DNA of 64,000 nt from NCBI GenBank assembly GCA_000467715.1, contig AJFK01000394.1, forward strand, positions 1 through 64,000. The letters run 5' to 3'. This document shows positions 1 through 64,000 of this stretch, one piece after another (the stretch's first letter is position 1; every line of letters begins with the position of its first letter). Source of the DNA: Hysterium pulicare CBS 123377 (taxonomy: Eukaryota > Ascomycota > Dothideomycetes > Hysteriales > Hysteriaceae). The notes beneath the pieces were generated by a model that saw only the letters and a program-made list of their open reading frames with translations, searched no databases and was not told the origin of the DNA. The position numbers were made by a program, and so were the translations under genes.

Positions 1-472
1 CAACGGACGAATCAGAAGAGGCCTCGTATTTAGTGCTCGCGTTTATATATGATCTCAGCAAATGCTAGACTCGAAGAAGCCAACCCGGCTTTTGAGGCTG
101 AGCCGAAGTTGAACCGGACGCGTCTTGCTGGCAGGTTGGAGACTACCACGCCAACCAGATGGGAAAGTCGAGTCAGGTGGAAGCATGAGACTTCATCTAA
201 TAATGCGAGAAGATAAAAGGAAGATCAACTCTTGAGTATGATGAAAGACGTGTTTTCAGGTTCGGAAGTAACAGCCTAATCCAATCAAGTCCTGTACACC
301 TTTTGGCCCCCACGATGCAACGATGCACAAGGCTGGAGGTTTTCAGCTCAGCTCCCTGCCACCCCATATTCTTACCTCTACATGCCCTCCATTCGTTAAG
401 ATGCGACCTCGTAGCTCTGTTTCGCGCATTTCAGATTCTAGTTCTACGTTAGCTGATGGGTACTGATCGATA
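1..472. other. Intergenic, 5' of the CorA-like gene
   Basis: No open frame of convincing coding character, no RNA gene and no repeat was seen. It precedes the ATG at 473 and presumably holds its promoter. Confidence 0.5.
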
Positions 473-3331
473 ATGGCGACGCCTGGCCCATCCAAGGGAC
501 TACTAAAGTCATCCAAGGGGCATCCACTAGAGTCACATGGGACAGCCGGACTCAGCCAAAGCAATCGCAATACGTCTGTGGAATCGGAGTTACACAGAAT
601 CCGCACCAGTGCCAGCAGAGTCGACAAAGCGCGACACCGGTTGACCCAACGTAAAGTCGACGCTGCCAACATCTGGCCCTCGGGGCCTCCAGAACCTTTC
701 GTGTCAATCGTACCAATCAAGGAAAGCTGGGAAGAGATATGGCAGATCATTTCCGCCAAGAAGGCCCATCATTATACCGAGTTTATCAGAGTTTACTGCG
801 CCTTTGCTCGACCTCCAACACTTGATAATGTCATGACATGGCGCAGATCGTGGTCATCCTGGAGCTACGAAGGCGCCTACCCCTGTTTCTCACAATTCTT
901 AAAGCGCGCGGATAGAGACGTCCTCTCTCGATGTAGTATTTTCGTTGAGGATTTTGATATCCCAAAGAAAATAACGGAAAGATACCTCTTTCGAGATTCT
1001 GCTTTAGATCGAAATCATGATGAGCTTTGGGAGTCCATCAAGCAGCGACCGATTTGGGACAAATCAGATAAGCAGGAGAGCGCAACGCCCACCGTACGTC
1101 TAATGCAAATCATTGACCTTTCTCCGATGGTTTTAGCATGTATACTTGGATCCACACCTAAGTAGGTTCGACCCTGTAGCCTTACCTATCGCGTCATATC
1201 AATAACGCGATTTTAGATTGGACGTTAGCTATATCGCCAATTTCATTGATCGTCATCTAAAATTCTCAAATTGGGGCAAGGTCACCCTATTAACACTTCG
1301 AGACATGGTAAGCGTCTTAGACATTAGCCGCACACTTCTGAAACTAATTCACGTTAGGGATGGAGCTCCTTCACTTTCGAGTACCATTTCTCTTGTTACT
1401 ATGTGTCATCGGAGTACACTGATCCAGAGTACGTTCGAAAAGATCCAAGGTCGTGGAGAAAATCGGCGCCCTTTGGCCGGGAGAAATCCGGCACCATCCG
1501 GCATATTCATGAAGAAACACTCTCATTCTTACTCGTCAACCATCTAGATATAGGCACTTGCTTCCAGCTTGAAGAGGCTTACTGGAAAGACCCCTATGCA
1601 AAGGACCTTGGAGCTCGCTCATTCCGACCATTTGATCCTAGCCAGCCTCACGCTATGCTTTTCCTCTCATGGATAGCTGTCGCCCTTCACCATGTATCAT
1701 GGCGGTGGGAGAGCGCCATCGCGGCTGTTGACTCCGAAATAATGTCACCTGAACAAGTCGTCTTCACTGCCGATCGAGATGTGCTGATGACCGATGATCC
1801 TCAATTCTCTCATGCCAAAACCTACTACTGGGCATTACAATCATACAAACTATTCGAGCAAAAGCTGGTCACTACTATTAACACCTGGAAAGAGTTCCAA
1901 AAGGAGTCTATGAAGAAACTCTGGCATAATAAGCTCGACCGAAAAGAATGGCAGATGAAAGAAAGAAGCATAGATTTAGGCATCAAACAGCTGCAAACCA
2001 AGGTCGAAAGGATTAGGAAACGCATCAATGAGGTTAAGGATCTTCGTGAAGGTCTCGCATCAGCATCTGCACTATTCGATAGTCGAACTGCTGTCCGGCA
2101 AGGAGATAATATTCGGCTGCTTACATATGTGAACTTGTTATTCCTACCACTATCCTTTTGTACGGTAAGCTGTCAACTTTCCCACTTAGTGTATTGCTAC
2201 TTACACGCAAATTAGAGCATCTTCGGCATGCAAATGATGGGAAATAGTTACAGTGTAGTTACTTCATTCGCCATTGCCTTGCCATGCATTACTGTGTTGA
2301 CACTGTTGATTATCATGAACGTTGAAAACATCCTCAACATCTGGCAATCGATAAAGAGCATTGGGGCAAATAGACTTCGCCATCACATGCGACATCACCG
2401 ACGACGCGATTGGAAGCATCGCGCAATTGCTATCGATGAAGATAAAGCAGCTCGGCATACGCCAATTCCGAGAGCACGTCGAACCACCGGTGGCTGGGTC
2501 TATGTCTTCTTTATTTGGGAGACGATATTCGTCGGAATCCCGGCCCATGAAGTACTTCGAGCTCGAGAGCTATATGTTTCCTTTTTAGAAAAGACTGGGC
2601 TAAGGAAATCTTCTATCGAAAGATCATTAGAAAAAGGCCGAGAATTTGATCCTCTCGAATACACACCTAGAAACATCAAGAAACTACTCATCAGGGAGAG
2701 AGCTGGACGACTCCGCGACGAGGACCAAAAACGTGCCCGTCAAAATGGCCGCAACTGGAAAGAGGTAATAACCAAGAGTCTAATGTATTTTCTGAAAGCC
2801 ATCATGCTTTTCATCCGCGCACTGTTACTTCCAGTCTGCGCGGGTACGCTACTCATGGAGTATCTAGCTTTGGTTCTATATCTCAAAGTCACGACACCCG
2901 CAAACTACGACCTTGTCTCAATCCCTGTGTCATCTACCAGTGCTTCCATCCAATCTCCAACATCTTACTGGCTTAGAGCCATGCATACTCTCGGCCTTGA
3001 CGACCTACTGAGCCCAAAGCCGATCGCCTCTCGCCCAGCAACGACCGAAAGTTCGGAAAATGTACGTCCTGGAAAACTTCTCCGTAAAGCAACTACATTC
3101 GCACAAAGCGGTGGGATGGGTAGCAGTGGGGGCATCGAGAACATTATGAAAGAGAAGAAGTCGAATAGTGCAACCACAACGAAAATGAGACGCGCTGGGA
3201 GATTCGGCAAGGGCGGCCTCAACGCAGAGTTAGGACCTGTACAAGAAGCAAATGAGGAGGCTGCCCGGTCAAGTTCTCCTGCACCTCCTTCGAAGAGGTC
3301 TACCGCTGAAACACTGGGTTCCGAGACGTAG
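473..3331 (+). CDS. CorA-like Mg2+ transporter family protein
   Basis: Predicted exons are 473-1093, 1137-1165, 1217-1307, 1358-2164 and 2216-3331, giving 887 residues; all phases agree. The C-terminal half carries the CorA hallmark: a long charged, probably coiled-coil helix (about residues 425-495), then a hydrophobic segment reading YVNLLFLPLSFCT joined across the last intron to SIFGMQ, and a second hydrophobic segment (VVTSFAIALPCITVLTLLII). CorA proteins conduct Mg2+ or related divalent cations as pentamers; the signature after the first membrane helix is normally GMN, and here it is GMQ (about residues 520-522). A further hydrophobic stretch lies near residues 715-745, and the tail is Ser/Lys-rich and probably disordered. 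Membrane location and the CorA fold are well supported, Mg2+ transport is not, given the altered signature. The tiny 29-nt exon 2 is the least certain; an unspliced reading from 1094 also stays open to 1165. Confidence 0.8.
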
Positions 3332-3722
3332 CATTCTGGAAGGTCGGGGACAGAAGTACCTTCTTCCTGAAGATCGAATCTATCGTGGTCTCGTAGTAGC
3401 TATCATAACCGAAACGTCGAAGGATGAATTCGGATTGACACGATATACGTAATACATTCAGAACTGCTGTGCAAGAAGCACTTGTAGGAGAACGGGAGAA
3501 TGGACCAAAACACAAAATTAAATGCATCAGAGAGAAATGTTTGGAATGTGCGCAAGGAACTCAGGTGAATACGGTCTCTAAGTCATGGGTAAAACATTTC
3601 ACCAGCCCAACAGCAAACGAGGCGGGTGCCCGCAACCCTACGATCGGCTTTCACCTTTTCACAACATCACTTACTTGCCTCATTCCTAAGACTATACACA
3701 CCCTGCTGAGCTACTTCCCGAA
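3332..3722. other. Intergenic between the CorA-like and MYND genes
   Basis: Short open frames on both strands lack coding character. It is presumably the CorA-like 3' UTR plus the promoter of the next gene; nothing else was seen. Confidence 0.5.
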
Positions 3723-5718
3723 ATGGCGTCTCAGCATGCATCACTGTTGATTCCCGGTCTTTGCGCGAACATAGATGGATCGCAAGGCTCATCAGTCTCG
3801 CCATGCCAGAAGGCCGTTAAACACACTTGCTCTGGCTGTTTTCTTGTCAAGGTAATTGACTGACTTCAGTCACAACACACTCCCTTTTGACTACGTCTTC
3901 TGACAGTTTCACTTTAGTATTGCAGCAAAGAATGTCAAAATGCCCATTGGAAGAAGCACAAGGCGGACTGCAAGTCGTCGTTGATGCATGAAAACTGGAA
4001 ACCGCAATGGTATCGTGAACGACGTCGGCCGGCTTTCGTCGATTCAGGCGAGCCAAATCTGTTTCCCGCGAACTTATTATCCACATTTGGGTCACACCAG
4101 TACCTTTGGGGTAATATGCCGGCGCTGGATATCCTGAACCTGACCGACAAACGGAACGAGGGATTCGATGACAATCGAGATGTTGCTCTCATGTTCGCTG
4201 GTAAGTTGGGAACCTTTGCTTCGAGTGACTTCTAGAGTTGGAGACCTATGCTGAGCTTTGATCACTGTAGCTTCAGGCGATATGAGAAACGTTGTAAAGT
4301 CAATTGTAGGCCTGCCAGAAACGTTCCAAGGACGATGCGATGTAACGATCAACGATCGGAACATCCATGTTGTGGCACGAAATGCAATTCTGCTGCTTAC
4401 AGCACTGAGCCTCGGTCCTGAAATAGCTGTTCCCTATATGATACACATTTGGTACTCTGCTGTGATTCCAGCAACTATGCTGGGGTCTCTTCAGCAAAAC
4501 ATTCTTCCTCTTGTCGACGATGTCTGCACGAAGATCCAATCGAAATCAGCATCCTCACTACAGGCCAAGACTTGGAGGTTCGGTACAAGAACCTTGCGTT
4601 TAGTCTTACAGAAGGAGCAATGGTTTCAACTGCAAAAGTTCTTTCATGTGCCGGATGACCTTTCCGTTGAACAGGCAAACAGAATCCGCAAAGCTGTGAT
4701 GTTGGCTCCGGGGAGATTGGATTACCGTGAACGAGCCCTTTACAATCAAACTTCCGGCCGGCGCATGTGTATGGCGAGGTTCCGCGAAGATGGTATAATG
4801 TTGCCATTTGCTTCTTCAAGGGAAGAATTTGACACGCCCAATCCGTATGTGTCCAACGTGCTCAATGGGAACATTGTCGTCCACTGATTTGATATAGTAC
4901 ATTCTACCAAATGGGAGGCGTCTGGCCGATGAAAGATGACGCGGACCCGCTTTGTAGTTGGTCTCACTCTGACATCACTGCGCCCGCTCCAACGCCACGG
5001 AATGACGTTTACGGTAGTCTATTCTTCTTCTTACGAAGCCTACTGCTGAAGTTCTGTCGTCGACTGGCAAAGTTCAAGATCAACATACAACTCTTCCAAG
5101 TGGACGCATTGGATCTACCTAGGCTGCTTCAAGAGGGGATGAAGGATGTGTCATTCGACCGCATTGAGGTAAGCTCAACTCACCCGCAGCGTCTCCCATT
5201 CTTACATCAAGCAGGTATCCAACATCACTGACCGGGGCTATCTGGGGCCCGAGAAAACGCTCGCCGCTTTTGGTCCACTTCTGAGACCCAAATCACAGAA
5301 CCCTAAGGCATCACTACTTGCCCTCTTCATAAACGCAGTCGCTGAGGAGGGACGTCGTACCCCTGCAATGGACCTTGCAGCATTGCGAAGCAGTCTACCT
5401 ATGCTACAGGAATACCTGAACATCACGCCGGCGATGCTTGGTACGACCCAGTATCATCCTCAGTTCCTGAGGTCTACAGAGGCAAGTACGATGTGCGGTG
5501 ATTTCGATACTGCATTTTCTTCGTTCGTGCAGAGTACCCGACTACGGATTATCAGCAAACAAAATGGTCTGGTGATGAGAGATTTAGACAAGCATTCCAT
5601 CGTCGCACCATGGCCATTACGCATTCGTCCGGGTGCCACCACTAAAGAGGAATTCGATGTGCTCTCTGCTTCAAATCATTCCGGATGCGAACGCTACGTG
5701 GAGTGGGAGAGAGCTTAA
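3723..5718 (+). CDS. MYND zinc-finger and DUF4470 protein
   Basis: Exons 3723-3851, 3918-4200, 4271-4844, 4898-5168 and 5215-5718 encode 586 residues. Residues about 14-61 form a MYND-type finger: Cys residues around LCANI, VSPCQK and TCSGC, then YCSKECQNAHWKKHKADC, the usual C-terminal half of the motif, split by intron 1. Residues about 80-175 (WGNMPALDILNL ... DVALMFAASGDMRNVVKSI) match the DUF4470 domain that often follows MYND fingers in filamentous ascomycetes. MYND fingers mediate protein-protein contacts; no catalytic function is known for this arrangement. All four introns are 46-70 nt with standard borders. The ATG at 3723 is the first in frame and places the finger at the N-terminus, as usual. 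Biological role unknown. Confidence 0.87.
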
Positions 5719-6526
5719 GGCCGAAGAGTGGAGAGGTGGAGTGGTGGTACCTAGATTGGCATCTTTCTTGGGGTATTTTGTTCCTGATCATACTCGATGG
5801 GGCTTCCATGTGAGAAGGAATATGGAATGGTAGGAAGTGGCGAACCATTACAGTTCAGTTACTATCCTTTCTTCGTGTACGGGACATAAAGTAGGTCATC
5901 AAACCTATGGCGCTTCAGCATGTAGCCTACCAACTAAAAGAATTGATTTGTGCGGACTGCACATCTAAATTGGGGCAGATAGTCGTGCTGGAGATGGTCA
6001 GAGTCACGGAATCTATCGGTAGAGTCTACTGATCACATTTTGCCTCTCCTTCATTGACAAATAAGCATGCTCTACTTTGCTGTAGTCCCTAAAAATCATC
6101 TCCATCCACAGCTGTTTGGGTCGTCGCAAATGGCAGGCGATATTGAACATTCGAGCGGGCGCCATCAAGGACACAACCGTTGATCTACAGTGAGTTCACT
6201 TGCCGCCCGTTTCGTTATAAGAGCTGACAATGCCAATCTGCACCCTTACTCCCTGAGCGGCCTCCGTAAGCTGAAGGCGGCGCGAGACCATCTTGTATAA
6301 TTGATGCGCTTATCTTTCAATTTTCAAGGGGGCATTATCCCCACCAATCTGAAAGAAAAGCTAGATTAGCCAAATTAATCTTACATAAGCAGCATTGTGG
6401 CCCCCAACCCAAGTCCTCAAGTTTAACAGGTAGGCAGGTATTCTAGTTGGCTCTTCAAAGCGTAAGTTGCAACTTGATGTTTACTTCCACCGAGAAATCC
6501 ACCCAACGGGCCACACTCATCCTCAA
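5719..6526. other. Intergenic stretch
   Basis: Nothing recognised on either strand: no gene-like frame, RNA gene or repeat. Confidence 0.5.
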
Positions 6527-9071
6527 ATGAGCGAAATTCTCGCACAGGGTCAAGTTCTCCTAGGAACTTGGACAAACTGGTCACACGGGAAAATCCTTGG
6601 GGCAACAGTTACCTTAACACAACGAAATGGCAACTTGCTTGTGGCTTTCACAGCCCTCTTTGTTGCTTTCGTTGGGACTAGTCTTTTCAGGATCGGATGC
6701 TTCGTTTTCCACCAAACATACTCATCTAAGGCTGCTCGGGATGGATTATACCACCAGAGACAAGTCATCTTACGTAATTCGGCGGATGGTACACACACCC
6801 TCTGGGATTTCATCCAACTCATCTGGTTTTGGCGGAGTCAGCGTTCATTCCAGCGAATGCTTCCTCTGACGGCATATACTATACTCATAACCTCTACCTT
6901 TGCGGTAGCCGGCGTCTTCTCTTCTAGAATTGCCTCCTTAACCGGTGACGAAGTTTTAATTTCGAGTCCATACTGTGGCTTTCAAAATCTTCCGAAAAAC
7001 ACCACGACTCAAAGTTACTATGATATATTTTACCCGTTCGGTTTCCAACGGATGAATACCTTCTTAAACTACGCCCAAAACTGTTACTCCGAAGGCTCAG
7101 GTCTGAACCAGAAATGCGCCACTTTCGTCAGAACACACCTTCCCAGTGCAATCGAGCGGGATGCAAGCTGTCCCTTCAGGGAGGACATTTGTCGCACCAA
7201 AGACAGTGGTATCAGGATTGATAGCGACTTTTTGGACAGCCACTTCGACCTTGGCTTCAATGGCCCCGAATCAATGCGTCTTCATTTTCGTCAGGTCCTC
7301 CACTGTAGCCCACTAGTACTATCCGACAAGTATCAGGACACGTACAACTACTCGGGCGCTGATTTGATGTTACCTTATCAAAAGTACTTCTATGGTCCTT
7401 CACTCAACGGAGCCGGGGAAGTGAGGAGCAACTGGACATACCTACATCAACGGACCTTTAGCGATCAAATTAACTTTGAGAATGGTGAAAGTGAGACTCC
7501 TGCTTATGGTCTACAGTAAGTGAAACAGCAATATGTTTGCTATTGTGGATATTAAAACGTTTTTAGATCAAGGATAGCCTTCACGTTCAATGGCTCATTT
7601 TCACTCCAAAACTCAACTTTCCGTCCTATAGAGGCTCTCCAACGCGAAGACGCCGACGTCATGATAGTATTCCTGTCAGCGAACAAGGTTATTTTCACCG
7701 AAGAAGTCGATGACTATTGGTACTCTGCACACCGTCCTCAAGGAAAGTACACGAAAGGGAACTACACTTCTGTTCCAATATACATGGCAGATAACGCTGC
7801 CTCGCCTCTAGCCTGCACTATACAATATCAAGTTTGCATACCCACACTCCCGGAATCTAGGCGATGCTCACCACTTGGCGGTATCTTTGATATCCTTTCA
7901 GCGTTTGAAGATGAAGATGAAACAACACGCAATATGGCACAATGGATCATCCTCTCATCTTTAACTGCGTATACCATACAAGTCCCAATCAGTCTACTCG
8001 GTGCCCAATCCTTGATGTCAAAATATAGCTTGGGCGCAGGTCGCCAGGGCCCCCTCCCAAACAATCAATGGGAACTGGACGTCCAGAGATGGTTCAATAT
8101 ATCCTTGGCCGCCTTGCAGGGCGCTGCGGTAGATACTGCTACAGGACCCGCGGATCCAAATATGCATCAATTCTATCAGCCTCCCACAGACGCGCAGGGA
8201 GAGTACTTTTGCAGAAACCAGGTGAGTTTTATTTCTTAATGCCCGGCTTACCCCCACACCCTCTATGTAATGTTACCGTCAACGAAGAGGATTGGCGAGA
8301 GGTTTGGTGTGATCCACCACAATGATCCACGGCTTTTCAAGAAACTGCCATCAGTGATGTGCAGCTAAAGGCCCACTGTGGAAACAAGAGCGCTGAAAAT
8401 TCTAACCACTGGTCTGAAAAGCAGCCATCAACAGCTACCACGCGTGGCGCACTGCTTATTTCGAGAGCATGATGCATCTCACCTTATCATCTTGTGTGCG
8501 CTCAACCGAGAAATTCTTTTCTAAAAGCTCACTATATGCATCAAGCTGATTTCCCTCGCAGAAAATCCGAAGCACGGCGTACGCGAACTTCTCGATTTTC
8601 GGACTCTCTTTCACCTTTGTCGTTGGCGCGCTCATAATTCTGATCAACTACACCGCTGAGTGGACTGTATCTTGGTACCAGAAACGTCGCCATTTAGACA
8701 GGTATGCGATGTCCGAGTGGAACACGAACAGCACCATGCAACTGCAGCGTCTTGCACACGAGGAAGTCGGCTTCGGCACCTGGTCCAATTGCGACGGCGA
8801 AGTGCCAGTTACCAAAAATGAAGATCTTCTTGCTACTCTTGACTTGGCTGATCCGAAACATCCAAGGCTCGCTGCTCGGTTGGAAACACGAGAGAAAATG
8901 GATGACTCGCGGTATACTGCAACGCCGCCTGTATCAGGTGATTCGAAGAACAGCATCGACCCAGGGCAGGATCGAGCAAAAAGAGATAACGAAACCTATT
9001 CTGGTACATGTAACAATAAGGAATTTAAGAGTCAAGTTCAGAATACGGCGCAGGCCCAGGATTCAGCATGA
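6527..9071 (+). CDS. Uncharacterised fungal membrane protein with a large Cys-containing ectodomain
   Basis: Exons 6527-7515, 7567-8221 and 8562-9071 encode 717 residues. I chose the ATG at 6527 because family members begin shortly before the conserved WTNWS(H/R)G segment; the frame is open further upstream. Likely membrane helices lie near residues 37-57, 111-132 and 558-580. Between the second and third is a region of about 420 residues rich in Cys and N-glycosylation sequons (for example NTT, NWT, NGS, NST), as expected of an extracellular or lumenal domain. A polar, probably cytosolic, tail of about 135 residues follows. I recognise this as a widespread Pezizomycotina family of unknown function. 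The second intron (8222-8561) is 340 nt, several times longer than the others here, but splicing joins RNQ to KIRSTAYANF, which is what the family shows. Confidence 0.78.
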
Positions 9072-9567
9072 GTATTCTTCATCTCTCATTTGTCTCCCAG
9101 AGATGGTTTTCCAGATGTAATGACTGCTCTCTACCTATATAAAAAAAGATAGGCTTTACGACTTGAAGATGCAGCTGAAAAATTTGGCCTTCCGATTGCA
9201 TGATATCTGTAAGGAGGGGGATTTCGGTACACATTTGACCAAATTACGGGTATAGTATGAGAGTGAAGTTATAGCTAATTTCCTTGTCACAACATAGACA
9301 CGAGTAGCGGGTTGAGTGAGCTCAGTTTTATAGCCGAAGGACTACCAAGAATTGAAAGCGTTACCCTGCGAGCGGATCTCTCAGATCTTCGCAACATTGT
9401 ATGATGCATCTAAAGGACTCGACTATTAATCATCTTCATTAATTAGTATCAACTACGTTGTAGTCTAGACGTTCCCACAGAATTTAGAAATGCGTAAGTC
9501 GTATCACGCCAGGTTTCTTAGCTAATGTTGTTCCGAATCGATCCACGCGGCCCAACCCCTCCTACAT
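9072..9567. other. Intergenic between convergent genes
   Basis: The 3' ends of the membrane-protein gene and the P450 gene face each other here. No further feature was recognised. Confidence 0.5.
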
Positions 9568-11371
9568 TTAGTTTGCCTTGACAATTTGGCATTTAAGTCG
9601 GATCTTATCTGGGTCTTTCATCCTCAAGAGAAGTTGGAAATCGCAGTCCTCCAGTACTTTCCGCACACGTTCAGCTATCATTTGAGTCGTTTCCGAGCCA
9701 TTCGAAACGACCGTCACACGGTTATTTCGCAGAATATAACACAGCACAGCGACAAACTCGACCTGCGAGAACCTGACACCCAGGCAGATTTGTGGACCAT
9801 CAGACCAAGGGTAGTATGTACCGCGGGGAGGCGTGAAGAGCGATTCGTTGGCAATGCCGCTGTCTGAACCATCAGATACAATCCATCGGGATGGCTTCCA
9901 CGCCATCGGGTCTGGCCAGTATTGCGGATGCGTGTGACTCGATAGGACGCTGGGGCTGATACCAGTTTGAGGCGGAATCACAATCACACGCTCACCTACT
10001 TGAAGTCTTTGTGGGTGTTCGTTGGTCCATTTGGGAAGCGATAAAATGGGTGGATGTAATCGGAGCGTCTCGAGCTGCATTGTTACTAGTTAGTTCTGCC
10101 ACTATTGATAGCTTATTCAACTTACTAATACCGCGCGGCATCTTTTCAGTTGCGGGAAGAGCACATTATAGTCCCAGGCATCAGAAGCTACCCCCTTGGT
10201 CACCTCGCATACCTCTTCAGCTACCCAGTCCTGGATTTCTGGATATGAAGCAAGATAAAGCATGCTAAATGCCAGCGTATTGGCTGTGGTGTCATGCCCT
10301 GCGAAATTAATGACGAAGATGTTACCGAATATTTCATTGATGGAGAGGCCTCTCGGTCCTGTCGTATTTCCCTCCTCCCTTTCATGTGCGTCTAAAGCTC
10401 TTACAAAAGATGTCATCAAACTTCCACTTCCCTTCTCTCCTCTATTCATTGACGCCGTTTCTTCATCCAACATTCGTACCATATACGTTTTAAAGTTGGC
10501 TGCGGCTTTACCAATCTGGCGCATTTTCGCTGGCAACCAAGAGTATACGAGATGGCGGTGGGGGATTAGCATAATTAATATCGCGTTGTCCAGAACAATT
10601 TGTAAGGCATCCCGGTATGAGAACATTCCCTCCGTTGAGGCTGTAGGCTCTTGAGTTGAAGTTGAGCTTTGAAATCCAAACGAGCGGCGGAAGCCAATTG
10701 CGGCCATGATGTTTAAAGACAGAATTCGAGTATCTTTGGCAACGCTTGGAATTCCGTCCTCGAGTTTCCGGCTGCTTGTCCACGACTCAATCATTCCCCG
10801 CGCCTGGCGAAGAGACTCATTCCAAACAAACGACATGACATTTTCATTGAATGGGGCCGCGAGTACCTTTCGATGCCTTGCCCAATTTGCTTGGTCTGCG
10901 GTAGGAATGCATGGGCCGTAGACTTCTAGTAGTTCTACAAGGGATAAGTTTCCACCATATGGCTTAGATTTTGCTCTACTCACTGTACATTTTGCTCGGT
11001 CTGATGAAATCGCTCCGCCGAGAGAAAATATCATGAACTGCTTCCGGATCACAAATCTGAATATGGATGTCGCAGGGCGTGACGAGCGCGTATATTGGTC
11101 CATATCGGAGGTGCGATTCTGCTTTGTCCTTGAAATACCATCCTCGCCGAGCATAGTGGACGAAAGTAGGTAGAGGAGTCCATGTTGGTAGTCGGTCTAG
11201 GATCTTCCATACATGCGACTCAAAGACTTGGAAAAGAATATTCAAAGGGTCGATGGGAAGCCGGATAAGAGGTATACCCATGGAACAAGCCCGGCGGTAA
11301 TTGATCTCCATGGCTATGAGACTCCATGTGAGATACGAAGCCAAAAAGGCAACGATTAGTTCGAGAAGCAT
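9568..11371 (-). CDS. Cytochrome P450 monooxygenase
   Basis: Minus-strand exons 11371-10984, 10934-10126 and 10074-9568 encode 567 residues. An N-terminal hydrophobic anchor (MLLELIVAFLASYLTWSLIA) indicates ER membrane attachment. The core P450 motifs are present: I-helix AGHDTT at about 341-346 (oxygen activation), ETLR (ExxR) at 401-404, and the haem loop PWSDGPQICLG with the thiolate Cys at about 496. The PWSxGP form in place of FxxG is common in one group of fungal P450s. Length is normal to slightly long. Intron 2 falls just before the ExxR helix. There is no biosynthetic core gene next to it, so the substrate cannot be inferred. Nothing suggests loss of function. Confidence 0.92.
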
Positions 11372-12572
11372 TTTCGAACAGAGCTTCGATCGAGAGGTGA
11401 GATAAATCTGAAAGAAAATGGGAAAAGAGCTACAATGCTTGGCGTTGGGAGGATGCTGGAGGCCTGAACAGCTAACGAGAATAGGGGGAGCAGGCAACTG
11501 TAGGCCACTGGCCGAAAGAACAACAAGACCCCCTGGACAGGCAATATGCAAATGCGGCGAGGATGCATGGAGGAGGCGTCGTGGGCATTTGGCGAAATGC
11601 AGACCAGTAAGATCTACCCGCCCGGATGTGCCACAAACACCCCTTCTTCGACGCCGTACATATACATGACGGCTCAGTTAATCCAACCCCAAAAGTATCT
11701 CTGCAGACATATCACTCTACTACCTCAGAACGTTTTGCCTAATCTAATAGCGGATCTAAGCTGTGGCGCTCAGCTATGCTGGCATGTATAAATTTCCTGT
11801 GCTGGCATGACCCTATTCTGGTGAGGCGATTTGCGATGAAATCCTCTCCCAGCTGCAGAAATCTAATCACCCTGAGAATATAGACGTAGAAAAGAGGATC
11901 GATCGAAGTCTTCTTGACAAATGCCACGTTTTGCGATCTACCTTCAACGAGATTTTCCGAGTTTGTTCGACCGGATGTACGATCAGGAAAGTCATGGAAC
12001 CAACACTGATTGAGGACAAGAGGACCTCAAGTCCATATTCCAAAACCTCTATACCGCATCCATCACATCCGGACATCCATATCTTACATCCTCCTTATCC
12101 TCCTTTACCGCAATTACCGGGAGCCAGAGGGTTGGCGCTTTTGCTGCAGGAATATTGGGGTTAGTTTTGGGAGCTATTACTTGATTTGAGATGGATTGAA
12201 TAGGAGTTGCGGGCGGAGATGCGGTAACTTCGAATGCGTGATTAGTTTGATATATATAGTAATATTGACGCACGTGATTAACTCTTGGGGTTATCAAGTA
12301 GAGGCCGGAGTAAAGGCCATTACCCGTATTTCATCTTTTCACCGGGTAAGACTAAAGCCCTCCCGTTAAAGTCTAACGTGTGGAACGTGGGAAATGTTGA
12401 CTCACACATCCAACCCACGAATCACGGGATTCACACTGTGACTCAATGCTACGATCCCCTTTCTCCTCTCCTTCCATTCTTGTACACCGCTCCAGAACTT
12501 ACGCTCTCAACGAAAACTCAGCAGGAATATCCACAATATATACAAAACCTGTCTACAAATCGGTTAATTAAA
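11372..12572. other. Intergenic between the P450 and tRNA-Tyr genes
   Basis: About 1.2 kb including the P450 promoter side. Short open frames on both strands look random. No repeat or mobile element was recognised. Confidence 0.5.
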
Positions 12573-12662
12573 CTCCGCTTGGTGTAGTTGGTAGCACGTC
12601 TGGCTGTAATTGTGTAAGATTAGAAAACCAGAAGGTCCTGCATTCGAATTGCAGAGCGGAGA
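12573..12662 (+). tRNA. tRNA-Tyr(GTA) with a 17-nt intron
   Basis: The sequence folds as a complete tRNA. Acceptor arms CTCCGCT (12573-12579) and AGCGGAG (12655-12661) pair in all seven positions, with A73 at 12662. The D-stem GTGT/GCAC, the anticodon stem TCTGG/CCAGA (12599-12603, 12628-12632) and the T-stem CTGCA/TGCAG with loop TTCGAAT are all present. The anticodon GTA is at 12606-12608. A 17-nt intron (12610-12626) sits one base 3' of the anticodon, the canonical nuclear tRNA intron position, so the mature tRNA is 73 nt before CCA addition. The C1:G72 pair and A73 are the known eukaryotic tyrosyl identity elements, which supports the Tyr call. Confidence 0.93.
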
Positions 12663-12670
12663 CATCACCG

Positions 12671-12677
12671 TTTTTTT
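12671..12677 (+). terminator. RNA polymerase III terminator of tRNA-Tyr
   Basis: A run of seven T residues starts 8 bp after the tRNA 3' end, the standard Pol III termination signal. Confidence 0.88.
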
Positions 12678-13321
12678 GTAGATTTCTTTTTCTTACGTTG
12701 GAAAGTTTGGGTGGATCCATCGAGCGCAAGTTTTGTGGAGCTGAGGGGGTAAGAATGATAATTTTGTTTGTGTTGACGGTGACGTAGATGCAGTTATTTT
12801 GGAAGTAGTTGGTCAAATGTGTTCACTAAGTTTGTTCACTGTGATACATATCGTCGGACATGCGCTACGGCTATAAAGAGTAGCATATGAGACTTCCAGC
12901 AGAAGTAATCCGATATGGAGAACCACTGTGGTACGCTTTGAGTAACCTTCAACCCCACAGCTAGATACAAGAATTACGGATTGAGGTGCTTCAGCAACAT
13001 ATGCTTCCGTAGTACCCCATGATGATCCCACTACCAGTTGCGACGTATCTCATCCGCCTTGATTCGCATAACATCAGCAGAACATTCCCTGGAGAAGAAG
13101 CTAGAGATGTTTACCGACCAATACCGAAGACACAATCGTCCCTAAACAAATGAAATATATAACACTACCATTTTCCATGTCCTTCCATTCCCAGGTTAGC
13201 TTCTTGAGGCATACGCTGAGATCAAGATCCCGCTAGTATGGGCAACTTGCCAAATACGCCAACATTTTCCTAATCCATTTCGAGCCGGCTTCGATTTGAC
13301 ACTTCCTTATTTGTCCTTGTT
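12678..13321. other. Intergenic stretch
   Basis: No gene, RNA or repeat recognised. Confidence 0.5.
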
Positions 13322-14661
13322 TCATTTCATCGATAGTTCTCCCCATTTTTCTTCACCAAGCAACCCTCGGAAAGAAGCGATTTCAAACTCTTGGAAGTCC
13401 TCTAAGGCCATTTTTGTGAGCACCTTCTCAAGCTGCTTTGTCAGAGACAATGTCCTGAGGTGAGTGATGAGAAGTTTCAATTCTTCGGTCTGTATTTCCG
13501 CTCCATAGCTGAAGATCCGTCTTTCCCACTCTGAGGGCTGCATGAATCTCATGAACCAAATTGCAGGGTCAAGAATCTCTGTGGCGATGGTTGAGAGCAC
13601 ATTCTGCCGCATCCAACGATTTACCCCAGAAAGCTTTTCAAGGGAATCAATAAGGAAAGACATCTTATTCTCGGGGAACTTAGGAAGTGGACCTAGCGAT
13701 AGAGGATAGTCGTTCTGCCCTAGCTGCTGCCCAATCCGGACAATCAACGCAGTGTGTTCTGGAACGTCGCAAGTCCCAGAGATTGTGTCTGACTCGACCA
13801 ATTTTTTCAGCATAGCCTGACATATCTGACCCTTTTGGTCACTAGCCATTTCGTATTTGCTTTCAAGATACCTCACCAGCTGATCTTTATTGCTGTTGGC
13901 AAATCTGTATTTGCCAAGCCAATAACACGACTGGAAGGCGGATTGATTACAGCGTGGCACCAGGACTAGTACTGAGTTTCTGTACCAATCTGAAGTAAGG
14001 ATAGTGTTCTCATGTAAGTCGAGGAAATTTACCAATATTCAATACTCTCACCTTCGTTTCCAGTAAAGCCAGAGTAGTCATCTTCATCTGGGCGTCTGGA
14101 GAAAGATTGCTCCTGAGCAATTTGCGACTCGATGACAGGAACACGACCGTAATATGGATCTCCATTCAAGGTAACTACTTGCTTCAAGATGGTCTCGTCT
14201 TCAATGAGCATATCAGGTTCAATGGGATGAAAGTCAGCATCATCATTCGAGTCGAACGGGAATGTTCCAGCTTCAACATGTTTTCCCAACAGGGCGAGAT
14301 AAGTTTGAAGCCCCAAATCCATGCATATTTGCTTCAAAACGCTCGCTTGCGCGTAGTCGTTTCTCTTAAGCAATTTGTAACTAAGGTTCTTCTGGCTGTA
14401 CTGATGTTCAAGAATGTACGCGAGAAAGTATGGCTTTCTTGGACCTTGAGATCCAATTTGCCGGGCCTGTAGCGCTTCTGCGACTCTGGCTATTGAGGTG
14501 GCGGAGGCGTCCAAATAGCCCGTCCTGGGGTCCGACGGATCAGGATCAAGAAAGAAGTTCAGTGCAAAACATGCTCGTCTTATTTGGAACGACAAACGCA
14601 ACGCCTTAGTCATGTTTAGCGGTGAAGGAGAAATGACGTTGATAGAATCGCGAAGCCACAT
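13322..14661 (-). CDS. 2OG-Fe(II) oxygenase-family C-terminal-like protein, catalytic half not seen
   Basis: Minus-strand exons 14661-14052 and 13989-13322 encode 425 residues. Splicing joins FTGNE to DWYRNSVLVLVPR. Together with YILEHQYSQKNLSYKLLKR, QTYLALLGKHVEAGTFP and the TGNE-WYR-VLVLVPR block, this matches the region that follows the dioxygenase domain in fungal proteins annotated as 2OG-Fe(II) oxygenase or prolyl 4-hydroxylase-like. The iron- and 2-oxoglutarate-binding jelly roll (HxD...H...R) is not present in the 425 residues, and I did not find it in the 570 bp upstream on this strand. Either the gene lost its 5' half and now starts at the internal ATG at 14661, or the start is elsewhere. 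The remaining frame is open over its whole length. Family assignment is from motif memory and is moderate. Confidence 0.55.
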
Positions 14662-15231
14662 TCTAGCGCGGCGGCCACCCTTTAGCCCGCTTTTGTAGAT
14701 TCATCCCTGTCACAAGTGAGCGATGGGTTTGGACCTTCGTATACGATTTCATCGTCTCACCCAAAAGAGTATAATGAAACCCATTTATCTTTCACCTTTA
14801 CTTCTTTGTACCTAATCGCTACCACACGATCTTCTACTCATATACCTACAACCAAATTTATCGAACCAATTTACACATCTATATAGATCAATAAGTAAAA
14901 TGGATTGTGTTCCTAGCGGCGTTAAGTTGGCCGAAACAAAGGAATGTCACATATGCTCACTGTACCTCCTCAAAGAATTTGGGACCGAGTAAGGTCACCA
15001 AGAAGTTAGCGCTGTACAAACAATACAACCATGGCTGTTTTCCCGATGATGCCTAGCTTAGTAAAGTGTGTATGAAGTAACAAAGCTAGCTCTGATCGGA
15101 CATTAAAGATGTCGTGCGTTCAGCATTATGTGAATACATATGTGGAACGCAAGAATCCTGAACCTGTCGAGTTACCACACCTGACGGAACCCGCCTAGAT
15201 CAAAAGAATAGCATAGTGTCGACGGCTCCCC
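14662..15231. other. Intergenic stretch
   Basis: Upstream of the 2OG-family-like gene. I looked here for the missing oxygenase half on the minus strand and did not find it. Nothing else was recognised. Confidence 0.5.
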
Positions 15232-15981
15232 TCACTTCTTATTTCTTTCAAGTTGTCGTTCCAGTTCAGCGATCTCATCGAGGTCCTTCTTTGTAACATT
15301 TGTATGAGTCTTCCTGAAGCTAAAACCCGTGAGTAAACTCCATCAATATATAGGGCAAGGGATACGCTTACTCGAAGAGTTTGAATAGATGATCTTTGAT
15401 AGCTTGAGCACATTCTCTCATATCCTGCTCGTTATCCATTTCAGCAACAGAGGCAGCAGTGACGGAAGTATCGCCAACGGTTAGCAACGCAGCTACAACG
15501 TAGCTATCGGCATTATGGTCCTTGTAGACTGGATGGTCTGCGATAGTGACGTCGTGCTTCGTTTCGAGAGTCGCGACTAGGTAGAAAGCCTCACTCTTCA
15601 AGTTCTCGCAAAGCGTCAATCCATTCTACAGAACTCTTTTCATCAACATCTTGACCTATTACATACAAGCGGCAAATTGCAATCAACGCTAGTAATAGCT
15701 ATGATACGTACCTGACAGTCTTTGACAACCTTCTGATCAGCCCATTCTCCATACTTGACTTCCTGTCGCGTCCATACATATCCCGATATCGCTTTCTCGT
15801 ATATCTGGTTACCGTGAGTGATCATAGTCTGAATGCTCGCTCTCAGCTTGTTGTTCGCGAAGATGCGGCGGGTGGTCCATTCTTTGAGTAGCTGAATTAC
15901 TTGGGCTTTTGTGCCTCGATGCAAATGCTTGGGTTGGTGGCCTTTGAGCCAGCGATCAAGGCGGGGTTTGGAGATGGGCAT
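15232..15981 (-). CDS. Conserved-looking hypothetical protein, 203 aa
   Basis: Minus-strand exons 15981-15712, 15625-15372 and 15319-15232 join in frame into 203 residues starting MPISKPRLDRWLKG and ending in a charged helix (TKKDLDEIAELERQLERNKK). Both introns have good borders, and the third exon gives a clean acidic-basic helical tail, which supports a real spliced gene. I do not recognise the family. The N-terminal third is basic and the middle is mixed alpha/beta in character (EAFYLVATLETKHDVTI, SYVVAALLTVGD). No signal peptide or membrane segment was seen. The frame is open upstream of the chosen ATG, so an N-terminal extension starting further upstream is possible. Confidence 0.65.
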
Positions 15982-16317
15982 TCTGGGTGGGTTGGTGTGT
16001 TTTGCAAAAGGTGTGGTCAGTGGAGCTAAACGTCTCTCTGTTATATATACGGTGGATGATTTATTCACGATGAAAGTCATACCGCGTGGGATCATGAGAC
16101 TACCCCAAGGCAAGTGAACGGATTGCGGTTATGCTTCATCACCGAATCATAAGAGGACGTACACCAGGTCAATGGTTATGTTTGCCAATGTATGTTCTTT
16201 CAATATGAACTTCCTATAATATTCATGATATCGTATGCAACGCTGTTCGTTCATCATGCATCAATTTTCATACAAAACAACCCAGGTCACACCTCACCGC
16301 ATCAACATTCCCCATTA
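15982..16317. other. Intergenic stretch
   Basis: Region between the hypothetical gene start and the SKI3 3' end, both on the minus strand. Nothing recognised. Confidence 0.5.
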
Positions 16318-19300
16318 TTACTCAATCGCTTCCTCGACAGCATGCCAGCTCTCTTTAGCCCAAGGCGCTAGTACCACCGATCGTTGTGCATCGCCCAAAG
16401 TGCCAGTCCCCGCAAAGGTTTTCGAAAGCTCTGTGGCCCCAACTTCCCCATTAGGTGGCACAGTTCTCTGAGCCGTTTTGAGCGCCATCATAGCCGGGAA
16501 ACCAACATCCTCTGCGTCAATTCCTGCCAGCTGCGACCAATCAACAGCTTTCCAAGGCGCAAGCATGACGCTTCTCTTGATCTCCTTCTCTTTTGCCTCT
16601 TCACCTCCCGAGATGACTGCAATTGCATCCAGTACCTTTTCTACCCTCTTTAACTGCATTTCATCTAAGCCCGATTTCGTCCTGAGGGAGCTTAAGTCGT
16701 CCTTCACAGCATCCATGGTCTCCAAATCTTCTTCCAATGCAGCCATAGCACCTAGAAGCACAACAGCACCTACATGATCTGGGTGCTTTTCTACGCAAGC
16801 GAAAAGTTGCTCACGGGCCACGTCCTTTTCGTTTTCGCCTCCCTTAGCCCATAGTACCTCAGCTAGAAGACAGATAATATCCGGCGCGGAATTGCTTTCT
16901 TCTAGAGCAGTGCGGAAATCGGATATAGCGGCGTCCATGTCATTGAGATAGTAGTGCGATAAGCCTGCTGTTAGTCTCGCCGAAAGTCGTGTTTTCTTCA
17001 ATGTTGAAGCAGTCATAGCAGGAGAAACGGAGTCGGGGTCCAAAGTAAGATCGAGAGCAGTTTCGGCGGCCTCAACTGCAGAATCGTAGGCGTTGGATGC
17101 GAGAAGATTGCGTGCAAGATCTGTTTTTCCTTGTGCGAAGCGGGAAAGAGAAGACGCGGATTCAGTGTTTTCGTATTCAGCTTCTGCGGCGTCGCAGATA
17201 GAAGTGAGAGCCGAGATGGCAGCATCATAATTGGCGACCCGTTCAAGATAGAGCGTAGCGAGATGGTGGTAAGTGATATCTGAGGGTTGTTGGAATGAAA
17301 GTTGATGAAGAGCGAAAAGTGGTTGAATTAGACGGGTTATGTCATTTGAGGCTGACGACGAGGAAATGAGGTAGTCAAAGGTCGACAAAGCATATTGGCG
17401 TTTGGTGACTAGCGATGCAGAATCAGACAGCTCGAAAGCATGCGTGAAATGTGAGAGTGCCTCATTCGAATCGCCATAGAGAAGAGCTATGATGCCTTCC
17501 CCAACCCAAGCGAGAGCATAGTCTGGATCCGTCGATTGAGCCCGCGAGAAGGCCATATGCGCAAGCTCCGAATCATTTTGTAATAGATACAAAGTTCCAA
17601 GGTTGGTCCAGGTCCGTACACTCCTCTCATTTAGATGAAGACTACGGACGAATGCGTGCTGAGCGACCTTGGGATTCAGAGTAGTAGTAACGACTCCTAG
17701 AGAGTTCCAGAATTCGGAGTTGCCTGCTTCGAGCTCGATTGCCCGCTTGAAGCATTTTAGAGCTGCTTTTAGGAATGTTGTGGGCTTTTTCCCTTCCGAA
17801 GGCTGTTCAAGGCAAACGTGCGCGCGATGCTCGGTCCATCCAAGATTATACCACGCCACTGCTTGTGCGTGGACATCGTGCGCGCAACTAAGAATTGCCC
17901 GTTTCTGTGCAAGAATGGCAGCTTGCAGGGTACGTGTGAGAGTTGAAGATCTGTCTCCCTCATCCACAATCAATGCCTCCAGCTCGGAGGCTCCAATACC
18001 ATCTGCATCCCTGTGTAAATCAAACTCCGCAACGTTGAAGTCTTTCCGTAAAAGCTTTTTAAGTGATTCCAGAGGGGCGTCATCTAGTCGTTCTTGGACC
18101 CAGGAAAAAACAGAGGAGGCGTCCCCGACCGCTTTCCAGATGTTGAAAGCTCCAGGTTTGTATTCTACGATACCTGTGGCTACTTCGACTGCTCGATTGG
18201 CGCTATCCGCGGCAGCGCCAAAGAACCCGGTCTCGATGCATTTCCAGGCTTTCTCTGTCAATGCTTGTAGTAATGCTATGGAGACGCCAAATTCTTTTGA
18301 TCGTTCGGTCAAAACTTGTTCATAGCCTTGGATGGCTATATCAAAATCACCAAGCTCACGGTTGACGTTCGCTAGCATATACTTGGTAAACCAGCTCTCC
18401 CCAGACTTCTTCATTATGATGCCTCCAGTAGGGTTTTCGGCATAATTGAAGGTCCTTGCTGCCGAGTTGTATCGTCCAGAGTTATGGTAGCTCTCTCCAA
18501 GGCCGACGTAAGAGTGATAGTCATCCGGGCTGATGCGAAGCGCGGACAGGAAAGACACGATGCTCTTCTGATATTCCTGTTTATTCATCTGAACAACTCC
18601 AAGTGCGGAGAAAGGCCAGCTCACGCCCTTCTTCGATTTGGACCCTGGCGCGGGACGAACTTTTCCTGAATCGACAACTCGCTGTGCGATCACCTCCACA
18701 ATGTCCCAATCACCCTGATCCGCAAAGTAGCGGGCAAGGCGTTCGGCAGCTATTAGCTCTGAAGGAGACAGCTCAAAGGCTTTCTGGAAGCATTGTCTAG
18801 CTCTCTTCCTATCTTTCTTGTAATCTTCGTAGAAGATACCGAGACCTGTATATGCAGGCCCAAAATTAGGGTGGGCTTTGATAGAAGCAAGAAATTTCGA
18901 GTAAGCACCCTGGCGGTCTTTTCGAGCTGATGGAGAGGGGTCAAGCTCCCAGATACAGATACCAATGCGATACAGCGTTTGGGCTTTGAGCTCCCTGCCA
19001 CGTAAGGTTGATGAATCCATTTGAGGATAATCAAGATACTCCTTAAGCCTAGAGAGGCCTGTAGTATAGTTCCCATTTAGGGCTTGACACCATGCTGCTT
19101 CTGCACCGATACGACCATTCGAAGGATCCTGTGTCAAAGCCTGTTCCAAAAACTCAATTGCCTGACTGTATTCCTCCTCCTCTTCAAGAATGAGACCTAT
19201 TCCTATCAAGGCTGGCGTGAAGGTAGGCTTTCTCTCCAAGATTGATTGGAAGATTTCTTTCGCTTCCGGGTGGTTTTTCGGAGCTTGATAGTAAATCAAT

Positions 19301-19853
19301 GACGTTGCAAGAGTACTGTTGAGAGCGTCACGTGGTCTAATGAAATCGTGAGCAGAATTGGATATGGTGAACCCTTCGAGGTTATACCTTTGAAATGTAA
19401 GATCAGTCTTCAGTGCCTCGGCTGCAACCAACTTCAGGCCTTTTCGAGTGATCTCGACAGCGCTTTCATGCTCCTCTAGAAAGAGATAGTATTCACCGAG
19501 CAAACGATGAGCTAGTATCGAGTCTTTTGCCTCGTCTACACCTTCCTACCATGAACAATTAGCTTTAGTGAAAATTATATGGCGAACTGCATCCACACCG
19601 TCATAAGGACTAAGCAGTCTTCCGGGGTGATGGGGACATCTTCTTCCAGCGCCACTCCGCCCTCGCTCAAATCAGGTGCTTCCTTGGCACCGGCCGTGAG
19701 AGGAAACTGAGATGCTCCGCTGCTTAAGTAACCCTTCAGAACTTTTGATAGGCCATTTTCGGGGAAGAACTCTGTGAATTCGCGGACGACGCCGATATCG
19801 AATCCGTGCAAATCCTGGGCCCCGTCAAAGCCGGGCCCAGTTTGGTCGCTCAT
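16318..19853 (-). CDS. SKI3: Superkiller protein 3, C-terminal part (SKI3 split by inversion)
   Basis: Minus-strand exons 19853-19599 and 19545-16318 give 1160 residues. The intron joins EDCLVLMT to EGVDEAKDSILAHRLLGEYY, a typical fungal Ski3 join. The protein is a long array of tetratricopeptide repeats covering the middle and C-terminal arms of Ski3, the scaffold of the cytoplasmic Ski complex (Ski2-Ski3-Ski8) that feeds mRNA to the exosome for 3'-5' decay. The first about 270 residues expected of Ski3 are missing and lie on the opposite strand at 20180-21081. The ATG at 19853 adds nine residues (MSDQTGPGF) before family sequence begins at about DGAQDLHGFDIG; those nine come from beyond the inversion breakpoint. 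The frame is open throughout, so a shortened protein could be made. Confidence 0.9.
19815..19840. repeat. 8-bp inverted repeat spanning the left inversion breakpoint
   Basis: CTGGGCCC (19815-19822) and GGGCCCAG (19833-19840) are perfect inverted copies with a 10-nt spacer. The left SKI3 breakpoint (about 19822-19826) falls at the edge of this potential hairpin. Confidence 0.7.
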
Positions 19854-21072
19854 GCTGTACAGATGCCCGATAATACAACGATTGAAAGGACTCGTAAAGA
19901 AAGGACCGAATAGAAAGAGTGGACGCCCTGGCTGGCGGCAGAATCAATTCCGATGATGTGGTGTTTGTCTGCCGCAGGGCTGACATTGGCTTCTGGTCCG
20001 AGCGTCCGGATTGGCGCCATCTCGTTTCGAGGCCAACTTGGAAAGAAACCTCACACTCATTCATCTACCTGGGTACTCATTCACCTGGTATTCTTATGCT
20101 TCATAAATGACCACGATGGATCTCATGACACGTCAGTACCCTTATAGCTAATCCTATCTTACTACCAAATCCATGCAACATGTCCACGAAAGCGGGCCTC
20201 AAGGCCGCAAAGGCAGCCATCGACTCTAAAAATTGGGATGATGCCGTAACGCAAGCAAGTCGCGTCCTAGAATCCGACCCGCAGAATTACTTCGCGTGAG
20301 CGCATTATTTCCTGTCGGTGCTATCCATGTAGATCTAACAAGTCAACTCAGGAAGCTTTTCCTAGGCCGCGCTCTCGACAAGCAAGGCAAACCAGACGAA
20401 GCTGCACAAGCATACGAATCAGCGACGAAGATAAAACCAGACGACGACCAAGCATGGCTCGGACTGCGTAGTTTATACGAATCGCAAGGTCCCGCAAAAG
20501 TCGATCAGTATATCCCCGTGGGACTGCGATTGGCAGAAATATACGCTGCAGCGAATGATGCACATCGCGCTCAATCAAGCATTGACAAAGTCGTTGACTT
20601 GGCACGCAAAAGCGGCACAAAACCTCAATACGCACGCGCTCTTTCAATTCAGCTTCCTACAAGTCCCATATACTCCTTTCTCGAAGGCCGTCTCCCACAT
20701 CCTTCCCTCACCTATACCCGCATTGCCGACATAACAGAATCCCTCGAAACCGAGCGCATAAACAAGGAAATTGGGAATCGGAAAACGCGGCTCGGTGCTA
20801 GGATTGGAGAAGTTACAACGGAGGTGAAGAGGGAAGTATACAGTAAAAGCGAACTGGAGGGTTTATATCAGAACATCATCGATTGGACGTCTGATGACGA
20901 AGTTAGGAGAACATATGAGGAAAAGTTATTGCAGAGGGCGTATGATACGTTGCTGGTACTGCCGACGGGCCACAAAGCGGAAAAGAGGGAGCAGGTGATG
21001 AAGTTGGCGCATGGGATGGTTATCATCAAGCACCCCTATTTGCTAGCTTGGCGGATTGAGATGGAATGGAAA
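19827..21072. other. Inverted segment (about 1.25 kb) that splits SKI3
   Basis: Flipping this segment restores one continuous minus-strand frame: EWKDG from the plus-strand half runs straight into AQDLHGFDIG of the minus-strand half. The edges share CCGTC at 19822-19826 and its complement GACGG at 21073-21077, so the exact cut is ambiguous within 5 bp. The segment contains the SKI3 N-terminal coding region and its 5' flank, so the old promoter now lies between the two halves. Confidence 0.85.
19854..20179. promoter_or_regulatory. Shared intergenic region between the diverging SKI3 halves
   Basis: This 326-bp stretch was, before the inversion, the sequence just upstream of the SKI3 ATG. It still abuts the ATG of the N-terminal half (20180), and its far end now abuts the new ATG of the C-terminal half (19853). 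That it drives transcription in both directions is inference; no specific element was recognised. Confidence 0.45.
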
Positions 21073-21081
21073 GACGGATGA
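20180..21081 (+). CDS. SKI3: Superkiller protein 3, N-terminal part (SKI3 split by inversion)
   Basis: Exons 20180-20295 and 20352-21081 encode 281 residues, beginning MSTKAGLKAAKAAID as Ski3 proteins do. The first TPRs follow (DWAxxA-like pattern: SKNWDDAVTQASRVLESDP; GRALDKQGKPDEAAQAYESA). The last family residues are EMEWKDG, after which a TGA is met three bases past the breakpoint. In yeast Ski3 the N-terminal arm is one of two TPR arms of the complex; alone this piece would be a short TPR protein lacking the Ski2/Ski8-binding body. The original promoter and start context appear to have travelled with it. Coding quality looks intact, with no internal stop and good splice sites, so the split is either recent or tolerated. 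Confidence 0.88.
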
Positions 21082-21364
21082 CATAGCTGAGTGACCGGGC
21101 TCCTCGAGCTTCATCTCAAGGTATTTTCCAGGCACATGGCGCGATTTCAAAGGCATTGGGATGGTGTACGGCTTGGTTTTCTACTTGGTGGCATTTACGG
21201 AGCGAAAAGCATTGATGGTATCGAGGACCTGGAAAGTCCTAGAAATTTATACCTGATCTAATGAAACATCTTGTCATGAGAATAACAAAAGAATCACAGC
21301 TAACTCATCTTTGCTGCTTGCTGACGCCTGGACTCCGTGCATATGCTAAGTAAACTCACTGGCT

Positions 21365-21937
21365 TCACACACCCAAAACCCTTCTCCTCTCATCAGCAGA
21401 GAAAATGCTTTCCCCATCTTTAAGCGCTTGGATAAGGACAGGTAGACTCCGCTCGGTGAAATCCTTCGCTTGCCTCACCTGGTCAAGATCATCTGCCAGC
21501 TCAGCGGTCACTTTTCGCAGGTAAAGAGATGAAAAGTCTTCCGAATGTTTCGTGGGCTGAGGTGACGCTTCTGGAGTTTGATCCAGGACATCTAGCTCAT
21601 TTGCTTGAGGCTCGGAAGATTCGTTCGCTTTTTTCTTTTTGCGAACTTCTGGCGGTGGTTGAGGAGGCTGTATTTTCATTAAAATGGCCTCAGCGGGAAA
21701 CAGATAACAGAAGCCATACCGTTACAGGCGTCCTCTTTACACCTTTCGATCTTTGCTGCGGCTTGTCGCTTTCGCCCTCACTACTCGAAGACGAGGAAGA
21801 AACTTCGGATATAATTAGTCAATGGATTCACTTCACCCATTCAGCTAGAAGAACTCACCTTGCGTGCGCGCCTTTCTTTTCCTCGACCGTTTCGGTTTCT
21901 CTGCGGCAGCTTTTCGTTGTTTCGCGGGTGCTGCCAT
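21365..21937 (-). CDS. RSA3: Ribosome assembly protein 3
   Basis: Minus-strand exons 21937-21859, 21802-21720 and 21667-21365 encode 154 residues. The N-terminus is Lys/Arg-rich (AEKPKRSRKRKAR), as expected of a nucleolar protein, followed by a Ser run and a Pro/Lys linker. Residues about 101-150 carry the Rsa3 domain: SSLYLRKVTAELADDLDQVR, then KDFTERSLPVLIQALKDG and a final FSADERRRV. Rsa3 associates with pre-60S particles and is needed for efficient large-subunit assembly in yeast. Length matches the family. It reads away from the inverted SKI3 segment; the right breakpoint lies about 0.3 kb past its stop codon. Confidence 0.88.
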
Positions 21938-22462
21938 TGTCGCGCAGTCGAGAAATGTGACGGGAGGTTGGGAACTTTATGATTTTGTGATGGCATTCCA
22001 TCTGATTGGCAGTTGATAAGAGCTAGACTACCTTATCAGCACGTGCTTACCAAATTTGTAATTTGGACTTGGTAGACATCACCGCGGAGACGTGTCTTTA
22101 ACATAGAGCAATGCAATGCAATGCACTCAGTTACGGCCTCCGCATGTTTATTTACAATATGCCATGGCAGGCAAACGTGTCAATCTTGCGCCACGACAAG
22201 GGAAATCCAATACTGCGACAGGTTGCGAAGTTCCAACGCGGGTGTCAATATTCGTCGTACTGCGAAAACCATTGGCTGTACAGGTCTAGAAGGCATCTAC
22301 TCCATATAATACCTTCTGAATAGCCCTAAGCATGGCCACTGGCTTTTGAGCCTTGTACACCGTCTGCATCGGCTCTGTAGGAGGGTAGTAAAGCAGGTGG
22401 TAGGCGCAGACCCTCCGAGAACGACGAATTATGACATCCCTTGTGCAGCATAATTACAAGGC
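21938..22462. other. Intergenic stretch
   Basis: Upstream of RSA3. It contains a trivial pentamer run (CAATG three times, near 22110-22124). Nothing else recognised. Confidence 0.5.
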
Positions 22463-24290
22463 CTAGGCACTCGATTCCTTCTCCTCCATCTTTTCGTTGT
22501 CAAGACTAGGCATCTTCTTGAAGGGGACCAGAAGGGCCAAGATGACTGTGAATGCTGTACCGGCCATTGAAAAGACGAAGACAGCTTTGATACCAACCAT
22601 GTAAGCATCGAGCACAGCGGCTAGATCCGTACCACTGAGGACACGTTGAATCTTAGATGCTCCGGTGCCCAAGACCTTGGCCGCATTAATATTAGTGGCA
22701 TTGCTGGCAAGTGTCTTTAGCAGGCGGTTGGCGAAGATGGATTGCGCTGCTGTAATGAAGTAGGCACCGCTTATGGAATTTCCCACTAATCTCAGACTTA
22801 GTGAAACAACGTATGTTAGAGAAGGGGTTCTTGGGTCCTTACTAATTAAGATAGCTGTAATCGATGGTCTGTCTTCGGGCTTAGAGAAACTCTGGAGTGC
22901 CATCATCGGAACCTGGCAACCGAGGCCGACACCAAATCCAGCAAGAACCTCAGGACCAACATACCGAGCCTTAGAAGAGTTGACCTCCAGAGAATAGAGC
23001 AGGACCGCGCCAGCAGTGGCTAGCAACCCACTGATTAGCAGGAAGGGCTGAAAGACGCGTGTTCTCTTAATGATGGCACCGCTCAGCATGGATGCTACAC
23101 TAAAGAAGGCCATGAACGGTAGGGTATTGACGCCGCTTGTAATAGCTGACTGGCCGTGGATAGACTGGTAGTAGATGGGGAGATAAAATATGATCTGGAA
23201 GTCGGCGAGATTGACCCTAACTGTCGGTTAGCCGAGTCGGAGAACACACAACGACTTAGGTATGTACTCGCATCGAAGCGTACAACGCGTTGGTCCATCC
23301 AATGCGTGGTTTCAGCAGACTCAAGGGCACCATCGCGTCAGCACCCTGAAACCACTCGGTGATGAAGAAAGCAACGGTCAGGACAACCCACGACCAAGGT
23401 GGAAATAATGGAGCCGCTATTCCATGGTTTAGTCTGGCCTCCCCGTTGCAAGGCCAAGGTCAAGCAAACCACCGAAGCAAGCAGCAAGCTAGAATCTCTT
23501 TCCATGTCGCCGGGGGAGGCTTGATATGCTTTGGTACGTGGAAGAAGAGCAGCACCATGCCAAGAACTGGACCTCCAACTGGCCTATGGAACGGAGCTCA
23601 ATTATCATGAACTTCAAAAGGGGGTTTTGGTACTGCCAGAGCCCGCTTAGTACTTCTGCCTACAATGTTTCCATGCTGAAATACCATTTGAGTGGGGTTT
23701 AGGTAGTGAACATATAACGCGAAAGTACCAAGACGAGCACATGATCATTGTACCCGGACCTTACGTACAAGTTGATCCAGAAACACCAACGCCAAGTAAC
23801 ATCGGTCGTAAGAATGCCGTCGATCAAAGGGCCGATTATGGTTGAGAGTATGAAGACGGTCGTTCAGAGGCCGAGCAGCATGGGTTGTTTCTTTGGGTGT
23901 GCTACGTAGTTGATCATGAGAACGGAGCCGCCGAGACTGCCGGAACATCCCAAGCCCTGAATTGCTCGAGCAATGATTAGGGCAGGACTACTGGTTGCTG
24001 TTGCGGCCACAATGCTCCCAATCAAGAACAGTAAGATAGAAGCAAGAGAAACCCATCTGGCCGATAATTATTTGTATAGCTTGCCCCAAACCGGCGAAGC
24101 AGTGCCGACAAGAAGGAAACAGGTACCTCCATACCACCCAGCATCATTGAGTTGGTGAAAGTCATCCGTGATAGCAGGAATTGCGGTGGCGACGATGCCC
24201 TGCGAACCGAACCTGTTAGGAATTTATGGAGAGAGAGCCTACTTAGCCCAAAAGCATAATCCTAGTGTCTTACGACTTTTCCAGTGTTAA
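22463..24290 (-). pseudogene. MFS multidrug-efflux-type transporter, pseudogene
   Basis: Minus-strand sequence reads as a 14-helix-type drug:H+ antiporter, with fragments IVATAIPAITDDFHQLNDAGW (motif C/A region), [46 protein letters not shown] and a long intact C-terminal part (23113-22463) ending KEESSA-like. It is broken: in-frame stops lie at 24068-24070 (after GKLYK) and 23864-23866 (after MLLGL), the frame changes near 23380-23392, and about ten residues are missing or shifted near 23490. The part before helix 1 is not recognisable. The last third alone is open, which suggests fairly recent decay. Such pumps often sit beside fungal metabolite genes; here the neighbours are a dead regulator and a P450. 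Confidence 0.85.
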
Positions 24291-24630
24291 TATGTGCTGA
24301 AGAGGATCGAGCCCATGGGAATTGCTGATCACGCTAGACTTATTCCAGGGTTATATGTGCGAGCGCGCTAGGCTCGATATGCTAAGTATGGTGATCTATA
24401 AGCTGTGGGATCAACGTTCAGGAGCCGCCTTACAATTTTCTTGTCCCAAAACATGGTTTTACGTGCGAACTTCTCCCTTACTCCTTCTACCGCTGTTTCA
24501 TAAGATCTTCTACACCGTTCTTCATGCGAGATTTCTTTTCGGATTCCCAACCTTAGTCCTGTTTGCAATCCGATCTCCTCTTCTTGATACCGAAGGTCCA
24601 TACTATGGGAGTGCTGAGTAAAGGGAGCTG
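24291..24630. other. Intergenic between two pseudogenes
   Basis: No Zn2Cys6 cluster, which would be expected upstream of the regulator remnant, was found on either strand. Confidence 0.45.
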
Positions 24631-25831
24631 ATGAATTCACCTCAAAAGCCGCATCACAAGTCTTGGGATGCTTTGGCCGCGATTGTTTTTGGGCAATCTT
24701 ACAAGAACTATGATGTGATAAAGAACGCACTCGAACTGTACGGGCAAGCTCTTCCGGAGCTCCGCAGCCAACTTGCAAATCCCGATGAGCGGCGTACTAA
24801 CAGTGCCTTGGCGTCTATGACTGCTCTCTACATATATGAGGTAAGCCGCAAAGCCATTGCATTGCAGAAAGGCATTGATGAATTCGGATACTTGTGTCAA
24901 GGACAGAGAAACGTTGGATGCTGCATGCAACAGGTATTGAATGGCTTTTGGAGTACAGAGGCCCATGGCAGCAAAAGCCCTATGCTGGGAAAAGCATCTT
25001 TCTCGAGCACCGTATGATGCTGGTAAGCCATATCTCATTTCAAAAAGTTTAACCTCTGACATAGTACAGGTCGCAAAGTCAATTGTTTCTCGTCAGAGCA
25101 CGTTTCTTCATGATCCAATTTGGAAAACGGTGCCTTGGGAAGACGACCCAACGTCGAAATCAGCCATTGATTATCTGATCGACATCGGGACGGACATTGC
25201 TGAATACCTTACTCAAATCAAGACATACGACAATAAAAAGAACGACCAGGAGCCTGAGTATTCTCAGCTTAGAACTTAGGTTGCTACGTCCCTCGAAGAG
25301 TTGAATACCTGGTGGCACCAGTGGGAAGCGGAACATACGCGACCTGCTACAGGGGTGACTTCACATCGAGCAATCAGCGAGCCACTCTTTCCCAAGCTTC
25401 TAGAAGACGAATCGCTGTGGACTGCGTTTACGATTTGTACTTACGACGCAATTCGAATCTTGCTATTACAGTTATGGCAACTGCTCCTCGGATTTCCCAG
25501 CTCAATGCAAACAACCGATCAGGATGTTGTTCTGGACATGCCAAATAGAACGGCTCTGCTTGGCATAACATCTGATACCAAAGGTCTCGCCTCTGAGGTT
25601 TTGCGGTCTCTAGAGTATTGCTATGGACAGTCCCGACGCTTTATAAGTACACTCAGTTTCTTACTCGTTCAAGACGTAGCATACGGGTGTTTTGATCAGG
25701 GCTCAAAAGAGGCTATATGGGTAGCCGGACACGGTTGAGCTCAGCTTGCAGATGTTGATGATTTTGAAGATGCGAACTTGTTAAAGAGGCTGTTGCCTTT
25801 AGGCCAAATAAAGGCTGGGAAAGTTGTTTAG
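24631..25831 (+). pseudogene. Fungal transcription-factor-domain protein (Fungal_trans_2 type), pseudogene
   Basis: Plausible exons 24631-24840, 24909-25022 and 25070 onward read as the regulatory region of Zn2Cys6 activators: ALAAIVFGQSYKNYD, ALELYGQALPELRSQLA, WMLHATGIEWLLEYRGPW, SIVSRQSTFLHDPIWKTVPW and SRRFISTLSFLLVQDVAYG. An in-frame stop lies at 25277-25279 in the middle of the domain, the frame changes near 25735 (resuming AQLADVDDFEDANLLKRLLP in another frame to a stop at about 25831), and the N-terminal DNA-binding Zn cluster is absent. The host protein is therefore dead, or at most a fragment. It lies between the MFS pseudogene and the intact P450. Confidence 0.82.
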
Positions 25832-26070
25832 GTACGAGTGGTAGAACCGCTCGGATTCTAAGACAGCAAATAAGTGGAATAATCGAAATGACCATTGAAC
25901 CTTGATTCTAACTACGTATACTGCCTAGTGAGGGCGATAGCTTCCCTGGATACTGCTTGCGGCGAAGAAGAGCGGAACTGCCGTTTTGCGATCTAGCCTC
26001 GCTATCTTATTCCCCACCATCTCCTTATTCTTTTCCTCAAGGCCGACCTTTTGCTCGATGTATTTCAGAC

Positions 26071-26761
26071 CTACGTGGCGGCTGCATGGCGCTCTGGGCC
26101 ACCTGGGATTGCAAGAGCATGCCGGTCTGTGAAAGAGTCCGAAAGAAGGGCGGGAGACTCGGGAAAGACTTTGTGGTAGCTATGTTCAAGGTAGACGCCT
26201 ATATCGACGCAGTAGTTCGAGTACAGTGTTGAGAGATCGAACGCTCCAATCATGAAGTTCGCCCAACCGGAGCCAAAGAGAGCGCCTTCGGTTAGTAGTG
26301 AATTAGGCCAGTCATGAATACCGAGGAGATGGATGATCTCTTCGGGGGTATGTTTCAATCCATCATTCTTGAGAAGGATTCAACCGGGTTCTTATTGATG
26401 TTCTCGCCATTGCTGAAGCTCGGAAGAGAGTGTAATTGTATCACGCTTTTTCTTTTCTCTGAAGGTGATAAGAGACCACCTTCGATACCGTCGAAGACTG
26501 AGTGCAGAGAGTTGATGGTAGTATCCTAGAGTTTTTCATAACTTTGTGTTCCTCCGTCACCAGTGGAGTTCCGAGTCTCCACGTATCCTGTTGCGACCGG
26601 GAAGCGGAAGGCTGTTTCATTACCAATATCTTGACCTCAGAAGTACGAGGGAGTCTTGTTGGTTGGCAATTTAACAGTAGGTTAATGCTCCCAACAAAGT
26701 CATGCGACCCAAGGACTACCGGTTGACTTGGCGAGTCTTCCTGCTTGATCGTTGTCGCCAT
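26071..26761 (-). pseudogene. Unrecognised, possibly degenerate coding remnants
   Basis: Two minus-strand open stretches look more protein-like than chance: 26761-26441 (starting MATTIKQEDSPSQPVVLGSH, ATG present) and 26358-26071 (containing EEIIHLLGIHDWPNSLLTEG and SYHKVFPESPALLSDSFTDR). They are in different frames, and I could not link them by convincing splice sites. I do not recognise either. They may be exons of one unknown gene, the remains of one, or chance. Confidence 0.25.
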
Positions 26762-27087
26762 TGATTCGAGCCCTCAAGTTGGTACATGAGATATAGGCCG
26801 GAGAATAGACTTTAGTCTTTTAGCTCTAACCAAACGTTTCCTCTTAGTGATGAAATGGCCCTTCATCCCTTCTTTTAGGCTGATCTGACGGAGAGCTAAG
26901 TATGATGGAAAGTCTAAATAGACGATATGTCAACCACATCGACCGAAAAGCAAAGGTTAAAGCCATCATCGATAACACTAAACCGAAAAAAGTGAGACAT
27001 TCTCTTCAATCCCCCGACTGCTGTTGTCCCTTTAGTGTATAGCGTAGCTAATCCACCGATATGAACTTAATAGTATAGACGTGAACG
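26762..27087. other. Intergenic stretch
   Basis: 3' flank of the P450. Nothing recognised. Confidence 0.5.
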
Positions 27088-28970
27088 TTATACAGACCAC
27101 TTGATGTGCGAAAAGTTAATTCCCTTCTCCTTTGCTGACCTCCATTCTTCTCGTAGTATCCGCTCATGGTGTGGGGAGCGAGGTTCAATCGTACATCGGA
27201 AAGGCTTCGTCACCGACGAACTTCCCGGCTGCAAGCTCTTGGTTGAAAAGTCTAACTCGATTGTTCGGCCGTCCGCATCTTTTGCTAGCGACACATTGAA
27301 TCCCCAAAGCAACCTGGCCACGTTAATGAAGAGACTCTTTTCCGCCACGTGTATTCCGGCGCAGATCCTCCTCCCGCCACCGTATGCAAGATGGTCTCTC
27401 TCCGCACCGTTCGGTAGTGCCGCTGCCTTCGCCGCACTGTGCTGGTAATTCAACCAACGTTCTGGAAGATACTGATCGGGATTCGGGTAATACTTTGGAT
27501 CATAATGGATCGCCCACCAGTTTGCCATAACGATGGACCCTTTTGGAATGAAATACCCGTTGTACCAGTCGTCTTCAATATTGAAGTGATTGTTGCCGAA
27601 CTTGTTGATCGGTCGCATACGCAAAGTTTCTTTGATCATTCCCCTAATGTAGGGCAAATTGGGCTCATCGTCAAAGGTTGGTGTTCGGTCCGGGCCGACC
27701 ACTCGATCTAGTTCTTCTTGGGCTTGTCGAACGGAATCGAGGTTGGATAGCATCATGTAAATGCAATTGTTCAGCGTAGCAGATGTTGTCTCACTCCCAG
27801 CCTCAATTAAGCCGCCACTAAAGAAGGCGGTTAGAGTTGCCTGTATTGTCCGTGAAAGGGCCATATGTCCTGTAATACGTACCATATCCATGCTGCTTGA
27901 CTCTCCGTCAATCCTTGCTTCTCATAATTCTCCTGGAGTATCTTGCCAAAACAGTGCGGAGACATTCCACCTGCAACCTTTCTTTTCATTTGATTCCAAA
28001 ACCCCATCCACGTGGCTTCATCAAGGGAATGAAATGATCGACCGACGCGTTGCCAGGAGGAAAACATGTTGAATATTGCATTCTTTGCGAGAGAGGGGAA
28101 GACGTCCACCAACCACTGACCGGGTTTTCGACATTGCACGAAACGGCCGAGAACTTCAAAGATACGCCGTACCTCTGGACAATCCCCTGTGCACGTGAGT
28201 TCTTGTTTCATCGTCTCATGGTGGTATGGCTTACATTCAGGAATTCGCCATCCGTAAGTTACTTGCATGATAACGCTAGCGGAATAGCGGCGATTGTGCA
28301 TGTAAAAGTCTTGGGGGTTATCGAGAAGATCTACACCGAGCTGCTTCGATTCGAATATTTGGATAACAGAATAGTCATCCGCCATTTTCACTGTCAAAAC
28401 CTAAGTCGCAACTTGGTAAGTCCAGTATCTCCTCAGTTTTTGCTTGGTTACAGACGATCACACACCTTGTGGAAAATAGAACGGGAATTTCGCCACATCT
28501 TACCGTAGGGTGCGAACGTAATTCTCTTGCCACCGCTGTATCCGACGAGAAGAGAAGTCAATCATCAAATCCCTTGCTTTACTCGGAGGACTTACTCACG
28601 TCGCACAGTCAAAGGCCATCGGCATGGGCTGTCTGCTTGAATATATCGCAGATCGACGATCAAACAGCTCTTTCACAGCTTCCTTCGAGTTCAGCCAAAT
28701 GAAGTCCGTCGTACCCGCTCGCGTTCTAAAGACTTCGCCGTATTGCTCTCCCCAAGCCCTTAGAATTGGCGGCGTATTATCCTGTTGCTGCAGGAATGTA
28801 TGATTGATGATCGGCCATGCTGGTATTTTGGGTGGCAAGCGGTTTCGACGCTTGTCGTAAGTCAGGATGCCATAAAAAAGAATTGAGGTGGATAGCAATG
28901 TCGCGACACAGAGGTAGATGTGTGATAACGTGAATGAGATGAAAGCGTTGAAAAGACTTGTGGTGGCCAT
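27088..28970 (-). CDS. Cytochrome P450 monooxygenase (fungal secondary-metabolism type)
   Basis: Minus-strand exons 28970-28600, 28535-28466, 28400-28235, 28186-27883 and 27817-27088 encode 546 residues. An N-terminal membrane anchor (ISFTLSHIYLCVATLLSTSI) is followed by a Pro-rich hinge (RLPPKIPAWPI). Motifs present: I-helix AGSETT (about 310-315), ETLR (367-370), PERW, and haem loop YGGGRRICAG with Cys at about 456. The style resembles O-methylsterigmatocystin oxidoreductase-like P450s; the substrate is unknown. The 48-nt third intron keeps frame if retained, but removing it gives the family's RIPEWDCPEV(R) join. This is the only intact enzyme gene among three pseudogenes of the sort found in metabolite clusters. 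Confidence 0.9.
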
Positions 28971-29950
28971 TTGAATAAGTAATAGATGTATCCCGACGCG
29001 ATTATCACACGAGGTAGTTTGTCGTTGGCAGTCGGCTATTGATCTATGATTAAAACTAAAGTTAAGGGTCAAATAGACATCAGACGTTCCCCTCATGTCA
29101 AAAGAGTGCGTTAGAGTCGGGAGTGTGGGGAGATCGTCTAAATGTGGGGTGTGAATGTGGAGTCCCATAACCCCGGGTTTGGATCCCAAGTACGAGGTAC
29201 AAGTTGACCCAGAATTCATAAACCCAGGATTGCCTGGCCCTAGGCCATCAAGTAGACCTGTACTATAGTCAACTTCTGAGACTCTTCTACCCTCCCTAAA
29301 CGTAACCTACTGATTGAAATTCGCAGTCAGCTGACCCATGCCTCTCGCCGTGCATTTTGTCTTCGACCGCATTCCAGTTGAATTTAAGTAGGAGATAAAG
29401 CAGATTAAGCTTCATCTCATTGCTGGCAAGGACCTTACCACGTACCTACCGAATATAAGTTGTTTGGGCGATGTAGCAATATATGCTACATGTTTTCATT
29501 GCCGGACTGGAGCATGCGCAAGAAACGGTCAGCCTGAGATACTTTGTATTGATATTCTGATCCGCTTCTCTGGATATCTGTACTGATATCAACGGTAGCC
29601 TTATTCAACATAGCTTCCTCGGAGAATATCGTAGGCTTTTGCATTTCCGTTGAAGACGCCGCCGAAATCACATCTGGAAACCGTCGTGAAAATGATACCG
29701 GCATTTCACTGATCTCAGTATGGTAACAGGTAAATCGAACTTGAGGTTATAATCACCGCTTACGCGTGGCTGAGCTGTACCAACCTCTTCTTCGGATACG
29801 GGCTGATTTACTGCAGTGACTTGCAGCCTGGGAATCTCATGTCGGACATTTCCGCCTTGTACCCCGCGGCACTCGTGTCCCAATCTCAAAACTATGAACA
29901 CCAACACGTTCGAGCTGTGTCCATTACGTCTGGGCCTGAACGATGAGAAC
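28971..29950. other. Intergenic, 5' of the P450 and of the FAD-monooxygenase pseudogene
   Basis: About 1 kb between divergent units. Short minus-strand frames (for example 29704-29486) are not recognisable. No repeat was seen. Confidence 0.45.
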
Positions 29951-31482
29951 ATGCCATTTGCAGTCGACACACCTATTCTCATGGTGGGCGCAGGCATTAG
30001 TGACCTTCTTCTCGGTCAAGGTTCTCCGTAAAGAAGGCATCAAGTACCGCATCATCGAACGCCCAGAGAACGGAAAAGCAGGTGGCGTAGGATGGGATTT
30101 CACCATTAATTGGTCGTTGTCGCTCCTCATGGAAATGCTTCCGCCGGATCTTGAAGAGAGGTTCTCGGAAACTTACGTCGACAAGGAGAAGAAGCGAAGA
30201 GGCGGATTTTCCATACTTTGGCCTTCTGACCGGCGAGACGAGGTATAAAGTTCCGCCAGGTAAAAGAGTGAGAGTAAACCGAAACAAGCTGAGAGTTGAT
30301 GACCAATATCACTGTTGAGGGACGTCATTGAGATGTGTACGCTGTCGCAAACGAGGCTAACAACAATCAATGGTCCAAGGGTGTAAAACGTGTGGAGGTT
30401 CCACCCGTTTCCAATATCGTGACCGCGCTGTTTGAAGATGGTTTATTGTGGACCACCCACTTGCTTGTTGGCTGCGATGGGGCTCACTCACGTGTGAGGA
30501 GGACTCTCTTCCCAGACAGCTGGTCAAATGAGCCAATCCCGGCCAATACGCTGGGCATGACGGTTTCGTATACCGAGGAAGAGATTAAAAGGATTCGTGG
30601 GCTCGATTCATTTTTTCTACATGGGATGGATAGGGACAACTAAGTTTACTTGTGGTTTAGTTGTGAGCATTCTAACCAAACACCCAGGAAGGTCAATTTT
30701 CAAAGCAGATACTTATCCTCGTTCTAGTACTTGAGGTCTTCACAAAATACTCCGAGGGTTCCGTGAACGAATGCAGCTGCCAGATAATGGTGTCGTGGCC
30801 TTCGACACAGGATATCTCTGGGAAGAAACCCCCTGATTCGCCTCCAACGTCCAACGCAGAGCGGCATGCCTTCTTGCAGAAGTTATCAAAGAACTGGGTA
30901 GAGCCGTTCCACTTACTGATGTAAGATCTCCCCCTTAATGTAGAGGTGAAAACAGTGGTACTGGACGACTGGATGAGTCGGGGTGAGAGGACGACGACTG
31001 TTGGATATGGAAAAGTAGTTTTAATGGGAGACTCGGGACAGCCCGTGACTATGTGTAAGCCATACCTCGCCCATGTCCTCGTGTTATCCCTTCGATCCGC
31101 TAAGTCCGCCTCCTTCAACTCAGATCGGAGCGAAGGCGCCAACTATGCTATTACCGACGTTTATGAGTTCACTCAGCGTGTCGTACCCAAACTTCGACAG
31201 GTGTTCTCTTGCAATGCAGATATCTCGTCACTTTCGCCTTTGATCAATGATCGTGAGGATCTGTACGCTGCAGCGAAACTCTATGAGGATCAAATGTTTA
31301 AACGATCTTGGATTGCGGTGCTGGCATCAAGGCAAGCGACATTTGATTCACACGCGTGGGAGAGGATAACGGCACAAAGCCCTCTGGTCGGAAAGGGACA
31401 GGTGTTTTTGCATGAGATATTTGATGTCGAGACTGGTGTGTTGATAGCTTCAAGGAAGAGTGCGAAATTGGCTACCAGATGA
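29951..31482 (+). pseudogene. FAD-dependent monooxygenase (PHBH/salicylate hydroxylase type), pseudogene
   Basis: Fragments in order and on one strand: TPILMVGAGISDLLLGQ (Rossmann GxGxxG, weakened), LRKEGIKYRIIERPENGKAG, RYKVPPGKRVRVNRNKLR, LLVGCDGAHSRVRRTLFP (the DG FAD/NAD(P)H motif, intact) and KVVLMGDSGQPVTM (GD motif, normally GDAAHP), then EGANYAITDVYEFTQRVVPK and a C-terminal helix to 31482. The reading frame changes near 30025 and 30235, a stop is met near 30302 and another ends the third fragment at 30641-30643, so at least four breaks separate the pieces. An intron (from about 31052 to a CAG near 31125) is still recognisable. Decay looks moderate: residues remain easy to recognise. 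Confidence 0.85.
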
Positions 31483-32189
31483 TGCGCGGGCAAGAAGGTC
31501 CGAGCGCTCAACACCACCCCACGCGTCCGGATCGCGTTCATGTCTCCTTCACTGCACTTCATCCCCAGCGCAAATCATCCAAAATTGCTCCAACCCATCG
31601 CTATTTGTAAATCTGTTTATGGCCTAAGGTACATAAAGTCCGTGCATTCATCGCTACCTTCGGCTTACCACAGACACCGCCGAGACCGGGACAATGGATA
31701 CAATTCGAGTTTCGCCTCGCGAAATCATGTTTCAACCGTAGAATCCACGACTCCAAATTTTCACGCATTGACAATGCCATGATCTTGCAACAAGCTAAGC
31801 GTTGAGATGATAGAAGCTTATCTCTCTTCTCAAGTCTCGATTTCCTCCTCAGATTTGCGAAACTTATTTCATTGAGTGCAGGATTTCATCTATGTTATAT
31901 CTTAATGCATCTACTTCTTGACTTTGTAGGATAATTTCGTTATCTCGTTCCCTCCTCAACTATTCTGTATTTCTATTGCTTCGATTTATCTCCTAGCACC
32001 AGCGTGCATTTTTGCCTCCATTAATCCCTGTCAGGCGCTGGTTCGCACACACAGAAGCGTTCACCTGCATGTTCTTATATATTTACTTTTTAAATATTTA
32101 ATTCTGGTTGGGTTGGAAGTCCTTTTTGTGCTCACAGTTACTATACGGTTTCTGGCAGCAGCAGGCCGCTACGAACAGGGCTTCACGAG
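31483..32189. other. Intergenic, 5' of the S41 peptidase gene
   Basis: A/T- and pyrimidine-rich before the ATG at 32190, as expected of a long fungal leader. Nothing else recognised. Confidence 0.5.
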
Positions 32190-34757
32190 ATGCGGATCGT
32201 CGGAGGATTAATCTTTCTGTGCGCTGGCCTGATCTATGCTCAAGTGTATCCTAATTCATTCGGCATTCCTAAAGATGGCTTGCCAGCCGTTATTCAGGGT
32301 GTCGCAGTTCAGGATGCCGCTTCATCAACCTCAATCGCGCCCAGCATAGCCAACGCTACGACCACGCCTGCGGCAACTGCTACGGCATCCCCATCCGTCA
32401 ATGAACCATGTGCAGCTGTTAGCAGATCTCTGGCCGCACTACCAACCAATGCTCGGCAGGTGGTTCCAGCAGACGCGGCTTTACTGTGTTTGCAATCGGT
32501 GCCTCTAGATACTCGAGGAAACGTTCAACTGATCGAGGATTTGAAGCTTTACCTCCAGTGGCAGTCGAATCTGGCCTACCTCAAGAACCCGCCTGCCGGG
32601 TATACCGAGAAACCAGTTGACCTCATGGGTGAGCTTGACTCTATTTCTAAGCAACTCTCTTCTGGCGGCTACCAAAATGAATATGACTTTCAGATGGACA
32701 TTACGGCACTACTCAGTCGGGCCTACGACAACCATCTAGCGTGGCGACCTGACATCCTTGATGGAGTTTTTCAATTTCAAAGAACTCCAGGAACCGAACT
32801 GGTGTCAATTTCCTCCGATGGAGCGGCACTACCTCAAGTTTTTGCTTTTCGAGATATGCAACTTGGCCTAAACAGCAGCTCCTTCAAGCCCTCGGCCGTC
32901 CGAACGATCAATGGGCAAGGAGTAGACGAATTCCTTGTAGCTATTGCAGAGTCCGAATCGGATTTCCATGACGCAGATGTAAGATGGAACTCTTTGTTCC
33001 CGAACCAGGCGTTGATAGCATCGGGCGACAACTACCTGGGCTTATTCCGCTCCGGCAACTATCAAGGGCCAAATACAACAATCGCTTTTGAAAATGGCAC
33101 ATCTCGCACCGATCAGAACCTCGCAGTAGTGCTTGCCGATTTCAGTGGTGTCGATAGTGGAAAAGCATTCTTCGCCAAGTTCTGCACTGGCCCAACGCCA
33201 TCAACAGCTGCAGCACCCAGTGTGGTAAGCTCTACGAGTTCAACGGTACCTACTCAGACTGGGTATCCCAAGGCCGTTCTTGCACACCCAGATGGCGTGC
33301 TTGGAGGTTATTGGCTCACAGGTGCCGGTTACGAGGTGAGTGGTGACCTTTCATCGAATATTTTTAGCCTCTGACAGCTTCGAATAGGATGTTGCCGTTC
33401 TCAGTATTCCAAGTTTCGAGTCGCCAAATGTAAACCTTTTTCAAAGTATAGCCCGACAGTTTATCAACATGTCCGCGATCGCCGGCAAGACGAAACTCAT
33501 CTTCGATCTTCGGGGCAATGGTGGAGGAAATGCAATATTAGGGTATGATACATTCAAACAATTGTTTCCAGAGCCCCAGCAAGAACCATTCGGTGCCACA
33601 AGGTATCGTGCACACGAAGCGTTGAACATCTCCGGGTCCGTAACCAGCGATTTCGATGCGGATAAAACCTTCACACAGCGCAATGTGACACTTTTCGAAG
33701 ATGTCTTCAATGGCACAGACGTTCTTTCATTTACTGCAGGGTTCAACTTTCAACATAACCTCGATATCAATGATAAAAATTTCACCTCGTGGAATGATAT
33801 GTTCGGACCTCGGATCGTGAACAACGACAACTTCACCTCTACTATCCGGTACAATTTCAGCGATCCAATTAGCGATACCTACGAAGGCTTCTCTCTGATT
33901 GGATTCCTTAACAACACCAACGATTCTTCCCAATTTCAACCGTTCCAAACGGAAAACATGGTCATGGTAAGGTTGATCACACTCCATTTGCTTTCTCGGG
34001 TCCCTATCAAATGTGGTATTACTGCTAATTATGGATCAGCTTAACGATGGCATGTGCTCTTCAACCTGCACAATAGTTTCAGAGTTGCTGAAGAATCAGG
34101 GTGGGGTGAAAACCATTGTTGTTGGTGGGCAACCCAAGTTAGGTCAAATGCAAGGAATTGGGGGGACCAAAGGAGCTCAAAATTTTGCCTGGGACGATAT
34201 ACAAATCCGCACCCAAATCATTTACTTGTACGTTTTATCTCTCCCTTGGCAGTATCATGGAGACTGCGTCAATTATTCATCATCTAATTATTCGCGATGA
34301 CAGTCTTGGCAGTCCTGAGCAACAAGCACTCTGGAACACCACGGCTCTCGGAAAGACCGCATTTGCGACTCAACTATTCCTACGCTCCTCATATTCTGGA
34401 GGCCGACCAGTTGGTGGCATCAATCTCCGAGATAACCTGCGTCGCGGAGACACCTCACAGACACCCCTGGAATTCATATACGAAGCAGCTGATTGCCGTA
34501 TGTGGTATACTGCGCCTATGATCAACGATGTCACAATGGTGTGGAAAGGCGTCGTAGACAACATGTGGGGTAACAAAAGCTGCGTTCAAGGCAGTACCGG
34601 GGATCCAACCAGCATTTCTGGAGGTGGACAGAACAGAGGTGGTAATGTGCCGACAATCGCCCAAACTCCAAAGTCAAGTACAGGCAATGCCTTGTTAAGG
34701 AGCTTATCGCTCGGCCCGAGTTTGATTGTTGCCATTGCCTTGGCTTTTCTTGTCTAG
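32190..34757 (+). CDS. Secreted, probably GPI-anchored, peptidase S41 family protein
   Basis: Exons 32190-33335, 33388-33966, 34040-34227 and 34304-34757 encode 788 residues. A signal peptide (MRIVGGLIFLCAGLIYAQ) is followed by a Ser/Thr/Ala-rich stretch, probably O-glycosylated, then the S41-associated region (GYQNEYDFQMDITALLSRAY, DNHLAWRPDI). The peptidase core includes KLIFDLRGNGGGNAIL and NDGMCSSTCTIVSELL (about 576-591), where the catalytic Ser is expected. Several NxS/T sequons occur. The C-terminus is hydrophobic (LGPSLIVAIALAFLV) after a Ser/Gly-rich spacer, suggesting GPI anchoring to the cell surface. S41 (C-terminal-processing-like) proteases are common in fungal secretomes; UstP of RiPP pathways is one relative, but no RiPP precursor or UstY-type gene was seen nearby. 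Its substrate is unknown. Confidence 0.88.
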
Positions 34758-35486
34758 CAGCGTCCTATTTAGAAGGTAAGTCGAAACTCCATGCAAACGC
34801 GTTTTCACGTGGTACAGCATATATCACTCGCTGTTGGAATGCCTGGCTGTTCTTGGTTCGTGTAAAGGTCGAAAACGCGGCTCGTATGGCCATGGGAGCT
34901 TCATTCCCATGTCAAAAGTCGAACCGAGGGCTCGGGTTACGTGGATCGCGACGTTTGAACACGTTCAGGCTAAAGTGATACCCTACACAGTAGAACGATG
35001 CCGTTTCAGGCACGGTGCCAGCCACATCTTGTTTTTTGCAATTTTGTTTTTGCTGGCAGTCTATCTGCACTATGAACTTTATTCCTTTTTGATCGCTGAG
35101 ATACTCCGCTACCGCAGCCGCATGCGCATTCCATCTATCGCTTACAGTTTTCTTGGCACTGCACATAATTTTATGCTGAATGTCGCCCTAGCATTTGACT
35201 TCGTAGTCAATGTAGGTGCGTGTTCGTTTCGCGACATTAATTGGCTCCCGTAGCTTTCAGGCCTGGAGAATCTGCGGGATGCTCTACCAACAACGTTCAT
35301 CGGTAGTCGACAGTTAAACGTTCTAAGTATGCTTGATTATATCCGAAACTCAATTCCCTATTGAAAGGCAACTGGCCCCAGGTTATCGGTACTAACTCCT
35401 TGTCTCGTGGTAGATTGCTTCCGTTATCTCGTCCTGTTTCCCATATTCACTCTCAGACTACACAGTTCAACCACAAAAGTATTACA
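34758..35486. other. Intergenic stretch
   Basis: Between the peptidase stop and the permease ATG. One plus-strand frame (34834-35253) has hydrophobic runs but no recognisable family; treated as chance. Confidence 0.45.
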
Positions 35487-37628
35487 ATGGCAGAGGCCGC
35501 TCGTGTCGGGGGTCGCTTTGGAGCTCACAAAGTCGAAAACAAGGGCTCCTCTACGGAAGTGTCGAAAGCCACATACAGCCTTGATGGTATTGGGGACAAC
35601 GAAGCGGGCGACGATGTCTACGACCGAGCCAATCCAGCCCGACCAGGATTTACAAAGAGTGATCAAAAAGATATGTATCGGATGGGCAAGGTCCAGGAGT
35701 TGAAGGTTGGTGGATTCTTCAAATACATAAGTTCTTGGATTTCAAAAAGTTTGCTGAGAATCGTGATCTAGCGAAATTATCGTCCGCTTTCAGCTCTTAG
35801 TTTCGCGGTGGTGCTTACAGCTGTATGGGAGTTTCTCTTGATGTAAGGTTGTCGACGGCTTGATGTGCTACCCGACCAGCTCACTTACTACATGTTAGGG
35901 CCAATACCCAAGGGCTGATCGATGGCGGTCTTGCTGGAGTTTTTTGGGCATACGTTTGGACATTCATTGGATTTGGGTTTGCGGAAATGTCTCTAGCTGA
36001 GATGGCATCAATGTGAGTATTATGGCTCCCTTGAGATAGCCTGATTGATGTCGCTGACTTTTGGCTTTACCATTTAAGGGCACCAATCTCAGGCGGGCAA
36101 TACCACTGGGTCTCTGAGTTCGCACCTCCACGCTATCAGAAATTTCTGAGCTATCTCGTTGGTCTGCTTTACTTTCCGCTCCTCACAATTTGTCGCATCT
36201 GACAGGTGTGTAGGCTGGATGTCGACCTTATCGTGGCAGTCTGGAAATGCCTCCGGATCCTTCCTGACGGGAACTATCATCCAAGCCTTACTCACGATCA
36301 ACTATCCTGCTTATGAGCCACAACGATGGCAAGGAACACTGTTCGTCTTCGCAATGGTTGCGGTGCTTTATGTTGTGAACATTTGGGGCAATGAAGTATG
36401 GCCAAAACTCCAGAACGGGTTGATGATACTTCACATCCTGGGATTCCTGGTTGTAGTCATTGTTCTCTGGGTCATGGCGCCGCATCAATCTGCAAAAGCT
36501 GTCTTCACGGGCTTCACAAACTCGGGCGGTTGGTCTTCAACGGGGTTGAGTCTCATGGTCGGCCAGATCACAGCAATCTACTCTTTACTTGGTAAGTGCT
36601 CAAATTTTCATTACAAATTTCTCTACATTTGTCTAATCTATCAAATTTCATTACGATGTTTTGAGATTCATGGAGAAACTGGTGAAGGTGAAATAAGACG
36701 ATGGCATAAACGCGCTATGATGGATTGGGCTTTGGGAAAGGGCTGAAAGCCAGTTCGCGTCTGTGAGAGCATAATTCAGACTCGACTCTCCTTATGTTCT
36801 TAAAGATATCTAAAAGAATACTCTGACATTTCTGAAGGTTCCGACGCAACTGCCCACATGGCAGAAGAAGTCCGTGACGCGGGGCGATACGTACCGATTT
36901 CCCTTTTTTGGAGTTACGTTGCCAATGGTATATTGGCAATCATCTTCCTCATTACGTATCTCTTCTCCATTGACAGCGTTGAGAATGCGTTAAATGACCC
37001 CACCGAGTACCCCTTCTTATACGTTTTCAAGTCAGCTGTCTCGACCTCAGGAGTCAATGCCCTCACAATCATCGTTCTAATTCTGGTGATTGCTGCCAAC
37101 ATATCATTCAACGCATCTACGGCTCGCCAGACTTTTGCCTTTGCCCGGGATAACGGCCTTCCGTTTGCGAAATGGCTCGGCCATGTGCATCCAAAGAGAG
37201 AGATTCCTCAAAACGCGATTATCTTCACCTGTGTCTTCACCGTACTTCTTTCCTTGATCAACATTGGTTCCGTCGTTGCTTTCAACGCCATCATATCACT
37301 CCAAGTCGTTGCACTCATGGCAACATACACTGTCTCAATCAGTTGCGTTCTATACCGTCGCATTGCTCATCCTGAAATGATACCAAAGGCACGCTGGAGC
37401 TTGGGGAGGTGGGGAATTCCAGTCAATCTTATTGGGCTGGCGTTTGTTGTGCTACTTTTTTTCTGGTCTTTCTGGCCTAATGCTGTTCCGGTAACGGTCG
37501 AGAACTTCAACTGGAGTGTGGTCATGTTTATCGGCGTTCTCGCCATTTGCTTGGTTATGTATGCTCTCCAGGGCAGAAAAATCTATGTGGGGCCTGTAAA
37601 GCAGGTTAGGGCTGCGCATCTAGAGTGA
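35487..37628 (+). CDS. Amino acid/GABA/choline-type permease (APC superfamily)
   Basis: Exons 35487-35705, 35772-35842, 35899-36012, 36079-36161, 36214-36591 and 36838-37628 encode 551 residues with about 12 membrane helices. The N-terminal cytosolic segment ends at LKRNYRPLSALSFAVVL, the usual entry to helix 1. Family landmarks: NTQGLIDGGLAGVFWAYVWT, EMASMAPISGGQYHWVSEFA (helix 3), GSDATAHMAEEVRDAG (the conserved helix 6-7 loop) and TARQTFAFARDNGLPF. This is the GABA-permease/choline-transporter branch common in filamentous fungi; the exact substrate cannot be read from sequence. The last intron (36592-36837, 246 nt) is much longer than the rest, and splicing there restores LLGSDATAHMAEE. 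All phases agree. Confidence 0.9.
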
Positions 37629-38771
37629 GAAGCCCGAAACCCATCAAAATGTTCCCCAAATGGACTAGAAATCGCCAGTACGATTTGGACTACTTCTATG
37701 CGTACGGTATAGCCAGGAACGGAACACTCAATCAGTATCAACGACTTGCTCTTTGTCATTATCTAAGGCTTTGATAGTCAGCGCAGAGGACCGTTACAGA
37801 TGATCACACTCCGATAGTACTACAGAAATACAAGGTTCTTCGTCGTGCATTGGTAATGCGATATATATTATCTCGTTGGCTACCCATCCGCTTCTACAAG
37901 ATCATGGCTTTCGGGTGCATTCCAGAGTCTCCACCATTCCCATTCCCAAGCACCTGGTGACCGTCAATCTGCTCGGTATTCACTAGTATTCTTGTCGAAG
38001 TAACCGGATGCGGCTGGATTCGATCCTCCGCCTCGAGCCTGGTAATGATAAGACGGCGCACAACACGAGAAAAGCCCGACAAGCCCCAGCATGTTGGCAC
38101 CTCTTGCTGTTCCTATTCAGGACAGAATCGAGACGGCCTGTTGCCCAAGCTGCAGATCATATCAGCTTGGTTGTTTCTGCTGAGCGAGCCAATTCTACGG
38201 GGAGGCTGGTGACGAATCAACACCCTTTGCAGACGCTTAGCTCTTATGAAGGAGTATCCGTGGATATTAAGCATTAAGCCATACAGCAAGGGACTCTTGC
38301 AAGGAATGCCTTCTGCCCGATCAGCAGCCTCCAGGGTGTTCGCAGTGCCGATTACCGAGGGGCCGAGCGAAGACTGCCGTACCATGGCCAAGTTCAAAGG
38401 AAGACGCGGCTCACTATATTACGCTTACGCTGTCTTATTCCCTGCACCGTTACAAGTGGAGGTTCTCGCGATTGGACATTGGTGCGGGCCGTTCCATCTA
38501 CGCGGACGCTATTAACCGGCTTACAGGGCCTCACCTGCATGAGAACTTCTACGCACCTTCAAGACCCACCTTGCCTCAACGCTTCAGACATTGCTTTTGT
38601 GAAACCTTCGACGTTCTTTGGGAACGGATCTGACAAGTCTGAGCATAGAACATGGATTCAGCTCATGTCTCGACATCGATATCATTCACCCTTCCAGCTG
38701 TTTCGAAACAAATCTAGCCGAACGGTTTCGTTCCATCTCAACTATTCTCGTACTATGACTACAACTTGTTA
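37629..38771. other. Intergenic stretch
   Basis: About 1.1 kb between permease and rhodopsin-like genes. Only short frames on both strands; no repeat or relic recognised. Confidence 0.5.
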
Positions 38772-40268
38772 ATGGCATCATCTGCTCAAACTTCCTCTAC
38801 TCCATCGACACTACCATCGGGCATCTCAGCACCTTATGCGGCTATCAATGACTCTGACACCAGCGGACTGATTGCGATTTTGGCAGCTTTTGCTCTTGGG
38901 CTCACCTTGATCTCGATATCTGTTCGTATCTATGCCCGGCATAACTTTAAGACTTATCGAGCTGATGACTATACCTTCTTTGCTGGCGCAGTAAGTATCG
39001 TCCGTGGAAAATGATCGATTTCATCAAGTAGCTAATAATAGTCCAGGTCTTTGCGATTGCCGAAGCTTCCACTGTCTTTTTCGGGCTGACAGAGGGGCTG
39101 GGACGGGGTTTTCACGATAGTAACGCACATCATATTGGCCTCCAGAAGGTTTGCGCATGCTCTGCCAATCGTCTCCGCTAAGTTCTAACGTTCAAAAGGT
39201 TAGATATGCGTGTGACCTTCTGTACATTTTTACTATATTTCTCTCAAAATGCTCCACGAGCTTTCTCTTCCTAAATTTAACGCCCGGTCGCGGACATCAC
39301 CAAGCGATTTGGACAGCTGTAGGTGCGTCCGTGGTGTGGGTTGTCAGCGCATCCTTCGTGGAAGGTATCCGATGTCATCCTCGACATCCCTGGACCGACA
39401 ATACTACTGCATGTGAGAACTCGGTAAGGCATTCATCTCTGCCATAGATTCAGATGTGAATCATCCTCATACTTGCCTAGTTCGCTCGATGGATATACAT
39501 CGGCGTATTCGACTCCCTCATTGAGATCGGACTTTTTGCCATCTCAATATACCTAATATGGGGCATCCAGATGTCACGAAAGTCAAAAGCAATCGTGGTG
39601 GGCGCCTTCAGTTGTCGCTTGCCGTAAGATCACATCAATACCCCCTGAGAAGCTCACCCTGAAGGCTAATTCCAAACAATAGTAATATTGCGGCTGCAAT
39701 GCTCCGACTTTACTACTTGCACATGGTTCTATCATATGCAAATGCGCATTTCTGGAGCACACGGGTAGTTTCTTGCACTCAATTCGCAATTGGTTACAGC
39801 ATCATGGCCAGCGTTGTTCCGTACCTCAAGCCATTCATGATGGCATACGAACGACCTGATGCTAGCGGAGCAGCTCATTATCACCATTCCGGGAGCACGA
39901 GTAGCTACAAGCTATCCGATTTGAGCTCCAAGGCTTCCAAATCCGAAGGAGGAATCACGCCCTTTACACCACGAGTGCAGGAGACGGAAGTTAATGAGGG
40001 ATTTGGATACAATTCCAAAGCGAGCGGGAAAGTATTCCGATCCAGCGTTGGTAGACTGAGACCGGAGCAGACGAATTACCAAGCTCGAGCAGTGGCCGAC
40101 GTGGACCGGATAGAACCGGACAAGCGGGCAGACAGTAACAGCGATGACAGTCAACGAATGATCATCAAGAAGGGCATGGAGTGGAGTGTTCAATATGACA
40201 ACGATTCCGGGAGGATCAGCTCGGTGCCATCCAAGGCGACATCGTCTTGGTACGAGGAGACTGTGTAA
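38772..40268 (+). CDS. Rhodopsin-domain integral membrane protein (PTH11-like/SAT4 family)
   Basis: Exons 38772-38990, 39047-39148, 39199-39423, 39481-39623 and 39683-40268 encode 424 residues. About seven membrane helices occur in the first 270 residues: LIAILAAFALGLTLISISVR, VFAIAEASTVFFGLTEGLGR, VRYACDLLYIFTIFLSKCS, AIWTAVGASVVWVVSAS, SLIEIGLFAISIYLIWG and FAIGYSIMASVVPYLKPFM. The pattern RIYARxxFxxYxADDYTF after helix 1 and the LSKCSTSFLFLNLT segment are typical of the fungal rhodopsin-like domain. The C-terminal tail of about 150 residues is Ser-rich and cytosolic. Some relatives act as surface sensors; function here is unknown. Confidence 0.87.
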
Positions 40269-40591
40269 CTCTTTGAGATTGTCTTAGAGGGCGCGGAGTG
40301 ATGAGGTATGATTTGCATTTGTATATACCCCCTTTTGCTTGGCTTGGAATATTTCTAGATCTAGCGCCTATATCCCACAAATCTTTGATATATCAATCAA
40401 TGTTAAATTACCCTCGTTCTTGGCCTTTCTTTCTTCATGGCAAGGTACTTTTACATCGCCGATATCGGCAAGCCATCACATCTGCGAAGTAACGTTTCCA
40501 GCTTCGCCACTTCTGCGGGAGATAAACATTGTTCGCTCGGGAGGTCGGGGCAGACCAAGGCCCGATCCATGACACATCCCGTGACCTTCAG
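40269..40591. other. Intergenic between convergent genes
   Basis: 3' ends of the rhodopsin-like and glyoxalase genes face each other. Nothing recognised. Confidence 0.5.
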
Positions 40592-41226
40592 CTACTCTGG
40601 GGGCTTGACAGCTTGAGGCACAATCTCTACCCAGTATCCCTGTTTGAATCAGCGAAATATCCCGCGCAGCTGTTCTCGCATGAACTCACATCAGGATCCT
40701 GCACAAAAGCAAGCTGTCTAAAAACATGCCTATACCCTTCCACAACCTGGTCTTCCTTGATGCTCTCCGCGACGCCCATCTGAGCAACATTTGCTTCACC
40801 AAGTGGCTTAATAACCTTAAACCCGAACTCTTCTACCCTCTCCAACGCCTTCTCGACATCTGGAACTGTGAACCCCAAATGCCCAAACCCCTCTCCTCCA
40901 TTCTCATTTCCATTCCTATAAGGCTTGCTTTGATCATCCGGTACATGGTAGAGTTCCAGGAGACCTTGCGACGTCCCAAGGTTGTGTAGACCAGAGTCCC
41001 GGGGCCCGAGATAGTAGATTGTCCAGGCCCCGCTGTTGAAGATAAAGACGGTGTGGAGACCCATGCAGTCGTTGTAGAAGCGCAGACTGGCAGCTGGGTC
41101 TTTGATACGGAGCATGAGGTGGTTTAGACGGAACCCTGCCGTGTCGGGAGAGGATGGGCGAGGGGGAGGGGTGATATGGACCCCTGGTGGATGGGAATCC
41201 ATTTTTAGAGATGATGTAGATGACAT
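40592..41226 (-). CDS. Glyoxalase I family protein (lactoylglutathione lyase-like)
   Basis: Minus-strand exons 41226-40690 and 40639-40592 encode 194 residues; the second exon adds GYWVEIVPQAVKPPE. Glyoxalase I uses glutathione to turn the methylglyoxal hemithioacetal into S-lactoylglutathione. The four metal ligands expected of the fold are in place: H36 (LNHLMLRIKDP), E91 (LLELYH), H116 (FGHLGFTVPDVEKAL) and E184 (YWVEIV). Helix RFYNDCMGL is typical. The single-domain length suits a bacterial/animal-like enzyme rather than the two-domain yeast Glo1. An alternative start eight codons later (41202) is equally possible. A protein in this fold could act on another substrate. Confidence 0.88.
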
Positions 41227-41593
41227 AGAGTTTAACAAGATGATACTGGACTAATCGAGACTTGGATTCTCGTCTTGATAATGTTTCACTGCAGAAAAGG
41301 TATTGATAGTTGAAATGATGCTGCACGCATTCTATCAACCGAGGTTGTGGGGCATGTGGAATGGTTCCCGAACGTGGGGCATTTGAAACATCTCTCAATC
41401 TGTTTCACATTTCATCAATCTTGCAACCAATGAGGAGATATATCAGGTTCAATTTCAAAATCTTATTTTAGATGGATTGAGAATATATTTAGCATCGAAT
41501 TCACGTCTTCAGAGCTTCAAGGTTTCATCATGTTTCGGATTCCTTGTTCCGCCCAGCGCATCAGCATCTCCCCTGAAGGCGTACGTAAGTATT
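41227..41593. other. Intergenic stretch
   Basis: Promoter side of the glyoxalase gene and 3' flank of the formamidase gene. Nothing recognised. Confidence 0.5.
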
Positions 41594-42604
41594 TTACTTG
41601 AGTTCGCTGATGAACATCGCCTCAGGTTTCTCATACCCACAGCTCGTACCATCCTTGTGCAAGACGTCGTCATCTTCAGCTTGCTTGTACTTTCCCTGCA
41701 TGAGATCGTTCATGTATTGATAAGGACAGTCTCCAGCACCGCCTTTGACAGCCACGTAACCACGATGTCCAAATTGGTAGAGATTATTCTCAACGGCCCA
41801 CTCCCTCCGTTTCCTCCGTACATTCTCCTTTCGAATCTCGCAGGCAAATATGCCATCCGGGGTACTATCACCTTTCTCGAGCACGTGACCTTCTGGCGAT
41901 ACGAACATGGCTTCGCCCATGCTCCTGAAGGTCCCGTCGGTCCCGGCTAAGGCGACACTAACGGTATACATCAAGTTCGTGAATGCGTTGCACCGGTTGG
42001 TGATCTCCCAGCTCTGCTTGATTGGTGACGTGTATCCTGCAGTCCTGAACATGACTTCGGCGCCCAGGTACGCCGCTTCTCGAGCCATCTCAGGGAACAT
42101 GCCATCGTGGCAGATTATAAGAGACATCCTAATACCTTCTGGACCCGTGAAGACCGACACACCTTGGTTTCCAGGGTACCACGGCTCGACTGGAATCCAA
42201 GGATGCATTTTGCGGTAATAATTCGCGACTTCGCCAGAAGCATTGATCGTGATGCCTGTATTCCAAGGGTTTGCTTCGGGGGATAGGTCATTCTTCTCCA
42301 TGATGCTGAAAATTCCCCAGACCCCTTGCTCTTTGCAGACTTTCTTGAACGCGGCGACTTCGGGTCCGTCTACGGTGCACATGATGGATGGGTCCATAGA
42401 CATCGATAGGCCATGAATGCAGTATTCGGGAAATAAAATGAGATCTGTCGCTGGATATGCGCGTTTTGCTTGTCGTACTAAGTTACAGACATGTTCAGTT
42501 GCTTTCGAGAGGTCAACTGGCGTTGCGACGTGGAATAGTTGCGATTGAACTGCGGCGACCACAATTCCACCTGAGGTCTTGTTCAGTCCTCCTAAACCAC
42601 TCAT
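41594..42604 (-). CDS. Formamidase (nitrilase superfamily, aliphatic amidase class)
   Basis: A single minus-strand exon of 336 residues from the ATG at 42604 ([20 protein letters not shown]), the same start form as known formamidases; the frame is open further upstream, but that part is not family sequence. Formamidase hydrolyses formamide to formate and ammonia in the cytosol. The Glu-Lys-Cys triad of the nitrilase fold is present: E60 (LILFPEYC), K132 (YYRKMHPW) and C165 (LIICHDGMF). [15 protein letters not shown] and a C-terminal CPYQYMNDL are also typical. No introns. It can supply nitrogen; its minus-strand neighbours (YbjQ-like, glyoxalase-like) do not form an obvious pathway with it. 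Confidence 0.92.
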
Positions 42605-43029
42605 CTCGAAAGCATTGATCACTTGAAGCGTGAATGGAATCAGAAGCCATGGTGAGAATATACATGAACGTGTTGATGGAACATTCAACCATGGTGCGGG
42701 GAAGAGATAGGGGAAAAGCCTGTCGATGATGTCATTCAGTCTTGGGCAGTTCGGCAAAGCACAAGTTGATAAGCTGCTGTGCTGCCATCTAAATGTTATT
42801 GACTTCACAAAAAGATTCTACAGCGAGATCTGGACCCAGCTCAGGCATGGAAAAATGAAGCTCGACGTTGAGAACGAACCAAAAAGCCCTGAAACACGCT
42901 TGAAATCCGCCAAGATGCCACAATTGAGTATGTTCTGCGAGCGGGTTAGAAGTGTCTTGACACGAATTCGGATCGTATCGCATACCGATCTGTGTATTAA
43001 AACAAGAAGATCAGCCCTGCCACCCATCG
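42605..43029. other. Intergenic stretch
   Basis: Upstream of the formamidase ATG. Nothing recognised. Confidence 0.5.
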
Positions 43030-43473
43030 TCACTCGAAAGGCGATTTCTGCTCCCGGTCCTTCTCTACGAAAACCGCCGTGCCATGTACAGAAACCTGCG
43101 CAAATCCCAAAATCTCGCTCTCACCAAATCCCATCCCGATGACCGCGTTGCCTCCCCTGGAAATGCAGTCCTTGATCATGCGCTCCATCGCGGTGTCTCG
43201 TGCCGCGTAGAGGGTATGTGTCAGGGCTCTCGCTTCACTGGCTGTCCCGACCGATTTCAGGAAGGACTTCGTATCTTTACGTGAGCAGACCGTCATGCCA
43301 TGGACAGCTCCGATGATCCTAATGATTTGATAGCCGGGGAGCGTAGTTGTTGTGGCGGTGAGAGCTGAGGTTGCTGCGCTATGTGGCTCTGTGGCTGTCT
43401 GATCGATGGCGGTCTGCAGGGTTTGGGCAGCGGAGGGAGAGATCGCCAAAGTTGATCGACGATTGGTGAGCAT
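43030..43473 (-). CDS. YbjQ/UPF0145 family protein
   Basis: A single-exon minus-strand gene of 147 residues with ATG at 43473. Residues about 48-140 match the YbjQ (UPF0145) fold: GYQIIRIIGAVHGMTVCSRK, ARDTAMERMIKDCISRGGN and AVIGMGFGESEIL, closing with QVSVHGTAVFVE. In bacteria these small pentameric proteins are sometimes labelled heavy-metal-binding; the function is not established. The N-terminal about 45 residues are low-complexity Ala/Thr. The family is mostly bacterial but occurs in some fungi. No intron. Confidence 0.82.
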   Translation of the reverse strand: MLTNRRSTLAISPSAAQTLQTAIDQTATEPHSAATSALTATTTTLPGYQIIRIIGAVHGMTVCSRKDTKSFLKSVGTASEARALTHTLYAARDTAMERMIKDCISRGGNAVIGMGFGESEILGFAQVSVHGTAVFVEKDREQKSPFE

Positions 43474-44370
43474 TGTAGGCTACAATGGGTGCGTGTATTT
43501 GATGAGAGAGGATGTTCTCGTTAGGCGCGTGCTGTACTAATAAGATGTGAACAGTGTTGTGGGGGATAGAAATCGCCTGGATCCAACAGCGGGAGGAAGA
43601 GGAATATGTATCTTGCAAGCTAAATTATTACAAGGCACACTGCGAGGCAAATCTATGGTGAACTACCATTCGAAACGGATAAGATACACTCATGATAATG
43701 CCTCGTCTTGGCTTACGCTGAACGGAGCATCTAACTATCCCTAGAGAGCAGTTTTCCGGGCCGGGAAAACGAGTATGTTACGATCGCACGGAGGTAGGCC
43801 ATCCACCATCTAAACATTACCGAAGTATAAGAGACAAAGATCATGATTGTAGAGATTCGCTTTAGGTCTTGGTGTCAAGTGCCAAGGTTTAGCCAATGAT
43901 GAGGTGTTTGCTGCTGAAACGAGGACCGCCGCAAGCCCGGTAGATGGTTCTCTACTCCCTGCAGTATTATCGTCTTCCATGAAGATATCATCGGTTGGAA
44001 TTGCACAGATTCTTTTCGCATAGTATCGCACATCGCGATTCACGGTTTTTCCGAAAGGTGTTATGCGGTAGACCGAACTATCGCACAAATAACTTCAAGA
44101 TGAGAAGTCAAATGATACGGCATCATCTTCACCTGCAATACACAAAAGAACAACATTGTTCCTAATTTGTGAACGGAGGTAGTGTATCCATAGATGAAGA
44201 TACCTAAGGTTTCCAGCTGACGCTCACGTAACAGGTCTACTTACCTACCTACCTAGTACGCCAAGAACACGCTTAGAAATAGACCACGATCACGGTTCTC
44301 TTCCAACTGCACACGTGTTCATCTCTATTTATCAACCGTATCGTTTGGAAGGCAAACCTTAGAGTTCCGA
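43474..44370. other. Gene-poor stretch
   Basis: About 0.9 kb with no recognisable coding frame. A short CTAC run occurs near 44240. Confidence 0.45.
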
Positions 44371-44814
44371 GTGCACCTGGCTTTGGTTCATTCAGCTAGA
44401 CGGAGACGAGATGAGGAATGCCGATTTTGGCACATATACTTACACCTACCACGGGGAAACACCGCAGATGCTCTAGACGCGGATGTAATTGCCAGAATGC
44501 CACCCGCGCGACTCTTGGGAGCGCTTCTGGAACGGAATTCGCGAGCGGGACGCACAAGTGTGAGCGCATGTTCTCTCGGCTCTACGATCTCACACGACAT
44601 GAGGACACCATCCACAACGGCGGAACCAGAAGCCCGCTGCGCCCTTTGCATTGAGGAGAAGACCTTCGGTCGTAATGATCCACTGGCGAGGCACATCCGC
44701 GTTAAAGCATCCGGAGGTCAACTTCCCTGGGACTGCCATTCACAATGCCCAAAAGCAGAAAGTCGAGCTGGAGACGATATCTCACCAGCACAACATAAAT
44801 CAAATACTTCATGA
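44371..44814 (+). pseudogene. C2H2 zinc-finger relic
   Basis: One frame carries a finger-like THKCERMFSRLYDLTRHEDT followed by IHN; about 20 codons later another frame carries RCALCIEEKTFGRNDPLARHIRVK. Together they resemble the paired C2H2 fingers of fungal DNA-binding proteins (C-x-FSR-x-DLTRH, then C-x2-C-x-FxRxDxLxRH), but a frame change between them near 44620-44640 breaks the reading, and the first finger has lost its first Cys position. I infer a decayed zinc-finger gene; the rest of the protein is not recognisable. Confidence 0.6.
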
Positions 44815-46651
44815 AGAGCGAAGGACATGACATATTAGCCCATTCTTCTAGGGGATACGTAAGACCGGCAGCCAAGAGAGTACGATGCTCAATTCGAATT
44901 CTAAAATTATTTCCTCATCGGCAATGACAACTTTCTCTGTCTATGCCACCGTGACGAATCGTCTTCGACCTATCTTATGAGCAACAGATTTGCCGAGCTT
45001 GAGGTATCTATGAGCCATCCATCTTGATTCTTTGTCCACAGATGCACTCCTTTGAGATGGAAGCGTCAACACTACCTGGTCGCAGGAAGAGAGTATGCTG
45101 CTCCGAAACACCTTCACCGAGGTATCTTTCCACTGAAACCATTCCATATGTCGAAGAGTTGGACAAGTTATTCGTGAGAGCCCGATGATAAGGACAATGA
45201 ATTGTCCCTGGGGCTTCGGTGGACCTGGCCTTATCGACGGCTGTCATGTACTTGTCGACTTCCGCAGCAATGGCAGAGTCAGTGGGTTGCTGCTCGGTCA
45301 TCGGCGCCTCTGTAGTGTATGTGTTTAAGTTGGACTTGCTTGGGGATGTATCGGATTGGTGCCGACTGGAAGGTCCTGGAGGGTGGGTACTGGAATAGTA
45401 GAACGTGTTAGCCTTTCTGCATCCCCGTCAACGTTGAATGCTAATACCTTTTTGCCATAGGCAACTTTCGATCCTTCGAAGGCTTTGTTGGAGAGGCCAT
45501 CGTTCCGCACAGTTGTGTTAGGTGAGCTATAAATAAGGAGAGTGGCTAAGAGAGTCCAGACTTGTCCGTTGAGGTGGATGTCTCCGATAAGGTCTGAATG
45601 AGGTCGGCTTAATATGTCTCGACGGCACAGGCTGTGCAACATAGGTTCCAAACGTGTGAGACAACTCACGGGGAGGGCCCTAAGCATCACTTCGAGCTGA
45701 TCATGTCGGAATCGCTCCGCAGCCATCGGGCGTCAAGGATACTCAACCGTAATCCTTGACCGGAGGCTTCCGACTCGTTGGTGTACAACGACTTCTCGCC
45801 TGGAGGCCGTTGAAAAGTGCGAGCGCCCAATTGGCGTCAAAGACTACTGCTCGGTCAACTGGTCAAGAAGTATCTGTACCAAGTGGGCAATAGGAACAAA
45901 TCCTACATTGGTTCGCTCAAGGCAAAAAGCGCGATACGAGAAAGAGAACATGCAGACCGGATCAACGACGAACCCTACCAGCCAGATATCTCAGTAGCCC
46001 GTATCGTTTCCACCATCTCGCCGTCATAATATCTCGATGCAATTGGCGGTTCTACTTTTGTAGGCCTTGGCGACCAAGTTTGGATTGGCCGTGCGTATCG
46101 TCCAGCGCGGCCTGCATGCATAGCCGAGCACGGGTTGTGCCACCGTCGTCTTCGCCGCTCTTGTATCATTGGAGAGTTCACTTATGTTCGTCTTGGCTCT
46201 GGGGTTTTGTCGAGGACCATGTAAGCTTGTTTCCACCTCCATGTGCACGGCACGGACCAGGCGGCCCTCATAAGGCAACGAGGCAAAGAAGGCTGCGGGT
46301 TCCCGTACGACGCCTCTCATCCTTCCAGCCAGGACTCCAGCATCCATTGGTCAGTTTCCTTTTGTTCCACTTGGCATGGCAATATCCTGTGCATTCAATG
46401 GTCATCACTCTTTTGTTCCGCTTGGCACGCTGATCTGACGCTGCACTCAAATATCAGGCACTAGCCTGCCTCCGTCTCGCCCATGTCGTCCAGCCTTCCC
46501 ACTACCCACACTTCGATGATACTCTCACATTTATCCTCCCCTACCGTCAAAGATCGCACTGTTCAAATTAGACAAAAATAGCCCTTTCTCCAATTGCAAT
46601 TACTGTAACTTTTGAATCCAGCCTTACGTCGCCGAGGAACATCTGCCATCA
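44815..46651. other. Gene-poor region with weak open frames
   Basis: Minus-strand frames 45726-45325 (133 residues, ATG) and 45301-45008 (97 residues, ATG) are open but unrecognised, and I could not connect them by splice sites. A plus-strand frame at 45817-46029 is basic and unrecognised. An imperfect direct repeat lies at 46343-46430. The promoter of the Clr5 gene must lie at the right end. Confidence 0.4.
46343..46430. repeat. Imperfect tandem pair, about 38-bp units
   Basis: Two copies (about 46343-46379 and 46393-46430) share ATTGGTCA/AATGGTCA followed by CTTTTGTTCC(A/G)CTTGGCA(T/C)G, spaced about 51 bp start to start. Confidence 0.6.
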
Positions 46652-49369
46652 ATGGATCCAACTATGGGAGTCAACATCGGCGATTTGCGAGACCCTCGAA
46701 TTCCCTTTGACAGAAAATGGGACATTGTTAAACCTGTCCTCCGAAGACTCTACCTTGACGAGAGAATGACCGTTCCCCAAATTGTCAATACAATGAAACA
46801 ACCACCTTACTTATTCGATGCAATGTAATGTTCACGTCTCCCGCGAGTGAGGAAATTAGCCAATTCTAATTCTTTTCTCTTCATAGTCAGTCACAATACA
46901 AATATCATTTCAAGCGGTGGGAATGGAAGAAGAATATATCATCCACGAAGAAGCAGAAGATCCTCGACTACAGTCAAACAAGAGCAGATCTGGGAAAATC
47001 AACGATTGTAATATACAAAGGCCAAAAGATTGATGACCGCAAGCTTCGCCGGGAAGCAAAGAACGTCCGAAGAATGAAGTCGACGGCCCTCGTCATTCCT
47101 GACACCTTGCGCCGTCCGCCAAGTTGGCTCCTTGCCTCAGGGCCATTGTATGGCAGATCAATGTAGGTGTTGATTCATGTGTATATACTCTTCTTTGACG
47201 TCTACTCGATAGTTTCTGAATTGGAATTTGCCTTATGGCGTACTCCTCCCACCTTCCAGGCAAACGGACCATCCGTCACCGTTTGGGCAGGCAGTGTCTA
47301 CCCCTAGCGATGTCTCTATGCATACTCCCACCGCTGAAACCACAATGTCATCTTCGTTTTCAAACGCGCTGCAGAGCAAGTCTACCTTCGAGAGAGCTCA
47401 CTTGTTCCTCCGGGGTCAGCACGACGAGCTCTTGAGCTCATTAGACATGCGGGACAAAAGGTAAGACAAACTTGATGTTCGAGCAACTTGCTTCTCTAAT
47501 TACTAAAGCAGGATCCTATCGACTTGGCTTTACCAGTATTGGTTTTTTGGATTTAAAACAGCTAAATACTGGGGAACTGGGCCTCGACACTGGACCGTCC
47601 GCAACCTCGGTTTTGATATCAATACAGAACATGCAGATGCCATGGTTGTGCACTCTCCAAGAGAAAATGCCTCGCCACGGTGGAATTCGCAGTCGCCCAT
47701 GGACTCGGATGGTCTTCTGAACCATTCTCATAACGAAGACAGCACGGTGATGCTCCCTGTCCAACTGTGTCGTTGGAGTATACATGTGCATCAAGAGCAA
47801 TATGAGACGGTGCCGTCCCCTTTATCAGATACCCTCATCCTAGAATCTGATGATCTGCAACGTCCTTGGCCAGCTTCATGGAACAGGCCATCCTTTGAAC
47901 AGAAGCTTCTGGACAACATTCAAATCAACGACTTCAGCACCGTCAGCAGTAAAGACCTCCCATTGGCACTAGGAACGGTGGCAGCCGCCAAACAGAAAGC
48001 TCCAAGCGATACTTTTGAAGAAGCCCTTGGGTTCGCCATTATGGGCCGTAACGCTGTCCTTGTGGAAGAAATCTTGCGCCAGCGGAGCAAGACAGACCTT
48101 CAGGGTCTTGTTGCACTAAACCCTCTTCACCTTGCAACCAGCTATCTTGACGGCGCAAAATCATGCTGTCAAATACTTGATATCCTGTGCTACTTTGCCC
48201 AAAGGAGTGGCGACGTTCGTCCTTTCCTAACTGACACTTTGGGCCACACAGTCCTTGATAATCTCATGATCACAATACTGAAGAATCATACGACAATCGA
48301 ACCCGAGAATGTTGATGACGCCCTTCGGGGCCATGTCCGGTTTGCTGCAGAAGAGGTTGACATATGTGGGCGTTGGGATGCTGACTCGGACTGTTATCGA
48401 CAACTTCTCCTGCGCGGAAAATCCCGCGTACCGCCTACCTGGAAACACAAGTTCTGCCACACCTCGGTCCAAGCAATCTGCCACTGCATTCAAGTTCTCA
48501 GTTATAACTTCCCTGTTTCATTCATGGACGATCCAAGCGGAATCTTTGTTAAACGTTGCTTTTCCTGCGGACTCAAACTTCAACCGATGCCTCTCCATAC
48601 ACTTGTGATCACGGCTTTCTTGCTGGGCAAGTTCGGCGCCGAGGATGAAGATCTTTTCGGCATGATCTGCTGCTTTCTGACCTTCTTGACCGCCGAAAGA
48701 TATTTCGGTGAGGACCCAATCAGCGTTTCAAAACGTGTACAAGTTTCCATCAGACTTTTACTTGAGACAGACGCCAGTGATGATTGCAACCATGTAGATT
48801 TATCGCCAGGAGAGCTCGCAGGGGCCCTCGCCTCTCGGATCGATCAGAATTGGTCCCGGGAAGCGAAAGCTGGTTGGAAAATCATTGTTCGAATCTTGGA
48901 AGAGAGCGAACGCATTTTCGAAAAGTGGGGAGACGAGGGCGAGGAGTCTTATCCGGACGAAACCTCCATGCATAATAACCGGTTCGAGCTAACATGTGAG
49001 CATCACATCGACAACGAGGTCTTGGAGGTATTTGGAGAGAACGACTATCTCGGACACATATGGGCATCAGCACAAACAGAGCTGTTGACCTATCGCCGTA
49101 CGGACACCAGCAGTTCCTGGCTTTCGAACAATTTTGACCTGCTTGCTGTTCTTCGAAGCTTAGAAAACCAAAGGCCAGTGTCGATGCCTCTCGTTGATGA
49201 CTCGATGATGCAGCCGTATTGTGCCTGCGGTCGATTTGAGCACAGGTTCGGCTCGAGAACCGTTCGGGAAGAGGCAACTCGATATTATTTCTCGAACCTT
49301 GAGGATTGGGACAGGACTACCATCATTGATGATCGTTTTACGCGTGAAGTTGTAAAACTGCACAACTGA
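46652..49369 (+). CDS. Clr5-domain protein
   Basis: Exons 46652-46824, 46887-47162, 47260-47460 and 47512-49369 encode 835 residues. Residues about 18-75 form a Clr5 domain: FDRKWDIVKPVLRRLYLDER, VPQIVNTM, then QYKYHFKRWEWKKNI across intron 1. Clr5 was first described in fission yeast heterochromatic silencing; in filamentous ascomycetes the domain heads many large proteins of unknown role. The remaining about 700 residues include helical repeats that may be diverged ankyrin-type (EEALGFAIMGRNAVLVEEIL, LVALNPLHLATSYLDGAKSC) and an acidic, Trp-rich C-terminus. Exon 3 uses the CAG at 47257-47259; an earlier AG at 47211-47212 gives an immediate stop. Confidence 0.85.
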
Positions 49370-49480
49370 GTCGGGTTGTTGGGTGCGCCTGCAGAAGGGG
49401 CTAGTACCAGGCCCCTTCCTAATATACTCCATCTACACACGTCTACTGTCAATCAAGTAATTCGCTTTTCTACACTCCAC

Positions 49481-49502
49481 GCACACACACATATATATAT
49501 GT
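49481..49502. repeat. CA/TA microsatellite
   Basis: A (CA)n run followed by (AT)5 between the convergent 3' ends of the Clr5 and RNA-repair genes. Confidence 0.8.
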
Positions 49503-49621
49503 GATCTTATGTCAACGTATTTTTGCTTTCTTGATTTTGTACACATGATCTTCACGATTAATCATCGCTATTGATATCAGACATAGCCATTCCGCAATCC
49601 ACTATATCTGTGACCACCCAT

Positions 49622-52600
49622 CTACTCACCACCTCCTACCCCGTGCCCAACTCCACTCCCAAAAACCCCATCGATCCTCCTCTTCCGATCCCAAACAACC
49701 ACCCCATCAATCCTCCGCCTAAAATACAGAATCCGATGCTGAGGGATAAACTCCTCATCCGTCTGCTCCGTCTTCCACCTCTCCAGGCTGGTCTCCTTGG
49801 CACCTAAAAAGCGATCCTCGTAGCCTACGATGAAGTCAGAAGGGTCGAGCGCCGGGTCCCAGCGGAGGCGGTTGAGGATGTCGGAGGCTGGGCGGAGCTT
49901 TTTGGTCGAAGTGAGTTTTAGAGTCGACGAGGGGATGCGTAGTTTTTGAATGGTTTCGGGAAGGTCGTCGCCGAGGGTGTCTTCGGTCTCGTCTTCTCCA
50001 TCTTCGTCGTCCGAATCGGAGTCGTCGACTATGTAATCTCCCCATTCTCGATCGTCAAGCCTAACGTCTCCGATCTCGCTCCGCTTTATAACATCGATAC
50101 CGATCCATGAAGTGGAAGGATCGTAGTACTTCTCTTCGGTAACCAGTTGGTCTTCAAAGCGCTTCAGCGTCTTCATTAATGTGTCTTTTGCCACCTGACG
50201 GTCTGATTTAGTGGTCTGGGATTTCTTGTTCGCGACTTGTGATAAGCCGATGAGGTAGTATCCATGATAGTCTTGCTCCGTTTCTGCTTCGGGGGTATGC
50301 TTCGTGAATCTAGCAGGCCAGATGCGGATGTCAAGCTTCGGTAAAGCTTTGTTGATGTCTAAGTAGTTGATAAGCAGAGATACAAAGTAAGTTTGAAGAG
50401 GAAACCAATACTTACCAACTACAAGAGAAAGACATCTTGATTCCAGCCATCCCACAACACTCTTCCCTTTAGCCTGTGTGCGACCCCAGTACTGTAAATC
50501 AATCCTCACATAATTATCGTACGACGACAGGAATTCTCGAGCTCCAGTCGGTAATGACCCCTTAAATTCAGAATGGCCGACAGACTCCCCAAAGAACTTA
50601 GCCCAGGTCATCCCATCCTCGGACAATCGAAAATCAGCAAGACTGAACTCTTTGACCAGAGTATTAAGACCAGGGACGGAAGACGTATGCGCTACATTGG
50701 CGTTCGGCGCATGGAATCCAAGTATGACCATCTGTTCTCGTGCGGATCTTTGGTATCTTGGGCGCTTCTGGTGGAAGAAAGGATCGAAGACCATGTCATT
50801 CCTCCAATCGAAATTGGCGTAGTGGTGGAAGAATGTGGTAATGATATCTTCAGCCGTCACCGATCCAGCTTGGTGCGCCATGCGCTTACAGATCAACGAT
50901 AGCATCAAGGTGATGTGAATTCCGCCAAGATAGCCGAATCTGGAGGAATAAAGGCCGCGCTGGGATGCCCAAAGCTTGATAGATCGGTAGGCAAGACGGA
51001 ACGCAACGATGTCCGGCAAGGTTCTTTGGATGTAGTCGAGGTCTCGGAATGGTTTCGACTTTCGTAGTGAGAGCATGGGCGAGTTAGAAAATGACGGGTC
51101 AGAGTGCGGAAGCTGAGAGATTTCAGGCCACCTTTCTACCACTCGTGCAGCCGGGCAGTACTGCAAATCCATGCTAATACCATTAATAGATAATTCCAAC
51201 ATTGTTCCTGAGTTCGCTTCCACTTTTCGTAGAATTCGGGCTCCCAGGTTTGCAGCTTTGTTGATACGTTGTCGTGCGAGCAGGAAGAAAGTTTTTGAGC
51301 TGATTGGACCAATACACAAGCAATCAATATCCGACACTGCGGTCCATACGCCGAGAGCATACGATCCAACTGGTACGACGATCATAGGGAGATCGGGTTT
51401 ATTAGTATCAGCATACCCACAAATGATGGATTTGATAAGGCTGAAAGCATCCTTTCGTCGTTGGATTTCATTTGCTGTAGGGAACATGTCATGCTCCGCA
51501 AGGACTGCGCTCAAGGAAGAGATCGTGGATAAGCTGGCATGTGCTGGTTGGAATTGAAAGGGAGATAGTTTCGCGATATCCATTTCATTCAATGGCATAT
51601 TAGAGTAGTCGGTACAGACCTTCATTGTCGCTCGTATGCCTGAATGATCGCTTGCGACTACCTGGCCCTCAGGCGCAGTGAGATCAGGAAGTCCAAACAC
51701 GTTGAACGTAGCGATTCGTAGAAGACCGTCACCTTTCACAAGTATTCGATCGTATCTTTGTGGTCGATTGTTGGACGTGCCCGATGTTGCGGCTGCCAAA
51801 GGATTCTCGCGAGGATTATAGGTAGCCCCGTCTTCTCCTTCAAAGAGATCATCCGAACTCAGAAGACGCGAAAAATGGTCGGTGTCATCGCCAGCCTCCA
51901 CACGGGCAGTAGACCACGAGTCGAGTAACCCCGCTTCGAACATCATTGTCTCTATCCCAGAAAGTGTTTTGACTGTCTGAGCCGATATGGATTTGCTCTT
52001 CAAAGCTGTATCGATGGTGTACGAGGATGTTGTAATATTGAGATCTCCTGCTACGATCCACGGATTAGATGGATAGGTCCTGGAGAGATATTTCAGCAGG
52101 TTCTGCATCTGGATCTTCTTCGCAGCAACGGAACCATCAGTCAAACCGCAGGTCAGATGAACTGCCGCGACTACCAATGGCCGAAACTCAGAGTCTCCTC
52201 TTTTTCCGATGTTGTCGAAACGTGCAATGACTGCGCTTTTATGCCTTCGATGAAATGGTAACTTAACCCAACTGAATGCATATCGGCTCAGTATCACAAT
52301 ATTTCGTAAGCTTGGAAGAGGCATAATATCAGGCTGACAGGGCGGACCGTGAGACGTGAATGGGTAGCATGTCTGGATAACCTGGTCATTGAGTATGTAT
52401 GACAGAAAGCCATCAGAAACCTCTTGCAGAACTAGAACATCGGCCAGGCTGGAATTTGAACGCAGATTCTCGATGAGAATCCAATCTCGATCACGGGCAG
52501 GTGGATGTTCAGAATCGATGAGAACATTATAGCTTGCCACCCTCAAGGAGCTAGGCAGTCTCTCATCATTCGACATTCCGTTCGATGACTGATACGGCGC

Positions 52601-53392
52601 CCACCTTGCGGAGACGGTTTCGATTCGATACGTTGTTCCGGGTTGTACTGCAGTGCTGGTAGCTACGGTAAATATCTGTCCGTCCAAACCAGAGAGTTCT
52701 TCATCTAAGTCCCGCTCGTCTTCTAGTTCATTAGCTGCCGTTGTTTGGTCCAAGTGGTCCTTGATCCAGAATTCTGATGAAGCCAAGTTCCCCGGCGAGG
52801 ACCTTCCCGAGATATCTATCATATTCCAAAGCTTCATTCGACTCGCCGACTTGTCCTGGCTAGGTATCCGTTCGCGTACTAGGATCGCGAGGTTCTCGAC
52901 TCCAAACTCGAAATTGGGTAGAAGCTTCGCTTTGCCCAGCAAAAAGTCCCGGGAAGAAACACCCTGGTCTTCCGATTGTCCAATGGTAAGATGAAAATGG
53001 CACGGCTCACGAGGCTGGCCGAGAGCCTCCAGAACTGCGCCTCTGAGGCGGTCCAAAGAATTCCCCTCATCTGAATCTTTCTCACATACGTAGATGGTAT
53101 GGCCGTGGCGATGAGTAAAGCATCCAGAATCGTTCAATGAAACTCGTAGATCGCCATGGAGGTCAGGCAATTGGGATTGAAGGATGTTTCTCGCCCGCGG
53201 TAGGTTTTCGGGAGCCACAAAGGGATAGACGAGGTTGATATGAGGAGGCCATTTTCCATATGCTTTGTCGTACAATTCGCGTAGGCTATCGAGACCATGG
53301 CAGGAGTTTGCTGGCGGAATAATGCAAAGTGCAGTTTCGTAGGAAGTGATCCCGATTTTGCAAGCGGCCGATGCAGGTGCAGTCGCCGCCAT
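49622..53392 (-). CDS. Four-domain RNA end-processing/repair protein: 2H phosphoesterase, EEP nuclease, poly(A) polymerase fold, MJ1316 domain
   Basis: Minus-strand exons 53392-50416 and 50358-49622 encode 1237 residues. Domains in order: (1) 2H phosphoesterase/2'-5' RNA ligase-like, about 15-175, with H51 (PHINLVYPF) and H134-x-T136 (CHFHLTIG); (2) endonuclease/exonuclease/phosphatase, about 280-595, with N289, E324 (LVLQEV), GDLN at 449-452 and SDH at 581-583; (3) poly(A)-polymerase-type nucleotidyltransferase, about 630-1000, with GS at 676-677, D688 and D690 (SDIDCLC), D742, and the central helix block KLWASQRGLYSSRFGYLGG; (4) MJ1316/DUF504, about 1135-1235 (ILNRLRWDP, DFIVGYEDRF, EEFIPQHRILYF). 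MJ1316 has been proposed to recognise cyclic-phosphate RNA ends. Every catalytic residue looked for is present. The 57-nt intron is frame-neutral but has strong borders and interrupts the family sequence. Cleavage, trimming and re-extension of damaged RNA ends is inference. Confidence 0.88.
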   Translation of the reverse strand: MAATAPASAACKIGITSYETALCIIPPANSCHGLDSLRELYDKAYGKWPPHINLVYPFVAPENLPRARNILQSQLPDLHGDLRVSLNDSGCFTHRHGHTIYVCEKDSDEGNSLDRLRGAVLEALGQPREPCHFHLTIGQSEDQGVSSRDFLLGKAKLLPNFEFGVENLAILVRERIPSQDKSASRMKLWNMIDISGRSSPGNLASSEFWIKDHLDQTTAANELEDERDLDEELSGLDGQIFTVATSTAVQPGTTYRIETVSARWAPYQSSNGMSNDERLPSSLRVASYNVLIDSEHPPARDRDWILIENLRSNSSLADVLVLQEVSDGFLSYILNDQVIQTCYPFTSHGPPCQPDIMPLPSLRNIVILSRYAFSWVKLPFHRRHKSAVIARFDNIGKRGDSEFRPLVVAAVHLTCGLTDGSVAAKKIQMQNLLKYLSRTYPSNPWIVAGDLNITTSSYTIDTALKSKSISAQTVKTLSGIETMMFEAGLLDSWSTARVEAGDDTDHFSRLLSSDDLFEGEDGATYNPRENPLAAATSGTSNNRPQRYDRILVKGDGLLRIATFNVFGLPDLTAPEGQVVASDHSGIRATMKVCTDYSNMPLNEMDIAKLSPFQFQPAHASLSTISSLSAVLAEHDMFPTANEIQRRKDAFSLIKSIICGYADTNKPDLPMIVVPVGSYALGVWTAVSDIDCLCIGPISSKTFFLLARQRINKAANLGARILRKVEANSGTMLELSINGISMDLQYCPAARVVERWPEISQLPHSDPSFSNSPMLSLRKSKPFRDLDYIQRTLPDIVAFRLAYRSIKLWASQRGLYSSRFGYLGGIHITLMLSLICKRMAHQAGSVTAEDIITTFFHHYANFDWRNDMVFDPFFHQKRPRYQRSAREQMVILGFHAPNANVAHTSSVPGLNTLVKEFSLADFRLSEDGMTWAKFFGESVGHSEFKGSLPTGAREFLSSYDNYVRIDLQYWGRTQAKGKSVVGWLESRCLSLVVGKYWFPLQTYFVSLLINYLDINKALPKLDIRIWPARFTKHTPEAETEQDYHGYYLIGLSQVANKKSQTTKSDRQVAKDTLMKTLKRFEDQLVTEEKYYDPSTSWIGIDVIKRSEIGDVRLDDREWGDYIVDDSDSDDEDGEDETEDTLGDDLPETIQKLRIPSSTLKLTSTKKLRPASDILNRLRWDPALDPSDFIVGYEDRFLGAKETSLERWKTEQTDEEFIPQHRILYFRRRIDGVVVWDRKRRIDGVFGSGVGHGVGGGE

Positions 53393-54402
53393 GATACAGG
53401 TACTCAACTGGGTATAATGCTAGAAAAATTAATGGGTATAGAAGTATGTACAAGAAGAATCTCTCTAGAACCAGGGTGAAAATGAAATTCTTCGTCTATG
53501 GAACAAATGTAACAACGAGACTCCACCTCTCTTATTAATACTCTATATCGTGAATAGTGCATCAGCCACAAACCAATAAGCCCATACCTATTTGGAGATA
53601 TCAATTTCGCTAACGTGACTCCTCCGTACTGATGAGCCTCATAGTTGTTTGTGACTCACTTACAGGCTGCACGCTGCGCCACAATTCGGTTGGCAGCTCT
53701 ACAACTGAAGTCTTAGCGCAACAACCGAAGTGTAAATCGACTACGGAGTCAGCTTCAGTCGTGTTCCAATATTAGTGAGTGTGTGTCATTCGCGAGTCGA
53801 TGCGTACAATGTGCAGGAGTCAGAGCATTAGGTTGTCAGAGCTGTGGAGGCGGGTTGCGCCGTGGTGGATTTTCGGTCCGTGCACGTTGCGCACATGACT
53901 TTTCAAATATATAATGAACAACCTATTAAATGGCCTATAGCAATCTGCCGTAGTATCCAATGGAAATAGGCTTTACAGTAGCTAAGATAAACATGGTCTG
54001 CAAAAAAAAGCTTGCCCTTTACCCTTGTTGACGGCAGATAGAACGGTAGAGACTGTGTATTTACCCACCACTTCTCCCTCCCCAGCTGTTTCAAGAGGGG
54101 CATAATGAAGAGATGAAGAGGAAGAATAGGGGCTGAGTTTTGGGCTCTGAAGAGAAGTATGAGTGGAACCAGATGCAATGAACTGAAGAATACTATCCGG
54201 CAAGGGCAAACAGCATAGAACTAGTAATAAATGCTAAGGATAAGATGATATATTCACAAGCCTTCATCATTTAATTTACTCTCGTCCATTCAGATCCACT
54301 CTACAGTGATATATATCTAAGCACACACTTATCATGACTAACCAACTTCAACTATCTCTACCTAGCCTCCTTCTCCCAAACCACAAAGATAGTTCTCCCT
54401 CA
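53393..54402. other. Intergenic stretch
   Basis: About 1 kb including the promoter of the RNA-repair gene and the 3' flank of the sugar transporter. No feature recognised. Confidence 0.5.
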
Positions 54403-56075
54403 CTACTCTGTTCTCGACACACCATGCTCTTCTAGATGAATAGCTCCCTTCTTCTCGACAGCGAGTGTTCTTTCGAAGTCCTCGGCTCGTTGTTCAGCGG
54501 TAACGGCGCCGAAGAGGATATCCATGTCTTCGAGAGTGCGGCCTTTGGTTTCTTTGATGAAGAAGAAGGCGAAGATGCCCATTGCTAGACACTGCAAGCG
54601 AGTCAGTACCGTTCCTCCAGTGCGCAGGTCGTTGCTCAGTAAGTGGAGTTATCAAGGAAGGACTTACAAAGATACCGAACATCAAGAAGGTACGCCAGCC
54701 AATGTGATTCACGGCTTCAGGCGTGATCTTCGTGATGACAAAGTTGAATAGCCATTGGGTAGCAGCACCCATCCCGACACCATAAGCTCTTAGTCGCGTA
54801 GGGAAGATCTCGGACAAGTAAACCCAGGGGACAGGTCCCCAAGAAGCGGAGTATCCAATGACATAAAGGTAAATCATGCAAACCATGGCGATGGAAGCCG
54901 AGGAGACAGTGGTCGACTTGGTGTTAGGAGGGTGATTATGAAGCACACCTCCAATAATGAACATCATTGTGGCCATCCAAAGAGCGCCTGCCATGAGCGA
55001 TTTCTTACGGCCAAAGCGGTCGATACCGACGAGAAGAAAGATGCCCGTGGTGATCACCTTGACTGTTCCGTATACACCAGTGGCGAATAGCGAAGCCGAG
55101 CTCTTGGCGACTCCTACGGTTTGGAAGATCTGCGGGGCGTAGTATCCGATAGAGTTTGTGCCTGAGAATTGCTGCCAGAACATGAGGCAAAAGCCAGTGG
55201 CGAAGCGGTAGCGATTCCCTGGCAGTAGGCACTCCTTCCAGGTCACTCCCTCAGTAGCATTGAGTTCCTCTTCTATGGCAGCGCGGATCTCGGCAAGTTC
55301 TTTGACGACGTCCGGATGATCAGGTGCCTCGTCACGAATATGGGCAAGCGATATAGCAGCTTCGGAGTGTCGACCTTGCTTCATCAGCCAACGAGGAGAT
55401 TCCTTCAAGAAGCAAAGCCCGATAAGCATAAAGCCTCCTGGGATGAGCTGGATAGCAACTGGAACGCGCCACTGTTTGGTCGAGACTGGAATGTGCAGAG
55501 AAACACCATAATCCAGCCAGTACGCGAAGGTGCTTCCGATGACTAGAAACTCTTGAAAGAGACCAGCAATACGGCCACGGACTCGAGCTGGAGCGTTCTC
55601 GGATACAAAGACAGGAGTGATACTGGACATGCCACCAATACCCAAGCCTGCTATGACGCGGCCGCCGTAGATCATGCCGAGCTCGTGGTGGGCTGCAGTT
55701 TGAATGGCGGCTCCAATCAAGAAGATGACCGAAAAGAACATCAAAGAGTACCGGCGGCCGAAACGTTCGTTCAGGAAGGCGGCGAGGATGGCACCAAAGA
55801 AACAGCCGGCGGTGAGAAGGGAAACGACATTGGAGGAGACATATGCGTTCTTGGCGTTTGCGAAGCCGGAAGAATCAGTAGGGAGGCCGAAGTCCTTCTT
55901 GAACGCTTTGAGGGCGAGGACGCTGCCCATTACACCGGTGTCATAACCTATGCATCCGTTAGTGGAGTTGATGTTACAACGAGTTAGATATCCACGAACC
56001 GAAGAGCAGCGAGCCCATGTAGGCTACGCTGGTCAACAGATAGACCCTGCGATTCTTGAAGAACTGGGAAGGCAT
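54403..56075 (-). CDS. MFS sugar/quinate-type transporter
   Basis: Minus-strand exons 56075-56000, 55947-54668 and 54591-54403 encode 514 residues with 12 expected membrane helices. The first intron splits the helix 1 motif SLLFGYDTGVMGSV. Sugar-porter signatures present: FGRRYSLMF, GRVIAGLGIGG, SENAPARVRGR (PESPR-type loops: LKESPRWLMKQGR), QQFSGTNSIGYYAPQIF, DRFGRKKSLMAG and, near the C-terminus, KETKGRTLEDMDILFG. The order and length fit the fungal sugar porters that include quinate permeases; the substrate cannot be fixed by eye. Proton-coupled uptake at the plasma membrane is expected. There are no quinate-pathway enzymes in the window. Confidence 0.9.
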
Positions 56076-57641
56076 CTTGGGATATGGGGCGAGGTGTTGC
56101 TCAGACGATCAATCCCGCAGAGGCAGACGTTGAAGCAGAGGTGCTGGACGGTGGATCGGAGAGAAGATATATTGCATTGTGCACCTGGACGGCGGCAAAG
56201 CAGTGGTAGTACTAGCAGCGGGGTTGCAGTAGTACACCCGAATCCCCAGGTGAGGATTGCTCGAGATGCTGGTCGACGGTTGGACATGTGGTGAGGATGT
56301 GGACGGAAAGCCACGGCCAAATATCTCCGTAGGCCGCGGTGAGTTTCTCCACGAATCACACATGGCTATCTTAGTCAGTTTAGCGTCCGTTGGTGTTTTG
56401 CGCCGTGGGAGGAAAGGAGCCATGCAGCTTCAAAGGCATGCTGAACATCGAATCATAGAACAACAAAGCCATTAAGAAAAACAGTAAAGCCAGAGTAAAG
56501 GGAATCTAGCACAAGATAATGATGTCTTGGCGATGATGGGCTGCAAGAGGCGCGGTGATTTGGCCGTCGCTGTTGTCACGCCTCCGTGCTCCAAACCTCC
56601 AAGTGCACGGGCCATTGTGGAGAGGCCTGCACCTGCGGCTGTCACGATCAATCTGGGAACGTTCAATCTATCTTGCCCGTGTGCGACGACCCCGGATTCC
56701 AGCAACCAGACTCTGCCAATTCCACGGTGGCGGTAGCTAATTCCATGTCCCCTGCCCATCTACGCATCCAGAGCGGAGAAACGTGTGATTTGTTGCAACA
56801 CCACATTCGACATCGACTCCATCCGCTTGTTCCAGCGTCCCTGCTTCGTCTGCGGCCCCCGTAAGCGGCGTGGTGCAGAAATATTTATCAATTTGGTGGA
56901 CTTGATTACTCGGGATCTACACTCTGCGTTGAGGGCACTACCTGCAAGGCGTGGAATCCATATTATTCTCAGTGTGTATAAATCCTGTGTGGGAAATGGA
57001 TCAAAGTGGAAGCTTCGGGGATGAGAGACTAGAGCGACGTCTTGGTTGTTTTGAGTGGGGTTCACTGAACATTCAGCAGTTCGTGGTTGGGGGTTTTGGA
57101 CGTCTGAGCATAGCGTGGCATGGTCCATTTTAATTTCTGTGTACATCAATGAATCAGTCATTCCGAATAATATTCGACTTTTACTCTTTCATCTATCTTA
57201 ATCTTGTACTCTGATTCAGCGCTAATCCACCAGTCGTCAAAAGGTATCAACCAGAAGGAAGCAAAACCGGAACATCTACATCATCCGTCGCCGACCCAAA
57301 TTCACTGAAGATCAATATCGATATATTAAAACCTAGAATACTACTATTTTGCTTGGGCACCAAAGGGGGTGTCATTAGTCGTCATTTTCACACGATTAGT
57401 CTGCGCCTACCACCCTCTTTCCGACCAGCCTGCAACAGCCGCTTTGGCCTCAGTGCAAGGCATTAAAGCAAGTTCCCATCCTTAAGATCACTTAAAAAGC
57501 AGCTTTTGGAAAAGGATCTACCCATGCTCTCGCGAACTTGGAAATCCGCAGTACAGCATATAATGACACTCGTTGTGCACTCAAGTGCCTGTTATCACTG
57601 CTCTGCCCAGCCTTCATAACCTCCGCGAGCCCACCCCTCAC
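56076..57641. other. Intergenic stretch upstream of the sugar transporter
   Basis: About 1.6 kb. Several short frames on both strands (for example 56785-57024 on plus) have no recognisable family. No RNA gene or mobile element was seen. Confidence 0.45.
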
Positions 57642-58031
57642 TCAACTCAACGGCATATTAACAATCATGAGATATAGCACATCCTCCCCAATAACACTCC
57701 CAAGCACCCTCCCACTCGTCCCACTCATACCCTTTTCATCAATATGTCTACTCATCTTAAACGGAATCACATTCCCCAGTTTCCTATCCCTCAACTTCTG
57801 CAGCCCTTGTAGAGGTATCTGCCCGTGAGAATCTTCGGAAGACCGGGCTTGATTGGAATCGCGATATAAAAGGCAGTTTTTGGCCTGGAAATCACGAATC
57901 CTCCCGAAGGTCCGAGTCGGCGTAGTAGGCATACAGCTCCTGCTTTCTGACCAGCATTCAGATGATATTCGGGACCATGATGCCAACACGGGTTTGGAGA
58001 AGGGCGCAAATCCTGGGCGACGGCCAATCAT
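57642..58031 (-). CDS. Small hypothetical protein, 129 aa
   Basis: A continuous minus-strand frame with ATG at 58031 (MIGRRPGFAPF). The second half, VIPFKMSRHIDEKGMSGTSG followed by VIGEDVLYLMIVNMPLS, looks protein-like and may be the C-terminal exon of a larger gene: an AG (TTCCAG) before AKNCLLYR at about 57881 could be a splice acceptor. I do not recognise it. It ends about 50 bp past the 3' end of VPS51 on the same strand. Confidence 0.32.
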   Translation of the reverse strand: MIGRRPGFAPFSKPVLASWSRISSECWSESRSCMPTTPTRTFGRIRDFQAKNCLLYRDSNQARSSEDSHGQIPLQGLQKLRDRKLGNVIPFKMSRHIDEKGMSGTSGRVLGSVIGEDVLYLMIVNMPLS

Positions 58032-58085
58032 GATTCACATCATTTTCCAATGTTTAGTTCCACAACAGTGGATACATCGTCGCCG

Positions 58086-58955
58086 TTATTCTTCATCTGA
58101 ATCCTCATCCTTTAATATATCCGCACACTCTGCCCTCAACTCCGCTACCCCACCAATCCCCTTCCACTTATCTAACAGCCCCCTCACCTCCACCCAATCC
58201 TTCTCCGCTTCCTCCTCCCTCTCTTCCTCACACAAGAGCCTCAACCTCCTCGGCGTATCAAGAACCCATCTAACCGTCTCCTTCTCCCTCCTCTTCTTCG
58301 CATCCTCCTCCCCCTCCTCAATTTTCAGCGTTGGCTTCGGTTTTACAGTCCGATCATGCATACTGGCGGACAAACTCGCTGCTGTCTCCGCAATATGCGC
58401 AATAGCAGGAGAGAGTGTATGTGTGGTGGGGGCCAGGGGATCCATATTCGTACGCATTTTGCGGATTGTGTCGGTTGCGGAGATGAGTTTGGAGTAGTTG
58501 TCGTAGACAAGGGATTTGCGGTCAGAGTCGAGGTTTCTGATCTCTGTGCGGAATCATGATGTTGTCAGCCTGGAAGGTTTGGAGAACAGGGAGTTGATTG
58601 CGGGTTGCATACGAGATACCAGCCCGGCCTCTACTTTGATGACTCCTTGTAATCCGTGCGTGGAGAAGATGTCTTTGACATAGGCCTCTGCGTCGAAGCC
58701 ATCTTTGTCCAGCTCACTGATACCGTCGTCGTCCCCATCCGCGTCGGGCTTCAGTTGGGGTTGTTCCTGATTAGCATCTGCGGTCGTTCCCGTATCCTTG
58801 AGTCCATAGTAGTCTCGTAAGGCAGTGCGATTCCGTCGCGGTTTTATGGGTGTTCGCGAAGTGTTATTCGTTGTGTGGCTTGTGTCCAAGGAAGTGCGTG
58901 AGGATGAGGGCGAGCGGATCGAGACTGATGGACGGGGAGAGGCTATTGTTGACAT
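58086..58955 (-). CDS. VPS51: Vacuolar protein sorting-associated protein 51 (GARP complex subunit)
   Basis: Minus-strand exons 58955-58613 and 58543-58086 encode 266 residues. After a Ser-rich N-terminus come RRNRTALRDYYGLK (about 40-53), DKDGFDAEAYVKDIFSTHGL and VEAGLVSQIRNLDSDRKSLV, joined across the intron, then YDNYSKLISATDTIRKMRTNM, the coiled-coil core of Vps51 proteins. Vps51 is the small subunit of the GARP tether that recaptures endosome-derived vesicles at the trans-Golgi. The length matches fungal rather than animal Vps51. The gene diverges from RMI1, the two ATGs being 369 bp apart. Confidence 0.88.
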
Positions 58956-59324
58956 TGCCTATTGCGGGTGCAAGGCGAGTGACTTACGAAGTGACATCCG
59001 TAAATGCCCGCGGTATTGTAGGGACTTACGATATGTTGAGGGACGATGAAGATGTAGCTTGATGGTATTCATGGAATTCATGGAATTCATGGAAAGGGTT
59101 GATGGGGTTGCCAAGACATGCGGGTAGGGCTGACGTGGGCTTCTTTCGCTCCACGCCATCCTCCAGCATTCACTCATTCACCTATTCACCTAGCCTCCAA
59201 TGCGTACACATGCTCCATTCGTCTCACATCTCGACTATGGCCTCTGACTTCAAACATCCATTCGTTACACACGATATCCATCAAGAACTTCCAAAAGAGC
59301 GGAGATTCCTGCCGACTTCTCAAA
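58956..59324. promoter_or_regulatory. Divergent VPS51-RMI1 promoter region
   Basis: The only sequence between the two start codons. It contains the 9-bp tandem repeat at 59062-59097. No other element was recognised. Confidence 0.5.
59062..59097. repeat. 9-bp tandem repeat, about four units
   Basis: Units ATGGTATTC, ATGGAATTC, ATGGAATTC and ATGGAAAGG follow head to tail, the outer two imperfect. Confidence 0.85.
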
Positions 59325-60038
59325 ATGACCACCAACAACCAACAACTGGCCACAGATCTCACAACCCACCTCACCACCCGTAACCTCCCCCCGACAACCG
59401 CCTGGCTAACAGCCTTCCTCTCCTCCATTCGTCCCACAACCCCCCTCCCCGCTCTCCAAAGAACCGCCCTCTTCCGCATCCTGGCCTCCGACATCACAGT
59501 CACTACAACCCTGTCCAGCTCCGCCTCATCCTGTTTTCCACCCGATATTCACAATGCCGAGGCGATCAAGGAACGGAAACTAGCTGGCCCGGTTACAGTT
59601 CAAGTGCTGGATGTAGAGGATATTGGACATTCGCGCTGGAGTCAGCTTGAAGCGATAGAAGCGAAAGAGAGGGGAGAGGGTATGAAAGGTCGAGAGATAG
59701 TAAGAATTATCCCTGGGGAAGTGGATGCCAATGCCGATGCAGATTCCACTGCAAATCCCTCCAGTGGTCCGCACAAGTTGTGTTTGCAAGATGGCAAGGG
59801 GGCTAGAGTGTATGGTTTGGAGGTTATGGCGATTGAGGGAGTGGGCGTGGGGATGAATATTGGAGCAAAGTTAGTACTTAGGGATCTGGTTGTGGCGAGA
59901 GGGGTCTTGTTACTAGAACCGAGGTGTGTGACGGTATTGGGTGGGAAGATCGAGGGGTTGCATAGGGCTTGGAGGGAGGGAAGGAAGGAGAGGTTGAGGC
60001 TTGCGGCCGGCATGGGGGAGGAAGATGGGAATGGATGA
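59325..60038 (+). CDS. RMI1: RecQ-mediated genome instability protein 1
   Basis: A single exon of 237 residues from the ATG at 59325 (MTTNNQQLATDLTTHL). The frame is open 69 codons further upstream, but that sequence is not family-like and runs into the divergent promoter. The N-terminal helical part (TAWLTAFLSSIRPTTPLPAL, TALFRILASDIT) and the OB-fold part (GPVTVQVLDVEDIGHSRWSQ, LCLQDGKGARVYGLEVMAI, GMNIGAKLVLRDLVVARGVL) match Rmi1. It works with Sgs1/BLM helicase and Top3 to dissolve double Holliday junctions in the nucleus. Confidence 0.9.
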   Translation: MTTNNQQLATDLTTHLTTRNLPPTTAWLTAFLSSIRPTTPLPALQRTALFRILASDITVTTTLSSSASSCFPPDIHNAEAIKERKLAGPVTVQVLDVEDIGHSRWSQLEAIEAKERGEGMKGREIVRIIPGEVDANADADSTANPSSGPHKLCLQDGKGARVYGLEVMAIEGVGVGMNIGAKLVLRDLVVARGVLLLEPRCVTVLGGKIEGLHRAWREGRKERLRLAAGMGEEDGNG

Positions 60039-60343
60039 GTGGGGGAAAATGCATTGAATTGGACATTCATTCATTGCGGATGATGGTGAAGTTCTCTTCA
60101 AAGGGTTTGTGCTACCCCAGTAATCGACTACACTCTAATGCATAAAGACTGTTTCTTTGGGAGAAAGTTGTCTAAACCGGCACAACGACTGACTTTACGG
60201 CAGAAATAGAAAAACTTTTCAACTATTACAACGATATAGAGTCTCCCTTATCGGATCGAGGGATGGCAATCCAAACGCTCCGAGAAACCCAACACGCGAA
60301 CATTTGACCTTTCTATATGCCTGAAACTATCAAGCATGCAAAG
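60039..60343. other. Intergenic between convergent genes
   Basis: 3' ends of RMI1 and the amidase face each other. Nothing recognised. Confidence 0.5.
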
Positions 60344-62234
60344 CTAGTTCAACTGCCCGTTCCACCTATCCAGCCCCAGCCCACCAATCTCCCACGCTTT
60401 TGCCGCCTTATAAATACTCAACTCATCGAATCTCTGCCCAACGAGCTGCATACCCACAGGCAGCATACCTGGACCATCCGGAACTTTGCCCCAACCCGCA
60501 GGCATACTCAGGGCGGGATCTACATTGGCATTAGGATTGTTCATATGATACCCCGGTCATGGGTTATACTCACGTCCCGTCAAATTAAATTGACATGTAT
60601 TCAAGGTCGCGCCAATCGCTGGATCCATTTTTTCGCCTGTATTCATACCATACTCTGGATGTTTACTTCCAACTTTTGGATTCACAGGCGTCAACAAGAC
60701 ATCGAACTCCTTGAGAGCATCATCGTACGCTGCCCGTAATTGCTGTACATGCGTCATAGCTTTCGCAACTAACGAATTTATATCAGGTCGCTCGTTCAAG
60801 AAAGAAGAGTTGAAAACCATATTGACAACAGCGGGGTTATGCTTGTTCAAGGTATCGAATGCTGCTTGGTTGAAAGGGGGAGGAGAGATATCCGGCATCG
60901 GGTAGTTTAGGAAGGGCGCTGAAGCATTGCGAAGACCGTACGATCCGATACCGGGACGAGTTGCAATTGTCCAGATTGACGGACCGATCAGGTGGATGGG
61001 AATCGAGACTTCAGAGACTGAGGCACCTGTAGAACGGAATTGCTGGATTACGTCCTGGAAAACAGATTTAACTTCTTCACTGAGACCCATCACCTCTAAC
61101 GATTCTTTGATGACGCCGACGCGAAGGCCCCGACCAGCAGCACTGGGTGTCCATTCTCCTTTGTCCTCCTTAAACGAGATCCAAGAAGCCAAAAGAGCTA
61201 AATAATCCGGTACATGCTCTCGAAGTGGCGTCTCAGGAGTACAACGCGGATCGATACCATCATATCCAGCGAGAACTGAAAGGAGCGTCATGTTATCTTC
61301 CAGACTAGTAGTCATAGGTCCCGTATGATCAATCAATCCAAAGAGGCTGATAATCCCCGTATATGGCACCAGCCCATGCGTAGGCTTCAATCCATAAATG
61401 CCAGCATACGCACTGGGGATCCTGATACTACCGCCCTGATCACCTCCAATAGCCATGTCAGCGCCCTCTCCCAGCTCATCCTCGTCTAGCGAGAGATGTC
61501 TTCTCCTCCACGCCTTGACTTGATTCACAGCGACCGCGGCCGCACAACCGGAAGAGCTACCACCAGTCGTGTAGCCTTTCAGCCAAGCATTATGCACGGG
61601 GCCTGATGCGCCGGTGTAGGATAAGGGGGACATGGAAAAGTGCTCGCAATTGGCGGATCCCGCTATCGTGCCGCCTGATTGCAGAACTCTAGACACAACT
61701 ACCGCGTCGATTTTGGGGATTGGGTACTCGGATTTCCCGGTTAGTAGTTCTGGGAAGGTCCCGCCAGTTATTGGGACTCCAGCTATTGAAACATTATCTT
61801 TCACGGCTATGGTGCGGCCTTTTAGTCGGACGTCCTTGGGATGGGGGGATGTGATCGTAGTCTAATACAATATCAACTTGTTGAAGCTTTATAAGGCGCG
61901 GCTGATGGTAGTCACCGGATGACTCCACGTGTTTAGAGGATCATGCTTAGCTTTCCCCCATTTTCTGGGTAGAGTCTCAGGGTCTGGTAGGAGTCTTGGA
62001 TCGATGTATTCCGGGAGCGCTTCGATCTGCGATGTTGTTGCGTCGAGGCCGTTCAGGAGGTGAAGATAGTGCGATTCTTCTTCTTTGAGGATATTTATGT
62101 TGTGTTTGTTTGCTACTGCTTTAAGCTGCTCGGCGGTGACTGGCCGATGTTAGCAATAGGGTAAAGCATGTGATCGAGCTCTTGCGATTTTTTGTACCCG
62201 TTGGAGGTCCGGCACTGAGAAATACCACGGACAT
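60344..62234 (-). CDS. Amidase signature family protein
   Basis: Minus-strand exons 62234-62198, 62139-61916, 61861-60574 and 60519-60344 encode 574 residues. The Ser-cisSer-Lys machinery is visible: catalytic K108 (TIAVKDNVS), the Gly/Ser loop TTGGSSSGCAAAVAV (about 186-200) with the cis-Ser, and nucleophile S232 in GGDQGGSIRIPSAYAG. Amidase-family enzymes hydrolyse amide bonds of varied small molecules; the substrate is not evident. The first exon is only 37 nt (MSVVFLSAGPPT) and is chosen because its join gives TVTAEQLKAVANKHNI, the usual start of this subfamily; it is the least secure part. No signal peptide, so probably cytosolic. Confidence 0.88.
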
Positions 62235-62766
62235 GGTGGAAGTGTCGGTACAGAGTTCTTCAGAGAGGAAGCGGATGGAGGTTCAGTCAAACCGTCAAGG
62301 CGTTGGAGATCGTGCATGTTGTATTAATATGGCCGTTCACTTTATAAATGGGGACATCTCAAGAGATAACACTCCAACAGAAATTGTTGATGTTGGATGG
62401 ATGGAGTTCTGCGGTTTCGGAGACAATCGGCTGTTATCAGTCCCTATCATGGCTCGGAAGCTCCCCGAATTCCCACTTCTTGACCTATCTGGGCCGGATT
62501 AGGTAATTTGCAATGCCCGCTAACTTAGTCAGTCACCTAGAATAACTAGAGTTAAGAATTAGGGACTTTCGAAAAGACTTGTCTGCGCCTGTATCATTAC
62601 TACGAGTCTCCATAAGCTACTTAGACTCGGTGTCATGTTTGATATGAATGCGTTTTAGCCAAATTTTCGACTGTTCATCAACTCGCCTCAAGAGAGTCTG
62701 GGTCTATCAAGAAGCCTAAGAGTTAGGGAAGAAATAACATAAGATGGATAATTCCATACGCTAAAC
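62235..62766. other. Intergenic stretch
   Basis: Between the hexokinase stop and the amidase start, both on the minus strand. Nothing recognised. Confidence 0.5.
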
Positions 62767-63999
62767 TCAGAACCACTTGCCCTTCCCGCGGATCCCAATC
62801 ATGTCACCCTTCTGCATCTTCTCGACTGTCATAGCCGCTATGATAGCACTTCCGACTCCAGAGCCATCCTCAGCCGAGGTCATCGTAATAGGGTCCTCCT
62901 TCCTCCCACTGTCCCAGTCTAAAATGTCACCCAATGCTTTCGCCCATCTCCGCTTGAATTTGGGATGTTTGTTTGCTACAGAACCATCTGCAGCAATGTG
63001 GCCAGACTTGATCCCTTTCTTCGTGCAAATTGCGGCGACACCACAGGCACAAAGTCGTGCGCCGCGTACAGCGATAAGCTCAGCAAGTCGTCGGCAGAGT
63101 TCAATTTCCGGCTCGGTTGGCGTGATATTGAGAGTGTCCTTGAATAAATCGCGGGTCTTCTGTAATCGAGGAGATTCATCATCCTCGATGTTGGATAGAA
63201 AGCCCGTGTCTATCGAATAGCTTTCTCGAAGCTTTGAGGGGTCCTGTCCTTCGAAAATGAGAGTTTTGTCTAATAATTCGACGAGGACCAGGCGGAAGAT
63301 TTCTCCCAGATATAATCCGGCACTTAGCTTCTCGAATGTCTGCTCTCCTGGCCGTGGGGATTCACGATCAACTTGCTCGTCGTAAGGTGTTCGAGGTAGA
63401 ACTTGGTGGTCGTTGTCGAAGGCGCCATATTCACAGTTAATGGCCATTGGTAGATCTGTCGGAAGATCACCATCGGCTTTTGGTATTGAACCACAGTCCT
63501 CCATGTAAGCAGCATTGCACCCAGTGCCGAAAATGGCACCGATGATTGTGTCTGGGTCATTGTATGCAGAGGCGACCATGGCACCGACAGTGTCGTTCAC
63601 CAAGGCGATGAGCCGGATTGGGAGATTACGCTTTTCAATGGCATCGCGCACTTGGCTTGCCACATCTTCACCTTCCACGCCATTAATATCGAAGCCCTTA
63701 GTCCAAGTCTGCAAAACACCATGATCGATGTAGCCTTGAGTTGCAGGATACGAGAACGTAAAGCCAAAGGGGATAGGATTGTCTTTTGAGTACTTCTCCC
63801 CTAAATTTTGCTCTTCGATGAATTTCTGCAATGAGTTTGCTACGAAATTCCAAAGGTCTTCAGCATTTCCCTTCTTGATTTCCTCCGGAAGATGATATTG
63901 GGCTTGGGCAAGTTCGTGCTTGCCTCTGTCACCGTGCAGATCAACCTTGCAGACTCGAAGATTCGTACCTCCGAGATCCAGCGTCAGAAAAGTACCCTT
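62767..63999 (-). CDS. Hexokinase, C-terminal part (5' end beyond window)
   Basis: The frame runs open to the right edge, so about 410 C-terminal residues are seen and the start is outside. It phosphorylates hexoses with ATP in the first step of glycolysis. The sequence at the edge is the phosphate-1/ATP-binding motif LTLDLGGTNLRV. Then come the sugar-binding region FGFTFSYPATQGYIDHGVL, catalytic-region LIALVNDTVGAMVASAY, IFGTGCNAAYMEDCGSIPK, MAINCEYGAFDND, GLYLGEIFRLVLVELL and IAADGSVANKHPKFKRR, ending GKGKWF. All are typical of the active fungal hexokinases rather than the diverged catalytically inactive paralogues. No intron in this part. Confidence 0.93.
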   Translation of the reverse strand, partial: KGTFLTLDLGGTNLRVCKVDLHGDRGKHELAQAQYHLPEEIKKGNAEDLWNFVANSLQKFIEEQNLGEKYSKDNPIPFGFTFSYPATQGYIDHGVLQTWTKGFDINGVEGEDVASQVRDAIEKRNLPIRLIALVNDTVGAMVASAYNDPDTIIGAIFGTGCNAAYMEDCGSIPKADGDLPTDLPMAINCEYGAFDNDHQVLPRTPYDEQVDRESPRPGEQTFEKLSAGLYLGEIFRLVLVELLDKTLIFEGQDPSKLRESYSIDTGFLSNIEDDESPRLQKTRDLFKDTLNITPTEPEIELCRRLAELIAVRGARLCACGVAAICTKKGIKSGHIAADGSVANKHPKFKRRWAKALGDILDWDSGRKEDPITMTSAEDGSGVGSAIIAAMTVEKMQKGDMIGIRGKGKWF

Positions 64000-64000
64000 C

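Follow-up and report, generated by a model that had tools for sequence, protein, structure and literature searches.

SKI3 is split into two genes in Hysterium pulicare and related Dothideomycetes

In a 64,000-nucleotide stretch of contig AJFK01000394.1 from Hysterium pulicare CBS 123377 (hereafter the window), the gene for Ski3 is broken into an N-half on the plus strand and a C-half on the minus strand, which diverge and read outward from a 326-bp gap (Table 1). Sequence comparison indicates that this split is an old, retained change common to a large clade of fungi, and not a sequencing mistake. The break was probably made by an old, small inversion that cut SKI3 into two divergent genes, whose products would still act as two subunits of the Ski complex. 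An initial annotation of the locus had left a choice between a recent event, an assembly error and two working subunits, of which the last appears to be the best explanation.

Table 1 Features of the split SKI3 locus (positions in the window).
Feature	Position	Strand	Details
SKI3 N-half gene	20180..21081	+	Exons 20180-20295 and 20352-21081, stop included; 281 aa; TPRs and Pfam TPR_22
N-half intron	20296..20351	+	56 nt, GT-AG, with CTAAC
SKI3 C-half gene	16318..19853	-	Exons 19853-19599, 19545-19388 and 19336-16318; 1143 aa
C-half intron 1	19546..19598	-	53 nt, after ...LVLMT
C-half intron 2	19337..19387	-	51 nt, GT-AG, in frame, stop-free
C-half new leader	19827..19853	-	MSDQTGPGF; precedes DGAQD, the continuation of the ancestral chain
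Gap between both start codons	19854..20179		326 bp; presumed shared (bidirectional) promoter
Proximal inversion breakpoint	19822..19826	-	GACGG; window sequence
Distal inversion breakpoint	21073..21077	+	GACGG, inverted copy of the proximal one; window sequence
RSA3 (ribosome-assembly protein 3) gene	21365..21937	-	Convergent neighbour of the N-half; exons by eye

The extent of both halves agrees with the initial annotation, as do the 281 N-terminal Ski3 residues on the plus strand, which are encoded with one GT-AG intron. The C-half, previously put at about 1150 residues, comes to 1143 because of a second in-frame intron that had been missed; by eye, the proteins of relatives lack the 17 residues that this intron would encode. 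The two halves together make 281 + 1143 = 1424 aa, against 1416–1434 aa in five intact relatives. Internal stops are absent from the window sequence of either half, as had been described, and the introns are GT-AG.

Both halves are orthologues of parts of yeast Ski3 (PDB 4buj, 8q9t, 8qca, 8qcb) and human SKI3/TTC37 (7qdr, 9g8o). The best homologue of the N-half has E=8.3e-148 and the best homologues of the C-half have E=0. The N-half contains PF18833 (TPR_22, E=1.5e-30) as well as TPR_19 and TPR_16, and aligns to residues 5–293 of yeast Ski3 (whole-sequence E=3.2e-26); the cut maps to yeast 293/294. The C-half is homologous over 97–100% of its length to proteins of ~1140 aa, several of them named Superkiller protein 3, and the intact protein of a relative (Macrophomina, P0210) aligns to yeast Ski3 residues 388–1378, and on both sides of the break. 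The N-terminal TPR arm with TPR_22 and the C-terminal scaffold arm typical of Ski3/TTC37 are thus both present, but the single chain of about 1400–1600 residues (1432 in yeast, 1568–1589 in human PDB entries) is replaced by two chains, each with a gene of its own, the two genes lying on opposite strands.

Each half matched this locus alone in the 37.2-Mb, 596-contig genome, in a search that scores only the best candidates of a possibly incomplete assembly; TPR_22, the Ski3-type domain, was detected once in the genome. The check for an intact second SKI3 copy, proposed in the initial annotation, thus returned none. With two genes and no other copy found, the locus should work as Ski3, albeit as a two-chain variant. 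The Ski2 partner is present, with one Ski2_N domain (E=1.8e-38) and a DSHCT domain about 3 kb further on in the same contig.

The same break is seen as separate proteins in many genera, showing that the event is not particular to H. pulicare. Of the 154 N-half homologues found, 120 were listed; 107 of those listed stop no more than 20 residues from the junction helix, and 86 of the 107 are complete. A hand tally of 120 listed C-half homologues (1386 found) gave 85 that begin at the junction without an N-half (two of these carry additional residues upstream, which do not belong to the N-half), along with eight intact-type proteins and 27 fragments starting further on. Two C-halves (P0135 and P0216) have about 85–100 extra upstream residues, in which no orientation signal was seen. 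Split forms occur in Pleosporales, Mytilinidiales and Gloniales, whereas six named relatives outside these orders are intact, homologous throughout and alignable across the junction: Macrophomina, Diplodia (P0212), Neofusicoccum (P0211), Aplosporella (P0228), Patellaria atrata (P0227) and Coniosporium apollinis (P0234). Five of these fall within the length range given above, and P0211 reaches 1791 aa with LDB17 fused in the model.

Phylogenetically, the 41 aligned split taxa form one clade against the six intact taxa (ultrafast bootstrap 100). In all 41, the N-half reaches the junction and extends 1–13 residues past it, the C-half starts with 7–11 residues ahead of its first alignment column shared with the post-junction part of intact proteins, and it has its own Met leader. 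Two leader types occur, a point against the proposed reading: M..Q...G[FL]DGA[QA]D is found in the window and also in Glonium, Lepidopterella and Lophium, whereas Pleosporales mostly have MASH...AHD. In the intact relatives, by contrast, EW[RKT]DVE... runs across the break, and a variable acidic linker takes the place of PDLSEGGVAL. Of the earlier proposal of an inversion in this lineage, the geometry stands; the split itself is neither species-specific nor recent, given that it is common to a large clade.

Linkage of the halves is also retained. Their contigs are equally long (comparing the longest contig) in 41 of 43 assemblies, and locus tags are consecutive in four of four same-strain pairs with positional tags among the listed homologues (Alternaria rosae J4E91_001475/001476, A. 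dauci ACET3X_001052/001053, Plenodomus lingam IAQ61_010083/010084 and P. biglobosus), a count from which JGI-style numbers were left out. JGI-style protein numbers are not known to be positional, and those of paired halves are mostly non-consecutive (e.g. BDV95DRAFT_498859/596662). The contig bearing RSA3 is as long as that of the SKI3 halves in 5/5 named split relatives with an RSA3 match; matches outside this count are Venturia nashicola, Tirmania nivea and three more. Neofusicoccum, whose SKI3 is intact, has LDB17/SPIN90 as the gene model immediately upstream of it; here LDB17/SPIN90 lies on another contig, making the ancestral neighbourhood uncertain. A DNA-level scan for relatives of the SKI3 halves found no match in viral contigs and nothing usable in the genome contigs scanned; its one weak match was to a Phycisphaerales MAG (31% identity, query residues 642–775).

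The geometry of the locus points to an inversion. Scripted reversal of 19827–21072 yields an in-frame chain, ...AWRIEMEWKDGAQDLHGFDIGVVREF, in agreement with the flip proposed in the initial annotation, and it is this in-frame rejoining of the reversed piece that is expected of fission by inversion. The accompanying statement that nothing was lost or gained is nearly correct: the halves meet with about two residues in common and none lost (partly by eye), but GACGG (Asp-Gly) lies at both breakpoints, so that each half retains a copy, and the C-half carries a new leader. A repeat finder (seed 9, minimum 12) detected no inverted repeat pair at the breakpoints; the only repeat there is the 5-nt GACGG, which at a chance level of about 1% in one crude test proves little.

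We suggest that Pleosporales, Mytilinidiales and Gloniales descend from a fungus in which SKI3 was severed by a small local inversion. The cut would correspond to the codon for Asp293 of yeast, within the flexible N-terminal TPR arm, and the promoter would have been turned round together with the N-half. The promoter, now between both pieces and bidirectional, could have driven both, while the C-half would have gained a start codon and short leader, and the N-half a stop codon beside the cut. Both products would then have been kept, most likely meeting as two non-covalent subunits in place of one Ski3, with the C-half predicted to be the scaffold arm that holds Ski2 and Ski8, and the N-half the mobile arm that docks on the first C-half helices. 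The N-arm, comprising TPR 1–8, is reported as flexible and unmodelled in human Ski structures (PMC8860381). Frequent intrachromosomal inversions, inferred for Dothideomycetes under the term mesosynteny, could supply the event, although the accounts drawn on here describe mesosynteny at the level of gene order and make no mention of a gene that was cut and survived in two parts (PMC3219968, PMC3516569).

Since gene orientation is known in this window alone, the inversion could postdate the split. SKI3 may first have been divided by another route, for example through a stop codon and a new promoter giving tandem halves, with the N-half turned round later and perhaps only in some lineages; the many inversions that appear to have rearranged Dothideomycete gene order (PMC3516569) fit such a sequence of events. 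We consider it unlikely, as it requires two events, and the reversed piece has its ends at the cut in the protein, with GACGG at either end.

Substitution patterns indicate that both halves are constrained and show no relaxation in the N-half. The N/C tree length is 0.90 in the split clade versus 1.10 in the rest of the tree, and from pairwise distances the split N/C ratio is 0.90 of the intact ratio (5–95% range 0.78–1.01). Decaying fragments or a pseudogene were rejected on this unraised rate ratio, the intact frames and the GT-AG introns. Within the N-half of split taxa, the last helix (residues 250–280) is the best kept of three stretches, with a mean column identity of 0.884 compared to 0.793 and 0.774 for the other two. 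Values for 41 split and six intact taxa are not directly comparable, and stand at 0.774 versus 0.815 for residues 141–249 (slightly less uniform in split taxa), 0.826 versus 0.846 for the first C-half helices, and 0.884 versus 0.812 for the last N-half helix, whose conservation need not reflect docking, because intact taxa also keep it well. The flexibility of the N-arm, unmodelled in human structures, suggests that it may be separable (PMC8860381), and the N-half might have left the Ski complex for a separate job; this appears rather improbable, considering that its best kept stretch is the helix that would meet the C-half, that it is still linked to the C-half, and that no shift to faster change is seen.

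The same divergent layout would result if SKI3 had been duplicated head to head and each copy had then lost the part that the other retained. Overlapping or missing residues should in that case be seen at the break, and the near-exact meeting of the halves makes this origin a poor candidate. Retrocopy origin of the C-half is also unlikely, as the position of its intron 1 matches an apparent GT donor (by eye) after LM[TA] in the intact-type P0101, P0102, P0106 and P0107. In-frame rejoining of the halves could further allow trans-splicing of two transcripts into one Ski3; we regard this as very improbable, since the C-half of each of the 41 aligned taxa has its own Met leader, and in the window no GT occurs from the EW codons to the N-half stop, which would leave trans-splicing without a canonical donor. 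Finally, an assembly error or a very recent event confined to this genome, in favour of which nothing speaks beyond its being a single genome in 596 contigs, is refuted by the same break in the N- and C-half homologues tallied above, from independent assemblies of many genera.

Gene fission has been published for fungal genomes, in the form of genes broken into parts with inversion named as a possible cause; 'SKI3' is absent from the main text of that study, and in the present case the two parts have remained linked and been retained in different orders. No earlier description of a SKI3 split was found among the papers listed by literature searches on Ski3, gene fission and Dothideomycetes.

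The locus offers a neat case of how one small inversion can make one gene into two functional neighbours. A long-kept natural cut marks where the Ski3 scaffold tolerates breakage. It also delimits a separable unit that covers most of the N-arm, a useful boundary given that this arm is unmodelled in human Ski structures. Moreover, the ~287-aa half often goes under the name 'hypothetical protein', so that in many genomes a probable subunit of the Ski complex is hidden. More speculatively, the N-half may have been a separately made, exchangeable regulatory subunit in the whole clade over roughly 100 million years or longer, so that these fungi would run the gate to cytoplasmic RNA decay with a Ski3 arm that can be detached. 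Docking might then occur via the cut TPR surface, perhaps through the newly fixed linker motif PDLSEGG[VI][AS]L, and binding of the arm could be tunable on its own.

SKI3 is encoded in the window by two neighbouring divergent genes, an N-half and a C-half, with 326 bp between their oppositely directed start codons. This agrees with the initial annotation, as does the result of computationally turning round 19827–21072, which rejoins the halves into a single open chain (...EWKDGAQDLHGFDIG...). The annotation's separate C-half stands, while its size of about 1150 residues is revised: the plain reading frame passes straight through a second intron, adding 17 residues absent from relatives' C-halves, so that the C-half measures 1143 residues. 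Together the halves comprise 1424 aa, close to the intact Ski3 of Macrophomina phaseolina (1425), and searches for a second SKI3 copy with each half found only one place apiece in the 37.2-Mb genome. Left of the C-half, the window also holds four frames lacking a Pfam match at E 0.01. Elsewhere, one long frame combines the several domains given in the table, and its product resembles a multi-domain protein that processes RNA ends.

Features of the SKI3 locus and other frames in the window
Feature	Position	Strand	Details
SKI3 N-half	20180-21081	+	one intron, 281 aa
SKI3 C-half	19853 to 16318	-	1143 aa
Second C-half intron	19337-19387	-	51 nt, GT-AG, stop-free, divisible by three
PDLSEGGVAL	C-half residues 60-69		site of former acidic linker
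Four frames (13322-16128)	15643-16128, 15368-15625, 14029-14700, 13322-14038	-
Multi-domain frame	49622-53419	-	1265 aa; 2'-5' RNA ligase-type 2H; endonuclease/exonuclease/phosphatase; nucleotidyltransferase + poly(A) polymerase central; MJ1316 RNA-end

The same break recurs in homologues. Of 154 proteins matching the N-half, 120 were listed, and 107 of these end no more than 20 residues past the EW in the last helix (86 of them complete from start to end). At least eight of the remaining 13, judged by eye, continue beyond this junction (P0087, P0090, P0097, P0101, P0102, P0106, P0107, P0108) and look like intact, single-chain proteins truncated further on. The C-half search gave 1386 proteins; among the 120 listed, 85 start at the junction without an N-half by manual tally (P0135 and P0216 with additional upstream residues that are not N-half), eight are of the intact type (P0207, P0210, P0211, P0212, P0215, P0227, P0228, P0234), and 27 are fragments starting further downstream, uninformative on the split. 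Such shared ends and starts speak against the recent event or assembly error that the initial annotation had considered.

Split taxa comprise many Pleosporales, the order to which we assign most split genera, together with Lophium and Lepidopterella (Mytilinidiales) and Glonium (Gloniales). SKI3 is intact in Macrophomina, Diplodia, Neofusicoccum and Aplosporella, which we take to be Botryosphaeriales, and in Patellaria atrata (Patellariales) and Coniosporium apollinis (incertae sedis); six listed proteins have full intact length, and none of the named fungi they come from belongs to the three split orders. NCBI taxonomy groups the split orders in one subclass with Venturiales, Jahnulales, Hysteriales and Aulographales. 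In a maximum-likelihood tree of 47 taxa (the window, 40 of the 43 assemblies with both halves, and six intact), all 41 split taxa group together with support 100, and the window stands next to Pleosporales (support 100), away from Mytilinidiales and Gloniales, a position that Hysteriales might tentatively fit. Sections of Ohm et al. (PMC3516569) date the main Pleosporales radiation to 133–97 million years ago, an estimate qualified by the small number of early lineages, and give the class Dothideomycetes an age of more than 280 million years. An age of more than about 100 million years is therefore probable for the split.

The halves have also remained linked. Their longest contigs are of equal size, taken here to mean one and the same contig, in 41 of the 43 assemblies with both halves listed, and six more contigs of 10–54 kb pair likewise by eye (10248, 10489, 14749, 30131, 50168 and 53929 bp). 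The exceptions are Alternaria rosae, whose C-half entry is a 15-member cluster, yet with consecutive locus tags, and Boeremia exigua, whose two entries come from different assemblies. Locus tags are consecutive in 4/4 same-strain pairs with positional tags; JGI-style DRAFT numbers, presumably not positional and mostly non-consecutive, were left out of this count. RSA3, which lies convergent to the N-half in the window, gave ten matches, five usable for linkage, and its contig equals that of both halves in size in all five named split taxa among these matches (Zopfia, Delitschia, Lepidopterella, Glonium, Plenodomus tracheiphilus); RSA3 and the halves thus seem an old block, with contig size silent on strand and exact distance. 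In Neofusicoccum, the gene model of P0211 fuses LDB17/SPIN90 (residues 1 to about 365) ahead of Ski3, which makes LDB17 the probable neighbour upstream on the same strand in that fungus; in the window's genome an LDB17 domain lies at G000:C171:99572-99985.

The motif DLSEGG[VI][AS]L occurs in the window and in 80 of the 120 listed C-halves, all 80 among the 85 starting at the junction, five of which have none. Intact relatives carry a variable acidic linker at this position and lack the motif (0/8), and it is absent in Glonium, Lepidopterella and Lophium, the last having a partial EEGGVSL. On the 47-taxon tree, the motif would most simply have arisen after the split, on the branch of the window and Pleosporales, and it could be a candidate docking motif.

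On a fixed tree, total length is 7.396 (N) and 8.240 (C; N/C 0.90) for the split clade, and 1.816 and 1.657 (1.10) for the remaining taxa; from mean pairwise distances, N/C was 1.11 in the split taxa versus 1.23 in the intact ones (ratio 0.90, 5–95% 0.78–1.01, 60 bootstrap replicates). With N/C not raised in the split clade, the N-half was thus not released to decay. In the 41 split taxa, mean column identity is 0.884 in its last helix (residues 250–280) and 0.796 over its full length; in the six intact taxa the corresponding values are 0.812 and 0.796. Residues 141–249 (split 0.774, intact 0.815) and the first C-half helices (0.826, 0.846) score slightly lower in the split taxa, though values from 41 and six taxa are not directly comparable. 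Leu257, Ala258, Met261, Val262, Ile264, Leu270, Ala271, Ile274 and Trp278 are invariant in 54 aligned N-halves (53 of the 120 listed and the window), as expected, if no proof, were the cut faces still to meet.

At the junction, alignment by eye accounts for all residues of intact Ski3 across the halves. In 41/41 split taxa the N-half extends 1–13 residues beyond the last aligned pre-junction column (seven in 30/41; a single Gly in the window), and the C-half begins 7–11 residues ahead of the first post-junction column (seven in 29/41). We infer a one-step origin as most likely: a single inversion, with two breaks 1.25 kb apart, would leave the SKI3 promoter between, and shared by, the two pieces and, if bidirectional, allow immediate transcription of both; the C-part would then need only a start codon a little upstream, and the N-part a stop directly after it, to yield a two-chain Ski3. 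Layout, position, clade, linkage and constraint are the observations behind this model, the divergent layout being read in the window alone. In the chief alternatives to this model, the split preceded the inversion, or SKI3 was duplicated head to head and the two copies then underwent opposite losses. GACGG stands at both window breakpoints in inverted order, a shared run of five expected at about 1% by crude resampling. It could reflect microhomology or a duplicate made by filling in a staggered cut, and is only suggestive after such a time; a repeat finder detected no longer inverted repeat there. Full-text literature searches, with most subscription journals outside their reach, found no such SKI3 split among the papers listed, and are therefore no proof of novelty.

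By alignment, the break falls at yeast Ski3 Asp293/Tyr294, ahead of the acidic linker and within the N-arm. The window's genome encodes Ski2 with its Ski2_N domain; another DSHCT helicase locus is also present and presumably represents Mtr4. In the human SKI complex, as described in parts of PMC8860381, the N-arm (TPR 1–8) is flexible and unmodelled, and the gatekeeping module consists of the C-arm, the Ski2 N-terminus and two Ski8. Portions of PMC11540850 on the human exosome–ribosome assembly place SKI7 at SKI3 TPRs 29–30 and the 40S contact at TPRs 39–40, both within the C-arm. With these contacts in the C-arm and the N-arm flexible, the cut leaves the core untouched and frees most of the N-arm, which may explain why it was survivable.
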